Origin: Bacteroidaceae bacterium
GTDB taxonomy: Bacteria > Bacteroidota > Bacteroidia > Bacteroidales > Bacteroidaceae
Reading direction: 5' to 3'
NCBI GenBank assembly: GCA_017483605.1
Contig: JAFUWG010000021.1
Location: 1-48,319, forward strand
Length of the DNA: 48,319 nucleotides
The notes under the pieces were generated by a model that worked only from the letters and a program-made list of their open reading frames with translations, was not told where the DNA came from and did no database searches. The translations under genes and the position numbers were made by a program. Of the stretch, positions 1 to 48,319 are shown piece after piece (the stretch's first letter is position 1; each line of letters starts with the position of its first letter).

Positions 1-198
1 CATCAGTTCTGCCTCGTGCTCGTCGATGAAGTCGTTGATGATTTTGACGGTCTTCGAGCGTGCCTTGCCCTCGATGATGCGGTCTTGGATGGTGATGGAG
101 AAATTGTCCGTGCCGCTCCGCACGTGGATGTGCGGCGGGTTATGGTCGAAGGCGTAGATGTAAATCAGGATGCCCTGAATGATGAATATCGAACCCAT
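1..198 (-). CDS. DUF4160 domain-containing protein (partial, C-terminus outside window)
   Basis: The first 66 codons of a minus-strand gene are visible, reading MGSIFIIQGILIYIYAFDHN and then PPHIHVRSG. A short hydrophobic beta-strand followed by FFDHNPPHxH-type sequence is the hallmark of DUF4160 (seen here as FDHNPPHIHV). In other genomes these small proteins are often paired with DUF2442 proteins in a toxin-antitoxin-like arrangement; any partner would lie left of the window, so the pairing cannot be checked. The ATG is preceded by a minus-strand -7 box at 231-238. The function is unknown. The family call is fairly secure because the signature is contiguous, but the C-terminal half is missing. 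Confidence 0.8.
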   Translation of the reverse strand, partial: MGSIFIIQGILIYIYAFDHNPPHIHVRSGTDNFSITIQDRIIEGKARSKTVKIINDFIDEHEAELM

Positions 199-230
199 GC
201 GTTTTGAATGTTTTATTGTTATTTCGTTTG

Positions 231-238
231 CAAAATTA
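231..238 (-). promoter_or_regulatory. Bacteroidota -7 box for the DUF4160 gene
   Basis: Plus-strand CAAAATTA reads TAATTTTG on the minus strand, fitting TAnnTTTG, and lies about 33 bases upstream of the DUF4160 ATG. No good -33 TTG is seen. Confidence 0.5.
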
Positions 239-314
239 CAAATTCTTTTTGAATTATGGCGCGTTTTAATGGGAAAAGTGGCTGATACTGCGAAAATTAT
301 CAGTATTCGAACGT

Positions 315-345
315 TTGGCTATATCGGATAATCGGCGTAACTTTG
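315..345 (+). promoter_or_regulatory. Promoter of the Old Yellow Enzyme family gene
   Basis: TTG (315-317), 20 bases, then TAACTTTG (338-345) match the Bacteroidota sigma-ABfr -33/-7 consensus. The transcript would have a leader of about 65 bases before the ATG at 416. Confidence 0.7.
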
Positions 346-415
346 CCTCGCAATTTCTAAAATCAAAGTAGTGCCTCACGGCTACTTTATCATCAAAAAA
401 AGAAAGGACTGACAA

Positions 416-1429
416 ATGAAGACTTTATTTGACAAAACGACATTGGGGAACATGGAATTGAAGAACCGCGTGTGGCGGTCTGCCACGTGGATGGCTTTGG
501 CTGACGAGGAAGGAGGGGTGACGGACGAATTGATTCGCGCCTACGAGGAATTGGCAGAGGGGGATGTGGCTGTCATCGTGACGGGACTGACCTCGGTGGT
601 GAAGAATGATGCGGAGATTGGCGGGGGCGTGAAGTTTTACGATGACCGATTCATCAGCGGGCACCGGCGGCTGACCGATGCCGTTCACCGGCACGGCAGC
701 AAGGTGATGATGCAGACAGCTATCGTGGATGGTCCTGTGGACGAGTTGACGACGGAGCAGGTGGAGGACATCGTGAGGGCTTTTGGCGACGCTGCCGCAA
801 GAGCCGAGCGAGCAGGCTATGACGGCGTGCAGATTCATGCCGCCCATTTCTTCTACCTGAGCAAGTTCATCAGCCCGCTCATCAACCACCGCACCGACCG
901 CTATGGAGGTACGCAGCGCGACAGGACTCGCATTCTGTATGAGATTCTGAAGGACATGCGCAGCATGACCAGCGCCGACTTCCTCATCACAATGAAAATC
1001 AACTCCACCGACGAATACCCCGGCGGATTGACCGTGCAGGACTTCCTCATCACTTGCAAGTTGATGGCGGACGCGGGCATCGACGCCATCGAGGTGAGTG
1101 CCAACGGAACGTCGCGCACGGGCATCAAGGCAGGAAAGAATGAGGGCTACTTCCGTGCAGCCGCCATGTCGTTGGCGGCGTTGGTGGATGTGCCCGTCGT
1201 GCTGGTGGGCGGTCTGCGCAGCATGGAGAAAATCAACCAGTTCCTCGACGAGACCAAGATTGCCTACGTCAGCCTTTCGCGTCCGTTGATTCGAGAACCG
1301 CACCTCCTCAAGCGTTGGCAAGAAGGGGAGGACGCTCCGTCAACGTGCATTTCGTGCAACACTTGCTACCGAACGCCCGGACATCAGTGCATTTTTAATC
1401 TCAGAGAGCGACAGAATCAAAAATTATAG
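416..1429 (+). CDS. NADH:flavin oxidoreductase, Old Yellow Enzyme family
   Basis: A 337-residue TIM-barrel flavoprotein of the OYE family, expected to bind FMN and reduce activated C=C bonds or related substrates with NAD(P)H in the cytoplasm. The OYE signature is clear: IHAAHFFYLSKFISPL near residue 140, followed by NHRTDRYGG. VPVVLVGGLRS near the C-terminal third fits the phosphate-binding strand. The tail has four cysteines (C311, C314, C317 and C325, in CISCNTC...HQC), resembling the iron-sulfur-binding region of two-domain 2,4-dienoyl-CoA reductase relatives, but the second flavin/NAD domain is absent, so this is the short form. The physiological substrate cannot be told from sequence. 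It may share function with the flavodoxin-like reductase directly downstream, although that gene has its own -7 box. Confidence 0.9.
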   Translation: MKTLFDKTTLGNMELKNRVWRSATWMALADEEGGVTDELIRAYEELAEGDVAVIVTGLTSVVKNDAEIGGGVKFYDDRFISGHRRLTDAVHRHGSKVMMQTAIVDGPVDELTTEQVEDIVRAFGDAAARAERAGYDGVQIHAAHFFYLSKFISPLINHRTDRYGGTQRDRTRILYEILKDMRSMTSADFLITMKINSTDEYPGGLTVQDFLITCKLMADAGIDAIEVSANGTSRTGIKAGKNEGYFRAAAMSLAALVDVPVVLVGGLRSMEKINQFLDETKIAYVSLSRPLIREPHLLKRWQEGEDAPSTCISCNTCYRTPGHQCIFNLRERQNQKL

Positions 1430-1430
1430 T

Positions 1431-1438
1431 TATCTTTG
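1431..1438 (+). promoter_or_regulatory. -7 box upstream of the flavodoxin-like gene
   Basis: TATCTTTG matches TAnnTTTG. It contains a TTG in frame with the downstream gene, so a start placed there (1436) would be inside the promoter. This is why the ATG at 1466 is preferred. Confidence 0.6.
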
Positions 1439-1465
1439 CAACATCGAACAAAAAAACAACATTTT

Positions 1466-2167
1466 ATGGAAGAAAAGAAGTTGAAGGCTGTCTTTGTGAA
1501 TGGCAGTCCAAGAAAGAACAAGAACACGGCACTGGCATTGCAGAGTGCGATGCGTGGAGCAGAGGCTGCGGGTGCCGAAGTGGAGTTGGTGCATCTGTAC
1601 GACATCGACTTCAAAGGCTGCAAGAGTTGCTTCGCCTGCAAGGTGAAAAACTCGAAGACAAATGGCGTGTGTGCCTTGAAGGACGACCTGCGTCCCGTGT
1701 TGGAGCGGTGTCGTGAGGCGGACGTGATGGTGCTGGGTTCGCCAGTCTATTACAGTTATCCCACGGGTGTGATGCGTGCGTTTATGGAGCGTCTGTTGTT
1801 CCCGATTGGCACATACATGTATGAGAAGCCCGAAGGCGAGGAAAACGGACATCTGGGACGCCACATCGTGCTGCGTGACAAGGTAATTCCTTCTGCGATG
1901 ATTTTCACGATGAACTGCCCCGAGGACTACATGAAGGCGATTGGCTACCCAACCCTTTTGGAAGAGAACACGAAGTGCATGGAGGATATTCTCGGTTATG
2001 CGGAGACGCTCTACATCTGCAACACCTACCAGTTCAACGATTACTCTCGCTACGACTTCAACCTTTTCTCAGAAGAGGACAAACGCAAGTATCGTGACGA
2101 ACACTTTGCCATCGACCTGCAAAATGCCTACGAGTTAGGAAAACGATTGGTCGAGAAAGTTCAATAG
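1466..2167 (+). CDS. Flavodoxin family protein / NAD(P)H-dependent oxidoreductase
   Basis: A 233-residue flavodoxin-fold protein of the NADPH-dependent FMN reductase type. The N-terminus has a beta-strand and phosphate loop, FVNGSPRKNKNTALAL, for the FMN phosphate. GCKSCFACKV, around residue 50, is the two-cysteine pattern common in iron-sulfur flavoprotein-like reductases. VLGSPVYYSYPTGVMRAFMERL supplies the flavin ring loop. Likely role: cytoplasmic flavin or quinone reduction. The start is the ATG at 1466; the upstream in-frame TTG lies in the -7 box. It follows the OYE-type gene by 36 bases and precedes the HsdR_N gene by 11 bases. Confidence 0.88.
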   Translation: MEEKKLKAVFVNGSPRKNKNTALALQSAMRGAEAAGAEVELVHLYDIDFKGCKSCFACKVKNSKTNGVCALKDDLRPVLERCREADVMVLGSPVYYSYPTGVMRAFMERLLFPIGTYMYEKPEGEENGHLGRHIVLRDKVIPSAMIFTMNCPEDYMKAIGYPTLLEENTKCMEDILGYAETLYICNTYQFNDYSRYDFNLFSEEDKRKYRDEHFAIDLQNAYELGKRLVEKVQ

Positions 2168-2178
2168 CCACCAGCAAC

Positions 2179-2634
2179 ATGCAACCGCTCAATCTGCCGC
2201 CGTTTGAGGCAAACATCAAGAAGACGAACGGGATGGTGAAGATACTCGATGTGCTTCGCCGCAAGTTTGTGGCACTCACGCCAGAGGAGTGGGTGCGGCA
2301 GCATTTTGTGCATTTCCTGATGGAGCAGAAGGGCTACCCCGCCACGCTGATGGCGAACGAGGTGGCGGTGTCGCTGAACGGCATGAGCCGCCGATGCGAC
2401 ACAGTGGTGTATCGGCAGGAGGGGTTGAAGCCGCTGATGATTATCGAGTATAAACGTCCCGACGTGGAAATCACGCAGAAAGTGTTCAGCCAGATTAGCC
2501 GCTACAATATGGTGCTCGAAGTGGAGTGGCTGGTGGTGAGCAATGGGTTGAAGCACTATTGCTGTCGGGTGGACATCAAAAACGGTGGGTATGCCTTTCT
2601 GGAAGACATACCCACGTATGAAGAACTTAAATAA
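2179..2634 (+). CDS. Stand-alone HsdR_N (type I restriction R-subunit N-terminal) nuclease-like protein
   Basis: A 151-residue protein corresponding only to the HsdR N-terminal nuclease domain, without the helicase or any HsdM/HsdS neighbour. A PD-(D/E)XK-type active site is visible: E in ANEVAVSLNG, D in RRCDTVVY, and the core MIIEYKRPDV with its E and K. VEWLVVSNGLKHYCCRVD completes the domain. Stand-alone proteins of this type are frequent in Bacteroidota housekeeping loci, where their role is unknown; a role in DNA repair or processing is only inference. It probably shares a transcript with the flavodoxin-like gene 11 bases upstream and ends 9 bases from the convergent zinc-ribbon gene. 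Confidence 0.8.
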   Translation: MQPLNLPPFEANIKKTNGMVKILDVLRRKFVALTPEEWVRQHFVHFLMEQKGYPATLMANEVAVSLNGMSRRCDTVVYRQEGLKPLMIIEYKRPDVEITQKVFSQISRYNMVLEVEWLVVSNGLKHYCCRVDIKNGGYAFLEDIPTYEELK

Positions 2635-2643
2635 CCTTTGTTG

Positions 2644-3468
2644 TTATTCGTCCTCGTCCTTCTTGCGGCGAGAACGGCGCTTTGGCTTTTCCTCCACAGC
2701 CTGCGTGTCGGGCTTGACGCCTGCCAGTTCGGGGTCGATGAGGATACGACCGCAGTATTCGCAGACAATCACCTTCTTGCGCATACGCACGTCGAGTTGA
2801 CGCTGAGGTGGAATCTTGGCGAAGCAACCGCCACAGGCATCACGCTGCACGTAAACGATGCCGAGACCGTTACGGCAGTTCTTGCGGATACGCTTGAAAC
2901 TCTGCAAGAGGCGTGGTTCGATGAGCGTTTCGAGGTTCTTTGCCTTCTCACGAAGTTTCTCCTCGTCAGCCTTCGTCTCTGCCACGATTTCATCCAGTTC
3001 GTTCTTTTTCACGTCAAGGTCCTGCAAGCGGCCGTCAAGGTCTTCCTTGCTCTTGTCGAGATACTCCACCTTGACACGCTCCTGACCCTGAGCCTCGCGG
3101 ATACGCTTGTTGCACAGTTCGATTTCCAGGTTCTGGAACTCAATCTCCTTGTTCAGCAGGTCATACTCGCGGTTGTTCCTCACGTTGTCCATCTGCTCCT
3201 TGTAGGTGGCGAGTTGTGAGTTTGCCAGTTCAATCTTTCCCTTAAATTCTGAAATCTTCGCACGCAGGTCTGCAATTTCTGACTCTGTTTTGCTGATACG
3301 CGTCTTCAAGCCCTCGATGGTGTCCTCCAGGTCTTCAACCTCCAGAGGCAACTCACCACGCAGGGTGCGGATGCGGTCAATCTCCGTCAGAATGGTTTGC
3401 AACTGGTAGAGGTTTTTCAAACGCTCTTCCACCGGCATTTCTGAAGGATTCTCTTTCTTTTTTGCCAT
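2644..3468 (-). CDS. Zinc-ribbon coiled-coil protein (C4-type, DUF164/CdsZ family)
   Basis: A 274-residue protein with a long charged heptad-rich coiled coil (about residues 15-190: DRIRTLRGEL, EDLEDTIEGL, KISEFKGKIE and others). A C-terminal zinc ribbon follows, in which ACGGCFAKIP and VCEYCGRIL provide two CxxC pairs about 20 residues apart. A basic-acidic tail, PKRRSRRKKDEDE, ends the protein. The family binds nucleic acid in studied relatives (the chlamydial CdsZ and HP0958 types); the exact role in Bacteroidota is unknown. It begins 6 bases after the stop of nif3, a pairing conserved across bacteria that suggests a shared transcript and process. Confidence 0.9.
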   Translation of the reverse strand: MAKKKENPSEMPVEERLKNLYQLQTILTEIDRIRTLRGELPLEVEDLEDTIEGLKTRISKTESEIADLRAKISEFKGKIELANSQLATYKEQMDNVRNNREYDLLNKEIEFQNLEIELCNKRIREAQGQERVKVEYLDKSKEDLDGRLQDLDVKKNELDEIVAETKADEEKLREKAKNLETLIEPRLLQSFKRIRKNCRNGLGIVYVQRDACGGCFAKIPPQRQLDVRMRKKVIVCEYCGRILIDPELAGVKPDTQAVEEKPKRRSRRKKDEDE

Positions 3469-3474
3469 ACTTAT

Positions 3475-4278
3475 TTATAGATAGTTAATTGGATTTGTGT
3501 TCTTTTCCGTGCAGTACACCGACAACGATGGCACAGCCTTCGACACGACATCGTGCAGAATCTCCAGCGTGTACTGTTCGCTCTCGTAGTGTCCAATCTC
3601 CATCAGCAGGAGGTCCTTTTCATGCCCGAAGAAGTTGTGATAGCCGATTTCGCCCGTCACGAACGCGTCGGCGCCCATCTCGATAGCCTTCGGGATGAGG
3701 AATGCACCCGAACCGCCGCAGAGAGCCACCTTCGTGACCTTTCTTGGCTCGGCATTGTTCACTCTGAGCGAACGCAGGTTGAAGACTTCCTTCACCTGCT
3801 CCATCAGTTCCTTCTGGGTGAGCGGCTGTGGCAATGTGCCAATCAGGCCCTCACCGGCTGAAACGGTCTCACCCTTGCGCTGATACTCGCACTTGGGCGA
3901 CAGGCACTGTAAATTTTTCAGCCCCATTTTCTCTGCCATCTTGAAATTCACCCCTTCAAAGGCTGAATCAAGATTGGTGTGAGCGGCATACACGGCAACG
4001 TTGTTCCGTATCGCCTTCAGGATGGTACGACCCACATAGTCGCCCGCCGTGATGCTCTTGACTGGGTGGAACAGCAGTGGGTGATGACTCACGATGAGGT
4101 TGCAGCCAAACTGCACAGCCTCGTCAACGACGTCTTCTGTCACGTCAAGACACAACAATGCCCCTGTAGCCTCTGCATCCTCTGCTAATCCAATCTGCAA
4201 TCCCGCGTTATCGTAGCCGTCTTGCAGGGCCAAAGGAGCGAATTCTTCAAGGGCACCTAAGATTTCCTTTACTTTCAT
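3475..4278 (-). CDS. Nif3-like dinuclear metal-centre protein
   Basis: A 267-residue Nif3/YbgI family protein. The metal-binding motifs are LIVSHHPLLFHPVK (about residue 60), AHTNLDSA (about residue 98) and, near the C-terminus, VTGEIGYHN and EIGHYESEQYTLEIL, which carry the His and Glu ligands. Members form hexameric toroids with a dinuclear metal site; they are annotated as GTP cyclohydrolase type 2-like or as metal insertion/phosphatase proteins, and the true substrate is not settled. The length matches the short form without the inserted CutA-like domain. Its promoter is a minus-strand -7 box at 4337-4344, and the zinc-ribbon gene follows in the same operon. Confidence 0.93.
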   Translation of the reverse strand: MKVKEILGALEEFAPLALQDGYDNAGLQIGLAEDAEATGALLCLDVTEDVVDEAVQFGCNLIVSHHPLLFHPVKSITAGDYVGRTILKAIRNNVAVYAAHTNLDSAFEGVNFKMAEKMGLKNLQCLSPKCEYQRKGETVSAGEGLIGTLPQPLTQKELMEQVKEVFNLRSLRVNNAEPRKVTKVALCGGSGAFLIPKAIEMGADAFVTGEIGYHNFFGHEKDLLLMEIGHYESEQYTLEILHDVVSKAVPSLSVYCTEKNTNPINYL

Positions 4279-4336
4279 GATGTCCGAAACGAGTTTATTT
4301 CAGGTTATAAAATCAGCCGCTCTCACGTTTCGAGTG

Positions 4337-4344
4337 CAAAGGTA
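4337..4344 (-). promoter_or_regulatory. -7 box for the nif3/zinc-ribbon operon
   Basis: Plus-strand CAAAGGTA reads TACCTTTG on the minus strand, about 60 bases upstream of the nif3 ATG. Confidence 0.65.
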
Positions 4345-4499
4345 CGAATAAACGAGCACAAAGCCAAAAAAAAGGGAAAAAACTTTTTCACTTTTTGGCA
4401 CAGCCGAACGAAAACACCTCCTGCAAAGCCACTTCACTCCCCCATTCTCGGCTCAAAAGTTAAACAAATGTTAAAATTTGAAAGTTTTCATCCCATTTG

Positions 4500-4532
4500 T
4501 TTGGAAGTTTCAGCAAAAATGCACTACCTTTG
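4500..4532 (+). promoter_or_regulatory. Promoter of the ABC/permease/GntR operon with a long leader
   Basis: TTTG (4500-4503), 21 bases, then TACCTTTG (4525-4532) fit the Bacteroidota consensus. The transcript would start near 4540 and carry a leader of roughly 310 bases, which includes the three-palindrome element at 4648-4741. Apart from that element I see nothing else recognisable between 4279 and 4854. Confidence 0.65.
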
Positions 4533-4647
4533 CAGTGTATTATTAAAGTAGTACACTAATAACATCGAATCCAATGACTCCACTACCCTGCCAGACAGGC
4601 ACGAACTGCCTCAACCGAATCAAACGGGAAAACCCACAAGAGGTTCC

Positions 4648-4741
4648 CTCGACACCTCAAAACCGACCACGACGTGATCGGTTCATCGACCACGACGTGG
4701 TCGGCGCATCGACTACGACGTGGTCGATTTTGAGGCTACGG
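4648..4741. repeat. 94-bp three-palindrome element, copy D (CGACCACGACGTGGTCG core)
   Basis: The left frame CTCGACACCTCAAAA (4648-4662) and right frame TTTTGAGGCTACGG (4728-4741) enclose three palindromes. They are CCGACCACGACGTGATCGG (4663-4681), CGACCACGACGTGGTCG (4687-4703, perfect 8+1+8) and CGACTACGACGTGGTCG (4710-4726). The frame is almost identical to that of the element at 37721-37814 and the total length is the same, but the core is unrelated. It lies in the predicted 5' leader of the ABC operon. Confidence 0.9.
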
Positions 4742-4854
4742 AAGCGCCTCCCGAGCGACTTCGCCACGACGAGGGCAGAAGCAACGACATCGCCCACCCA
4801 GGGGTGACGACAACCGCAAAAGACTGTTACACATTATATATAAAATAGAAGACT

Positions 4855-5595
4855 ATGCTAAAGATTGAAAACGTAACGTTTGGCTACAACGCCATCCACC
4901 ACGTGCTGGAAAACTTCTCGCTCCAGTACGACGAGCCGGGCATCTACGGCCTCTTGGGCAAGAACGGCACCGGCAAGTCCACCCTGCTCTACCTCATCAT
5001 GGGACTGCTCCGTCCCCGTCAGGGTCAAATCACGTTCGACGGCTGCGACACTCAACTGCGTCAGCCCGAGGCTCTCAGGGAGATGTTCATCGTGCCCGAG
5101 GAGTACAACCTGCCCTCCATCACCCTGCCCGAGTATGTGAAGGTGCTCAAGCCCTTCTACCCCAACTTCGACGAGCAACTGATGGTGCGTCTGCTCACCG
5201 TGTTCGAGATGCTCGACGTCAACGGAGCCACGCCGGATGAGAACGGAATCCCAAAGGTCAACTTGGGTTCGCTGTCGATGGGACAGAAAAAGAAAATCTA
5301 TATGTGCATCGCCCTCGCCGCACGCACCAAACTGCTGCTGATGGACGAGCCGACCAACGGGCTCGACATCCCCAGCAAGAGCCAGTTCCGCAAGGTGGTG
5401 GCACAGGGCATGAGGGACGACCAGACGGTCATCATCTCCACCCATCAGGTGCGAGACGTGGAGACGCTGCTCGACCACGTGACCATCATCGAGCAAAACG
5501 CCGTCTTGCTCAACGAGAAAATGAACATGGAAGAGCCCGTCAACCTGGAAGAACTCTTCATCAAGGCATTAACCAAAGCAGAAATAGGAGGATAA
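4855..5595 (+). CDS. ABC transporter ATP-binding protein
   Basis: A 246-residue ABC ATPase. Walker A is GLLGKNGTGKST (about residues 33-44), the signature is the atypical LSMGQKKK (rather than LSGGQ), Walker B is LLLMDEPTNGLD, and the switch histidine is in IISTHQ. The sequence resembles the YtrB/BcrA-type drug or stress exporters rather than nutrient importers. The next gene, 4 bases downstream, encodes its membrane partner, followed by a YtrA-type GntR regulator, so the three probably form a self-regulated export unit. The substrate is unknown. Confidence 0.92.
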   Translation: MLKIENVTFGYNAIHHVLENFSLQYDEPGIYGLLGKNGTGKSTLLYLIMGLLRPRQGQITFDGCDTQLRQPEALREMFIVPEEYNLPSITLPEYVKVLKPFYPNFDEQLMVRLLTVFEMLDVNGATPDENGIPKVNLGSLSMGQKKKIYMCIALAARTKLLLMDEPTNGLDIPSKSQFRKVVAQGMRDDQTVIISTHQVRDVETLLDHVTIIEQNAVLLNEKMNMEEPVNLEELFIKALTKAEIGG

Positions 5596-5599
5596 AAGT

Positions 5600-6544
5600 A
5601 TGAACTTCAGTAAAGAACGTTTCGCGAACTTCGCAAAATACGACCTCGCGATTAACAAGGTGTTTTATCGCAATCTGGCACTCTTCACCACCATTGGTGC
5701 CGTAGGCATTGCCGTGTTGGGCTTCATGGGACGCTACACCATGTGGAAAAGCGTCACCTTCAGCGATGGAGGCATCGACTCCGACCCATTCTCCTATTCG
5801 GGCTACAATTCGTTGTTTGGGACAGCCGGCTACGTGGTAGGCTTCCTCGGCATCATGCTCTACATCTTTGCCGGCTGCAGTTTCCACAACCTCCGCAACA
5901 AGCAGGGACGCATCACCGAACTGACCCTGCCAGCCACCAATCTGGAGAAGTTCGTTTGGCACACAGGGCTGATGCTGGGCGGCGGTTTCATCCTCTGCAT
6001 CCTCTCGCTCCTGCTTGCCGATGGCGTGAATGCCCTCCTGACGCTGGCTGTCTATGGCAGCGAAGGTGGTGTGGCATCGCTGGCTGCCGCCGTGGGAGAT
6101 ATATTCAGCCTACACATAAACATTCATGGGATTTATAGTGCAACATTATCGGGAGGAGATAGCCATACGGAAGGCGAACTAATTTGGGGAGCCCGGTTGG
6201 TCAAATCTATATCGTTCTGCCTTGTCTTTGTCGCCATCGCCGAAACGATCGTCTATCTGTTTGGCAATGCGGTGAAGTATAAGTACAACATCATCCTTAC
6301 CTACGTCGCCATGCAGGTGCTGGGCTTCATCATCGTCATCCTGTTCTTTGTTGGTGTCGCCATCTATGCCGACCGCATAGATGCCATCACCGAGGTGGAA
6401 AATGGAGGTGAAATTCTGCTTCACAACATGACGGTAGGTTTCTACATCATAGGTTCGCTGGCACTCATCCTTGCCGCCTTCCTCGGATGGAAGAGTTACC
6501 GCCTCTACACCCAGGCACAAATCACCACTCCTTTAAATAAATAA
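5600..6544 (+). CDS. Six-helix membrane protein, ABC-2-like permease partner
   Basis: A 314-residue inner-membrane protein with about six hydrophobic helices, for example LALFTTIGAVGIAVLGFM, YVVGFLGIMLYIFAG, GGGFILCILSLLLA, FCLVFVAIAETIVYLF, VLGFIIVILFFVGVAIY and YIIGSLALILAAFLGW. No catalytic motif is visible. The position 4 bases after the ABC ATPase and 12 bases before the GntR gene identifies it as the likely permease of that transporter. LRNKQGRITELTLPATNLEKFVWH in the N-terminal half resembles a motif in other Bacteroidota ABC-associated membrane proteins. The substrate cannot be predicted. Confidence 0.82.
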   Translation: MNFSKERFANFAKYDLAINKVFYRNLALFTTIGAVGIAVLGFMGRYTMWKSVTFSDGGIDSDPFSYSGYNSLFGTAGYVVGFLGIMLYIFAGCSFHNLRNKQGRITELTLPATNLEKFVWHTGLMLGGGFILCILSLLLADGVNALLTLAVYGSEGGVASLAAAVGDIFSLHINIHGIYSATLSGGDSHTEGELIWGARLVKSISFCLVFVAIAETIVYLFGNAVKYKYNIILTYVAMQVLGFIIVILFFVGVAIYADRIDAITEVENGGEILLHNMTVGFYIIGSLALILAAFLGWKSYRLYTQAQITTPLNK

Positions 6545-6556
6545 TGTGTAAAGATT

Positions 6557-6922
6557 ATGCAATTCAAAGACAATAAAGCCATCTACCTGCAAATCGCCGA
6601 CCTCATCTGCGAAGACATCCTTCAGGGCAAATACGCCGAGGACGAACGCATTCCGAGCGTGAGGGAGTATGCCGCCGTGGTGGAGGTGAATGCCAACACC
6701 TGTGCACGGGCTTACGACTGGCTGCAGGGTCAGGACATCATCTACACAAAGCGTGGTCTCGGCTATTTCGTCTGCGTGGGAGCCACCGACGCCATCCGGC
6801 AGATGAAGCGTCAGGAGTTCCTCACGGTGACCCTGCCCGAAGTGGCACGCCAGATGGTGAACCTCGACATCACACTCGAAGAGTTAAGCAACGGAATTAT
6901 TCAACAACAAATGAAGAACTAA
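6557..6922 (+). CDS. GntR family transcriptional regulator, YtrA-like
   Basis: A 121-residue protein. The N-terminal 70 residues form the GntR winged helix: AIYLQIADLICEDILQGKY, RIPSVREYAAVVEVNANTCA (recognition helix) and the wing IIYTKRGLGYFV. Only a short helical C-terminus follows, as in the YtrA subfamily, which typically represses ABC export operons. Here it is encoded last in the ABC/permease operon, so autoregulation is likely. The operator was not identified. The palindromic three-unit element in the leader is not a convincing operator because unrelated genes carry the same frame. Confidence 0.9.
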   Translation: MQFKDNKAIYLQIADLICEDILQGKYAEDERIPSVREYAAVVEVNANTCARAYDWLQGQDIIYTKRGLGYFVCVGATDAIRQMKRQEFLTVTLPEVARQMVNLDITLEELSNGIIQQQMKN

Positions 6923-6940
6923 GATAATATTTCTCTCACA

Positions 6941-7093
6941 ACAACGAATGGGACTAATTTGACGAATTCGCTCCTTCATGCCGCAAGCGGCAACGAATGG
7001 AAACCAATGTACATTCGTAACAATCCGAAGGATTCATTCGTCGGGGCTTGCCCCATGAAGCAGAAAATTCGTTCCATTAGAAACATTCGTTGT
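6941..7093. repeat. ACGAAT/ATTCGT intergenic element, copy F
   Basis: A large imperfect inverted repeat. ACAACGAATG (6941-6950) pairs with CATTCGTTGT (7084-7093), and CTTCATG (6974-6980) pairs with CATGAAG (7054-7060). Inside are small perfect hairpins CCGCAAGCGG (6981-6990) and GGGGCTTGCCCC (7043-7054). Several further ACGAAT or ATTCGT hexamers are interspersed. It fills the 190-bp gap between the GntR gene and the DUF2807 gene, and no promoter or ORF was recognised in it. The same design occurs at 8610-8783. Confidence 0.75.
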
Positions 7094-7112
7094 TCAAAAA
7101 AACAATACGACT

Positions 7113-7931
7113 ATGAATTTCAATAAAATCATTCTTGCCATCTGTCTTGGCATCACACTCTATAGCATGACTTCATGCACCCTGTCGAACGACGAACTGA
7201 AACGCATCATCCGCAAAGAAGCGGGCAAGGACGACTTCCGCGACAGCGAGAAGTGGGGCAAGGTCATCACCAAAACGCTTGACCTCGGCGAGTTCACTCA
7301 CATCAACCTCAAAGGCAACGCCGACATCAACTTCCACCAAGGCGACACCCTAAGCGTGGAGGCATACGGCAACGAGAAAGCCATCGAGGGCAACGACATC
7401 TATGTGGAAAACGGCACTCTCGTTGTCAAGATGAAAGAGCACGCCGACGGCAGACAACCCAGCATCAAAATCATCATCACAGCCCCCACGCTGGAAAGCA
7501 TCGACGTGGCTGGCGCGGGCGACATCGAACTGAAGGACACACTCGAGTTTGATGGCGACCTCAACATCAACGTGTCGGGTGCGGGCGACGTGGAAATTGA
7601 CCGCCTGAAGTGCAAGAACTTCAGCATCCACATCAGCGGTGCGGGCGACATTGATGCCCAGAAAATCAAGTGCAAGGGCAAGGCAGACGTGCAGATTAGC
7701 GGTGCTGGCGACATGAAGGCAGACCTCAAGGCCAACGACATCAGCGTGACTATCAGCGGAGCGGGCGATGCCGACCTCGACGTGAAGTGTCAAAACCTGA
7801 CCGTGGCAGCAGGTGGCTCAGGCGAAATCGAACTGAAGGGCGAATGTGCTCACCTGACCAAGCAGTCGAGCGGCATGGCAAGCATCGACTCTCGCAGGTT
7901 GGCAATTCATGAGAACATTGTGATTCAATAA
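7113..7931 (+). CDS. DUF2807 (head GIN domain) lipoprotein
   Basis: A 272-residue predicted lipoprotein. The N-terminus is a signal peptide ending LYSMTSC, a lipobox. The rest is the DUF2807 putative auto-transporter adhesin head domain. About every 20 residues a strand-turn unit ends in (V/I)SGAGD: ESIDVAGAGDIEL, NINVSGAGDVEI, SIHISGAGDIDA, VQISGAGDMKA and VTISGAGDADL. This predicts a right-handed beta-helix with a stacked SGAGD corner. The function is unknown. It lies 5 bases before the ABC ATPase gene and so is probably the first gene of the exporter operon. Confidence 0.92.
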   Translation: MNFNKIILAICLGITLYSMTSCTLSNDELKRIIRKEAGKDDFRDSEKWGKVITKTLDLGEFTHINLKGNADINFHQGDTLSVEAYGNEKAIEGNDIYVENGTLVVKMKEHADGRQPSIKIIITAPTLESIDVAGAGDIELKDTLEFDGDLNINVSGAGDVEIDRLKCKNFSIHISGAGDIDAQKIKCKGKADVQISGAGDMKADLKANDISVTISGAGDADLDVKCQNLTVAAGGSGEIELKGECAHLTKQSSGMASIDSRRLAIHENIVIQ

Positions 7932-7936
7932 GAGAT

Positions 7937-8596
7937 ATGATGATTAGTTTGAAAGGTATCCACAAGACATACAAGGGTGCACAGCCCTTGCATGTCTTGA
8001 AGGGTATCGACCTCAACATCGAAGAGGGCGAGTTCGTCGCCATCATGGGTGCATCGGGTTCGGGCAAATCGACCCTGCTCAACATCCTCGGCATCCTCGA
8101 CGACTACGACGAGGGCGAATACACCCTCAACGGCACCCTCATCAAAGACCTCAGCGAAACCAAGGCTGCCGAATATCGCAACCGGATGATTGGCTTCGTC
8201 TTCCAATCGTTCAACCTCATCCCCTACAAGGACGCAATGGAGAACGTCGCCCTGCCCCTCTTCTATCAGGGCGTGAGCCGACGCAAGCGGAACGAACTCG
8301 CCTTGGAGTATCTGGACAAAGTGGGGCTGAAGGACTGGGCACACCATCTGCCCAGCGAGATGTCGGGCGGTCAGAAACAGCGTGTCGCCATCGCACGGGC
8401 ACTCATCACGCATCCCCAAATCATCCTTGCCGACGAGCCCACAGGTGCCCTCGACAGCAAGACCACGGTGGAGGTGATGGAACTCCTGAAAGACCTGAAT
8501 AAGCAGGGCTTGACCATCGTGGTGGTGACGCACGAACAGGACGTGGGTGAACAGACAAACCGAATTATTCACATTGTGGACGGACAAATCGTATGA
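7937..8596 (+). CDS. ABC transporter ATP-binding protein, MacB/LolD type
   Basis: A 219-residue ABC ATPase: Walker A GASGSGKST, Q-loop FVFQSFNLIP, signature MSGGQKQRVAIARAL, Walker B IILADEPTGALD and switch histidine VVVTHEQDVGEQ. It has the length and motif variants of the MacB/LolD/FtsE group that power mechanotransmission exporters. The following genes encode two MacB-type permeases, a periplasmic adaptor and a TolC-type channel, so it energises a tripartite efflux system. The first ATG of the MMISLKG start was used; the second is one codon later. Confidence 0.93.
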   Translation: MMISLKGIHKTYKGAQPLHVLKGIDLNIEEGEFVAIMGASGSGKSTLLNILGILDDYDEGEYTLNGTLIKDLSETKAAEYRNRMIGFVFQSFNLIPYKDAMENVALPLFYQGVSRRKRNELALEYLDKVGLKDWAHHLPSEMSGGQKQRVAIARALITHPQIILADEPTGALDSKTTVEVMELLKDLNKQGLTIVVVTHEQDVGEQTNRIIHIVDGQIV

Positions 8597-8609
8597 AACT
8601 TGAATTTTA

Positions 8610-8783
8610 AACAACGAATAGAACGAATGATACGAATTTCCATGCGGTGTGTTATTGGCATCACACGAATGTCGCAAGCGACAACGAATGTAACGAATCA
8701 TTCGATTTGCATTCGCCTCATTCGTTGCACCAAAGGTGCATTGCAAAAAAAGGAAATTCGTTCAATTCGTAAAATTCGTTGTT
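8610..8783. repeat. ACGAAT/ATTCGT intergenic element, copy G
   Basis: The left arm at 8610-8641 has three ACGAAT hexamers spaced exactly 9 bases apart (separators AGA, GAT). The right arm at 8752-8783 is its mirror; 26 of 32 positions pair and all six mismatches fall in the 3-base separators. Between them are the hairpins GTCGCAAGCGAC (8671-8682) and GCACCAAAGGTGC, and more ATTCGT/ACGAAT copies. It occupies almost the whole gap between the ABC ATPase and the first permease gene. There is no obvious promoter or coding sequence. Confidence 0.8.
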
Positions 8784-8798
8784 AAAAAATAAAAATAC

Positions 8799-10055
8799 AT
8801 GTTTGACTACATCATAGAAATTATTGGTTCGTTGAGACGCAACCGGCTCCGCACACTCGCCACCGGCTTCGCTGTCGCCAGCGGCTTGTTCCTGCTCATT
8901 GTGCTGCAAGGGGCTGGCAATGGCATCATCCACACCTTCGAACAGAACAGCGAAGACTTCTCGTTTGATGCCATCACCATCTACCCAGGCTCCACCTCCA
9001 TGCCCTTCGAAGGCATGAAGGAAGGTCGCAGCATCCAACTGGACGAGGACGACCAAAAGGTGTCGGAAAAGGCATTTCCCAACGAGGTGGAACATGCCGT
9101 GGCACAGGTCAGCCAAAGCGGAGCGTCCGCCTCGGTGGGCGAAAACTATCTGAGCAGCGTCACCTTGGAGGGTGTCTATCCCGAAACGCAAGACCTGGAG
9201 GCGGTGAAGATGCTGGAGGGACGTTTCATCAACAAAATCGACCTTGCCGAACAGCGGAAGGTCATCGTCATCAGCAACAAAAACCGCAAAGACCTCTTCA
9301 AGCATGGCGAACATGCCCTCAATCAGCACGTGCGTGTGGGCAGCGTGTCCTACATGGTGGTGGGTGTCTATAAAGACGACGAGATGGAGAACAACAGCAC
9401 CTTCTACGCCCCTTTCACCACCATCCGCACCATCTATGGCAAAGGAAAGTTTGTGGACGAACTGCACCTGAAGTCGAAGAACCTCACCACCGAGGAGGCA
9501 AACGAACGGTTTGAAGAGAACTACCGCAAGGCGATGGCTGGCAAGCACAGTTACGACCCCGCGGACAAGTCTGCCCTCTGGATTTGGAACAACGCCAGCC
9601 AGAACGCCGACATGAACAAGGCAAGCAACATCCTCCACACCGCCCTTTGGGTGTTGGGATTGCTCACCTTGCTCAGCGGTGTGACAGGCGTGAGCAACAT
9701 CATGCTCATCTCCGTGAAGGAACGCACCCACGAGTTCGGCATCCGCAAGGCGATTGGTGCCAAACCGCACAACATCATCGGCATGGTCGTGATGGAGAGC
9801 ATCGTCATCACCACCATCTTCGGCTACATCGGCATGTTACTCGGCATCTTCTTCTGCGAATACATGGATGCCACCGTGGGCAGCCAAACGATGGACATGG
9901 GCGTGTTTCAGCAGAAATATTTCGTTGACCCGACGGTAGATATCAGCACCTGCATTACCGCCACCATCGTCATCATCATCGCTGGTGCCCTGGCAGGGTT
10001 CTTCCCTGCAAGGAAGGCGGCAAAAGTGAAACCTATAGAAGCACTAAGAGGATGA
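8799..10055 (+). CDS. MacB-type ABC transporter permease 1
   Basis: A 418-residue permease. An N-terminal TM helix (GFAVASGLFLLIVLQGAG) is followed by a MacB-like periplasmic core (about residues 45-275). The C-terminal FtsX domain has three helices; its cytoplasmic loop, SVKERTHEFGIRKAIGAKPHN, is the canonical ATPase-coupling element. It overlaps the next permease by 4 bases (ATGA), implying coupled translation and a heterodimeric transporter. The gap to the ATPase gene is unusually long (about 200 bases) because of the repeat element. Confidence 0.92.
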   Translation: MFDYIIEIIGSLRRNRLRTLATGFAVASGLFLLIVLQGAGNGIIHTFEQNSEDFSFDAITIYPGSTSMPFEGMKEGRSIQLDEDDQKVSEKAFPNEVEHAVAQVSQSGASASVGENYLSSVTLEGVYPETQDLEAVKMLEGRFINKIDLAEQRKVIVISNKNRKDLFKHGEHALNQHVRVGSVSYMVVGVYKDDEMENNSTFYAPFTTIRTIYGKGKFVDELHLKSKNLTTEEANERFEENYRKAMAGKHSYDPADKSALWIWNNASQNADMNKASNILHTALWVLGLLTLLSGVTGVSNIMLISVKERTHEFGIRKAIGAKPHNIIGMVVMESIVITTIFGYIGMLLGIFFCEYMDATVGSQTMDMGVFQQKYFVDPTVDISTCITATIVIIIAGALAGFFPARKAAKVKPIEALRG

Positions 10056-11332
10056 AAACTTCAACGACTCAATTTTTCAACCCTGCAAGGCTCTTCGACA
10101 GAGACCAGTGGGAGGAGATTTTCGACTCGCTCTCACGCAACAAGACCCGCACGTTCCTCACGGCGTTCGGCATCTTTTGGGGTGTCTTCATGCTGGTGCT
10201 CCTGATGGGCGGCGGACAAGGCTTGCAATCCATGCTGGCAACCAACTTTGCCGGCTTTGCCAACAACTCGGGCTTCATCATGGCAAACAGCACCAGCGAG
10301 GCATACAAGGGATTTAAGAAAGGACGGAAATGGCAAATAGAAACAGCAGACTTGCCGCTCATCCGTTCCAGCGTGCCAGAGATTGACATCCTTTCACCCA
10401 TGCTCGGCTCGTGGGGCAACACCGCCACCTACAGCAACAACAAATCGAATGTGTCGGTGCAAGGCAAGTACCCCGATGCCGACCTGATTGACGACCCGAA
10501 AATCAAGCAAGGCAGAGGATTGAACGATGTGGATGTGCAGCAGCAACGAAAGGTTTGCGTCGTCGGCACCCGCATCGTGGAGGAACTGTTCACCAAGGGC
10601 GAAGACCCGTTGGGCAAGTTCATCGCCGTGAATGGCATCTACTATCAGATTGTGGGCGTGAGCAACAAGAGCGGCAACGGCATCAGCATCGGCGGCAACG
10701 CCACCACGACCGTCCACATCCCCTACACCACCATGCAGAATGCCTACAACCGTGGCAATGACATCGACATCCTCTGCCTCACGGCACGTGAGGGCTACAA
10801 GATGTCGGACATTCAGAAGAAGGTGGAACGGGTGCTGAAACGCAAGCATCTGATTCATCCCGACGACACGCAAGCGGTGGTCAAGGTGAACGCCGAAGCC
10901 ATCTTCTCGATGGTGGACAACCTCTTCGCTGGCGTGAGCATCCTCGTGTGGATGATAGGCTTGGGCACCCTCTTCGCAGGAGCCATCGGTGTGAGCAACA
11001 TCATGGTGGTGACGGTGAAGGAACGCACCACCGAAATCGGCATCCGCCGAGCCATCGGAGCCACCCCCAACGACATCCTTGCCATGATTATGAGCGAGAG
11101 CATCGTCCTCACCCTCATCGCCGGCATGAGCGGCATCGTCTTTGCCGTCCTCATCCTGCAAGTCGTGGAGCAGAGCGTACAGGCAGACACGCCTGGTGCC
11201 GTGTTCCAAATCACCTTCGCCATCGCCGTCGGCGCCGCCCTCATGCTCACCACCTTGGGTGTGCTGGCAGGATTAGCACCTACGTTGAGAGCGATGCAAA
11301 TCAAACCTGTTGATGCAATGAGAGAGGATTAA
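10052..11332 (+). CDS. MacB-type ABC transporter permease 2
   Basis: A 426-residue paralogue of the preceding permease with the same plan: N-terminal helix (TAFGIFWGVFMLVLLMGGG), periplasmic core, then the FtsX domain with TVKERTTEIGIRRAIGATPNDI as the ATPase-coupling loop and three C-terminal helices. The start ATG overlaps the stop of permease 1. Together they probably form the membrane heterodimer of the exporter, joined to the outer-membrane channel by the adaptor encoded downstream. The substrate could be a peptide, lipid or drug; sequence does not decide. Confidence 0.92.
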   Translation: MKTSTTQFFNPARLFDRDQWEEIFDSLSRNKTRTFLTAFGIFWGVFMLVLLMGGGQGLQSMLATNFAGFANNSGFIMANSTSEAYKGFKKGRKWQIETADLPLIRSSVPEIDILSPMLGSWGNTATYSNNKSNVSVQGKYPDADLIDDPKIKQGRGLNDVDVQQQRKVCVVGTRIVEELFTKGEDPLGKFIAVNGIYYQIVGVSNKSGNGISIGGNATTTVHIPYTTMQNAYNRGNDIDILCLTAREGYKMSDIQKKVERVLKRKHLIHPDDTQAVVKVNAEAIFSMVDNLFAGVSILVWMIGLGTLFAGAIGVSNIMVVTVKERTTEIGIRRAIGATPNDILAMIMSESIVLTLIAGMSGIVFAVLILQVVEQSVQADTPGAVFQITFAIAVGAALMLTTLGVLAGLAPTLRAMQIKPVDAMRED

Positions 11333-11341
11333 AAACATAAA

Positions 11342-11380
11342 ATTCATGAATAATTCATGGTTCATTCATGATCATTCATG
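11342..11380. repeat. Helically spaced ATTCATG repeats
   Basis: Four copies of ATTCATG start at 11342, 11353, 11364 and 11374, spaced 11, 11 and 10 bases. The first is part of the palindrome ATTCATGAAT. CACGAATT motifs follow at about 11395 and 11416. This A+T-rich stretch lies in the gap between permease 2 and the adaptor gene and may be a degenerate relative of the ACGAAT elements. Confidence 0.5.
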
Positions 11381-11463
11381 TCTGATTTTCTTAACACGAA
11401 TTTCCATCAATTAACCACGAATTATTCATAAATTATATTTCTGTCACTAAAACAAAACGATAT

Positions 11464-12570
11464 ATGAAAAAGTTTTTCAAATGGGCTGGCATCGCCCTTA
11501 TCGCTGCCATCTTCATCGGCACGTTCGTCTTCCTCTACCAGAAGTCGCAGCCGAAAGTGACGACCTACGAAATCAACACCGCCGAGGTGAAAGACATCGA
11601 GAAGACCACCATCATCACGGGTAAGATTGAGCCGCGTGACGAGGTGAACATCAAGCCACAAATCTCAGGCATCATCACCGCCCTCTACAAACAGGCGGGC
11701 GACATCGTGAAGAAAGACGAGGTGATTGCCAAGGTGAAGGTCATCCCCGATATGTCGTCATTGAGCAGTGCCGAGAACCGTGTGAAACTCGCCGAAATCA
11801 GCCTCAAGCAAGCACAGACGGACTTCGACCGCATGAAGAACCTCTACAACGAGAAAGTGGTCTCGGCTGAAGACTACGAGAAAGCCGAGGTGTCGCTCAA
11901 GAACGCCAAGGCAGAAATGAGCAACGCCAAGGATGCCCTCAACATCGTGCGTGACGGCATCTCGCTCAGCAATGCCCAGATGAGCACCACCCTCATCCGC
12001 TCCACCATCGACGGACTGGTGCTCGACGTGCCCGTCAAGGTGGGTAACTCGGTCATCCTCAGCAACTCCTTCAACGACGGTACCACCATCGCCACCGTCG
12101 CCAACATGCAAGACCTCATCTTCCGTGGCAAGATTGACGAGACAGAGGTGGGCAGAATCACCGAGGGGATGCCCGTGCAGATCACGGTCGGCGCCATCCA
12201 AGACCTCAAACTCTCTGCCACCCTCGAATACATCTCGCCGAAGGGTGTGGAGGAGAACGGCGCCAACATGTTTGAAATCAAGGCAGCCATCCAACTGCCT
12301 GCCGACGTGAAAATCCGCTCCGGCTACAGTGCCAACGCCGAAATCGTCCTGGAGCACGCCACCAAGACCATCTGTGTGCCCGAAGCCTCACTCGAGTTCG
12401 AGGGCGACTCCACCTACGTCTATCTGCTCACCGACAGCACATCGTCCGTTCAGCAGTTCCGCCGCATCCCCGTCACCACCGGCATCAGCGACGGCATCCA
12501 CATCGAGGTGAAGAAAGGGCTGAAGGTGGGCGAGAAAGTGAGAGGCATTGAGAAAATAGAAAAAGAATAA
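11464..12570 (+). CDS. Periplasmic adaptor subunit (HlyD/MacA-like membrane fusion protein)
   Basis: A 368-residue membrane fusion protein. It has one N-terminal TM anchor (FFKWAGIALIAAIFIGTFVFLY), a lipoyl half-motif (IEPRDEVNIKPQISGIITAL), an alpha-helical hairpin (about residues 95-170, rich in A, K and E), the second lipoyl half (IRSTIDGLVLDVPVKVGNSV), then beta-barrel and membrane-proximal domains. This is the MacA/HlyD plan that bridges inner-membrane ABC permeases to TolC. It is encoded between the permeases and a TolC family gene, consistent with a complete tripartite exporter. Confidence 0.92.
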   Translation: MKKFFKWAGIALIAAIFIGTFVFLYQKSQPKVTTYEINTAEVKDIEKTTIITGKIEPRDEVNIKPQISGIITALYKQAGDIVKKDEVIAKVKVIPDMSSLSSAENRVKLAEISLKQAQTDFDRMKNLYNEKVVSAEDYEKAEVSLKNAKAEMSNAKDALNIVRDGISLSNAQMSTTLIRSTIDGLVLDVPVKVGNSVILSNSFNDGTTIATVANMQDLIFRGKIDETEVGRITEGMPVQITVGAIQDLKLSATLEYISPKGVEENGANMFEIKAAIQLPADVKIRSGYSANAEIVLEHATKTICVPEASLEFEGDSTYVYLLTDSTSSVQQFRRIPVTTGISDGIHIEVKKGLKVGEKVRGIEKIEKE

Positions 12571-12575
12571 AAAAA

Positions 12576-12640
12576 CGTAGCCCTCGACTACGGCAGGTCG
12601 TACCCGAGGGGTACGGCAAGGTGTAGCCCTCGGGTACGAC
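12576..12640. repeat. Three-palindrome element, copy E (CGTACCCGAGGGGTACG core)
   Basis: The three palindromic units are CGTAGCCCTCGACTACG (12576-12592), CGTACCCGAGGGGTACG (12599-12615) and GTAGCCCTCGGGTAC (12623-12637). They are separated by GCAGGT and GCAAGGT. The 17-base unit length and 5-7-base spacers match the element at 4648-4741, but the stem sequence is different and the CTCGAyACCTCAAAA frame is missing. It fills the gap between the adaptor and channel genes. Confidence 0.8.
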
Positions 12641-12653
12641 AAAAACGAGCAAC

Positions 12654-13994
12654 ATGAAACGCTTTATCTACATTATAGGTGCATTTCTCGCATTGACCGC
12701 CCACGCACAGGATGAAAACACTTTTCAATCCTCCGACTTGTCCCAGCCGTGGAGCCTCCGCCAATGCATCGATTATGCCCTTGAGCACAACATCAGCATC
12801 AAGCAACAGGAAAACAACGTGAAGAACCAAGAGGTGAACTTGAGCACGGCAAAGAACAGCCGCCTGCCCAATCTGCAAGCCTCTGCCAACGAGAGCCTCG
12901 GCTTCGGACGCGGATTGACCAGCAACAACACCTACGCCAACCGCAACACGCAGAGCACCTCGCTCGACATCAGCACCAGCGTTCCGCTCTTCACCGGTGG
13001 GCAGATTCCCAACCAAATCAAGCAGAACAAACTCAACCTGCAAGCCGCCCTTGCCGAACTCGACAGAGCCAAGGAGAATGTCAGTATGCAGGTGGTGTCT
13101 GCCTATCTCGAAGCCGTCTATCAGAAAGACCTCGTCGCCGTGGCTGAACGGCAGAAGGAACTGAGCATCGCCCAAGCCCGCCGTGTGGAAATCCTCTTTA
13201 AGAACGGCAAGGTGTCGGAGACGGAACTGGCTGAAGCACGGGCACACGTAGCGTCCGACGAACTCTCACTCACCCAGCAGCGGAACAGCAGCATGTTGGC
13301 ATTGCTCGACCTCTCCCAACTGCTCGAACTCCCCTCCCCCGACGGGTTCGACATTCAGCAGCCCGAAGCCGGCGACCCTTCAGCCGTCCTGCTCACCGCC
13401 CCCGACATCATCTATAGCGAGGCTCTGGGCATCAAGCCGCAGATTCTGGCAAGCAAACTGAGTGTACAGAGTGCCGAAAAGAGCGTGAAGATTGCCCAAG
13501 CAGGCTTCTACCCTACCGTCTATTTCTCAGGCGGCATGGGTAGCAGTTACTACAAGACCTCGGGCTTCGAGGCAGCATCCTTCGGCAAGCAGATGGACGA
13601 CAACTTCAACCAATACCTCGGGCTTTCCGTCTCCATCCCCATCTTCAACCGTTTCGCCACTCGCAACGCTGTCCGCACGGCACGTCTGCAAGTAGCCGCC
13701 CAGCAACTGCAACTCGACGAAACCAAGAAGACCCTCTACAAAGAGATTCAGCAAGCGTACTACAATGCCCTCGCCGCCCAGAAGCAATGCGTCAGCAGCG
13801 ATGCCGCCCGCGAGAGCAGCCAAACCGCCTTCGACCTCATGCAGAAGAAGTACGAGAACGGCAAAGCCACCGCCACGGAATATCAGGAGTCAAAAACCAA
13901 CCTCCAGAAAGCCGAAGCCACCGCCCTCCAATCTCGCTACACCTTCCTCTTCCGTCAAAAGATTCTGGAATTTTATAGAGGGGTAAACTTTTAA
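12654..13994 (+). CDS. TolC family outer-membrane channel protein
   Basis: A 446-residue outer-membrane efflux protein. It has a signal peptide (FIYIIGAFLALTAHAQ), then two TolC repeats. Each begins with the typical LRQCIDYALEHNISIKQQ or APDIIYSEALGIKPQIL sequence and is followed by long amphipathic helices (LQAALAELDRAKENVSMQV, VAAQQLQLDETKKTLYKE). It ends RFIFLFRQKILEFYRGVNF-like, as in other Bacteroidota TolC proteins. It closes the exporter operon and supplies the trimeric outer-membrane duct. A rho-independent terminator follows at 14052. Confidence 0.92.
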   Translation: MKRFIYIIGAFLALTAHAQDENTFQSSDLSQPWSLRQCIDYALEHNISIKQQENNVKNQEVNLSTAKNSRLPNLQASANESLGFGRGLTSNNTYANRNTQSTSLDISTSVPLFTGGQIPNQIKQNKLNLQAALAELDRAKENVSMQVVSAYLEAVYQKDLVAVAERQKELSIAQARRVEILFKNGKVSETELAEARAHVASDELSLTQQRNSSMLALLDLSQLLELPSPDGFDIQQPEAGDPSAVLLTAPDIIYSEALGIKPQILASKLSVQSAEKSVKIAQAGFYPTVYFSGGMGSSYYKTSGFEAASFGKQMDDNFNQYLGLSVSIPIFNRFATRNAVRTARLQVAAQQLQLDETKKTLYKEIQQAYYNALAAQKQCVSSDAARESSQTAFDLMQKKYENGKATATEYQESKTNLQKAEATALQSRYTFLFRQKILEFYRGVNF

Positions 13995-14051
13995 TGCAGG
14001 GGAAGTTCGAGAACGGCAAGGCTTTTTAACCCCAAATTCACACAATAACTC

Positions 14052-14087
14052 AAAAAAGGAGATAGAATTTGCTTTCTATCTCTTTTT
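14052..14087 (+). terminator. Rho-independent terminator of the exporter operon
   Basis: GAGATAGAA (14059-14067) pairs with TTCTATCTC (14074-14082), with a 6-base loop. The stem is flanked by an A run on the left and TTTTT on the right, so it could act in both directions. Confidence 0.8.
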
Positions 14088-14099
14088 GTTGTAACTTTG
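14068..14099 (+). promoter_or_regulatory. Original promoter of the DUF3667 gene
   Basis: TTTG (14068-14071), 20 bases, then TAACTTTG (14092-14099). The ATG at 14104 is only 4 bases past the box, so a leaderless or nearly leaderless transcript is predicted. The promoter now drives a truncated reading frame because of the duplication described at 14111. Confidence 0.6.
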
Positions 14100-14103
14100 T
14101 GGC

Positions 14104-14190
14104 ATGATTCAGAAAAGTTGGAAAGAAAGATATAGGGAGTTTCGGGAATGGCAGGTGCGGCAGAATTGTTTAAGTTGTATAAGGAAATGA
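14104..14190 (+). pseudogene. Truncated duplicate of the 5' end of the DUF3667 gene
   Basis: The frame reads MIQKSWKERYREFREWQVR and then diverges, stopping after 28 codons. The 51 bases at 14111-14161 are identical to 14993-15043 inside the intact DUF3667 gene, in the same reading frame. This copy retains a good promoter and an ATG but has lost the rest of the gene. It is best read as the severed original 5' end, with the sequence between the copies inserted afterwards. Confidence 0.75.
14111..14161 (+). repeat. 51-bp direct repeat, copy 1
   Basis: Exactly matches 14993-15043; the flanking bases differ on both sides. The two copies bracket about 830 bp of A+T-richer DNA containing the kinase-like gene. 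Confidence 0.9.
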
Positions 14191-14200
14191 CGAAATAGTT

Positions 14201-14230
14201 TTGTTAATTCGAAATAATTGTTTAATTTTG
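14201..14230 (+). promoter_or_regulatory. Promoter of the kinase-like gene
   Basis: TTG (14201-14203), 19 bases, then TAATTTTG (14223-14230) fit the consensus. The ATG follows 13 bases after the box, implying a very short leader. Confidence 0.65.
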
Positions 14231-14243
14231 CAATCAAAATAGG

Positions 14244-14888
14244 ATGAAAGATGACATATTTGAATCAATTTCACAAAGAGGCAGTGGAGAGGAAACGGCG
14301 GAAAATAGAAGAATCTATGAAATCGCCGATGAACTCCATAGACGCTGCCAACTATATGAAACGCAACTTCGAAATGGCAAAAGCAATGTAAGCCGTCTTG
14401 AAATTGAACAGCAAGTGGCAGAGCAGTATGCCAAAGAGAATGACATTTGGCTACCCATGAATGATGTGTTTGACCTTGGTGTGCCAGGACCAAGCGGGAA
14501 CGAGAATGATACTTACGTTTCAAATGACATTATCTACAAAGTGAACAATCTGTTGAATAGCGGAAGTCTTCTCAAATTACTGGAGAAAATAGCCATGCAC
14601 AACGATTTATTCTACGATACCGCTTATGATTTTTATGCATTCACAGGGTTTGACGGCAGAACCGTCATGCCCATACTGAAACAAAGATTAATAAAGAATG
14701 CCAAGCCAGCCACAACCATTGAGATAGACACATATATGGCGGCTCTCGGTTTTCATAAAATCAATGATGAGGGACGTTTTTCAAATGACAGATATGAGGT
14801 TTGGGATTTGGTTCCAAGAAACGTCTTGAAAGACACCGACGGAGATTTGTTTGTTATTGATGCCGAAATAAGATTAACGATTGGGTGA
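14244..14888 (+). CDS. Polyvalent-protein-kinase-like protein
   Basis: A 214-residue protein resembling the serine/threonine/tyrosine kinase-like domain found in phage and mobile-element polyvalent proteins. Visible features are EQQVAEQYAKENDIWLPM (about residue 55), a candidate ATP-lysine in DIIYKVNN, LLEKIAMHNDLF, then DAYDFYAFTGF-like sequence ending in YAFTGFDGRTVMPILKQR. The C-terminal VWDLVPRNVLKDTDGDLFVID carries D, N and D in the order of a kinase catalytic and metal-binding loop. Here the domain stands alone. The gene is A+T-richer than its neighbours, has its own promoter and lies between two copies of a 51-bp repeat, all suggesting acquisition. Its target is unknown, and the kinase call rests on motif resemblance. 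Confidence 0.65.
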   Translation: MKDDIFESISQRGSGEETAENRRIYEIADELHRRCQLYETQLRNGKSNVSRLEIEQQVAEQYAKENDIWLPMNDVFDLGVPGPSGNENDTYVSNDIIYKVNNLLNSGSLLKLLEKIAMHNDLFYDTAYDFYAFTGFDGRTVMPILKQRLIKNAKPATTIEIDTYMAALGFHKINDEGRFSNDRYEVWDLVPRNVLKDTDGDLFVIDAEIRLTIG

Positions 14889-14988
14889 AACTTATGGAAT
14901 ACGGAATCGTTTATCTTTTAACCAACTGTTTTAGGTAATCGGAACTGCAGAAACTGAAAAGACAGCCTTTTATGGGAAAAGAAGGTTT

Positions 14989-15849
14989 ATGAAGAAAAGT
15001 TGGAAAGAAAGATATAGGGAGTTTCGGGAATGGCAGGTGCGGCCGTTTGAGGTGGCGGCGATGTCGGAAGAGGAGCATGATTGCCCCACATGCCACACCC
15101 TTTACAAAGGGAATTTCTGCCCCCGTTGTGGACAGTCGGCACGAATTGGAAGGTATTCGTTCACGACGGCACTGCTGAACTTTCTCGACGTGTGGGGCAT
15201 CGGAAACCGCAGCATGTTCCGCACGTTGCGTGACCTCATCTTGCGTCCTGGATACATGATACGCGACTACCTGAGCGGTATGCAGATGGCGTACTTTCCT
15301 CCGTTCCAGATGCTGTTTCTGCTGACCACGCTGTCGTTCATCATCCTTTATGGCGTGAACATTCGCGGCATCACCTACGAGGACTTACGACAAGAGGCAC
15401 TCACGCAGGTGGAACAAATAGGTGGAGAAGACCCCGTCAGCACGGAAGCAGGGGCTGCGGCGTTCAACTGGATTATGGACTTTACGGAGCAATACCCCAA
15501 TCTTGTCTCCTTGTTATACATCGGCATCTTCTCGCTCTTCCTCTTCCCTTTTTATCGGCACAACAAGGTCATCCCCAACATGCGGTATTCCGAGTTTATG
15601 GTGGCAACCATCTACATTGCCAACATGATTTCCCTCTACGAACTGGTCATGATGTTCTTCTGCTGCCCTGTCACCATCACCAGCATCATCGCAAGCCTTA
15701 CTGCCCTCATCCCCCTCAAACAACTCTCGGGCTTTTCATGGTTTCGCACTATCCTCTCCATCGTCGGTGCCTTTCTCGCCTTGATGGCTGCCTACATCAT
15801 CCTTGTCGGCATCGTCCTCCTATTCCTGTTCTTTAAGCCTACCTTATAA
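14989..15849 (+). CDS. DUF3667 domain-containing membrane protein
   Basis: A 286-residue protein. Near the N-terminus (about residues 29-44) it has a zinc-ribbon-like CPTCHTLYKGNFCPRCGQ, followed by the DUF3667 signature FTTALLNFLDVWGIGNRSMF and LRDLILRPGYMIRDYLSG. Four or five TM helices follow (FQMLFLLTTLSFIILYGV, LVSLLYIGIFSLFLFPFY, VATIYIANMISLYELVMMFF, TILSIVGAFLALMAAYIILVGIVLLFLFF). The function is unknown. Its first 17 or so codons are within the second copy of the 51-bp repeat. The ATG at 14989 lacks a clear -7 box, so expression may depend on readthrough from the kinase-like gene or on a weak TATCTTTT near 14911. Confidence 0.85.
   Translation: MKKSWKERYREFREWQVRPFEVAAMSEEEHDCPTCHTLYKGNFCPRCGQSARIGRYSFTTALLNFLDVWGIGNRSMFRTLRDLILRPGYMIRDYLSGMQMAYFPPFQMLFLLTTLSFIILYGVNIRGITYEDLRQEALTQVEQIGGEDPVSTEAGAAAFNWIMDFTEQYPNLVSLLYIGIFSLFLFPFYRHNKVIPNMRYSEFMVATIYIANMISLYELVMMFFCCPVTITSIIASLTALIPLKQLSGFSWFRTILSIVGAFLALMAAYIILVGIVLLFLFFKPTL
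14993..15043 (+). repeat. 51-bp direct repeat, copy 2
   Basis: Identical to 14111-14161. It encodes residues 2-18 of the intact DUF3667 protein. Confidence 0.9.
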
Positions 15850-15872
15850 AAAGCGACCAACCGCATCGTCCC

Positions 15873-16697
15873 TTACTGTTCACGAATGACAATCGATGGT
15901 GGACACTCGTACATGACACGGGCGTGGTTGGTACGGATGAGTTGGCGGTCAATGTGTTCGCCAGAGATGCGGTCGATGATGTCGCGATAGACCTCGCCAT
16001 TGCGATAGATGATGCCGTTCTCTCGTGAGAAGTATTCGTTCTCGGCATGAATGTGGAAGGTGTGCTGCAATGGTTGGAGGGCTCGCAGTTCGCCACAGAG
16101 GTATTCGCCATCGACTTGCAGCCTCAACTGGTAGGTGTTGGAGGTGTTGTTTGTCACTCGATAATCTATATAATTATAAGAGATGCTTGTCCCTGTGCCG
16201 AAGGGAATCTGGCGGCCACAGTCGGGAAAGAGGTCGAGACCATCATGATGGTGGTGCTCGGTGATGGTGAGTTCGCTGTGAAGCACCATCCAGTGGATGA
16301 GGTTGGAGAGTTGGCACATGCCGCCTCCGATGCCTTTGTCTGGACGCCCTTTGGCGATGGTCAGCCCCTCCTTATAGCCTCGACGGGCTGTGGTACGCCC
16401 CACAAGATTCCAAAGGGAGAAGGTTTCCCCTGGACGAATCAGCACCCCGTCTATGTGGGTGACAGCCAAGGCGAGATTCACCGCCTTGTTCTCTTGCAAC
16501 TGCATATCAACGTTGCCCAGTCGGCGACGGATGAGAGAATTGTGGCGATAGATGACCACTGGCAAAGAGGTGTCGCTACGCTGTCTGGCGAAGTGCAGCC
16601 TCTGGAAGAAATCGGTCAGATGGCGTTTCAATATTTCCTTTTCCACAGAGAGACGGTAGGTAAAAGGAGAAATCTCACAAAATAATTTTCGAGCCAT
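15873..16697 (-). CDS. VanW family protein
   Basis: A 274-residue VanW-domain protein. The signature is LIRPGETFSLWNLVGRTTAR followed by GYKEGLTIAKGRPDKGIGGGMCQLSNLIHWMVLHSELTITEHHHH, with the conserved GGGMCQxSN cysteine segment. The N-terminal 60 residues lack a signal peptide, which fits the short VanW form. The domain is named from vancomycin-resistance clusters but its biochemical role is unknown, and no van ligase or two-component genes are present, so there is no reason to infer resistance. It is a single-gene unit with a minus-strand -7 box at 16723, and it converges on the DUF3667 gene. Confidence 0.9.
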   Translation of the reverse strand: MARKLFCEISPFTYRLSVEKEILKRHLTDFFQRLHFARQRSDTSLPVVIYRHNSLIRRRLGNVDMQLQENKAVNLALAVTHIDGVLIRPGETFSLWNLVGRTTARRGYKEGLTIAKGRPDKGIGGGMCQLSNLIHWMVLHSELTITEHHHHDGLDLFPDCGRQIPFGTGTSISYNYIDYRVTNNTSNTYQLRLQVDGEYLCGELRALQPLQHTFHIHAENEYFSRENGIIYRNGEVYRDIIDRISGEHIDRQLIRTNHARVMYECPPSIVIREQ

Positions 16698-16722
16698 GGG
16701 TGTCTTTTTTTTGATGTCGTGG

Positions 16723-16730
16723 CAAAGTTA
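16723..16730 (-). promoter_or_regulatory. -7 box of the vanW gene
   Basis: Plus-strand CAAAGTTA reads TAACTTTG on the minus strand, 25 bases upstream of the ATG. Confidence 0.6.
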
Positions 16731-16781
16731 AACAATAATCTCCATCTGCCCAATTTTTCCCCTACAAAATGATAGTTTTAT

Positions 16782-16812
16782 TTGGAGAAGTGAATACAAA
16801 TGACTAACTTTG
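16782..16812 (+). promoter_or_regulatory. Promoter of the SpoIIE phosphatase/STAS operon
   Basis: TTG (16782-16784), 20 bases, then TAACTTTG (16805-16812). An in-frame TTG inside the box (16810) is not a credible start; the ATG at 16834 is. Confidence 0.7.
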
Positions 16813-16833
16813 CAACCAATTGTTGGACAAAAG

Positions 16834-19068
16834 ATGAAACTATTTCAGAAATTAAAACAAAAGTCGTTACACTTCAAGACCAGCCTTGCCGTCATCGTGA
16901 CTGCGGCAGTGCTGGTGGAGGTGACATCGGCTGTGCAATATTGGTTTGCCCGCGAAGGCATCCGCAAGGAGGTGGAGCACCGTGCAGAAAGTGAACTGAA
17001 GGTGAAGAATCTGGAGATTCAAAAGGTGATGACAGCAGTGGAGGTTGCAGTGCGGAATATGGCATGGTCGGTAGAGCAGCATCTGGCACGTCCCGACTCG
17101 ATGTATGGTATCACACAGAAACTGCTGAAGGACAATGAGGTGATTGCAGGCAGTGCCATTGCATTTGAACCCTATTATTATCAGGACAAAGGCAGACAGT
17201 TCTCCCCTTATTCATATAAGGATTTCACCCTCAAAAAAGGAGATACGGAGGCACCCATCATCAGCAAGCAACTGGGTACTGACCAGTACGACTATCACAC
17301 GATGGAATGGTACACCGCTCCGAAAGAATCGGGACAAGGGTACTGGAGCGAGCCCTACTTTGACGAAGGAGGCGGTGAGTTGATGATGTCCACCTATTCG
17401 TTGCCTATCCGCAACGAGCAAGGGAACATCATTGCCATCTTCACTGCCGATGTGTCGCTTGACTGGCTCGGTGACATCATCAATGCCCACCACATTTATC
17501 CGTCATCATACAACCTGATGATTTCACGCACTGGGCAACTGATGGCTTGCCCCGTGGAGAGCCTCGTGATGCGTAACACCATCCAGGAACTGACCGAAGG
17601 GATGGAGGACACCACCGTGAGGAACATCAATCAGCACATGATGGCTGGCGTCAGCGGACAAGCCACCGTAAGGGACGACCAGGGGAGGAAGAATTATGTG
17701 TTCTACGCCCCCATCGAAGGCGGCACGGGATGGTCGATGGCAGTGGTGTGTGCCGACAAGGAAATTTATCAAGGACTCCGACAGGTGGCATTCAATCTGT
17801 TACTCATGATGCTGTTGGGCATGGGGTTGCTGGGGTATATCATCTACCGAGCAGCACGGAGTGCCCACCGTCTGGCAGATGTGAGCGCCGAGAAGGAACG
17901 CATCGGCAGCGAACTGCGTATTGCCAGCGGTATCCAGATGGCGATGTTGCCCAAGATTTTCCCTCCTTACCCCGACCGTGACGACATTGACATCTTCGGC
18001 CAATTGACACCTGCCAAGGAAGTGGGTGGCGACCTGTATGACTTCTACATCCGCGACGAAAAACTCTTCTTCTGTATTGGCGACGTGAGCGGCAAGGGTG
18101 TGCCGGCATCACTGGTCATGGCGGTGACACGGAGTTTGTTCCGCACGGTGTCAGCACATGAAAGTATGCCCGACCGTATCATCGCCACCCTCAACGATGC
18201 GATGGCAGAGGATAACGAAGCCAATATGTTTGTGACGCTCTTTGTGGGCGTGCTCGACCTGCCAACAGGGCGGCTGCGTTACAGCAATGCAGGACATGAC
18301 GCTCCGCTGATTATCTGCAAGGATGTGGAACGGCTGCCTGTGGATGCCAACATCCCTGTGGGTCTGATGCAGGGGTGGAAATATACGACACAAGAAGCCA
18401 TCATCGCCCCTCAAACGACCTTGTTCCTCTACACAGACGGACTGACGGAGGCAGAAAATATTGAGCATCAACTATTTGGCGAACAGCGTATCATTGACGT
18501 CGCCCATCAGGCTCTGGTCAACCAGACAAGTGCATCGGAGCCAATCATCCACATGATGACGGAGGCTGCACATGCGTTTGTGGGTGAGGCAGAACAAAGC
18601 GACGACTTGACCATGCTTGCCATCCGATACACCAAACAACAACCGGATGTCCGATTCAAGCGGAGCATCACCCTGTCGAACGACGTGCAAGAGGTGCCTC
18701 AACTGGCACAATTCGTGGAGGAGGTATGCGAGGCGGTCGAGTTCGACCCCGCAACGACCATGAGCATGAACCTTGCCATCGAGGAGGCGGTGGTGAACGT
18801 GATGAATTACGCCTACCCTGCAGGAACAAAGGGCGACATAGACATTGAGGCTCAAGCAAACGATGTGCGACTGAAGTTCACCATCATCGACAGCGGAACG
18901 CCGTTCGACCCAACGGCAAAAGAAGAGGTTGACACCACACTGACTGCCGAGGAGCGTTCCATTGGCGGACTGGGCATCCACCTCGTGCGTCAGTTGATGG
19001 ACTCCATCAACTATGAACGCGTCGGCGGAAAGAACATTCTGACACTACGAAAGAAAATACAACAATAA
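16834..19068 (+). CDS. Sensor SpoIIE-type PP2C phosphatase fused to an anti-sigma-type kinase domain
   Basis: A 744-residue membrane regulator in four parts. (1) An N-terminal TM helix and a periplasmic Cache-like sensor (about residues 40-320), including EWYTAPKESGQGYWSEPYFDEGG and IIAIFTADVSLDWL, typical of dCache domains. (2) A second TM helix, LLLMMLLGMGLLGYIIY. (3) A SpoIIE/PP2C phosphatase with the metal-binding aspartates in VGGDLYDFY, FCIGDVSGKGVPASLVMA, LYTDGLTEA and SDDLTMLAI. (4) A C-terminal RsbW-like HATPase with NLAIEEAVVNVMNYAYP and GGLGIHLVRQLMD. The STAS gene 31 bases downstream is the obvious phosphatase/kinase substrate. The predicted pathway is stimulus sensing that switches a STAS partner; no sigma factor is encoded nearby. 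Confidence 0.9.
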   Translation: MKLFQKLKQKSLHFKTSLAVIVTAAVLVEVTSAVQYWFAREGIRKEVEHRAESELKVKNLEIQKVMTAVEVAVRNMAWSVEQHLARPDSMYGITQKLLKDNEVIAGSAIAFEPYYYQDKGRQFSPYSYKDFTLKKGDTEAPIISKQLGTDQYDYHTMEWYTAPKESGQGYWSEPYFDEGGGELMMSTYSLPIRNEQGNIIAIFTADVSLDWLGDIINAHHIYPSSYNLMISRTGQLMACPVESLVMRNTIQELTEGMEDTTVRNINQHMMAGVSGQATVRDDQGRKNYVFYAPIEGGTGWSMAVVCADKEIYQGLRQVAFNLLLMMLLGMGLLGYIIYRAARSAHRLADVSAEKERIGSELRIASGIQMAMLPKIFPPYPDRDDIDIFGQLTPAKEVGGDLYDFYIRDEKLFFCIGDVSGKGVPASLVMAVTRSLFRTVSAHESMPDRIIATLNDAMAEDNEANMFVTLFVGVLDLPTGRLRYSNAGHDAPLIICKDVERLPVDANIPVGLMQGWKYTTQEAIIAPQTTLFLYTDGLTEAENIEHQLFGEQRIIDVAHQALVNQTSASEPIIHMMTEAAHAFVGEAEQSDDLTMLAIRYTKQQPDVRFKRSITLSNDVQEVPQLAQFVEEVCEAVEFDPATTMSMNLAIEEAVVNVMNYAYPAGTKGDIDIEAQANDVRLKFTIIDSGTPFDPTAKEEVDTTLTAEERSIGGLGIHLVRQLMDSINYERVGGKNILTLRKKIQQ

Positions 19069-19099
19069 ATACTCATCTAAAAAAACGCAACGAATAATT

Positions 19100-19399
19100 A
19101 TGAAGACAACAATTACAGAACAAGAGAATGCGGTGGTCGCAACTCTTGACGGAAGACTCGACACGGCAGCATCTCCACAGACAGAAACGGAGTTGCAAGC
19201 ACTCCTTGACGCAAACAAGGACATCATTCTCGACTGCACGAAGATGGAATACATCTCTTCCAGCGGACTCCGCATCTTCCTCGGCATCCTGAAGAAAGCA
19301 AAGCCCTCTGGCAAGCACGTTTACATCAAAGGGCTGAACAACGATGTCCGCAATGTTTTCAACATTACAGGATTCATCAGTCTGTTTGAATACATGTAA
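19100..19399 (+). CDS. STAS domain protein (anti-sigma factor antagonist-like)
   Basis: A 99-residue single STAS domain. ATLDGRLDTAASP is the first strand-turn, and ILDCTKMEYISSSGLRIFLGI contains the conserved phosphorylatable serine region at SSSGLRIFL, followed by VRNVFNITGFISLF. It should be the switch protein phosphorylated by the kinase domain and dephosphorylated by the PP2C domain of the preceding protein. It is co-transcribed with it. An imperfect CCCTTTTT/AAAAAGGAGGG hairpin after the stop (about 19405-19430) may aid termination but has no T run. Confidence 0.93.
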   Translation: MKTTITEQENAVVATLDGRLDTAASPQTETELQALLDANKDIILDCTKMEYISSSGLRIFLGILKKAKPSGKHVYIKGLNNDVRNVFNITGFISLFEYM

Positions 19400-19476
19400 A
19401 GAATACCCTTTTTCGTACAAAAAAGGAGGGTTCACTAACTTTTTTCAAGAGAATCTGCATTTTTTCTTGAAAAATG

Positions 19477-19507
19477 TTGGTGACTTCGGAGATTATGTGT
19501 ACTTTTG
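19477..19507 (+). promoter_or_regulatory. Promoter of the Phe/Tyr biosynthesis operon
   Basis: TTG (19477-19479), 20 bases, then TACTTTTG (19500-19507). Transcription would start near 19514, about 20 bases before the leader peptide ATG. Confidence 0.75.
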
Positions 19508-19534
19508 CAGCGAAATAAAGAATCAAAAGACAAG

Positions 19535-19591
19535 ATGAAGTCATTTTACGGCACATACTTTTATTTTTACTTTTACTTTAGCAAAGAGTAA
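19535..19591 (+). CDS. Phe/Tyr leader peptide of the aromatic amino acid operon
   Basis: An 18-codon ORF, MKSFYGTYFYFYFYFSKE, has ten Phe or Tyr codons, eight of them in an unbroken run (YFYFYFYF). It lies between the operon promoter and an intrinsic terminator, upstream of pheA. A ribosome starved for charged tRNA-Phe or tRNA-Tyr would stall within the run. Its stop codon overlaps the segment (19590-19598) that can pair with the terminator's left arm. These are the elements of classical translation-coupled attenuation, controlling genes that make exactly these two amino acids. Confidence 0.88.
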   Translation: MKSFYGTYFYFYFYFSKE

Positions 19592-19660
19592 GAGCGGGAA
19601 GTTATGTGTTCATAGAATAGACAACGTGTAATGACATAGAAACCATATAGCCCCGCTCTT
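19590..19660 (+). promoter_or_regulatory. Antiterminator of the Phe/Tyr attenuator
   Basis: AAGAGCGGG (19590-19598) is perfectly complementary to CCCGCTCTT (19652-19660), the latter being most of the left arm and loop of the terminator at 19649. Pairing would prevent the terminator when the ribosome is stalled upstream. A ribosome at the stop codon (19589-19591) would mask 19590-19598 and allow termination. Confidence 0.82.
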
Positions 19661-19676
19661 ACGAGTGGGGCTTTTT
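19649..19676 (+). terminator. Attenuator terminator upstream of pheA
   Basis: AGCCCCGCTC (19649-19658), loop TTAC, GAGTGGGGCT (19663-19672): a 10-bp stem with one G.U pair, followed by TTTT. Confidence 0.9.
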
Positions 19677-19708
19677 GATGAACGTAACTATACATATTAT
19701 ATATATAC

Positions 19709-20557
19709 ATGAGAAAAATAGCGATACAAGGAGAGATTGGCAGTTACCACGATGTGGCAAGCCACTATTACTTCGAGGGTGAAGACATCGAACTGGTGTG
19801 CTGCGACACGTTCGAGGATGTGTTTGAGGAGATGAAGAAGGACTCGAACGTGATTGGCATGGTGGCGATAGAGAACACGATTGCAGGTTCGCTGCTGCAC
19901 AACTACGAACTGCTGCGTGACAGCGGTATGCAGATTGTGGGAGAACACAAACTGAGAATCTCGCACAGCATCATGTGTCTGCCCGACGAGGACTGGGAGG
20001 ACATCACGGAGGTGAACTCACACCCTGTGGCACTGATGCAATGCCGCAACTTCCTGAAGAAGCATCCCAACCTGAAGATTGTGGAGACGGACGACACGGC
20101 AGGTTCGGCAAAGAATATCAGCGAGAAGGGGCTGAAAGGCCATGCCGCCATCTGCTCGAAGTTTGCCGCTCCACTATATGGCATGAAGATTCTGGAGGAA
20201 GGCATCGAGACGAACAAGCACAACTTCACGAGGTTCTTGGTACTTTCCGACCCTTGGCAGGCAGAGGAACTGAGTGTGCCAAGCAAGTCGAACAAGGCAA
20301 GCATCGTGTTCAGTCTGCCTCACAGCGAGGGTTCACTCTCTCAGGTGCTGAGCATCTTCTCATTCTACAAAATCAACCTGACGAAGATTCAGTCGTTGCC
20401 GATTATCGGACGGGAGTGGGAGTACATGTTCTACATCGACGTGATGTATGAGGACTATACACGTTACCGCCAGAGCATCGACGCGGTGAGACCGCTGACC
20501 AAGCAACTGAAAATATTAGGAGAATATCAAGAAGGAAAAAGTACGATAGAACAATGA
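19709..20557 (+). CDS. pheA: Prephenate dehydratase
   Basis: A 282-residue monofunctional prephenate dehydratase, which converts prephenate to phenylpyruvate, the last committed step to Phe. The catalytic domain runs from KIAIQGEIGSYHDVA through AIENTIAGSLLHNYELL and ETDDTAGSAKNISEKG (the TxDTAxSA-type catalytic motif appears as DDTAGSA) to NFTRFLVL. A C-terminal ACT domain (ASIVFSLPHSEGSLSQVLSIF, with KIQSLPI) gives feedback inhibition by Phe. It is the first structural gene after the attenuator and overlaps the aminotransferase gene by 4 bases. Confidence 0.95.
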   Translation: MRKIAIQGEIGSYHDVASHYYFEGEDIELVCCDTFEDVFEEMKKDSNVIGMVAIENTIAGSLLHNYELLRDSGMQIVGEHKLRISHSIMCLPDEDWEDITEVNSHPVALMQCRNFLKKHPNLKIVETDDTAGSAKNISEKGLKGHAAICSKFAAPLYGMKILEEGIETNKHNFTRFLVLSDPWQAEELSVPSKSNKASIVFSLPHSEGSLSQVLSIFSFYKINLTKIQSLPIIGREWEYMFYIDVMYEDYTRYRQSIDAVRPLTKQLKILGEYQEGKSTIEQ

Positions 20558-21723
20558 TACAGCCAGCAGACAGACTCTCTCTTGTGAGCGAGTATTACTT
20601 TTCGAGAAAATTAAAGGAAGTGGCAAAGTTGAACGCGGAGGGCAAGGACATCATCTCGCTTGCCATCGGTTCGCCCGACATGCCGCCCAGTGCAGAAACT
20701 ATCGACGTGCTCTGCGAGAACGCCAAACGTGCCGATGCCCACGGGTATCAGCCCACGGTGGGCATCCCCGAACTGAGAAAGGCGATGGCAGGATTCTACC
20801 AGCGTTGGTACGGTGTGGAACTCGACCCGGCCACGGAGATTCAGCCACTCATCGGCAGCAAGGAGGGCATCCTGCACGTGACCTTGGCACTGTGCAACCC
20901 TGGCGACAAGGTGCTGGTGCCCAATCCCGGCTATCCCACCTACACGTCGCTGAGCAAGATTTTGGGTCAGGAGATCGTGAACTACGACCTCTTGGAGAGC
21001 AACGGCTGGCAACCCGACTTCGAGCAGTTGGAGCAGATGGACTTGACAGGCGTGAAACTGATGTGGACGAACTACCCCAACATGCCGACTGGTGGACGTG
21101 CCACCCGTGAGTTGTACGAGAAGATTGTGGCATTTGCCCAGAAGCACAACATCGTGGTGGTGAACGACAACCCCTACTCTTTCATCCTGAACAGAGACGA
21201 GCACCTGAGCATCCTGCAGGTGCCAGGAGCCAAGGAGTGCTGCATCGAGTTCAACTCCATGTCGAAGAGCCACAACATGCCCGGTTGGCGTGTGGGCATG
21301 TTGGCAACCAACAGCACATTCGTTCAATGGATTCTGAAAATCAAGAGCAACATCGACTCGGGCACGTTCCGACCATTACAATTAGCCGCAGCACAGGCAT
21401 ACGAAAACACGGAAGCATGGCACACACACGCAAACATTGAAACTTACGCTACTCGTCGCAAAATCGCCGAGGAAATTATGACCACCCTTGGCTGCACGTT
21501 CGATCCAAAGCAGCAAGGCATGTTCCTCTGGGGACGCATCCCCGACAGCATTGCCGACGTGGAGGACTTGACCGAAAAGGTGCTGCACGAGGCTCGTGTG
21601 TTCATCACCCCCGGCTTCATCTTTGGATCGAACGGCAAGCGGTATATCCGCATCTCGCTCTGTGCGAAAGACGAAAAAATGCAACTCGCCTTGCAGAGAA
21701 TTCAAGAAGTTTTCAAGAAATAA
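20554..21723 (+). CDS. PLP-dependent aminotransferase (aromatic amino acid type, class I)
   Basis: A 389-residue fold-type I aminotransferase. PLP-site motifs are TNYPNMPTG (NxPxG), VVNDNPYSF and SMSKSHNMPGWRVGML, with the Schiff-base lysine in SKSHN. In this operon it should transaminate phenylpyruvate and 4-hydroxyphenylpyruvate to Phe and Tyr. Sequence alone would also allow an aspartate or LL-diaminopimelate aminotransferase. Start and stop overlap or abut neighbours (4-base overlap with pheA; 15 bases to the DAHP synthase gene), so it is translationally coupled. Confidence 0.9.
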   Translation: MIQPADRLSLVSEYYFSRKLKEVAKLNAEGKDIISLAIGSPDMPPSAETIDVLCENAKRADAHGYQPTVGIPELRKAMAGFYQRWYGVELDPATEIQPLIGSKEGILHVTLALCNPGDKVLVPNPGYPTYTSLSKILGQEIVNYDLLESNGWQPDFEQLEQMDLTGVKLMWTNYPNMPTGGRATRELYEKIVAFAQKHNIVVVNDNPYSFILNRDEHLSILQVPGAKECCIEFNSMSKSHNMPGWRVGMLATNSTFVQWILKIKSNIDSGTFRPLQLAAAQAYENTEAWHTHANIETYATRRKIAEEIMTTLGCTFDPKQQGMFLWGRIPDSIADVEDLTEKVLHEARVFITPGFIFGSNGKRYIRISLCAKDEKMQLALQRIQEVFKK

Positions 21724-21738
21724 ACAACAAACAACAAT

Positions 21739-22806
21739 ATGGAACTTGAATTACAACGATTAGGTCTTCCAAGTGATAATGAACGCCCGTTCGTCATCGC
21801 CGGTCCATGCTCTGCCGAGACCGAAGAGCAAGTCATGACCACAGCACGTCAGTTGGCTGAAAAAGGATGCCACATGTTTCGTGCCGGTGTATGGAAACCC
21901 CGCACCAAACCAGGAGGCTTCGAAGGAAACGGCGAGATGGCACTGCCGTGGATGAAGCAAGTGAAGGAAGAAACAGGAATGCTGACCGCTACTGAAGTGG
22001 CAACTCCAGAGCATGTGGAATTGTGCCTCAAATATGGCATCGACATCCTCTGGGTAGGTGCAAGAACAACGGCAAACCCCTTTGCTGTACAGGCATTGGC
22101 AGACAGTTTGAAGGGCGTGGATATTCCGGTGTTTGTGAAGAACCCTGTCAACCCCGACCTCGAACTTTGGATTGGTGCCCTCGAACGCATCAATGGTGCT
22201 GGTATCAAACGTATGGCTGCCATCCATCGTGGCTTCTCTTCTTACGACAAGAAGATTTACCGCAACCTCCCCATGTGGCAGATTCCTATCGAGTTGAAGC
22301 GTCGCATTCCGAACATTCCTCTGGTGTGCGACCCCAGCCACATCGGTGGTCGTCGCGACCTCATCGCCCCACTCTGCCAACAAGCCATGGACCTCGGCAT
22401 GGACGGTCTCATCGTGGAGAGCCACTGCAACCCCGACAAGGCTTGGAGCGATGCCAGCCAGCAGGTCACACCAGACATTCTCGACTACATCCTCTCCATC
22501 CTCGTCATCCGTGCTGAAACACAGACGACAGAGAACATCACCGCCCTGCGTAAGCAAATCGACGAAATCGACAACAACATCATCGAGGTGCTTGCCAAGC
22601 GTATGCGTATCAGCCGTGAAATCGGCCAGTACAAGAAGGAGCATGGCATGACCATTCTTCAGACGGCACGTTACACCGAGATTCTTGACAAGCGTGGTGC
22701 TCAAGGAACGCTCATGGGCATCGACCCCGAGTGCATCAAGAAGATTTTCGAGGCGATTCACGAAGAGTCTGTCAACCAGCAAATGAAAGTATTGAATAAA
22801 GCATGA
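21739..22806 (+). CDS. Bifunctional DAHP synthase / chorismate mutase
   Basis: A 355-residue fusion. Residues 1 to about 255 are a 3-deoxy-7-phosphoheptulonate synthase of the short beta type: FVIAGPCSAETEEQV, GVWKPRTKPGGFEG, WVGARTTANPF, VFVKNPVNPD, AIHRGFSSYDKKIYRNLP and VCDPSHIGGRRDLI. Residues about 265-355 are an AroQ chorismate mutase: ITALRKQIDEIDNNIIEVLAKRM-type helix 1 and ISREIGQYKKEHGM. The protein thus combines the first shikimate-pathway step with the branch-point step to prephenate, and the fusion is common in Bacteroidota. The mutase domain may confer prephenate feedback. It overlaps tyrA by 4 bases. Confidence 0.94.
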   Translation: MELELQRLGLPSDNERPFVIAGPCSAETEEQVMTTARQLAEKGCHMFRAGVWKPRTKPGGFEGNGEMALPWMKQVKEETGMLTATEVATPEHVELCLKYGIDILWVGARTTANPFAVQALADSLKGVDIPVFVKNPVNPDLELWIGALERINGAGIKRMAAIHRGFSSYDKKIYRNLPMWQIPIELKRRIPNIPLVCDPSHIGGRRDLIAPLCQQAMDLGMDGLIVESHCNPDKAWSDASQQVTPDILDYILSILVIRAETQTTENITALRKQIDEIDNNIIEVLAKRMRISREIGQYKKEHGMTILQTARYTEILDKRGAQGTLMGIDPECIKKIFEAIHEESVNQQMKVLNKA

Positions 22807-23579
22807 AGATTCTGATATTAGGAGCAGGCAAGATGGGGTCGTTCTTCACCGACCTGCTTTCGTTCGACCACGAGGTGGCTGTTTACGACATAGACCCAAA
22901 ACGATTGAGATTCATGTACAACACCCAGCGGTTCACTTCGCTGGAGGAGATAGGTGCATTCAGAGCAGACCTCGTTATCAATGCTGTCAGCCTTAAATAC
23001 ACGTTGCAGGTATTTGACCAAGTCATCCCCTATCTGCCGAAGGAATACTGCATCCTCTCCGACATCTCATCGGTGAAGACGGGCTTCAAGGAATACTACG
23101 AAAAGAGCGGTTTCCACTATGTCTCGACCCACCCCATGTTTGGCCCCACCTTTGCCAACCTCGGCAAACTGAGCGACGAAAACGCCATCATCATCAACGA
23201 GGGCGACTACATGGGCCGTTGTTTCTTCAAGGACCTCTACTCTCGCTTGGGTCTCAACATCTTCGAATACACCTTTGAGGAGCATGACCAGACGGTGGCT
23301 TACTCCCTCTCCATCCCCTTCATCTCGACTTTCGCCTTTGCGGCAGTGATGAAGCATCAGGATGCACCGGGCACCACCTTCAAGCGTCACATGAAAATCG
23401 CCAAAGGCGTCCTTTCTGAAGATGACACCCTCCTGCGCGAAATCCTCTTCAACCCCTACACCAAGGGACAGGTGGAGCAAATCCGCAAGGAGATGAAAGA
23501 AATCATCGAAATCATCGACACCCGCGACGAAGACCACATGCAGCAGTATCTGACCAAGATACGTAAGAACATCAAGTGA
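22803..23579 (+). CDS. tyrA: Prephenate dehydrogenase
   Basis: A 258-residue NAD-dependent prephenate dehydrogenase making 4-hydroxyphenylpyruvate for Tyr. The Rossmann motif is ILGAGKMGSFFTDLL, and DISSVKTGF and STHPMFGPT are characteristic TyrA motifs that include the catalytic histidine region. No chorismate mutase or ACT domain is present. It is the last gene of the operon, its ATG overlapping the previous stop, and a strong terminator follows 23 bases after its stop. Confidence 0.93.
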   Translation: MKILILGAGKMGSFFTDLLSFDHEVAVYDIDPKRLRFMYNTQRFTSLEEIGAFRADLVINAVSLKYTLQVFDQVIPYLPKEYCILSDISSVKTGFKEYYEKSGFHYVSTHPMFGPTFANLGKLSDENAIIINEGDYMGRCFFKDLYSRLGLNIFEYTFEEHDQTVAYSLSIPFISTFAFAAVMKHQDAPGTTFKRHMKIAKGVLSEDDTLLREILFNPYTKGQVEQIRKEMKEIIEIIDTRDEDHMQQYLTKIRKNIK

Positions 23580-23602
23580 GGGTCTTACACATTATTATAT
23601 TT

Positions 23603-23637
23603 AAAGGGCATTGCTACACGTTAGCAATGCCCTTTTT
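23603..23637. terminator. Bidirectional terminator between tyrA and the TPR gene
   Basis: AAAGGGCATTGCTA (23603-23616) pairs perfectly with TAGCAATGCCCTTT (23622-23635), with a 5-base loop. T and A runs on the two sides serve both convergent transcripts. The TPR gene's stop codon lies inside it. Confidence 0.92.
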
Positions 23638-23938
23638 CTGTTGACTTAAACTCGCCGTTCAGTTGTTCCAGCAACTGCGGGTTGAGGTCTAAGGCTTTTC
23701 GCATGTCGTCAAGAGCACCTTTCTTGTCGCCTCGATTCATGCGGAGGGAGCCACGAAGTTGGTAGAGTTCGGCATCCTCGGTGTGGAGGGTGTCGATGAG
23801 CACATCCAAGTCTTTTTCCGCCTCTTCATACTGCTGCATCTGGCAGAGGGTGAGGGCACGCTGTTGATAAGCCTTGGCATCCGAAGGGTTGGCAGCGATG
23901 GCTTGGGTGGTTTGTACAATCATTTCGAGTGGAGTCAT
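23621..23938 (-). CDS. Small tetratricopeptide-repeat protein
   Basis: A 105-residue protein with about two and a half TPR units: ANPSDAKAYQQRALTLCQMQ, QYEEAEKDLDVLIDTL, ELYQLRGSLRMNRGDKKGAL and DDMRKALDLNPQLLEQL. No signal peptide or other domain. It begins 6 bases after the recQ stop and probably shares the recJ-recQ transcript. The last codons (KGHC) and the stop are within the shared terminator stem. Likely a small protein-interaction module; partner unknown. Confidence 0.85.
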   Translation of the reverse strand: MTPLEMIVQTTQAIAANPSDAKAYQQRALTLCQMQQYEEAEKDLDVLIDTLHTEDAELYQLRGSLRMNRGDKKGALDDMRKALDLNPQLLEQLNGEFKSTEKGHC

Positions 23939-23944
23939 ATTGAA

Positions 23945-25885
23945 TCAATCTTTAGAAGTGAGCAATGTAGGGGAAAGACGGACATCGAAGCCATCGACAA
24001 GAAGTTCTTCCTCTGCCATCATGTCCCGAATGGTTTCTTTCAGCACCTGTGTTTTGAGGGAGAGTTTCTTCAAGTCTGTCAGTTGATGCACTTTGCCGTC
24101 TTGCAGAAATTCGACAATCGCCTTCCGCGTTTCCTGAATTTCATCCACCTGATGAGCGGTGGTCTTTTTCTTTTCCAGACACACGTCACACTGGCCACAA
24201 TCGCAATCGGTCTTCTCGCCAAAGTAGCGAAGGAGCATCCGACTGCGGCATTTGTCAGTCGTGGTCACATATTCCGCAATGTCGTCGATACGCTGTTGGA
24301 AGTCGCTCTTGCGATCTTGATAAACGATGGGAGGCAGATTGATTTGTTCCGTATCCACACGAGCGATGGGATAACCCACCGTGGGCGTATGGCGATGAGG
24401 GATAAAATCAATAATGCGACTGTGATGAAGGTCTTTCAGAATCTGATAAACACGTTCAGCCGAAATCCCCGTGAGCACAGACAGGTATTGCTCTTCGACG
24501 TAGACAAAGCCGGCAAACACCCCCGTATAGACACGCAAGATGGTCTGAATCACGGCATCCGTTTCTGCATCCGTTTCGTACATCCGATAAAGTTCTTCTT
24601 TCCGCAAGATGAAATGCAGTGCCGACTTGAAATCCTGCTCCTCGTGAAATTCCAGATAGCCCGCATTATTCAACAGGTTCAATGCCGAACAAGTCGGGAC
24701 GGGAAACTGCTGAAAGCGTTTGCAAAATGTTTCGAGCGGGAAGTAAAACGTCCTGCCTGTCGCCTCGCCGACTCCGACCTGCAGGAAACAGGCGACGTTC
24801 TCATACGTCTTCCTCACATAGTCAATGTCGGGATAGGTCTGAGGCACACGACGATTGAGCATCTTGATGTCTTGCTTGTTGTAGAGCAAGACTGCATAGG
24901 AGGTCTTGCCGTCACGCCCTGCACGACCAGCCTCCTGAAAGTAAGCCTCGAGCGAATCGGGCATGTTGAAATGAATCACCAGCCGCACATCGGGCTTGTC
25001 GATGCCCATGCCGAAAGCGTTGGTAGCGACCATCACACGCACACGGTCTTTCCGCCAACTAATCTGACGAAGGTCTTTCTCCGCATTGGTGAGCCCTGCA
25101 TGGTAGTGGCTGGCGGAAATGCCCTGGTCGTTCAAGTAGCGGGCAATGTCCACCGTCTGCTGACGAGTGCGTGTGTAAACAATGGCACTGCCATTGGGCA
25201 CCCCCTGCAACACGTGCAGCATCTCCCCTGCCCTGTCTTCCGTCTCACGCACCACATAGATGAGGTTCTTGCGTTCAAAACTCATCGAAAAGACATTCTT
25301 TTCCCTGAAAGCGAGTTGTTCCTGAATGTCATCCACCACCTTGGGTGTGGCAGTTGCCGTCAATGCCAACACAGGCACATGGGCAGGAAGGAGGCGACGC
25401 ATCTGGGCAATCTGCAAATAAGAAGGGCGGAAGTCGTAGCCCCACTGCGAGATGCAATGAGCCTCATCCACCACAATCATGCTCACCTGACGCATACGCA
25501 CCAGTTTCGCCTGAAAGATGTCGGAAGAAAGCCGTTCGGGGGAGATGTAAAGAAGTTTGTAAGCACCCAAGACACTATTGTCGAGCACACGGATGATGTC
25601 GTCACGCAGCATACCCGAATAAACCGCCTCGGCCTTGATGCCACGGTTCTTGAGTTGCTGCACCTGGTCTTTCATCAGCGAGATGAGCGGAGTGACCACG
25701 ATGCACAACCCTTCCATTGCCAACGCCGGCACCTGAAAGCAGATGGACTTTCCGCCACCCGTCGGCATCAGTCCCAGCGTGTCCTTTCCGCTGCAGATGC
25801 TTTCGATGATGTCCGCCTGAATGCCTCGGAAAGATTCGTAGCCCCAATACTCCCTGAGGATGTCAAGATACTTTCCGTCAGCCAT
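23945..25885 (-). CDS. recQ: RecQ family ATP-dependent DNA helicase
   Basis: A 646-residue helicase when started at the ATG at 25885, which overlaps the recJ stop by 8 bases (an upstream in-frame start would run 60 bases into recJ). Motifs: I LMPTGGGKS, II VVDEAHCISQWGYDF, III LALTATAT, IV SAIVYTRTRQ, V VATNAFGMGIDKPDVR and VI QEAGRAGRDG. A zinc-binding segment with CRSRMLLRYFGE and DCDCGQCDVC follows, then an RQC-like winged helix. No HRDC domain is evident after it. It unwinds DNA 3'-5' in recombination and fork repair; coupling to RecJ matches the known RecQ/RecJ resection pair. Confidence 0.93.
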   Translation of the reverse strand: MADGKYLDILREYWGYESFRGIQADIIESICSGKDTLGLMPTGGGKSICFQVPALAMEGLCIVVTPLISLMKDQVQQLKNRGIKAEAVYSGMLRDDIIRVLDNSVLGAYKLLYISPERLSSDIFQAKLVRMRQVSMIVVDEAHCISQWGYDFRPSYLQIAQMRRLLPAHVPVLALTATATPKVVDDIQEQLAFREKNVFSMSFERKNLIYVVRETEDRAGEMLHVLQGVPNGSAIVYTRTRQQTVDIARYLNDQGISASHYHAGLTNAEKDLRQISWRKDRVRVMVATNAFGMGIDKPDVRLVIHFNMPDSLEAYFQEAGRAGRDGKTSYAVLLYNKQDIKMLNRRVPQTYPDIDYVRKTYENVACFLQVGVGEATGRTFYFPLETFCKRFQQFPVPTCSALNLLNNAGYLEFHEEQDFKSALHFILRKEELYRMYETDAETDAVIQTILRVYTGVFAGFVYVEEQYLSVLTGISAERVYQILKDLHHSRIIDFIPHRHTPTVGYPIARVDTEQINLPPIVYQDRKSDFQQRIDDIAEYVTTTDKCRSRMLLRYFGEKTDCDCGQCDVCLEKKKTTAHQVDEIQETRKAIVEFLQDGKVHQLTDLKKLSLKTQVLKETIRDMMAEEELLVDGFDVRLSPTLLTSKD

Positions 25886-27617
25886 TCTCGCCCACCTCTG
25901 GTTCGCTAATCCTGATGTCCTCGATTTGCAGTTGCACCTCGCCATGCTTGCGTGAATTTTCCTCCACGCTATACACGATGTCGAAGGCTCGTTTAGTCTT
26001 GATGTAGCGTGCTTCCGAACTCTGTCCGAAAGCGATGCCGTTCATCACGTTGTTCGACTTATTGTCCACCAGTTCCAACTTGATGTGCTCCTGCTGACGA
26101 CCCACCACCTTGCTCGTGCCATAGTCATAGACATGGTGTGTGCAGAACAACGGCTTGGGGTTGTCGGGGCCGTATGGACGCATCCGCTTCAGGTCGGAAT
26201 GGAACTTGGGCGTGATATCCTTGAAGTTGATGACCGCATGAATGTCCAGGTTCGGACGGGTCTGCTCGGGATTGATATTCTCGTGTACATACTCCTCGAA
26301 ACGGCGAGTGAACTCAGGCACGTTTTCGAGTTTCATCGACAGGCCTGCCGCGTAGGTGTGTCCGCCAAAGTTGTCGAGCAAATCCTCGCAATGCTGAATC
26401 GCCTTATACACATCGAAGCCGCTCACGCTGCGGGCACTGCCCGTCACGATGTCACCATCGAGGGTGAGCACCACTGCCGGACGGAAAAATTCCTCAGTCA
26501 GACGCGATGCCACGATGCCGATGACCCCCTTGTGCCAGTCGGCGTTGTAGATGACGATGGCACTCTTGTCCTCCATCTCGGGCATGTGCTCCACCACGCG
26601 GCTCGCCTCCTCGGTCATGCGTTTGTCCAGTTCCTTACGCTCCTCGTTGTAGTGGTTGATGGTCTCTGCCATCGAGAGCGCCTTCTTGTAATTGTGTTCC
26701 ACCAGCAGGTCCACCGACTCCTTGCCGTTCTGGATGCGGCCGCTGGCGTTAATGCGAGGACCTATCTTGAAGATGATGTCGCTCATGGTCAAGTCCTTGC
26801 CCGTCAGGCCGCACACGTCAATCACCGCCTTCAGCCCCACGCTGGGGTTGTTGTTCAACTGACGCAACCCGTGGAACGCCAAGATGCGGTTCTCGCCCAT
26901 GATGGGCACAATGTCGCTGGCGATGCTGACGGCACAGAGGTCGAGCAGCGGAATCAATGTGCTGAAAGAAATGCCGTTGCTGATGGCAAAGGCCTGCATA
27001 AACTTGAATCCCACGCCACAACCTGAAAGGTCGAGATAAGGATAGGTGTTATCAACTCGCTTGGCATTGAGGATGGCAACTGCCGGCGGCAGCACCTCGT
27101 CGGGCACATGATGGTCGCAGATGATGAAGTCGATGCCTTTGTCCTTGGCATACTGAATCTCCTCTGTCGCCTTGATGCCACAATCCAACACGATGACCAG
27201 TTTCACGCCACGGCTCTCGGCATAGTCAACACCCTTCCGCGACACGCCATAGCCCTCTTCGCTGCGGTCGGGAATGTAACACTCCACATTCGAATAGAAC
27301 TGGGTCAGGAAGCGGTAAACCAATGCCACAGCCGTACACCCATCCACGTCGTAGTCGCCATACACCAAGATGCGTTCACGCTGTCCCATCGCCTCGTTCA
27401 GCCGCTCCACGGCCACATCCATATCCTTCATCAAGAATGGGTCGTGCAGTTCCTGCAACTGCGGACGGAAATACGTCCTCGCCTTCTCCGCCGTGCGAAT
27501 GCCACGTGCCACGAGCATCTGTGCAATGGCTGGATTGACGTTCACAGCGTCAGCCAACTCTTGGGCACATGCCTGGTCTTCGGTTGTAGGTGGTTGGTAA
27601 TTCCATTTGTAATTCAT
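25878..27617 (-). CDS. recJ: Single-stranded-DNA-specific exonuclease RecJ
   Basis: A 579-residue DHH-family 5'-3' exonuclease started at the ATG at 27617 (MNYKWNYQPP); in-frame codons further upstream lie in non-conserved A+T-rich DNA. Catalytic motifs: VYGDYDVDGCTAVAL, VIVLDCG, IICDHHVPDEVLPPA and DLCAVSIASDIVP. The DHHA1 domain shows GSARSVSGFDVYKAI and LDNFGGHTYAAGLSM. The OB-fold C-terminus ends in EVQLQIEDIRI. The length is close to the usual 570-580 residues. The gene overlaps recQ by 8 bases. Possible promoter: plus-strand TAAAGGTA at 27798-27805 (TACCTTTA on the minus strand). Confidence 0.94.
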   Translation of the reverse strand: MNYKWNYQPPTTEDQACAQELADAVNVNPAIAQMLVARGIRTAEKARTYFRPQLQELHDPFLMKDMDVAVERLNEAMGQRERILVYGDYDVDGCTAVALVYRFLTQFYSNVECYIPDRSEEGYGVSRKGVDYAESRGVKLVIVLDCGIKATEEIQYAKDKGIDFIICDHHVPDEVLPPAVAILNAKRVDNTYPYLDLSGCGVGFKFMQAFAISNGISFSTLIPLLDLCAVSIASDIVPIMGENRILAFHGLRQLNNNPSVGLKAVIDVCGLTGKDLTMSDIIFKIGPRINASGRIQNGKESVDLLVEHNYKKALSMAETINHYNEERKELDKRMTEEASRVVEHMPEMEDKSAIVIYNADWHKGVIGIVASRLTEEFFRPAVVLTLDGDIVTGSARSVSGFDVYKAIQHCEDLLDNFGGHTYAAGLSMKLENVPEFTRRFEEYVHENINPEQTRPNLDIHAVINFKDITPKFHSDLKRMRPYGPDNPKPLFCTHHVYDYGTSKVVGRQQEHIKLELVDNKSNNVMNGIAFGQSSEARYIKTKRAFDIVYSVEENSRKHGEVQLQIEDIRISEPEVGENG

Positions 27618-27929
27618 TATATGTTGTCGTTTTATATGCACTCCCGATGCCCCGTCCGCACCACTCATCCTCCCACCTTCTTTCCGCTCAAAATCCTCCC
27701 GCCTCAACCCGTCTTCACAGGGGCAAAATCACGCATCCACACACGCTCAGCAGCACCATTTTTTATCAAACAGCACATTTTCACCCAATATAATGTGTAA
27801 AGGTAGGGAAAAAAAATGATATACGGGCAAATTCTGCCCAAACTTTTTATATTTTTTGAGTTTTTACCCCTTTCTTCTTGATTTATGTCATTAAAATGCC
27901 ACTTTTCTCCATGTTTTTAAAGTTATTTC

Positions 27930-27959
27930 TTGCAACATCGAAAAAAAGCCGTACCTTTG
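27930..27959 (+). promoter_or_regulatory. Promoter of a small intergenic RNA
   Basis: TTG (27930-27932), exactly 19 bases, then TACCTTTG (27952-27959). It drives no ORF but is followed 45 bases later by an intrinsic terminator. Confidence 0.75.
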
Positions 27960-27965
27960 CAACGT

Positions 27966-28033
27966 GTTTTTCATAGTATTAGATTTAAGGTTAACAAAGG
28001 TTCGGGTTACGGCGGTAACCCATTTTTTATTTT
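27966..28033 (+). ncRNA. Predicted small RNA, possibly a Bacteroidales-1-like motif
   Basis: Between a consensus promoter and a terminator lies a short non-coding transcript of about 68 bases. Its body contains TCATAGTATTAGATTTAAGG followed by TTAACAAAGG. It ends in the hairpin GGGTTAC (28004-28010), loop GGCG, GTAACCC (28015-28021), then ATTTTTTATTTT. A promoter-body-terminator design defines the published Bacteroidales-1 RNA motif, and the TATTAGATTTAAGGTTAAC core looks like one that recurs in Bacteroidales genomes. Assignment to that named family is from memory and needs a covariance search. Confidence 0.6.
28004..28033 (+). terminator. Terminator of the small RNA
   Basis: A 7-bp stem, GGGTTAC/GTAACCC, with a 4-base loop and an A-interrupted T run. 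Confidence 0.8.
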
Positions 28034-28126
28034 AAACGGGTTGCTCCCATTGGCAAAAAGAGGCTTCCCGCAAGAAAAAAGGAAGGCTCTGCCCGAAAAG
28101 ACAGAGCCTCTCTCCCACGAAACAAG

Positions 28127-28159
28127 GAAGGGGTTGCTCCACAACGGAGCAACCCCTTC
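28127..28159. repeat. Strong perfect hairpin, terminator-like
   Basis: GAAGGGGTTGCTCC (28127-28140) and GGAGCAACCCCTTC (28146-28159) form a 14-bp perfect stem with a 5-base loop. A second GGGTTGCTCC at 28038-28047 could compete for the same right arm. A smaller hairpin, AGGCTCTG/CAGAGCCT, lies between (about 28084-28109). On the plus strand only TTCTTTC follows, so termination is possible but not certain. No gene is supported in 28034-28191. Confidence 0.7.
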
Positions 28160-28191
28160 TTTCATCTCCTCGCATCCCCTCTGACCCTTCC

Positions 28192-28286
28192 CTCGATACC
28201 TCAAAAGTGGTCTGAGTCACACCGCCTCGGTGGTCTGAGTCACACCACTCGGGCGGTGTGACTCAGACCACTTTTGGGGTGTCGAG
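28192..28286. repeat. Three-palindrome element, copy A (GTGGTCTGAGTCACACCGCC core)
   Basis: The frame CTCGATACCTCAAAA (28192-28206) and TTTTGGGGTGTCGAG (28272-28286) encloses three units: GTGGTCTGAGTCACACCGCC, GTGGTCTGAGTCACACCAC and the inverse GGCGGTGTGACTCAGACCAC. The outer arms, including units 1 and 3, make a 35-bp inverted repeat with only two mismatches, both of G.U type. It lies between the small RNA region and the stop of the metal-efflux permease gene. Confidence 0.92.
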
Positions 28287-28326
28287 CAAGCCTTTGGGGA
28301 GGTGTCGGGTTGGGGAATGCAGAGGA

Positions 28327-29649
28327 CTACTCGTTTCGTTCCAAATCGAAGCCGATGCTCTCGACGGCAGCCTTCACTTCGTCGTCGCTGATGTCGTCGC
28401 CAACAACGATGGTTTGACCCGTTGGCAGGTCCACCGTCACCGACTCCACACCTTTCACGCTGCGAATGGCATTCTCCACATTCACCTTGCAGTGGTTGCA
28501 GTTCATGCCTTTCACGATGTAAGAATGGGTGGCACAGGCATCGTCGGCACAATGGTCATGTTCGTGACAGTGGCAATGCCCTTCGTGGTCGTGCCCACAA
28601 TGGCACGCTGACTTGTGCATCAGCCGCATCCGCAGGACATTGAGCAGCAAGAGCCCCAAAACAACCGTGCAGGTCCACTCGAACCAACCTGCCACGTCGT
28701 GACAGCAGGCATGGGTGTTGCTCAGGTGCTGAGTGAACCACTCTCGTGGCAACAATTGGTCTATCACCACGCCAAAGCACACCGAACCGAGAATGATGGC
28801 AGCGAGGTAGAGCACCAAGGTTTTCCGTCCCAACACCTTATTGACCACCAGAATGGAGGCGACGTTGCAGGCAGGGCCCGCCATCAGCATCACCAGGGCG
28901 GCACCCGGAGTCAGCCCCTTCATCATCAGCGCCACGGCGATGGGGATGCTGCCTGTGGCACAGATGTACATGGGCACGCTGATGCAGAGCACCAAGAGCA
29001 TACTGAGGAAGGTGTTATCTTTGAAGACGGCGAAGAAGGAATCGGGCACCAGCACCGTAATCAGCCCTGCTACGACGAGACCCACCACGAGCCACTTGCC
29101 GATGTCTTCCATCATCTCGACAAAACCGAACTTGAGGGCTTCAAGGCAACGCTGTCCAAAGGTCAGGTTCTTCTGCTCCGACCAGGCTTTTGCGGCATCG
29201 TGCGAGTGAGCAGCCTCTTCCGTTAAAGAAGGCTCCTCTTTTTCGCCCAGATTGACGAACGTGCCGCCAATGAGTGCCGTAAAGAATGCCGCAATGGGTC
29301 TTATCACCGCAAAGGGCAAGCCCATGAGCGAGTAGGTGGCGAAGATGCTATCGACTCCCGTCTGCGGAGTGGCAATCAGGAACGAAACGACCGCCCCCTT
29401 GCTGGCTCCCTCACGCTTCAGCGACATCGCCGTCGGAATCACGCCACACGAGCACAACGGCAGTGGCACACCGAAGATGGCGGCGTTCACCACCGAACGC
29501 ACCGTGTTTCCACTCAGATACTTTGCATACCATCCGTCAGGAATGAACGCATGCATCACTCCTGCCAGCAGGAAGCCTAACAAGAGGTAGGGTGACATCT
29601 CGTTGATGATGCCCAACACGGCTTCCAAAACGTTCCAAACATATTCCAT
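28327..29649 (-). CDS. SO_0444-type Cu/Zn efflux permease with C-terminal HMA domain
   Basis: A 440-residue membrane protein. About eight TM helices make up two permease halves, with PLPLCSCGVIPTAMSL and SVPMYICATGSIPIAVALMM as the paired signature loops (the first carries CSCG). It continues MAGPACNVASILV. A His/Cys-rich cytoplasmic linker follows (HKSACHCGHDHEGHCHCHEH). The C-terminus is a heavy-metal-associated domain with YIVKGMNCNHCKVNVENAIR (CxxC). This matches the SO_0444/SO_0445 Cu/Zn efflux family. It is a single gene, with a likely -7 box at 29678-29685. Confidence 0.9.
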   Translation of the reverse strand: MEYVWNVLEAVLGIINEMSPYLLLGFLLAGVMHAFIPDGWYAKYLSGNTVRSVVNAAIFGVPLPLCSCGVIPTAMSLKREGASKGAVVSFLIATPQTGVDSIFATYSLMGLPFAVIRPIAAFFTALIGGTFVNLGEKEEPSLTEEAAHSHDAAKAWSEQKNLTFGQRCLEALKFGFVEMMEDIGKWLVVGLVVAGLITVLVPDSFFAVFKDNTFLSMLLVLCISVPMYICATGSIPIAVALMMKGLTPGAALVMLMAGPACNVASILVVNKVLGRKTLVLYLAAIILGSVCFGVVIDQLLPREWFTQHLSNTHACCHDVAGWFEWTCTVVLGLLLLNVLRMRLMHKSACHCGHDHEGHCHCHEHDHCADDACATHSYIVKGMNCNHCKVNVENAIRSVKGVESVTVDLPTGQTIVVGDDISDDEVKAAVESIGFDLERNE

Positions 29650-29677
29650 ATCGTTCCTTTCTTTTAGATTGACGCTG

Positions 29678-29685
29678 CAAAGTTA
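29678..29685 (-). promoter_or_regulatory. -7 box of the metal-efflux permease gene
   Basis: Plus-strand CAAAGTTA reads TAACTTTG on the minus strand, 28 bases upstream of the ATG. Confidence 0.55.
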
Positions 29686-29731
29686 CGGAGAAAGTTTTGC
29701 AATCGGGTTGCAAAGATATGGATTTCGGGGT

Positions 29732-29762
29732 TTGGTGATTTGAAAAAAAGTTGTTACCTTTG
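29732..29762 (+). promoter_or_regulatory. Promoter of the HhH/beta-barrel gene
   Basis: TTG (29732-29734), 20 bases, then TACCTTTG (29755-29762). An in-frame TTG at 29751 precedes the box, so the ATG at 29781 is used. Confidence 0.7.
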
Positions 29763-29780
29763 CCCACAAACAGACTTTCC

Positions 29781-31850
29781 ATGAAAAAATTGTACTTCAC
29801 GTTGTTCTATTGGTGGCTCTTCACCCTCCCCGTTTTCTGCCAGACGGAGCAGAAGATGGAGCGGATTTCGTGGGATGGTTTTGTGGAGATGATGATGGAG
29901 GAGAGTGAGGAGGAAGTGGACGAGACGCTGATGGAGCAGTTGTATGAGTTGCATGGCAATCCGCTGGACATCAACGAGGTGAGGAAAGAGGACTTGGAGG
30001 TGTTGCCGTTTCTGAGCGAGGAGCAGATTGAGGGGATTGTGAGGTATGTGGAGAAGAACCGACCGGTGCAGTCGTTGGGAGAGTTGATGTTTGTGAAGGA
30101 GTTGGGAAAGGCGGCGAGGGAGATGCTGCGGCTGTTTGTGGAGGTGAAGGCATCGCGACACAATCGCGATGCACACCTGACGGTGGGGAAACTGCTGAGG
30201 TACGGAAAGAATGAGGCGGTGTGGAGGACGGATGTGCCGTTTTACAGGAAGGCGGGATACGAAGATGTGCCGGCGGAGGTGTTGGCGAAGTCGCCGAACA
30301 AGGTCTATCGGGGTGACCGATTCCACCATTCGCTTCGGTATGCTTTTTCGAGCCAGAACTACCTGTTGGCGGGGCTGAACATGGAGAAGGATGCTGGGGA
30401 GCGAGGAGTGGATTATGTGTCGGGCTATGTACAGGTGAAGGATATGGGCATCGTGAAGAATGCCATCATGGGGAATTACCGACTGAGTTTTGGCAAGGGA
30501 TTGGCGGTGAACACATCTGCGAAGTTTGGCAAGATGATGATGTTCAGTTCGATGGACAGGATGGACGTAGGCATCACGAAGCATTCATCGACGATGGAAG
30601 ACGGCTACTTCACCGGTGGGGCTGCCACGCTGAGGATGGGGCAAGTGGAGGTGTCCGCCTTCGGTTCGTATCGGAAGGGGGACGGGACGTACAACAACGA
30701 TTCCACAGGCATGTCGTCGCTGAAGACTGACGGCTTGCACCGCACTCAACTGGAGCACAGCAAGAAGGGCAACCTCGGCATCACCAACTTCGGCGGCAAT
30801 ATCCATTGGGAAAGTGGCGGTTTGCAACTCTCGGCCACGGCTATCACCACGCATCTGTCGGTGCCTTTGGCTCCGAAACACGACACCCCTTCCAGCACCT
30901 ACCGATACTACAACGCCCACGGACAGGACTTTTTCGTCGGCAGCCTTGCCTACGCCTACCGCTACCAATCCCTCACGTTCAGCGGCGAGACTGCCCTGAG
31001 CAACAACGAACGCCAGAGTGGCACCGCCACCCTCAATGCCCTGCGATGGCGAGTGAACGGCGACAATGTGCTGACGCTCATCGGGCGATACTACGGAGCG
31101 AAGTTTGTGAGCCTCAACGGAAAGACTTTCGGCGAGAATTCGGCGGTGCAGAACGAGGAGGGTGTCTTTCTGAGTTGGACAACCAAATCTGTGAGAAACA
31201 CCCTCATCGAAGCATACGTCGATGCCATGTACTTCCCGTGGCTGAAGTATCAAGTGTCGGAGAGTTCCTATGGCTATGAGGGCTTGTTGCAAGCCACCTA
31301 CGCCCCAAGCAGCCGCTGGAGTCTGCTTGCCCGTTACCGCATCAAGGCGAAACAAAAAGATTTCACGCTCGAAGATGGCACGCTGAGAAGTTTGGAATAC
31401 AACACGAACCAGAACTTGAAACTGCAACTGAACTGCACCCTTTCCCCGTCTGTGTCCCTCCGCACGTCCGTGGCAGGCACCCTTGTCAGTTTCGGTGACA
31501 ACCCCAACGAAAAAGGCTTTACCATCGGAGAAAACATCCGTTGGCAAAGCCTCCGAAACAAATGCCGCATCGACTTCGGCATCACCTATTTCAACACAGA
31601 CGGCTACAATGCCCGCGTCTATCATTACGAGCCGACGCTCCTCTATGCTTTCGGTTCGACTTCTTACTATGACCACGGCATCCGCACCACCCTCCTTGCC
31701 TCCATCCCCGTCGTGAAGCAATCTCTTTTCATCAATGCCAAACTCGGCATGACGAAGTATTTCAACAGGGAGCGTATCGGAACGGAATTAGAGATGATTG
31801 ATGCCGACCATCGGGAGGACTTGCAGGTGCAAGTGCGGTGGAAGTTCTGA
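29781..31850 (+). CDS. Secreted helix-hairpin-helix plus outer-membrane beta-barrel protein
   Basis: A 689-residue protein. A signal peptide (LYFTLFYWWLFTLPVFCQ) is followed by an acidic segment (MMMEESEEEVDETL). A ComEA-like HhH region follows at about residues 45-115: NPLDINEVRKEDLEVLPFLS, EQIEGIVRYVEKNRPVQSLG, ELMFVKELGKAA. The remaining 560 residues are rich in alternating strands with aromatic ends and finish VQVRWKF, as outer-membrane barrels do. HhH motifs normally bind DNA or join protein subunits; an exported HhH attached to a barrel is conserved in Bacteroidota but functionally uncharacterised. It is a single-gene unit. Confidence 0.82.
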   Translation: MKKLYFTLFYWWLFTLPVFCQTEQKMERISWDGFVEMMMEESEEEVDETLMEQLYELHGNPLDINEVRKEDLEVLPFLSEEQIEGIVRYVEKNRPVQSLGELMFVKELGKAAREMLRLFVEVKASRHNRDAHLTVGKLLRYGKNEAVWRTDVPFYRKAGYEDVPAEVLAKSPNKVYRGDRFHHSLRYAFSSQNYLLAGLNMEKDAGERGVDYVSGYVQVKDMGIVKNAIMGNYRLSFGKGLAVNTSAKFGKMMMFSSMDRMDVGITKHSSTMEDGYFTGGAATLRMGQVEVSAFGSYRKGDGTYNNDSTGMSSLKTDGLHRTQLEHSKKGNLGITNFGGNIHWESGGLQLSATAITTHLSVPLAPKHDTPSSTYRYYNAHGQDFFVGSLAYAYRYQSLTFSGETALSNNERQSGTATLNALRWRVNGDNVLTLIGRYYGAKFVSLNGKTFGENSAVQNEEGVFLSWTTKSVRNTLIEAYVDAMYFPWLKYQVSESSYGYEGLLQATYAPSSRWSLLARYRIKAKQKDFTLEDGTLRSLEYNTNQNLKLQLNCTLSPSVSLRTSVAGTLVSFGDNPNEKGFTIGENIRWQSLRNKCRIDFGITYFNTDGYNARVYHYEPTLLYAFGSTSYYDHGIRTTLLASIPVVKQSLFINAKLGMTKYFNRERIGTELEMIDADHREDLQVQVRWKF

Positions 31851-31902
31851 CACGAATACATTGTTATTTATTTATCGTTCTGCTTCGATATTGTGTGCTT
31901 GT

Positions 31903-32082
31903 TTATATGATGGCCAAAAGGATGGCCAAGAGCAGGAACACAATAATCAGGCAACCCAGACCGGGACGGATGCCCTGGGCCACAACGTCGAAGACGTAGC
32001 CCAAAGCCTTCATGCCCCATCCCAGAAGGCCTACGCCGAAGAAGAGAAACAGACAGACAATAATGATCAGTATAATTTCCAT
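31903..32082 (-). CDS. Small two-helix membrane protein (59 aa)
   Basis: An uninterrupted frame beginning MEIILIIIVCLFLFFGVGLL and ending in IIVFLLLAILLAII, with a GWGMKALGYVFDVVAQGIR loop between two hydrophobic helices. It starts 4 bases after the stop of the other small membrane protein and so belongs to the same transcript. No recognised domain. The helix-loop-helix design with a Gly-rich turn could be a pore, signalling or toxin-like peptide; nothing decides. Too short for routine gene calling, but position, spacing and composition support it. Confidence 0.65.
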   Translation of the reverse strand: MEIILIIIVCLFLFFGVGLLGWGMKALGYVFDVVAQGIRPGLGCLIIVFLLLAILLAII

Positions 32083-32086
32083 GAAG

Positions 32087-32281
32087 TTATTTGTCGTTTA
32101 GAACTAAGAAAACCGCAAGACCCATCATCACCATTGAAGCAATGAGAATAATGAACATATACCAGATTCCCATCTTCTGTTGGTGACGAAAGAAATCCAG
32201 TTCATCTTTTGTATAATGGCGATGACGTCGACTTTTCCCGTCATCGTATTCCTTTATTTTATTCAACCAAACTCTCAACAT
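32087..32281 (-). CDS. Small single-helix membrane protein (64 aa)
   Basis: It starts MLRVWLNKIKEYDDGKSRRH, a basic cytoplasmic N-terminus with a His/Arg cluster (SRRHRHYTKDELDFF). One TM helix follows (MGIWYMFIILIASMVMMGLAVFLVL), then NDK. It is 11 bases downstream of the radical SAM gene and 4 bases upstream of the next small membrane gene. No family recognised. It is probably a membrane component associated with the radical SAM cluster, but co-function is only inferred from spacing. Confidence 0.65.
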   Translation of the reverse strand: MLRVWLNKIKEYDDGKSRRHRHYTKDELDFFRHQQKMGIWYMFIILIASMVMMGLAVFLVLNDK

Positions 32282-32292
32282 ATATCAACACA

Positions 32293-34347
32293 TTATAATA
32301 CTTGCTTTATATGCCATATCAGCCTCTTGCGTGAGCCAACGTCCAATGAATGTCGCCCCGACAACATACTTGTGAAGAAAACGGGCGTGCCCTCCAGTTC
32401 ATTTCTGCAGACGACAACATCTGTCCCGATTTTGTCATCGAATACCGTTTTGAAGCCGTCATGTCCATTCAGGAGGTCACGAGCAAAGGCATTGCACACT
32501 ACGATAACTTTCGGCTTCGCCATTCGCATCGCCCTCACTGCTATGTCCACTTGTTTCTCGCAGAACCCTTTGGCTTTAGAGTCTTTGTCAACATTTCCTC
32601 TGATGATTGTCTGTGAGTTATTTCGAATGCCTAATAGGTCCAAATAAGAATAGAGAGGGATGCCCACCGAATTGGCAATACTTGTGATAGTTCGGAAATA
32701 TGGATAGGCATCTGCCTTCAAATCCCCAAATGTTCTGCTTCGTGTTTTGTCAGATCTATCCATAGCAGGATTCAATCCCACAAAAAGCATGGTATCCTTA
32801 TAGAGATGATCTACTATGTCGTAGCCATTTTCAGTTAATGGCAGACCCTTGTAATCCTCCCAAAGACCGTCATATTCTTTTTTGAAATGATTTGCCAATA
32901 CAATTCTGTCTTCCATAATTTTCTTTGTGAGAAATATAGCATCGCAAAAATGCGGACTGACTTTGTACATGTCGCCCTCATTCTCATTGTAGTTGCGTAC
33001 AAGACACATATAGCAATAGTCGCGTGCCATGCAGTTCAGACATTTTGGGAAGTCCTTTTGCTTCACACCACGAAGTTCTTCCAGTTTGGGCGACTGTCTC
33101 CATATCTCCGTTAGGGATTGTCTAAACACATTACCGAGGACAAAGCCTTGCCACCCCGCACAAGGATAGACATTCCCATTTGCTGCAACACAGCACTTGT
33201 CGTAGCCTACACCGCAAATTGCTTCTTCTTTGAATCGCTTGGGGTCTATATCATATCGCTGCAACCGCGATGTTCCTTTTTTCCTTTCATTATATATATC
33301 AACGTTGTACTTCTTGAAATCCTCAATAATAGATGCTATCTTGTGGAGAGGTATTTGATAGGATAGATTATCGGTGTCAAGATCAGCTCGTGCAATTAGT
33401 GAAAAATAAGACTGGATGGCTATATTCCTTGCTGTTGCATATTCAAAGACTCCTCTGTAACTATCGTAATTCGCAGTCATTATAGGGCATGAGATTTGAA
33501 GAGGGATATTTGCACCAACGAGTTTCTCGATTGCGGTCATCGTTTTCGACCACGAGCCTTTCACCTTGGTGATTGCGTCGTGTATGGTTGGATTCATTGA
33601 ATACAACGAAGTCTGTATCAGGAGGATGTTCGCCTCTTTCAGAACAGGTATTTGGCTATCTTTAAGGGAAATCAGATTGGAGAATATGGATATTTCCAAA
33701 TCTTTCTCTCTGCAATAGGCTACAATATCCATTAAATCCTTATGTAGAAACACTTCACCGCCAGACAAAGTCACATGTAGCCCCCCCATCTCTCGAAACT
33801 GGTCTATGATGTCTTTCACCCTTTGTGTGGGAATTTCAAACCCGTGTTGTTTTTTTCCATCCGGAATATAACAGTGAATACATCGTTCGTTGCACCGGCT
33901 GGAAAGTTCAAGCTGGATATTGGGCATCAGTTTTTGGGCACGTACATCCTCCAAATAATAATCATGGGGTTCATCAGAGGGTTCCTCTTCTGAAGGGCTA
34001 AATGCAGCATTCGACGATGACACGTTCACCTTTTTATCGTAATCGAATTCCAAATCCAAAGAGTCCAGTTCTTCGGCAGTGTCGCCCATAACCACGAAGG
34101 AATCCTTTACCAGAGGTTCTATGAATTCCATAAAATCATTATATAAGGTGTCGCTGTCTACACCTTCATAATAATCCAGCAGATGTGCCACAATATCACC
34201 TATCTCTTGGGGTTCCCGCATAATCATTCGCAACAAATCTGCACCAAATTCGTCGTAGGTGCGATCTTGGCCAGTAAGTTGATTGGTGATGAAACCGTAG
34301 TGTTCTGTACACCGGATAAAACTGTTTTTTGACTGTCTTAGCAACAT
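32293..34347 (-). CDS. PqqD-like/radical SAM/SPASM protein with uracil-DNA-glycosylase-like C-terminal domain
   Basis: A 684-residue multidomain protein. Residues about 1-85 resemble a PqqD/RiPP-recognition domain (GADLLRMIMREPQEIGDIV, then DYYEGVDSDTLYNDFMEFIE). Residues about 145-380 are a radical SAM core with the cluster motif C152-x3-C156-x2-C159 (RCNERCIHCYIPDG) and LHVTLSGGEVFLH. A SPASM region follows: CGVGYDKCCVAANGNVYPCAGW, then CLNCMARDYCYMC. The last 160 residues (LFVGLNPAMDRSDKTRSRTF, VIVVCNAFARDLL, MLSGRHSLDVGSR) resemble the UDG superfamily fold. The first three parts are what RiPP peptide maturases contain; the DNA-glycosylase-like tail is unexpected. The gene is A+T-richer than its surroundings. 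Two mini-ORFs precede it. Confidence 0.82.
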   Translation of the reverse strand: MLLRQSKNSFIRCTEHYGFITNQLTGQDRTYDEFGADLLRMIMREPQEIGDIVAHLLDYYEGVDSDTLYNDFMEFIEPLVKDSFVVMGDTAEELDSLDLEFDYDKKVNVSSSNAAFSPSEEEPSDEPHDYYLEDVRAQKLMPNIQLELSSRCNERCIHCYIPDGKKQHGFEIPTQRVKDIIDQFREMGGLHVTLSGGEVFLHKDLMDIVAYCREKDLEISIFSNLISLKDSQIPVLKEANILLIQTSLYSMNPTIHDAITKVKGSWSKTMTAIEKLVGANIPLQISCPIMTANYDSYRGVFEYATARNIAIQSYFSLIARADLDTDNLSYQIPLHKIASIIEDFKKYNVDIYNERKKGTSRLQRYDIDPKRFKEEAICGVGYDKCCVAANGNVYPCAGWQGFVLGNVFRQSLTEIWRQSPKLEELRGVKQKDFPKCLNCMARDYCYMCLVRNYNENEGDMYKVSPHFCDAIFLTKKIMEDRIVLANHFKKEYDGLWEDYKGLPLTENGYDIVDHLYKDTMLFVGLNPAMDRSDKTRSRTFGDLKADAYPYFRTITSIANSVGIPLYSYLDLLGIRNNSQTIIRGNVDKDSKAKGFCEKQVDIAVRAMRMAKPKVIVVCNAFARDLLNGHDGFKTVFDDKIGTDVVVCRNELEGTPVFFTSMLSGRHSLDVGSRKRLIWHIKQVL

Positions 34348-34397
34348 AGTTTTCTTTTTAGTTCGCTAAAGGTTAATGATGCAGCAAACAGAGGAAG

Positions 34398-34422
34398 AGG
34401 GGGATGTGTTGGACAGCCCCCT
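34398..34422 (-). terminator. Possible partial terminator between mini-ORFs and radical SAM gene
   Basis: AGGGGG and CCCCCT (34398-34403 and 34417-34422) form a 6-bp GC stem with a 13-base loop just after the second mini-ORF. The minus-strand sequence after it is CTCTTCCTCTGTTT, only partly T-rich. It could lower expression of the large gene relative to the peptides. Weak evidence. Confidence 0.35.
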
Positions 34423-34430
34423 TATCCTCG

Positions 34431-34511
34431 TCACGCACTCATTTCAAGGTTGAAACCAAGTGCATGGGCAAAGTCATGCCTACAATTGTCTTCTGAGGAA
34501 TGCACGCTCAT
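34431..34511 (-). CDS. Mini-ORF 2 upstream of the radical SAM gene (26 aa)
   Basis: It starts MSVHSSEDNCRHDFAH and ends ALGFNLEMSA. Its ATG overlaps the stop of mini-ORF 1 as TGATG, a classic re-initiation arrangement. The peptide has one Cys, three His and several acidic residues. It sits 83 bases before the radical SAM start and could be a precursor peptide. It could also be the out-of-frame continuation of mini-ORF 1. Very short, so the evidence is positional only. Confidence 0.4.
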   Translation of the reverse strand: MSVHSSEDNCRHDFAHALGFNLEMSA

Positions 34512-34585
34512 CAAATGTTGAGACTTGTGTCACAGAAACGACGGCTGACTTTGGACTTCATTTGGGCTTTCTGATACTTCTTCAT
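34511..34585 (-). CDS. Mini-ORF 1 upstream of the radical SAM gene (24 aa)
   Basis: It starts MKKYQKAQMKSKVSRRF and continues CDTSLNI. The strongly basic N-terminus with KK, QKAQ and SRR looks like a peptide leader. It is the first ATG frame after the predicted promoter at 34693, with an A+T-rich leader, and joins mini-ORF 2 through TGATG. It is a candidate precursor or leader for the radical SAM enzyme. Short length keeps confidence low. Confidence 0.45.
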   Translation of the reverse strand: MKKYQKAQMKSKVSRRFCDTSLNI

Positions 34586-34692
34586 TGTAGTGAATTTTTA
34601 TAGTTATGCCTACTCTTTTTCAAGGATTTTCGGCTTTCTCCTATATCCTACAGTGCTGCAGAATACAGCATTCGAGTCTGACCTCACTTTTG

Positions 34693-34700
34693 CAAAGATA
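34693..34700 (-). promoter_or_regulatory. -7 box of the radical SAM cluster
   Basis: Plus-strand CAAAGATA reads TATCTTTG on the minus strand, about 110 bases before mini-ORF 1. No good -33 element is seen. It lies just past the terminator of the upstream gene. Confidence 0.55.
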
Positions 34701-34722
34701 CGCAATCGCAAAAAAGATGGCA

Positions 34723-34765
34723 TAAAAAAAGCCATTTCAAATACTATTTCAAATTTGAAATGGCT
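34723..34765 (-). terminator. Terminator of the HTH/transmembrane protein gene
   Basis: AGCCATTTCAAAT (34730-34742) pairs with ATTTGAAATGGCT (34753-34765), a 13-bp perfect stem. On the minus strand a T run (plus-strand A run 34723-34730) follows the stem. Confidence 0.9.
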
Positions 34766-34903
34766 GTGAAACAGCACTCGAAGGAAGGTGGAAAAGAAGA
34801 GAAATCCCCGATAAAATGGGGCTTTAGGGCGTTGTCGCACTTCTGGGAGGGAACAGATGCATGAAATCTGCACATCACGACGGAGAACATCAAAAAAAGA
34901 GGG

Positions 34904-35797
34904 TTAGTTCCTGTAGTCGATGAGGGCCTCAAGGTTGGAAAGGTCGCAGGAGTCGGCCACACGAACCCAAACGACGGAGTCGGTGTTTGACATGTTGAGG
35001 GACATGCGATAGACACCGAGAAAGACAAAACCCGAATCGACAAGGTTTTGCATGAACACACACCGCACCTCGTTGTTGGCGATGGCTTGATAGTATCGTT
35101 TTTCGTTGAAATCGACGATTGTCTGGTTGGCACTGTCGGGACAGGTCCCTGTGAAGTATTCCGAGATGGTGGGAAAGAGTGCGGCACTGTCACCGCTGTT
35201 GTGGTATTGCGGATGTTGGTACTGAGGGCCCCACAATACAATGTCCGGATAGTCGGGCAACTTCTTGTAGTGCTGTTCGTAAGGGGTATTGATGCCAAAG
35301 AGAGAAAGGTACTCGTCATAGGTGGCAAAATATTCCCCCTTGCACAACATGTGGCCTTTGGCATCTTCATCCGATTGATGACAGAAATGCCATACGGCAA
35401 TGAGAGGCAAGGCGATAAACAGGGCTATACAAATCCATAGCAAACCGTGCATCGACTTCTTACGATTGTTTACGACAGAAGTCACAGGCTCAGGCGTAGT
35501 TTGTGTGGGGGAAATAGATTCGGAACGTAAGGTGGCGACGAAACTTGCATAGTCGGCATAGTCGAGATAGTGAGCCAGGATGTTGAGCGTGTCTATGCGG
35601 GGCATTCCGTTGCTCTTGGTATATCCCCAGATACGCATGAGGGTGCTGGCACTGATGCGTTCGTGTGTCTTCTGCCAGATGTCGCCCATGAGATTGTCGA
35701 AATCCTTGGGCGTTTTCGGTTTCCTGCCCAGCCGTTGCTCCACGGCTTCGCACAATGTCTGTAGCGTCTGATGATTGTTGTTTTGTTGGTGTTCCAT
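34904..35797 (-). CDS. HTH-like N-terminus/transmembrane protein of unknown function
   Basis: A 297-residue single-pass protein. Residues about 10-90 form a helical region typical of a large Bacteroidales group: LQTLCEAVEQRLGRKPKTPK, then DFDNLMGDIWQKTHERIS, ASTLMRIWGYTKS and LNILAHYLDYADYASF. It resembles a DNA-binding helix-turn-helix. A TM helix follows near residue 120 (LLWICIALFIALPLIAVWHF), then an extracytoplasmic domain of about 155 residues with several Cys (CKGEYFATYDEYLSLFG, YFTGTCPDS, DSCDLSNL). It could be a membrane-anchored regulator or sensor; no target is indicated. Its -7 box is at 35869 and its terminator at 34723. Confidence 0.75.
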   Translation of the reverse strand: MEHQQNNNHQTLQTLCEAVEQRLGRKPKTPKDFDNLMGDIWQKTHERISASTLMRIWGYTKSNGMPRIDTLNILAHYLDYADYASFVATLRSESISPTQTTPEPVTSVVNNRKKSMHGLLWICIALFIALPLIAVWHFCHQSDEDAKGHMLCKGEYFATYDEYLSLFGINTPYEQHYKKLPDYPDIVLWGPQYQHPQYHNSGDSAALFPTISEYFTGTCPDSANQTIVDFNEKRYYQAIANNEVRCVFMQNLVDSGFVFLGVYRMSLNMSNTDSVVWVRVADSCDLSNLEALIDYRN

Positions 35798-35868
35798 TAC
35801 CGTTTTCCTTGCGTTTCAGTTTCAACTCCCCGACGCAGTCCATCATGAACCCGCGTGAAAATCGGGCA

Positions 35869-35876
35869 CAAAATTA
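35869..35876 (-). promoter_or_regulatory. -7 box of the HTH/transmembrane protein gene
   Basis: Plus-strand CAAAATTA reads TAATTTTG on the minus strand, about 70 bases before the ATG. I see nothing else in 35798-35990. Confidence 0.55.
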
Positions 35877-35990
35877 CAAAAAATATTTGTCTTGATGAAG
35901 TGTTCTTGCCAGAATCTTCTTTTCGGAGTTGTTTTTCTTTTGTCAGGGTCATGCCTTGCGGATGGAACAGACGGAAGGAACAATTGGGAA

Positions 35991-36569
35991 TCACCTATAT
36001 AATTCATGTTTCTTGATATACCCTGACACTTTCTCGTCCACCCATTCTTTCATGTCCTCTCCTCTCTGCATCCCTTCCCTGATCTCCGTCGAACTGATGT
36101 CATAAAGCGGAGTGTCCACCACTCGAACCGAAGGGGGCAAAGCCGATTCATCTATCTCACAGCCGGGGCGGCGATACACTAATATATTATAGGTATCGAC
36201 AATCTCCTGGGCATGATACCACCTTGGGAAGCGTTCCCAATTGTCTGCCCCAATCACCAGCACAAACTCATGCTCGGGATACGCCTTGCGGAGTTCGCCC
36301 AATGTGGTGATGGTATAAGATGGCACAGGCAGATGCCGCTCAAAGTCCGACACCTTCACACCTTTCACCTTCTTGGTTGCGAGTTTTGCCATGTTCAGCC
36401 GATGCTCATACTCTGCGATGTCGCTCGCTGTCCCCTGCTTCAGCGGATTCAAGGGCGACACCAACAGCCACAACTCATCCACCAGCCCTTGCTGCACAAT
36501 TGATGCTGCCAACTGGGTGTGTCCCCTATGAATGGGGTTGAAACTTCCTCCGTAAATGCCTATTCTCAT
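35991..36569 (-). CDS. nadD: Nicotinate-nucleotide adenylyltransferase
   Basis: A 192-residue nucleotidyltransferase converting nicotinate mononucleotide and ATP to deamido-NAD. Motifs: IGIYGGSFNPIHRGHTQLA (the HxGH signature), FVLVIGADNWERFPRWYHA, NILVYRRPG and the C-terminal DISSTEIREGMQRGED (ISSTxIR). Full length for NadD. It is divergent from trpS with back-to-back -7 boxes at 36591 and 36622. Confidence 0.95.
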   Translation of the reverse strand: MRIGIYGGSFNPIHRGHTQLAASIVQQGLVDELWLLVSPLNPLKQGTASDIAEYEHRLNMAKLATKKVKGVKVSDFERHLPVPSYTITTLGELRKAYPEHEFVLVIGADNWERFPRWYHAQEIVDTYNILVYRRPGCEIDESALPPSVRVVDTPLYDISSTEIREGMQRGEDMKEWVDEKVSGYIKKHELYR

Positions 36570-36590
36570 AAAAAAGCGTTATTTCAATCG

Positions 36591-36598
36591 CAAAGATA
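36591..36598 (-). promoter_or_regulatory. -7 box of nadD
   Basis: Plus-strand CAAAGATA reads TATCTTTG on the minus strand, 21 bases before the nadD ATG. Confidence 0.6.
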
Positions 36599-36621
36599 AG
36601 CGTTTTTTCACTTAAAATCAC

Positions 36622-36629
36622 TACCTTTG
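36622..36629 (+). promoter_or_regulatory. -7 box of trpS
   Basis: TACCTTTG, 23 bases before the trpS ATG. Confidence 0.65.
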
Positions 36630-36652
36630 CACAAAATTTAAGCAAATAAAAC

Positions 36653-37645
36653 ATGAAAGAAATCGTTTTGAGTGGCATTCGCCCTACGGGAAACCTCCAC
36701 CTCGGAAACTATTACGGAGCAGTGCAGAACTTTGTGAAGATGCAGGATGATTACAACTGCTACTACTTCATTGCCGACTGGCACTCGCTCACCACACACC
36801 CCAAGCCCGAAGACATCCAGCAGTCGGCTCGCACCATCTTGGCCGAGTATCTGGCTTGCGGCATCGACCCCGAAAAATCAACCATCTACATACAGAGTGA
36901 CGTGCCCGAGACCATCGAGTTGTACCTCTATCTGAACATGAACTGCTACCTCGGCGAGTTGGAGCGTGTGACCACCTTCAAGGAGAAGGCACGCAAGCAG
37001 CCCAACAACGTGAACGCCGGATTGCTCACCTACCCCACGCTGATGGCCGCCGACATCTTGCAGCATCGTGCCGCCAAGGTGCCCGTGGGCAAAGACCAGG
37101 AGCAGAACATGGAGATGGCACGCAAGTGTGCCCGTCGCTTCAACAACATCTACGGCGTGGAGTTTTTCCCCGAGCCGCAGAACTTCTACTTTGGCGACCA
37201 TGCCATCAAGATACCCGGACTCGACGGCAGTGGCAAGATGGGCAAGTCGGAAGGCAACTGCATCTACCTCTACGAAGACGCCAAGAGCATCGAGAAGAAG
37301 GTGAAGAAGGCGGTGACCGATTCAGGTCCTACGGAGCCCAATCAGGAGAAGCCCGAGGTCATCCAGAACCTTTTCACGCTGATGGAAATTGCCTCCAGCA
37401 AGGAGACCTACGACTACTTCAACGAGAAGTGGAACGACATGACCATCCGCTACGGCGACCTGAAGAAGCAACTGGCTGAGGACATCGTGAACACCCTCGC
37501 CCCCATCCGCGAACGCATTCTCGAATACCAGAACAACCAGGAACTGCTCGACAAGGTGGCGAAACTCGGTGCCGAAAAGGCACGCGAAAGTGCGGCTGCC
37601 ACACTCCGCGAGGTGAGAAAGATTATCGGATTCAGAGTTTACTAA
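36653..37645 (+). CDS. trpS: Tryptophan--tRNA ligase
   Basis: A 330-residue class I aminoacyl-tRNA synthetase charging tRNA-Trp. The N-terminal RPTGNLHLGNYYGAV holds the HIGH-type motif (HLGN). YFIADWHSLTTHP and LTYPTLMAADIL are tryptophanyl-specific. KMGKSEGN is the KMSKS-type loop, preceded by KIPGLDGSG. Length and motifs are normal. It is monocistronic, ending in an intrinsic terminator at 37670. Confidence 0.97.
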   Translation: MKEIVLSGIRPTGNLHLGNYYGAVQNFVKMQDDYNCYYFIADWHSLTTHPKPEDIQQSARTILAEYLACGIDPEKSTIYIQSDVPETIELYLYLNMNCYLGELERVTTFKEKARKQPNNVNAGLLTYPTLMAADILQHRAAKVPVGKDQEQNMEMARKCARRFNNIYGVEFFPEPQNFYFGDHAIKIPGLDGSGKMGKSEGNCIYLYEDAKSIEKKVKKAVTDSGPTEPNQEKPEVIQNLFTLMEIASSKETYDYFNEKWNDMTIRYGDLKKQLAEDIVNTLAPIRERILEYQNNQELLDKVAKLGAEKARESAAATLREVRKIIGFRVY

Positions 37646-37669
37646 CCCCTGCAAAGAACCCATAAGGAG

Positions 37670-37705
37670 AGAGAGGAAGTGCCCCCATCGGCATTTCCTC
37701 TCTTT
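37670..37705 (+). terminator. Terminator of trpS
   Basis: AGAGAGGAAGTGCC (37670-37683) pairs with GGCATTTCCTCTCT (37690-37703), one G.U pair, loop of 6, followed by TT. Confidence 0.85.
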
Positions 37706-37720
37706 GTCATTTTAGGTGTG

Positions 37721-37814
37721 CTCGACACCTCAAAAGTGGTCTGAGTCACACCGCCTCGGTGGTCTGAGTCACACCACTTGGGCGGTGTGACTCAGACCAC
37801 TTTTGAGGCTTCGG
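37721..37814. repeat. 94-bp three-palindrome element, copy B
   Basis: The frame CTCGACACCTCAAAA ... TTTTGAGGCTTCGG encloses GTGGTCTGAGTCACACCGCC, GGTGGTCTGAGTCACACCAC and GGCGGTGTGACTCAGACCAC. The core matches copy A at nearly every base; the frame matches copy D (4648), with one difference in the right 14 bases. It lies between the trpS terminator and the stop of the response regulator gene. Confidence 0.92.
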
Positions 37815-37827
37815 GCAGAGGGTGAGT

Positions 37828-38550
37828 TCAGTCTTTCGTGATGAGTTTGTAGCCTATGCCGCGCACGTTGATGATGCGGATGTCGGGGTCGCGAGAGAGT
37901 TTGTGGCGAAGTTTGGAAATGAAGACATGGAGGCTGCGGGTGTTGAAGAAGGAGTCGTCGCCCCAGAGTTCGAGGAGGATGTCGCGGATGGGCACCACGT
38001 CACCTCGGTGCTGGCAGAGCCGTTTCAGGATTTCAGCCTCTCGATGGGAAAGCGAGAAGACCTGCGGGGTGAAGTCAGCATCGGAGAAAAGGAGTTGCTG
38101 GGTGAGGGTGTCGAGTTGGTAGTTGCCGAGGATGAAGCGGTGCTCCTCCTTCTTGTCGGGGGCGGGAGCGATGCAGGCACGTCCGACGAGGGCTTTGAGA
38201 CGAATCATCAGTTCCTGCATGCCAAAGGGTTTGCGAAGGTAGTCGTTGGCTCCGAGTTCAAAACCATGCACCACGTCTTCGGTGGCAGTACGTGCGGTGA
38301 GGAAGAGGACGGGAATGTGTGGGTCGTTCTGACGAAGACGTTTCACCATGTCGAAACCATCCATGCGGGGCATCATCACGTCGGCAACGATGATGTCGGG
38401 ATGGAGTGTGTGGTACATCCGCAAACCTTCTTCGCCGTCGTGAGCAATGTGAATGATGAAGCCTTGCTGATCGAGCGTGTCTTTGATGATGAGGGCGAGG
38501 GTGGCTTCATCCTCAACCAAGAGTACCGTTATGTTTTCGTTTGGAGTCAT
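37828..38550 (-). CDS. Response regulator transcription factor, OmpR/PhoB family
   Basis: A 240-residue regulator when started at the ATG at 38550 (MTPNENITVLLVED); earlier in-frame codons overlap the kinase gene. The receiver domain has VLLVEDEAT, the phospho-acceptor Asp in PDIIVADVMMPRMDGFD, the switch threonine in VLFLTARTA and K in DYLRKPF. The C-terminal winged helix shows LSHREAEILKRLCQ, ILLELWGDDSFF and VFISKLRHKLSRDP, ending RGIGYKLI. It follows the kinase gene by 5 bases. The outer-membrane barrel gene on the other side of the kinase is a plausible target. Confidence 0.94.
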   Translation of the reverse strand: MTPNENITVLLVEDEATLALIIKDTLDQQGFIIHIAHDGEEGLRMYHTLHPDIIVADVMMPRMDGFDMVKRLRQNDPHIPVLFLTARTATEDVVHGFELGANDYLRKPFGMQELMIRLKALVGRACIAPAPDKKEEHRFILGNYQLDTLTQQLLFSDADFTPQVFSLSHREAEILKRLCQHRGDVVPIRDILLELWGDDSFFNTRSLHVFISKLRHKLSRDPDIRIINVRGIGYKLITKD

Positions 38551-38555
38551 AGGAA

Positions 38556-40211
38556 TTATAGGAAAGAGATGAGCATGCCGCCCATGAGCCATGCCAATAG
38601 GTTGAGCGTGTGGGCGTTAGGTTTGGGAAAATGAAGGATGAACGTGCTGCCCTCCCCTGGCTTACTATCGACAGAAACAGAGCCTCGGTGCAACCGCATC
38701 ATGGTCGCCACGTAATAGAGCCCGAGTCCATGCCCTTTCACGTTGTGGAGGTTGCCGTTGGGCACACGATAAAACTTTTCAAAGATGTGGCGTTGCTGCT
38801 CGAGGGTGATGCCGATGCCACGGTCGCTGACAGAGATGAACGTTGTCCCATCGCGAGTGATGCCGCCACAAACGTTGATGTCAGCCTCTGCCACCGAGTA
38901 TTTCACCGCATTATCCAGCAGATTGCCTAGCATCTGCAAGAGCAAGGTGCGGTCGGCGGTCAGCATCAGGTTGTCGGGCTGAATGGCGGTGGCGATATGG
39001 AGCGGCTTTTCGTTCTTCATCTTCAGAGTCTCCACGGCAGCAGCCACAACCTCTTTCACATTCAGCACTTCCAGTTTCAGCGTAAAGTTTTTCTGCCGTT
39101 CTGCACTCATCGACAGAATCTGCTCCACCATACCACCCAATCGTTGCAGTTGCTCCTGAGAGACACGAAGGTATTTTTCCCGTGTCGCCGCGTCCTCTCC
39201 TTGATGGAAATGCAACAGGGCATCGTTGGCAGCGTATGCCACAGCGATGGGGGTCTTCAGTTCGTGGGTGATGTTATGGGTGAAGTCGCTCTTCATCTCG
39301 TCGAGTGTCTTCTGTTTCAGCAGCGTGTGGATGAGATACCAGAACGTAAAGACTAGAACAATCAACGTGAACAGGGAACTGGCGATGATGCCTTTCAGCG
39401 ACTTCAACACGCTCACAGCGACTGGCTCCATCCACAGGCGATAGAGGTCGTGCTGCGACGAAGTGTAGTGGTAATCGTAATGCACGGCTTTCTCGGTCGG
39501 TTGATAGTGAGGCGTGGTAATCATGTTAAGTGTATCTATTCCCAGTGTGTCCGTCTCATCAACCGCATTCACATGGAAATGAAATTGCTCCAGCCGATGT
39601 GATGTGTCGATGTGATGCTCTTGCAGCCTCAACGTCAGGAGGCTGTCGAACACCGTCACGTCAGGTTCGCTCAACAGGTCGATGCCGTTGTGGATGCCCT
39701 GCTGCATCATCTGCGTCAAGTCGCGGACAGACTTCTGGTCGTCTACCACGGCGGAGAAAAGCCCGTTCCCACCACTGACCAATGCCTTGTTTTTCTCGGC
39801 TTCTTCTGTGTCGTATGAATGCACGTCCACCCGCATGTGCCGTTTGCCAGCCACGCTGTCACGCCGAATGGTGATGGTGTCCGTCAGTTCCTCGTCCTTC
39901 ATGATGATGGCGTCGTAGCCCTTCTGACGGACGGCAGTGAAAGAGCCAGCGTACACCATCTGATTGTCCACGTCCATCTTGTAGCCCGTGGCATAACTGA
40001 CCTCACCATGCGTTTGTGTCTTTTGCGAGAGTTTGGCGATGCGGAGCACCATCTCGTTATAGTCAGAGATTCGAAGTGCCTCCACAATGCTCTCCTCCAT
40101 CTCCTGCTTGCGGGTCTCGTAGAGATTGTGAAGGCAGTAAAGTTGGAAGAGGAAGATGGCTGCAAGGGCGGTGCAGACAAGAATGGTGATGGTTTTGAGT
40201 GGCAGTTTCAT
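38556..40211 (-). CDS. Sensor histidine kinase
   Basis: A 551-residue membrane kinase. TM1 (ITILVCTALAAIFLFQLYCL) is followed by a periplasmic sensor of about 240 residues with no recognised fold and TM2 (IIASSLFTLIVLVFTFWYL). The HisKA H-box is FTHNITHELKTPIAVAYAAN. The HATPase has NLLDNAVKYS, SVSDRGIGITLEQQRHIFEKFYR and GHGLGLYYVATMMRLHRG. It ends in a short hydrophobic tail (LNLLAWLMGGMLISFL). It pairs with the response regulator immediately downstream. The gene is divergent from the outer-membrane protein gene, with -7 boxes at 40216 and 40333. Confidence 0.93.
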   Translation of the reverse strand: MKLPLKTITILVCTALAAIFLFQLYCLHNLYETRKQEMEESIVEALRISDYNEMVLRIAKLSQKTQTHGEVSYATGYKMDVDNQMVYAGSFTAVRQKGYDAIIMKDEELTDTITIRRDSVAGKRHMRVDVHSYDTEEAEKNKALVSGGNGLFSAVVDDQKSVRDLTQMMQQGIHNGIDLLSEPDVTVFDSLLTLRLQEHHIDTSHRLEQFHFHVNAVDETDTLGIDTLNMITTPHYQPTEKAVHYDYHYTSSQHDLYRLWMEPVAVSVLKSLKGIIASSLFTLIVLVFTFWYLIHTLLKQKTLDEMKSDFTHNITHELKTPIAVAYAANDALLHFHQGEDAATREKYLRVSQEQLQRLGGMVEQILSMSAERQKNFTLKLEVLNVKEVVAAAVETLKMKNEKPLHIATAIQPDNLMLTADRTLLLQMLGNLLDNAVKYSVAEADINVCGGITRDGTTFISVSDRGIGITLEQQRHIFEKFYRVPNGNLHNVKGHGLGLYYVATMMRLHRGSVSVDSKPGEGSTFILHFPKPNAHTLNLLAWLMGGMLISFL

Positions 40212-40215
40212 GCTG

Positions 40216-40223
40216 CAAAATTA
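40216..40223 (-). promoter_or_regulatory. -7 box of the two-component operon
   Basis: Plus-strand CAAAATTA reads TAATTTTG on the minus strand, 4 bases before the kinase ATG. The transcript would be leaderless or nearly so. Confidence 0.5.
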
Positions 40224-40332
40224 AGGGTTTTCAGGGAGATTCCATGTTTTTGATAAGACTAAATAACACTTTTCTGTCTCGTTGGTAAGACTACGTAACC
40301 AAAAGTCTTCTTCATGAACGAAAAAGGCTCCG

Positions 40333-40340
40333 TAACTTTG
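40333..40340 (+). promoter_or_regulatory. -7 box of the outer-membrane barrel gene
   Basis: TAACTTTG, 13 bases before the ATG at 40354. Confidence 0.6.
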
Positions 40341-40353
40341 CAGCAAAAACAAC

Positions 40354-42456
40354 ATGAAGAAACTATTGACCATCATGGCATGGGCGGCACTGCCCATCTG
40401 TAGCGTAGCCCAAAGCGACACGCTCTCTACTCATCAAATCCAAATAGCCACCACCGACAGCCTCCAACTCACCCTGCCCGAAGTGATGGTGAAGGGTGAA
40501 CGCCCCATCGTGCAAATCGATGGCAGCAAACTCATCTTCGACATGCCCCAACTGACGGAGGGCAAACCGCTCGACAACGCTTTCGACGCTCTGAAAGAAC
40601 TGCCCGGCGTGACCACCACGGACGACGACGTACAACTGGGCGGACAGTCGGTGCCCATCATCATCAATGGCAAACTCACCTCCATGACCCGCCAGCAACT
40701 CCTCACCCTGCTCAAGTCCACACCTGCCAGCCGACTGCAAAAGGCGGAACTGATGATGGCTGCCCCTGCCAAGTACCAAGTGCGGGGTGCCCTCCTCAAT
40801 CTGGTGCTGAACAAAGCCACCGACGGAGATACCGCCCTGCAAGGCGAACTCTATGCCAAAGCGGAAACGGAGCACGAAGCCTCGTTCAACGAACGTGCCA
40901 CCCTGCTCTATCACCAAGGCAAACTCTCGCTCGATGCCCTCTACAGCATCAGCCACGGCAAGGGCTATCACACAACGCATCAGACGGGCCTCCACACCCT
41001 GAACGACGGCACCCAACACCCCATCGACACTCGCAACGTGACCCACTCCGATGCCCGCCCCACCCACGACTACCGCATCGGGCTCGACTACGACTTTTCC
41101 GACCAGCACCAACTGAGCCTCGCCTACACCGGCAATAACGACGGCGGCAACTACCAGAGCCACATGACGGGTGTGCAGCAATCGGCCATCGCCAACACCA
41201 AGAAGGACATCCTCCACAACGGGCACATCGACTACACCCTTCCCTTCGGGCTGAACATCGGGGCTGACCTCACCTACTACGAAAGCAACCACTCGCAAGA
41301 CCTCGTCAGCAACCTCAACGGCAGCCAACTGGACTTCTTCACACAAAACCAGCAACGCATCAACCGCACCAAATACTTCCTCCGCCAAGAGCACACCCTG
41401 AAGAAAAACTGGAGCCTCAACTACGGAGCCACCTACACCTACGTGATTGACCACAGCCGACAGCACTACACCGCCACGGGCAGCACCCTGCAAAGCGACC
41501 TGCCCGATGACCTCCTGTCTCGCAACACAGAAAAGACCTTCAACCTCTACGCAGGGGCTTCCCACACATTCAGCACCCACCTCTCGGCGGAAGCCTCTCT
41601 CGCCGCCGAACACTACCGCACACCCGTGTGGAACGATTGGGACTTCTTCCCGACCCTCAACCTCTCCTTCACTCCACAGGCCCAATGCATCTGGCAACTC
41701 TCCCTCAGCAGCGACAAACGCTATCCCGACTATTGGGCTGTGCAGAACGCCACCACCTACTATGGCGGTGCGTATGAAGAAATCCTTGGTAATCCACTGC
41801 TGAAACCCTCCAAGACCTACAGCACCAGCATCAGCCACATCCTGAAGGGCAAGTACATCTTCCGCACTTGGTTCACCTATCAGAAAGACTATTTCATGCA
41901 AACCATGTACCAGTCGCCCGAACGCTTCAACGAAATCGCCCAGTTCAACAACTTCGACTTCCATCAACAGGCGGGACTGATGACATCCCTGCCTTTTAAC
42001 CTCTCATGGTGGTTCACCACTCGCCTCAACCTCATCGGCGTGTGGATGCGAGAGAAGGACAGCGACTACTACACCTGCCCCTTCGGCCGCGACATCGCCT
42101 ACGGCATGGCTACTTCCAGCACCACCCTCCGCTTCTCCCGTCGCCGCAACCTCTCCCTCACCGTCTATGGCTTCATCCGCAGCAAAGCCATCCAAGGCAC
42201 GATGGACCTCCCCGCCTCGGGCAATCTCGACCTCACCCTCCGCTATGCCTTTGCCCACTCCCGTGCCATCCTCACCGCCTACTGCCAAGACCTCTTCCAA
42301 ACCCGCTCCATCTCCCCCACCATCACCTGGGCACACCAACGCCTCCGCACCGACTTCTCCTGCTACCGCATCGCTGGCATCACCTTCACCTACAAGTTTG
42401 GCGGCTACAAGGAAAAGAAGCGCGAGGAAGTGGACACGTCGAGGATGAGGAAATGA
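40354..42456 (+). CDS. TonB-dependent receptor-like outer-membrane beta-barrel protein
   Basis: A 700-residue outer-membrane protein. Signal peptide LLTIMAWAALPICSVAQ. A plug-like domain follows (about residues 40-150): LPEVMVKGERPIVQIDGSKL, LDNAFDALKELPGVTT and VPIIINGKLTSMTRQQLLTL. The rest is a barrel with many aromatic-ended strands, of the outer-membrane beta-barrel family 3 type. The usual N-terminal carboxypeptidase-regulatory-like domain is absent and no SusD partner is encoded, so nutrient uptake of the SusC kind is unlikely. It is divergent from a sensor kinase and may be its regulated target. The ligand is unknown. The short tail, KEKKREEVDTSRMRK, is charged and does not end in an aromatic residue. 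Confidence 0.85.
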   Translation: MKKLLTIMAWAALPICSVAQSDTLSTHQIQIATTDSLQLTLPEVMVKGERPIVQIDGSKLIFDMPQLTEGKPLDNAFDALKELPGVTTTDDDVQLGGQSVPIIINGKLTSMTRQQLLTLLKSTPASRLQKAELMMAAPAKYQVRGALLNLVLNKATDGDTALQGELYAKAETEHEASFNERATLLYHQGKLSLDALYSISHGKGYHTTHQTGLHTLNDGTQHPIDTRNVTHSDARPTHDYRIGLDYDFSDQHQLSLAYTGNNDGGNYQSHMTGVQQSAIANTKKDILHNGHIDYTLPFGLNIGADLTYYESNHSQDLVSNLNGSQLDFFTQNQQRINRTKYFLRQEHTLKKNWSLNYGATYTYVIDHSRQHYTATGSTLQSDLPDDLLSRNTEKTFNLYAGASHTFSTHLSAEASLAAEHYRTPVWNDWDFFPTLNLSFTPQAQCIWQLSLSSDKRYPDYWAVQNATTYYGGAYEEILGNPLLKPSKTYSTSISHILKGKYIFRTWFTYQKDYFMQTMYQSPERFNEIAQFNNFDFHQQAGLMTSLPFNLSWWFTTRLNLIGVWMREKDSDYYTCPFGRDIAYGMATSSTTLRFSRRRNLSLTVYGFIRSKAIQGTMDLPASGNLDLTLRYAFAHSRAILTAYCQDLFQTRSISPTITWAHQRLRTDFSCYRIAGITFTYKFGGYKEKKREEVDTSRMRK

Positions 42457-42460
42457 AGGG

Positions 42461-43174
42461 TCACATCCGCTTATAAAGGCTCCAAGGCACGTTCTTGTTC
42501 AGCAGAGCAAGGACGTGCCAGCGTCTGGTGACGTATGCCACACCTTTCTTCTTCCGGATGGCAGACAAGATTTGCGAAGCGACCTTCTCGACAGGCATCA
42601 CCCAAAAAAGCCCTTCGCCTTTCGCCATCGCCGTGTCAGTGAGCCCGGGGCGGATGTCAGTCACAACGACTTTCTTCCCGCCCTTAAAGGCCTTCTTCCG
42701 CAATGCCTCCAGATAGTTGATTTGGTAGGCTTTGGTGGCACTGTATGCAGGTGCGTTCGGTTCGCCCCGCAAGCCGCCCACAGAGGTAATGGCGACAAGA
42801 TGTCCCTGTCCCTGCTGCTTAAAGCGCCGATAAAGTGCATCTACCACATACGTCCAACCCACGACATTCGTCTGAATGGCTGGCACTTCCCTTTCATAGT
42901 CAAGGGCGGCATTCAGTTCTCCCGTGCCTGCACAGACAATGGCAAGGTCAAGGCGTCCCACCTTCCCTGCCAGTCTTTCTATCACCGCTGACACCTCTTC
43001 GATGTTCGTCACATCGGCTTTCTCCGCAAAGATTTTCTCAGGATTGCGTTGGCACAACTCATCCAACAGGCACTGCCGCCGTCCAACGACAGCCACCGTA
43101 TTGTCCTCCTTTGCCAACTTTTCAAACAATGCCCTTCCGATACCCGAAGTGGCTCCAACAATCAAAATATTCAT
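42461..43174 (-). CDS. Short-chain dehydrogenase/reductase
   Basis: A 237-residue SDR oxidoreductase. The cofactor motif is ILIVGATSGIGRALFEKL (GxxxGxG) and VVGRRQCLLDEL suggests NADP preference through the arginines. AIVCAGTGELN, the catalytic Ser in AITSVGGLRG, and YSATKAY (YxxxK) are intact. DIRPGLTDTAMAKG follows. The substrate is unknown. It is convergent with the outer-membrane barrel gene (4-base gap) and monocistronic from the -7 box at 43185. Confidence 0.93.
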   Translation of the reverse strand: MNILIVGATSGIGRALFEKLAKEDNTVAVVGRRQCLLDELCQRNPEKIFAEKADVTNIEEVSAVIERLAGKVGRLDLAIVCAGTGELNAALDYEREVPAIQTNVVGWTYVVDALYRRFKQQGQGHLVAITSVGGLRGEPNAPAYSATKAYQINYLEALRKKAFKGGKKVVVTDIRPGLTDTAMAKGEGLFWVMPVEKVASQILSAIRKKKGVAYVTRRWHVLALLNKNVPWSLYKRM

Positions 43175-43184
43175 GTTTTTTCTG

Positions 43185-43192
43185 CAAAGGTA
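43185..43192 (-). promoter_or_regulatory. -7 box of the SDR gene
   Basis: Plus-strand CAAAGGTA reads TACCTTTG on the minus strand, 10 bases before the ATG, predicting a very short leader. Confidence 0.55.
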
Positions 43193-43263
43193 CGAACTTT
43201 TCCCTGTCCTCTATGCGACTTCTTCGTTATAAAAACATAAAGAAAAGTTATTTAGTCTAAACA

Positions 43264-44301
43264 TCAAACCTTACAGATGGTTTGAGTCATCCCATTCAGT
43301 GTCAAGCACATCTCTCGGGTCAAAGGAATGCGTTGGTTCTGGTGCTCCCATGGGGCAAGGAGGAGGAAGCGACCTTCGGAACAGGCTTGGAAGTATTGAT
43401 GCCCAGGCTTGGAGAAGGTGTTGAAGCCCCAAGGGGTGAGGAAGATGAGAGGGAGGCGAGCGTCGAGAGCGGCACGCATGATGGCTTGCTCGCCTTTGGA
43501 GATGGCAGGGGAGACAAGGATGGCACCTTGCTTTGCCTCTTTCAAGAAAAAGGCAACCTTTTCTTGAATTTGTTCATCAGTGAGGCTGCGGGAGCACTGC
43601 ACTTGCAGTTTTCGGGGGTAGTTGAGCAAGAACTGGTTGCCAATGGCTGCATAAGTCTGCCCGGCGATGTTGATGCCGAAACGGACACGAAAGAGATCGG
43701 GGTGCTCACGTTTGATGAGGAGGCGGAGGGGGTTAGTGTGGAGATAGTCAATCCACCGTTGGAGTTCACCTTTGCCAGAAAGGATGTGGTCGTTGTAACC
43801 ACGAGACCAGAGGTAGCCGTGGGTGCGGTCGTCTTTGGGTTTCTTTTGTCCGCTTTGCTGCAACAATGTTGCAGCATAGTTGACAGGCAGACCTAACAGC
43901 AACTCACGGTAAGCCTTGTTGCAACCAGTTTTGAAGCCTTTGATAACTTTGCCCAAATGTTGCCCCATCCTTTCTCTCACAAAGAGAATGCCATGCAGAT
44001 GGTCGGGCATCATTTGCAATGCTACCACTTTAATTTCTGGGTGTAAAGTTTCTATCTCCATCCAACATCCCCATACTCGTTCTCCCAACTCCGACAACTC
44101 CACCCTTGGATACTCCGCCGTTCCCTTTTCCGCATCGCTTCTTCCCGCCAACTTTCCCAACAGCGGTCGCCTCCCCTCCACCGTCATCGTGATGAGGTAG
44201 ATGCGGCGTGATTCATAGTCATGCCCCACCCGCCGCCGAAGCATGGAGGGTTTCTTCTCGCCAGCAAAGGGCTTATGTTTCTCGTAGTCTTCTTTATTCA
44301 T
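43264..44301 (-). CDS. REP-associated-type tyrosine (HUH, Y1) transposase with Rossmann/DprA-like C-terminal domain
   Basis: A 345-residue protein. The N-terminal 200 residues are an IS200/RAYT-like HUH nuclease: YLITMTVEGRRPLLG, the metal-binding HUH motif in ALQMMPDHLHGILFVRE, the candidate catalytic Tyr in LWSRGYNDHILSG, and DYLHTNPLRLLIK. These match single-copy transposases that mobilise REP palindromes. The last 100 residues (EAKQGAILVSPAISKGEQAI, LPLIFLTPWG, SKPGHQYFQACSEGRFLLLA) look like a Rossmann domain similar to DprA/Smf; this is inferred from pattern. There are no terminal inverted repeats and no second copy. The ATG overlaps the stop of the ComEA-like gene by 8 bases, so it behaves as a domesticated operon gene. 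Confidence 0.85.
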   Translation of the reverse strand: MNKEDYEKHKPFAGEKKPSMLRRRVGHDYESRRIYLITMTVEGRRPLLGKLAGRSDAEKGTAEYPRVELSELGERVWGCWMEIETLHPEIKVVALQMMPDHLHGILFVRERMGQHLGKVIKGFKTGCNKAYRELLLGLPVNYAATLLQQSGQKKPKDDRTHGYLWSRGYNDHILSGKGELQRWIDYLHTNPLRLLIKREHPDLFRVRFGINIAGQTYAAIGNQFLLNYPRKLQVQCSRSLTDEQIQEKVAFFLKEAKQGAILVSPAISKGEQAIMRAALDARLPLIFLTPWGFNTFSKPGHQYFQACSEGRFLLLAPWEHQNQRIPLTREMCLTLNGMTQTICKV

Positions 44302-45166
44302 AATTGATGTAAGGCTTGAGCCGTTCCCATTCTTCTGTGGTGAAGATACCTGTGGAGAGAAGTTGCTGCTGGTTCTGAATTTCTCCGTAGAGGCGGAGAT
44401 ATTGGAGCAGGGCTTTCTTTTGGTCGTAGGTGATGTAGGGGTGGCTGTTCAATTGTTGGAAAGAGGCTCGGTTGATGTTGATTTTTGTGAGCGAGGGGGT
44501 GTCGGAGATGGTGAACCACTCCAGCAGTTCGGGGGAGAAGATGGAGATTTCGAGGAGTTGTTGCGGAGCATAGAAGCCGCCCAGACGTTGGCGATAGCGG
44601 AGGATGGCGTTGCTGATGCCCACACCGATGCCGGGGATGCGGCAAAGCGTGGCGGAATCCGCCTCGTTCACATCCACCTTGACCAGCGAACGAAACTTGT
44701 TGGACACAAAATGAGCAGCCGTATCCCTTCGCTCCAACCGCTCTCCCCGTTCCTCGCGGCGAGCCACCTTTTCCTTCTCAGGTAAAGCACCCACACGCAC
44801 ATACGGAGCCACCCTTTCCACGTCCTCCTCCGTCCACCCATAAGTCTTCCCCATGTCGTCAGCCGAGCGGAACACCTTGCCCGCCGCACGGTAATGCAGG
44901 AAATTCTTCACTTTCCATGCCTTGATGCCAAAGCCGACAAGCGTGAGGGAATCCACCGTGTTGGGGTCGAACGCACGAAGCGAAACGCCAGAAATGGGGG
45001 GGGTAATTTTTCCCGCATCCGTCATCGCCTCCCCCTCCGCAGCGGGGACGGGCTGAACAGAAGGCCTATCCACCACCAGCAGCACCCCGATGCAGAACAC
45101 AGCGATGCACCCCAACGCCACAATTGCCCGTCGGTCGCTCTTCTTGAAGTAGAAAATGTTTTTCAT
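44294..45166 (-). CDS. ComEA-like helix-hairpin-helix protein
   Basis: A 290-residue protein started at the ATG at 45166 (MKNIFYFKKSDRR); in-frame codons upstream are in the promoter region. One TM anchor (IVALGCIAVFCIGVLLVV) places the rest in the periplasm. Three HhH-type regions follow: FDPNTVDSLTLVGFGIKAWK, VDVNEADSATLCRIPGIGVG with ISNAILRYRQRLGGF, and ININRASFQQLNSHPYITYD. The middle one is the canonical ComEA DNA-binding form. In naturally competent bacteria ComEA binds incoming DNA; here a DNA-uptake role is inference. It is followed by, and overlaps, the RAYT-like gene. Confidence 0.88.
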   Translation of the reverse strand: MKNIFYFKKSDRRAIVALGCIAVFCIGVLLVVDRPSVQPVPAAEGEAMTDAGKITPPISGVSLRAFDPNTVDSLTLVGFGIKAWKVKNFLHYRAAGKVFRSADDMGKTYGWTEEDVERVAPYVRVGALPEKEKVARREERGERLERRDTAAHFVSNKFRSLVKVDVNEADSATLCRIPGIGVGISNAILRYRQRLGGFYAPQQLLEISIFSPELLEWFTISDTPSLTKININRASFQQLNSHPYITYDQKKALLQYLRLYGEIQNQQQLLSTGIFTTEEWERLKPYINYE

Positions 45167-45170
45167 GCCA

Positions 45171-45178
45171 CAAAGGTA
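45171..45178 (-). promoter_or_regulatory. -7 box of the comEA-like/RAYT operon
   Basis: Plus-strand CAAAGGTA reads TACCTTTG on the minus strand, only 4 bases before the ATG, so the mRNA should be leaderless. Confidence 0.6.
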
Positions 45179-45263
45179 TGAATTTTCTCCCCTTTTTTCT
45201 CGTTTTCTTTTGTTTTTTCTTGTTTTTCCGAAGGCACAAAGTGCAAGAACCACTGAAAATCAC

Positions 45264-45271
45264 TACTTTTG
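45264..45271 (+). promoter_or_regulatory. -7 box of the UDG-family gene
   Basis: TACTTTTG, 16 bases before the ATG at 45288. Confidence 0.6.
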
Positions 45272-45287
45272 CAAAAACAAAACGCCC

Positions 45288-45914
45288 ATGACCTACCTGA
45301 ACACCGACAACATCGCCCGCAGCACCGCCGATGTGGAGTACCATCCGCTCATCCCCTTCCTGCCCGAGAACGCCCGTGTGCTCTTCCTCGGCAGTTTTCC
45401 GCCGCAGAGGAAACGCTGGTGCATGGACTTTTACTACCCTAACTTCATCAACGACCACTGGCGCATCCAGGGGCAAATCTTCTTCGGCGACAGGAACCAC
45501 TTTGTCGATGCCGAGCACAAACGCTTCAAACTGGAAGACATCGTTGCCCATTGCCACCAGAAAGGCATCGCCTTCTTCGACACCTCCACCGCCATCCGCC
45601 GCCTCAAGGACAACGCCTCCGACAAGTTCCTCGAAGTCGTCGTCCCCACCGACATCCCAGCCCTCCTTCGGCAACTGCCTCACTGCCAAGCCATTGTCAC
45701 CACAGGCGAAAAAGCCACCGACACCATCTGTGCCTCCTTGGGCATTCCCCAGCCGCCCAAGGTGAACACCTCCGTCCCCATTCCCCACGTCCACAACAAA
45801 GACGGAAAGCCGCTTCTTCTCTACCGCCTTCCGTCGTCCTCGCGTGCCTACCCCCTCGCTTTCGAAAAGAAGGTCGCCGCCTATCAGCAGATGTTCCGTC
45901 AGATGCTATTCTGA
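45288..45914 (+). CDS. Uracil-DNA glycosylase superfamily protein
   Basis: A 208-residue protein of the UDG superfamily (mismatch/uracil glycosylase-like group). VLFLGSFPPQRKRWCMDFYY holds the first motif (GSFPP in place of GxxPG), GIAFFDTSTAIRRLKDNASD follows, QAIVTTGEKATDTI is the central strand, and YRLPSSSRAYP replaces the usual HPSP loop. This group is common in Bacteroidota; several members are annotated as glycosylases without proof. The start is the ATG 16 bases after the -7 box. It is divergent from the comEA-like operon and overlaps the GH28 gene tail-to-tail by 9 bases. Confidence 0.85.
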   Translation: MTYLNTDNIARSTADVEYHPLIPFLPENARVLFLGSFPPQRKRWCMDFYYPNFINDHWRIQGQIFFGDRNHFVDAEHKRFKLEDIVAHCHQKGIAFFDTSTAIRRLKDNASDKFLEVVVPTDIPALLRQLPHCQAIVTTGEKATDTICASLGIPQPPKVNTSVPIPHVHNKDGKPLLLYRLPSSSRAYPLAFEKKVAAYQQMFRQMLF

Positions 45915-47291
45915 CCCCTCAATCCTCACCCCCTCAAACACCACGTTGCGAGTCTTGCCCTCGATGCGGTTGCCGCCCGAGGTGACACCCGACCAGCGGC
46001 AGTTCCTCACAGCGATGTCCTGCACCTGCTCGCTCTCCTCCAGCCCCACGATGTAGGCACCGTACTTGCTCCGGTGGCAGTTGACGTTGTCAAGTTGCAC
46101 GTTCCTCACCGTGGGGATGAAGCCCCGCTGAGCCTGTTCGCGAGGCTCGTAGTTGAGGTTGATCTTTAAGACAGCCTCACGGCACTCGCCTACTTCCACA
46201 TTCCGCACATAGATGTTCTCAACCACCCCACCACGGCAAGTGTTGGTCTTGATGCGTACCACACGGTCGAGGTTGGGGCTGTCCATCTGGCAGTCCTCCA
46301 CAAAGAGGTTCCTGAAGCCGCCCGAAATCTCGCTGCCCACCACGATGCCGCCGTGGCCGTCCTCCATCCGGCAGTTCCTCACCACCACATTCCGACAAGG
46401 CACACCCCACCGCCTGCCGTCGGCATTCCTGCCGCTCTTGATGGCGATGCAGTCGTCGCCCGTGCGGAAGCGGCAGTTCTCAATCAGCACACGGTTGCAC
46501 GACTCGGGGTCGCAACCGTCACCGTTCGGGCCTGCATTAACGATGGTCACACCCCTCACGGTCACGTCCTCACACATCACGGGGTGCAGCACCCAGAAGG
46601 GCGACCGCAGCAGGGTCACACCCTCGATGAGCACACGCCGGCAGTGCATGAAGTTCACCGTCTGCGGACGCATCGGGTTCGTCTGGTCAAACCGCCGCTG
46701 TTCCACATCCGCCTGCTCCTCGCTCCACCGCTGCAGTTGCTGCCGGCTCTGCCGCTGCGAGTACATGCCCTCCTGCCAGCCAAACCGCTCCACACCCGTC
46801 CACGTCCACCACGTCTCGTTCGTGCCGCCGCCGTCGATGGTACCTTCGCCCGTGATGGCGATGTCCACCTCGTCGCGGGCATAAATCAACGGCGAGATGT
46901 TGTAGCACTCCAACCCCTCCCAGTGCGTCAGCACCTGCGGATAGAGCCGAGGCTCGAACACAAACTGCAAGGTGGCATCACGCTCCACCACCAGGTTCAC
47001 ACGGCTCTTCAGCGTCAAAGCACCCGTCTGCCACACGCCGGCAGGCACCACCACCTTGCCGCCGCCCTCTTCGTGGCAGCGGCGAATAGCCTCGTTAATA
47101 GCCCGCTGGTTCACCTCGGCAGAGGCATCCGTCCGTGCCCCACAGTCGGCGATGTTCAACACACGCCGCCCCGTCATCTTCGGAGCCTTAATGCTCTTCA
47201 CCACCTTCGGGTACACCTTTTCCCACGGCTGTGCACTCACGGCGACACCCACCATCCACAGCCCAACCAACAACCATACACTTTTCTTCAT
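45906..47291 (-). CDS. Glycoside hydrolase family 28 (polygalacturonase-like)
   Basis: A 461-residue secreted enzyme with signal peptide KKSVWLLVGLWMVGVAVSAQ and a right-handed parallel beta-helix. All GH28 catalytic motifs are present: NAGPNGDGCDPESC (NxD), TGDDCIAIKSG (DD), EDGHGGIVVGSE (GHG) and RVVRIKTN (RIK). It should hydrolyse galacturonan or rhamnogalacturonan linkages in pectin. GTIDGGGTNETWWTW lies early in the helix. No SusC/D or other pectinase genes are visible nearby, so it is an isolated pectin gene here. Start at 47291, with a -7 box at 47318. Converges with and overlaps the UDG-family gene. Confidence 0.95.
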   Translation of the reverse strand: MKKSVWLLVGLWMVGVAVSAQPWEKVYPKVVKSIKAPKMTGRRVLNIADCGARTDASAEVNQRAINEAIRRCHEEGGGKVVVPAGVWQTGALTLKSRVNLVVERDATLQFVFEPRLYPQVLTHWEGLECYNISPLIYARDEVDIAITGEGTIDGGGTNETWWTWTGVERFGWQEGMYSQRQSRQQLQRWSEEQADVEQRRFDQTNPMRPQTVNFMHCRRVLIEGVTLLRSPFWVLHPVMCEDVTVRGVTIVNAGPNGDGCDPESCNRVLIENCRFRTGDDCIAIKSGRNADGRRWGVPCRNVVVRNCRMEDGHGGIVVGSEISGGFRNLFVEDCQMDSPNLDRVVRIKTNTCRGGVVENIYVRNVEVGECREAVLKINLNYEPREQAQRGFIPTVRNVQLDNVNCHRSKYGAYIVGLEESEQVQDIAVRNCRWSGVTSGGNRIEGKTRNVVFEGVRIEGSE

Positions 47292-47317
47292 AAATAACCT
47301 TCTTTCAATTGCAGCCA

Positions 47318-47325
47318 CAAAGGTA
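47318..47325 (-). promoter_or_regulatory. -7 box of the GH28 gene
   Basis: Plus-strand CAAAGGTA reads TACCTTTG on the minus strand, 26 bases before the ATG. Confidence 0.6.
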
Positions 47326-47386
47326 CACAAAAATTGTGATTAGCAAGCCCTTTTCAGTCATTTTTTTCTTCCCCTTCCACCCTCCC

Positions 47387-47480
47387 CTCGATACCTCTAA
47401 AGTGGTCTGAGTCACACCGCCCAAGTGGTGTGACTCAGACCGCCGAGGCGGTGTGACTCAGACCACTTTTGGGGTCATTT
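47387..47480. repeat. Three-palindrome element, copy C (centre unit inverted)
   Basis: The left frame CTCGATACCTCTAAA (47387-47401) and right TTTTGGGGTC (47467-47476) enclose GTGGTCTGAGTCACACCGCC, GTGGTGTGACTCAGACCGCC and GGCGGTGTGACTCAGACCAC. The middle unit with its linkers is the reverse complement of the one in copy B, with one difference. Beyond it (47481-47664) only a GGTGGCTGC/GCAGCCACC hairpin near 47530-47560 is notable; no gene is supported. Confidence 0.9.
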
Positions 47481-47664
47481 CGCCTCCTCCGCCGAGGTTG
47501 CTCCTGCATCCCTCCCGACAACAACGGTGGCTGCCACTCGTCGCGAGCAGCAGCCACCAGCATTGACATTATTAATATCTATCAGATTATTTCTTGATGA
47601 ATTGGCTTCGCCCATTTATCGCCGCGGCTCGGCATAGCAGGAAAACGAATTTTCCGCTCTGCAC

Positions 47665-48319
47665 TCACCGCTTGATAAATTCCACGCGGCGGTTCTGTGC
47701 CCTGCCCGCATCGGTCTTGTTGTCAGCCACAGGTTCGTGTGAGCCCTTGCCCACAGCACGGAGGTTGAAACCGTCCACGCCCATGCCTTCCAGTGCCTTC
47801 ACCACAGCCTCGGCACGCTGCTGAGACAGCGGGTCGTTGATGGCGTCAGAGCCTTGATTGTCGGTGTGTCCCTGCACCTCGAAACGAGCCGTCGGGTTCT
47901 TCTTCATATAGTCAGCCACCTTCTGAATCTCCTCCATCGACTCAGCCTTCAGCGTGGCCTTGCCCGTCTCGAAGAGGATGTTGTTGGTGACGAACTTTCC
48001 TGTCTCAGCTATGGCTTTCTCAACGGCAGAAGAGTAGTCTGTTGTATTGCGCTCATAGAGTTCTACAGCACCTTTAGCCATCACGATGTTTGTAACATAA
48101 ATACCCTTGTTGCTGTCAGAACTACCTTCCATCCACCACCATCGCGGCTGCTTTTGATTAGGAATGTTCACAATGCGAGAGTAGTTGAGATAGACTTTGA
48201 GCGCACGCTTGTTGAAGGAGATGGCAATGTGGTTCCAGTCATTCGGCTTGAATACTTTTCTTATGGCTTCTGTTTGGGCAGCACCAGTTATGTCATTGCC
48301 GTTAGGAGCCCAAGACTTC
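47665..48319 (-). CDS. OmpA family protein with LamG-like domain (partial, N-terminus outside window)
   Basis: The visible 218 codons are open to the right edge. The first part (KSWAPNGNDITGAAQ, then DWNHIAISFNKRALKVYLNY and SRIVNIPN) resembles a concanavalin A/LamG-like fold. The C-terminal 110 residues are an OmpA peptidoglycan-binding domain: NNILFETGKATLKAESMEEI, ARFEVQGHTDNQGSDAIND, LSQQRAEAVVKAL, GSHEPVADNKTDAGRAQNRR and VEFIKR. It is likely an outer-membrane-anchored, peptidoglycan-tethering protein. The in-frame GTG near 48171 is internal, not a start, because homologous-looking coding sequence continues upstream. Confidence 0.9.
   Translation of the reverse strand, partial: KSWAPNGNDITGAAQTEAIRKVFKPNDWNHIAISFNKRALKVYLNYSRIVNIPNQKQPRWWWMEGSSDSNKGIYVTNIVMAKGAVELYERNTTDYSSAVEKAIAETGKFVTNNILFETGKATLKAESMEEIQKVADYMKKNPTARFEVQGHTDNQGSDAINDPLSQQRAEAVVKALEGMGVDGFNLRAVGKGSHEPVADNKTDAGRAQNRRVEFIKR

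Follow-up and report, generated by a model that had tools for sequence, protein, structure and literature searches.

Two copies of a short palindromic element in this stretch of DNA from a gut bacterium have the same ends and the same length and enclose interiors that bear no resemblance to each other, and the question is what kind of element keeps its frame while its core is replaced. The window, that is, the whole stretch of 48,319 nucleotides analyzed here, contained four copies of the element, three of them with core A. Their features are listed below.

4648..4741, forward strand: copy D, the element under study (frame plus core D), 94 bases
4648..4662, forward strand: left frame of copy D, CTCGACACCTCAAAA
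4664..4680, forward strand: first unit of core D, CGACCACGACGTGATCG
4687..4703, forward strand: second unit of core D, CGACCACGACGTGGTCG, 23 bp on from the first
4710..4726, forward strand: third unit of core D, CGACTACGACGTGGTCG, 23 bp on from the second
4728..4741, forward strand: right frame of copy D, TTTTGAGGCTACGG
28192..28286, strand unassigned: core A copy with near-complete inverted ends, flanked on one side by a reverse-strand gene for an ArsP_1-type permease (end at 28327) and on the other by a terminator-like hairpin at 28159-28127
37668..37705, forward strand: terminator-like hairpin adjoining copy B, separate from the element
37721..37814, strand unassigned: copy B, core A, 94 bases, between the convergent genes 36653-37645 (tRNA synthetase class I) and 37828-38592 (response regulator)
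47387..47481, strand unassigned: core A copy, right end deviating from the frame

As the first-pass annotation had claimed, copies D and B were of equal length (94 bases) and shared the frame CTCGACACCTCAAAA...TTTTGAGGCT[AT]CGG, the left frames agreeing at 15 of 15 positions and the right frames at 13 of 14. Its further claim that the two cores are unrelated was borne out by a local similarity score of 10 between cores A and D, compared with a mean of 8.0 for shuffled sequences, 157 of 1000 of which reached 10. Both cores consisted of three dyad-symmetric units with centers 23 bp apart, the element carrying GGTNTGANTCANACC three times in core A and CGACCACGNCGTGGTCG three times in core D. The ends of the copy at 28192, CTCGATACCTCAAAA and TTTTGGGGTGTCGAG, were inverted-complementary at 13 of 15 positions. 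An Rfam scan of the window gave two matches at the gathering score, none of them on an element: FopS sRNA (RF04319) at 27964-28033 and DUF805b RNA (RF02914) at 34607-34643. The window also held an exact 51-bp direct repeat (14111-14161 and 14993-15043, starts 882 bp apart).

Neither half of the frame was striking on its own. With up to three mismatches allowed, the left half-frame had 6 matches in the window (1.58 expected) and the right half-frame had 8 (5.54 expected). The two-sided exact frame CACC...GAGG occurred at 10 places in the genome to which the window belongs (G000; 3.06 Mb, completeness 81.5 percent), and the reversed-pattern control at 0. The steadiest part of the arms was the inner octamer pair CCTCAAAA/TTTTGAGG, the outer part being looser and species-dependent; exact CCTCAAAA-N50..80-TTTTGAGG was found at 15 places in G000, enclosing core A at 12 of them and core D at 3. 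A profile was then built from the 54 arms of 27 core A elements of G000 and applied to 30 arms of 15 core D elements, using solely elements in which both unit 1 and unit 3 were recognized. The results showed that 25 of the 30 D arms scored higher than 99.9 percent of random 37-mers. The consensus arms of A and D agreed at 25 of 37 positions, where 37 bases is the span measured and not an established true end. For the D' arms of genomes G010 and G011, 3 of 10 exceeded the 99.9th percentile of an A-arm profile and 5 of 10 the 99th. One 268-kb contig of G011 carried 10 A and 4 D' elements with related frames, the shared part being mostly the inner octamer.

The core families were counted in G000 and across the genus. 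There were 277 matches in G000 to the core A unit GGTNTGANTCANACC and 39 matches, with at most one mismatch, to the core D unit CGACCACGNCGTGGTCG, the latter making 18 elements. One A' trio (GGTNAGANTCTNACC, spacing 24) lay on contig C12 between CCTCGGAA and TTTTGAGG, with one frame end exact and the other altered. The exact inner frame was present in 18 of the 45 genomes of the genus; the frame match in G005 and one of those in G036 were without dyads. Among the matches listed, the cores found in the genus were A (spacing 23 or 24), A', D' (CGAYNTCGNCGANRTCG), and E (CGRWGTCNNNGACWYCG), and the A', D', and E cores of the relatives mostly had three dyads 23 or 24 bp apart within the frame. More than one core type was seen among the matches listed in G003, G013, G017, G032, G062, and G064. 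Both a GGT-type and a CGA-type core occurred in nine genomes (G000, G003, G010, G011, G013, G017, G032, G062, and G064), and the remaining genomes had, among the matches listed, the GGT type only. The description of the element as cassette-like therefore stands in the sense of several unrelated cores in one frame, within a genome and across the genus, with near-constant geometry. This was the outcome that the first-pass annotation had named as support for its cassette model; the opposite outcome, a frame with the A core only, did not arise, the frame also enclosing D and the cores of the genus.

Cores A and A' differ by a symmetric change in both half-sites (GGTNTGA/TCANACC in A, GGTNAGA/TCTNACC in A'), and by unit counts they were nearly mutually exclusive among genomes. 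A' dominated in G035 (A/A' units 2/81), G018 (1/19), G017 (0/13), G025 (0/11), and G003 (3/15); A dominated in G014 (89/0), G036 (84/0), and G000 (277/3); and G007 (46/11), G064 (16/6), and G002 (7/3) were mixed. Within elements, the recognized units were of a single type in 56 of 56 cases, one row being double-labeled where two unit patterns overlap, and no mixed-core element occurred among the 56 elements typed by unit. Letter-identical cores recurred at 2 to 4 places in unrelated sites (four sets for A, one for D). The identical cores and the single-type elements point to copying of whole elements.

Two other repeats of G000 were noted. An AT-rich palindrome family (TCTTAAAACTAAACTTAGATTTTATAAAAT...), several of its units about 21 bp apart by eye, had 7 copies in 396 kb, at L219:17982, L220:11006, L221:1595, L221:17938, L222:13526, L223:8942, and L231:16275. 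The other, at L227:14439, was a trio of the CGACATGCCCCACGTCG kind with units 23 bp apart; it lay between AAAA and TTTT, lacked the CCTC/GAGG frame, and resembled the trio found beside the permease gene of G010 and G011 (see below).

What the unrelated cores had in common was their geometry. Units 1 and 3 were inverted to each other in 83 of 100 copies from five core families, their centers being complementary in 41 of 55 A, 10 of 12 A', 15 of 16 D, 7 of 7 D', and 10 of 10 E copies. Orientation was judged from the central base of the unit, which has no effect on unit symmetry; the count covers copies with units 1 and 3 on the family pattern, and the pattern for a core F had no matches. The sole D exception was copy D at 4648 itself. 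Copies within a family share descent, so that p values for orientation overstate independence, and the firm statement is that all five families lean one way. The inverted outer units allow the element to form a single long hairpin that has unit 2 at its apex, and the folds predicted for the copies in the window (four copies, six strands; z -7.1 to -13.9) agree with this form. As evidence against a simple pairing constraint, no inter-arm compensation was detected at the three free unit positions of core A in G000, where 48 of 81 matched, compared with a permuted mean of 54.8, and all 5000 permutations reached or exceeded 48 of 81; compensation elsewhere was not significant (A 18/30, permuted 16.8; A' 14/15, permuted 12.4). 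The number of units also deviated: one copy in G032 had a single unit, and copies in G000 (L339) and G064 (L348) had two. In the last of these (L348, about 440-530), two D'-type units had a doubled CCTCAAAACCTCAAAA frame on either side.

We consider it probable, though some way from certain, that these copies represent a genus-restricted, non-coding, dispersed fold-back element of the REP/MITE-like kind, with one frame, several core families, and a shared activity acting on all of them. The two inverted arms, innermost CCTCAAAA/TTTTGAGG, would be the common part of the element, and the core, usually three dyad-symmetric units of 15-17 bp set 23 or 24 bp apart, would fold back around unit 2. 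On the simplest account the element is non-autonomous, and one trans-acting activity may copy or insert anything that bears the frame, tolerating many versions of the core so long as its geometry is preserved. The regularity of the dyads hints that a dimeric protein also reads the element; the core units are candidate sites for a dimeric DNA-binding factor, the specificity of which may have shifted between lineages (A/A' and D/D'/E). Because no mixed-core element was seen, new core families would arise rarely and then spread as whole copies.

The shared arms and unrelated interiors, as well as the nine genomes holding both a GGT-type and a CGA-type core, would also fit two or more MITE families served by one transposase through shared terminal inverted repeats, the geometry being ancestral and the cores never swapped. 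However, cores A and D retain no residual similarity, which is hard to square with common core descent, and neither a parent transposase nor a duplication was found by the Y1_Tnp search and at the sites compared; we regard this explanation as rather unlikely. The element might be a modular mobile palindrome whose ends serve as a fixed, sequence-specific address and whose core is an exchangeable specificity cassette, a proposal that we put forward tentatively. The core would then change wholly between lineages while the three dyads stay in register with the outer units inverted, and the symmetric A/A' change would record co-evolution with a dimeric protein of altered half-site.

The genomic position of the element was analyzed in a sample of 444 kb, comprising the window and 396 kb of G000 on contigs picked irrespective of element content. 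Genes were taken as simple open reading frames of at least 100 aa, and 18 of 19 sampled elements could be placed between two of them (L225:131, which had no left gene, was dropped). Convergent gaps held 7 of the 18 elements, whereas of the 91 gaps that measured 150 bp or more 15 were convergent (binomial p, 0.005 on gap length and 0.02 on gap count); the right neighbor of L225:16900, scored as tandem here, was convergent in another reading. Tandem gaps held 10 of 18, and 9 of these 10 elements were closer to the 3' end. Avoidance of divergent gaps (1 of 18, p 0.21-0.27) was not significant alone. Element copies prefer gene 3' ends.

This preference and the very stable predicted folds are what would be expected of RNA structures at 3' ends, either bidirectional terminators or mRNA-protecting hairpins, with selection on the transcript preserving the frame and fold and the core sequence free to vary. 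Against this, the copies at 28192 and 37721 each have a separate terminator-like hairpin next to them, and these two copies, which were the ones scanned, did not themselves score as terminator-like (GC hairpin followed by a T run). In addition, 277 near-identical units suggest copying rather than selection alone, and copy D does not adjoin the 3' end of a gene. We therefore judge an RNA role to be an improbable explanation of the element.

Copy D is the one element in a divergent gap and stops 113 bases upstream of the start codon (ATG) of the gene at 4855, which encodes an ABC transporter ATPase. Upstream of it, at window positions 4500-4540, a promoter-like stretch was noted by eye, TTTG followed by TACCTTTG, which resembles promoters of the Bacteroidales type. 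Given this stretch, copy D could be part of the transporter gene's 5' leader. Insertion into the loop of terminator-like hairpins was also considered; some arms, for instance GGGTGTGTCAAA...TTTGACACACCC, hinted at it, as did the plain hairpin of G013. The corresponding motif pattern had 4 matches beside elements in the 444 kb and 3 elsewhere, the latter without a matching arm within 60 bases, and insertion into such loops stays an idea.

Orthologous slots were compared by eye. The ArsP_1-type permease gene had an orthologue in 39 of the 45 genomes, and for 30 the sequence beyond the gene was inspected. Core A followed the gene in G000 (spacing 23) and in G003 and G014 (spacing 24), G010 and G011 had a further trio (CGATGTGTCCCACATCG and variants), G032 had a single E-type unit, and G017, G025, and G068 had an unrelated TTTGGCTTGAATACA array. 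G024 and G061 carried other repeats, G013 a plain hairpin and then T, and in the rest none was recognized. Arrays of the TTTGGCTTGAATACAACTTTC type, in forward and inverted copies, were observed behind the permease gene at L268, L271, and L261 (G017, G025, and G068). In a second slot, behind another gene, G000 had a D element and G064 an A element about 100 bp away. From the permease comparison it is evident that one slot may be occupied more than once by such repeats, which fits in-place swapping and separate insertion alike, the two being indistinguishable there because the flanking DNA was not alignable by eye. No alignable empty site or readable target-site duplication was found among the window copies, the permease slot, and two contigs of G010 and G011; the last two shared no DNA, hence no empty sites there.

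REP and REPIN elements with their RAYT are among the nearest systems for comparison (available text of PMC3116915 and PMC2817692), and the palindromes, high copy number, and extragenic position of the present element would suit REPs mobilized by such a Y1 tyrosine transposase. Weak Y1_Tnp matches (E 1e-6 to 6e-4) were indeed found in six frame genomes (G003, G005, G017, G025, G036, and G064). However, strong matches (E below 1e-18) occurred in 7 of the 45 genomes, of which G000 alone has the frame. No Y1_Tnp match at all was present in 11 of the 18 genomes with the frame, among them G014, G062, G032, G035, and G068. The only Y1_Tnp gene found in G000 (L078) was flanked by a different repeat of the AGCCCTGAAGGGGCG type, possibly the REPs belonging to that gene. 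The strong matches thus do not track the family, and a RAYT as mobilizer was rejected as very improbable. No autonomous parent or transposase was found in searches that covered the Y1_Tnp family and frame patterns with gaps shorter than a gene-sized interior.

The core A array was absent from all 392 other genomes of the order, including 5 from the same family. Spread on viruses was considered and dropped, as the A array with spacing 23 or 24 had 0 matches in viral contigs; the frame had 48 matches there, of which 5 passed a fold or palindrome filter, and no three-dyad core was found among those 5. A scan of 84,980 species with a stricter frame pattern (gap 65-67), from which records near the own genome may have been left out, returned 88 distinct strings. 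A filter of the fold/palindrome type was passed by 31, and 23 of these, at 18 loci, had a dyad core. The 18 loci were all from eight Bacteroidales MAGs (RUG418, UBA4359, RUG14560, RGIG5573, RGIG4941, S16M_St_61, SRR14411267_bin.9, and MAG021). Judged by these sequence comparisons, the element family looks confined to the genus.

The element resembles several known systems in part. Like REP/REPIN sequences, as described in the available text of PMC3733652, it is a short, dispersed, extragenic palindrome of high copy number; unlike them, it usually has three units and lacks a family-tracking RAYT. No REP-type GTAG/CGTC tag was seen by eye at the palindrome foot, the ends carrying the symmetric CCTCAAAA/TTTTGAGG; CGTC is present at the center of core D units and not at the foot. 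It shares with bacterial MITEs a small size, non-coding sequence, inverted ends, and an interior free to vary (PMC2229807, in the portion available), and over the 37-base arm span used, the arms are terminal inverted repeats in the MITE sense, but its core retains the three-dyad geometry and no duplication or parent insertion sequence was found. BrickBuilt of Porphyromonas gingivalis is likewise a MITE-like intergenic repeat of Bacteroidales with a 23-nt unit; however, going by the available part of PMC4596501, its unit AGAYCATARTATCCTCTCRTRTG is unrelated by eye, its unit number varies, and its ends resemble ISPg elements. By the same comparison by eye, the element does not contain the AGAYCATARTATCCTCTCRTRTG tandem array that defines BrickBuilt.

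Common ends with differing interiors are familiar from MITEs. The statement in the first-pass annotation that this is not how ordinary REP families diverge was accordingly too strong, since similar traits are found in MITEs and in nested REP dimers, the latter being reported as inserted inside conserved palindromic sequences (available text of PMC3733652). What goes beyond the known MITE and REP traits is the retained geometry of three dyads with the outer units inverted. Dispersed palindromes, shared ends, and REPs nested in palindromes are known kinds, as far as the available portions of PMC3733652 and PMC2229807 go. No description of a constant frame with three-dyad geometry and several unrelated cores was found in the literature search, and a text search with six core strings gave no matches; as far as the literature searched extends, the combination of a constant frame, near-constant three-dyad geometry, and unrelated cores is new.

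The element family offers a natural series for studying the requirements for the spread of a bacterial repeat, in that the ends and geometry have stayed near-constant through several replacements of the core. Should a single enzyme act on every core, recognition would be by the ends together with the fold. Should each core instead have a separate partner, the split between A and A' would provide a route to that partner among the proteins that differ between A and A' genomes.
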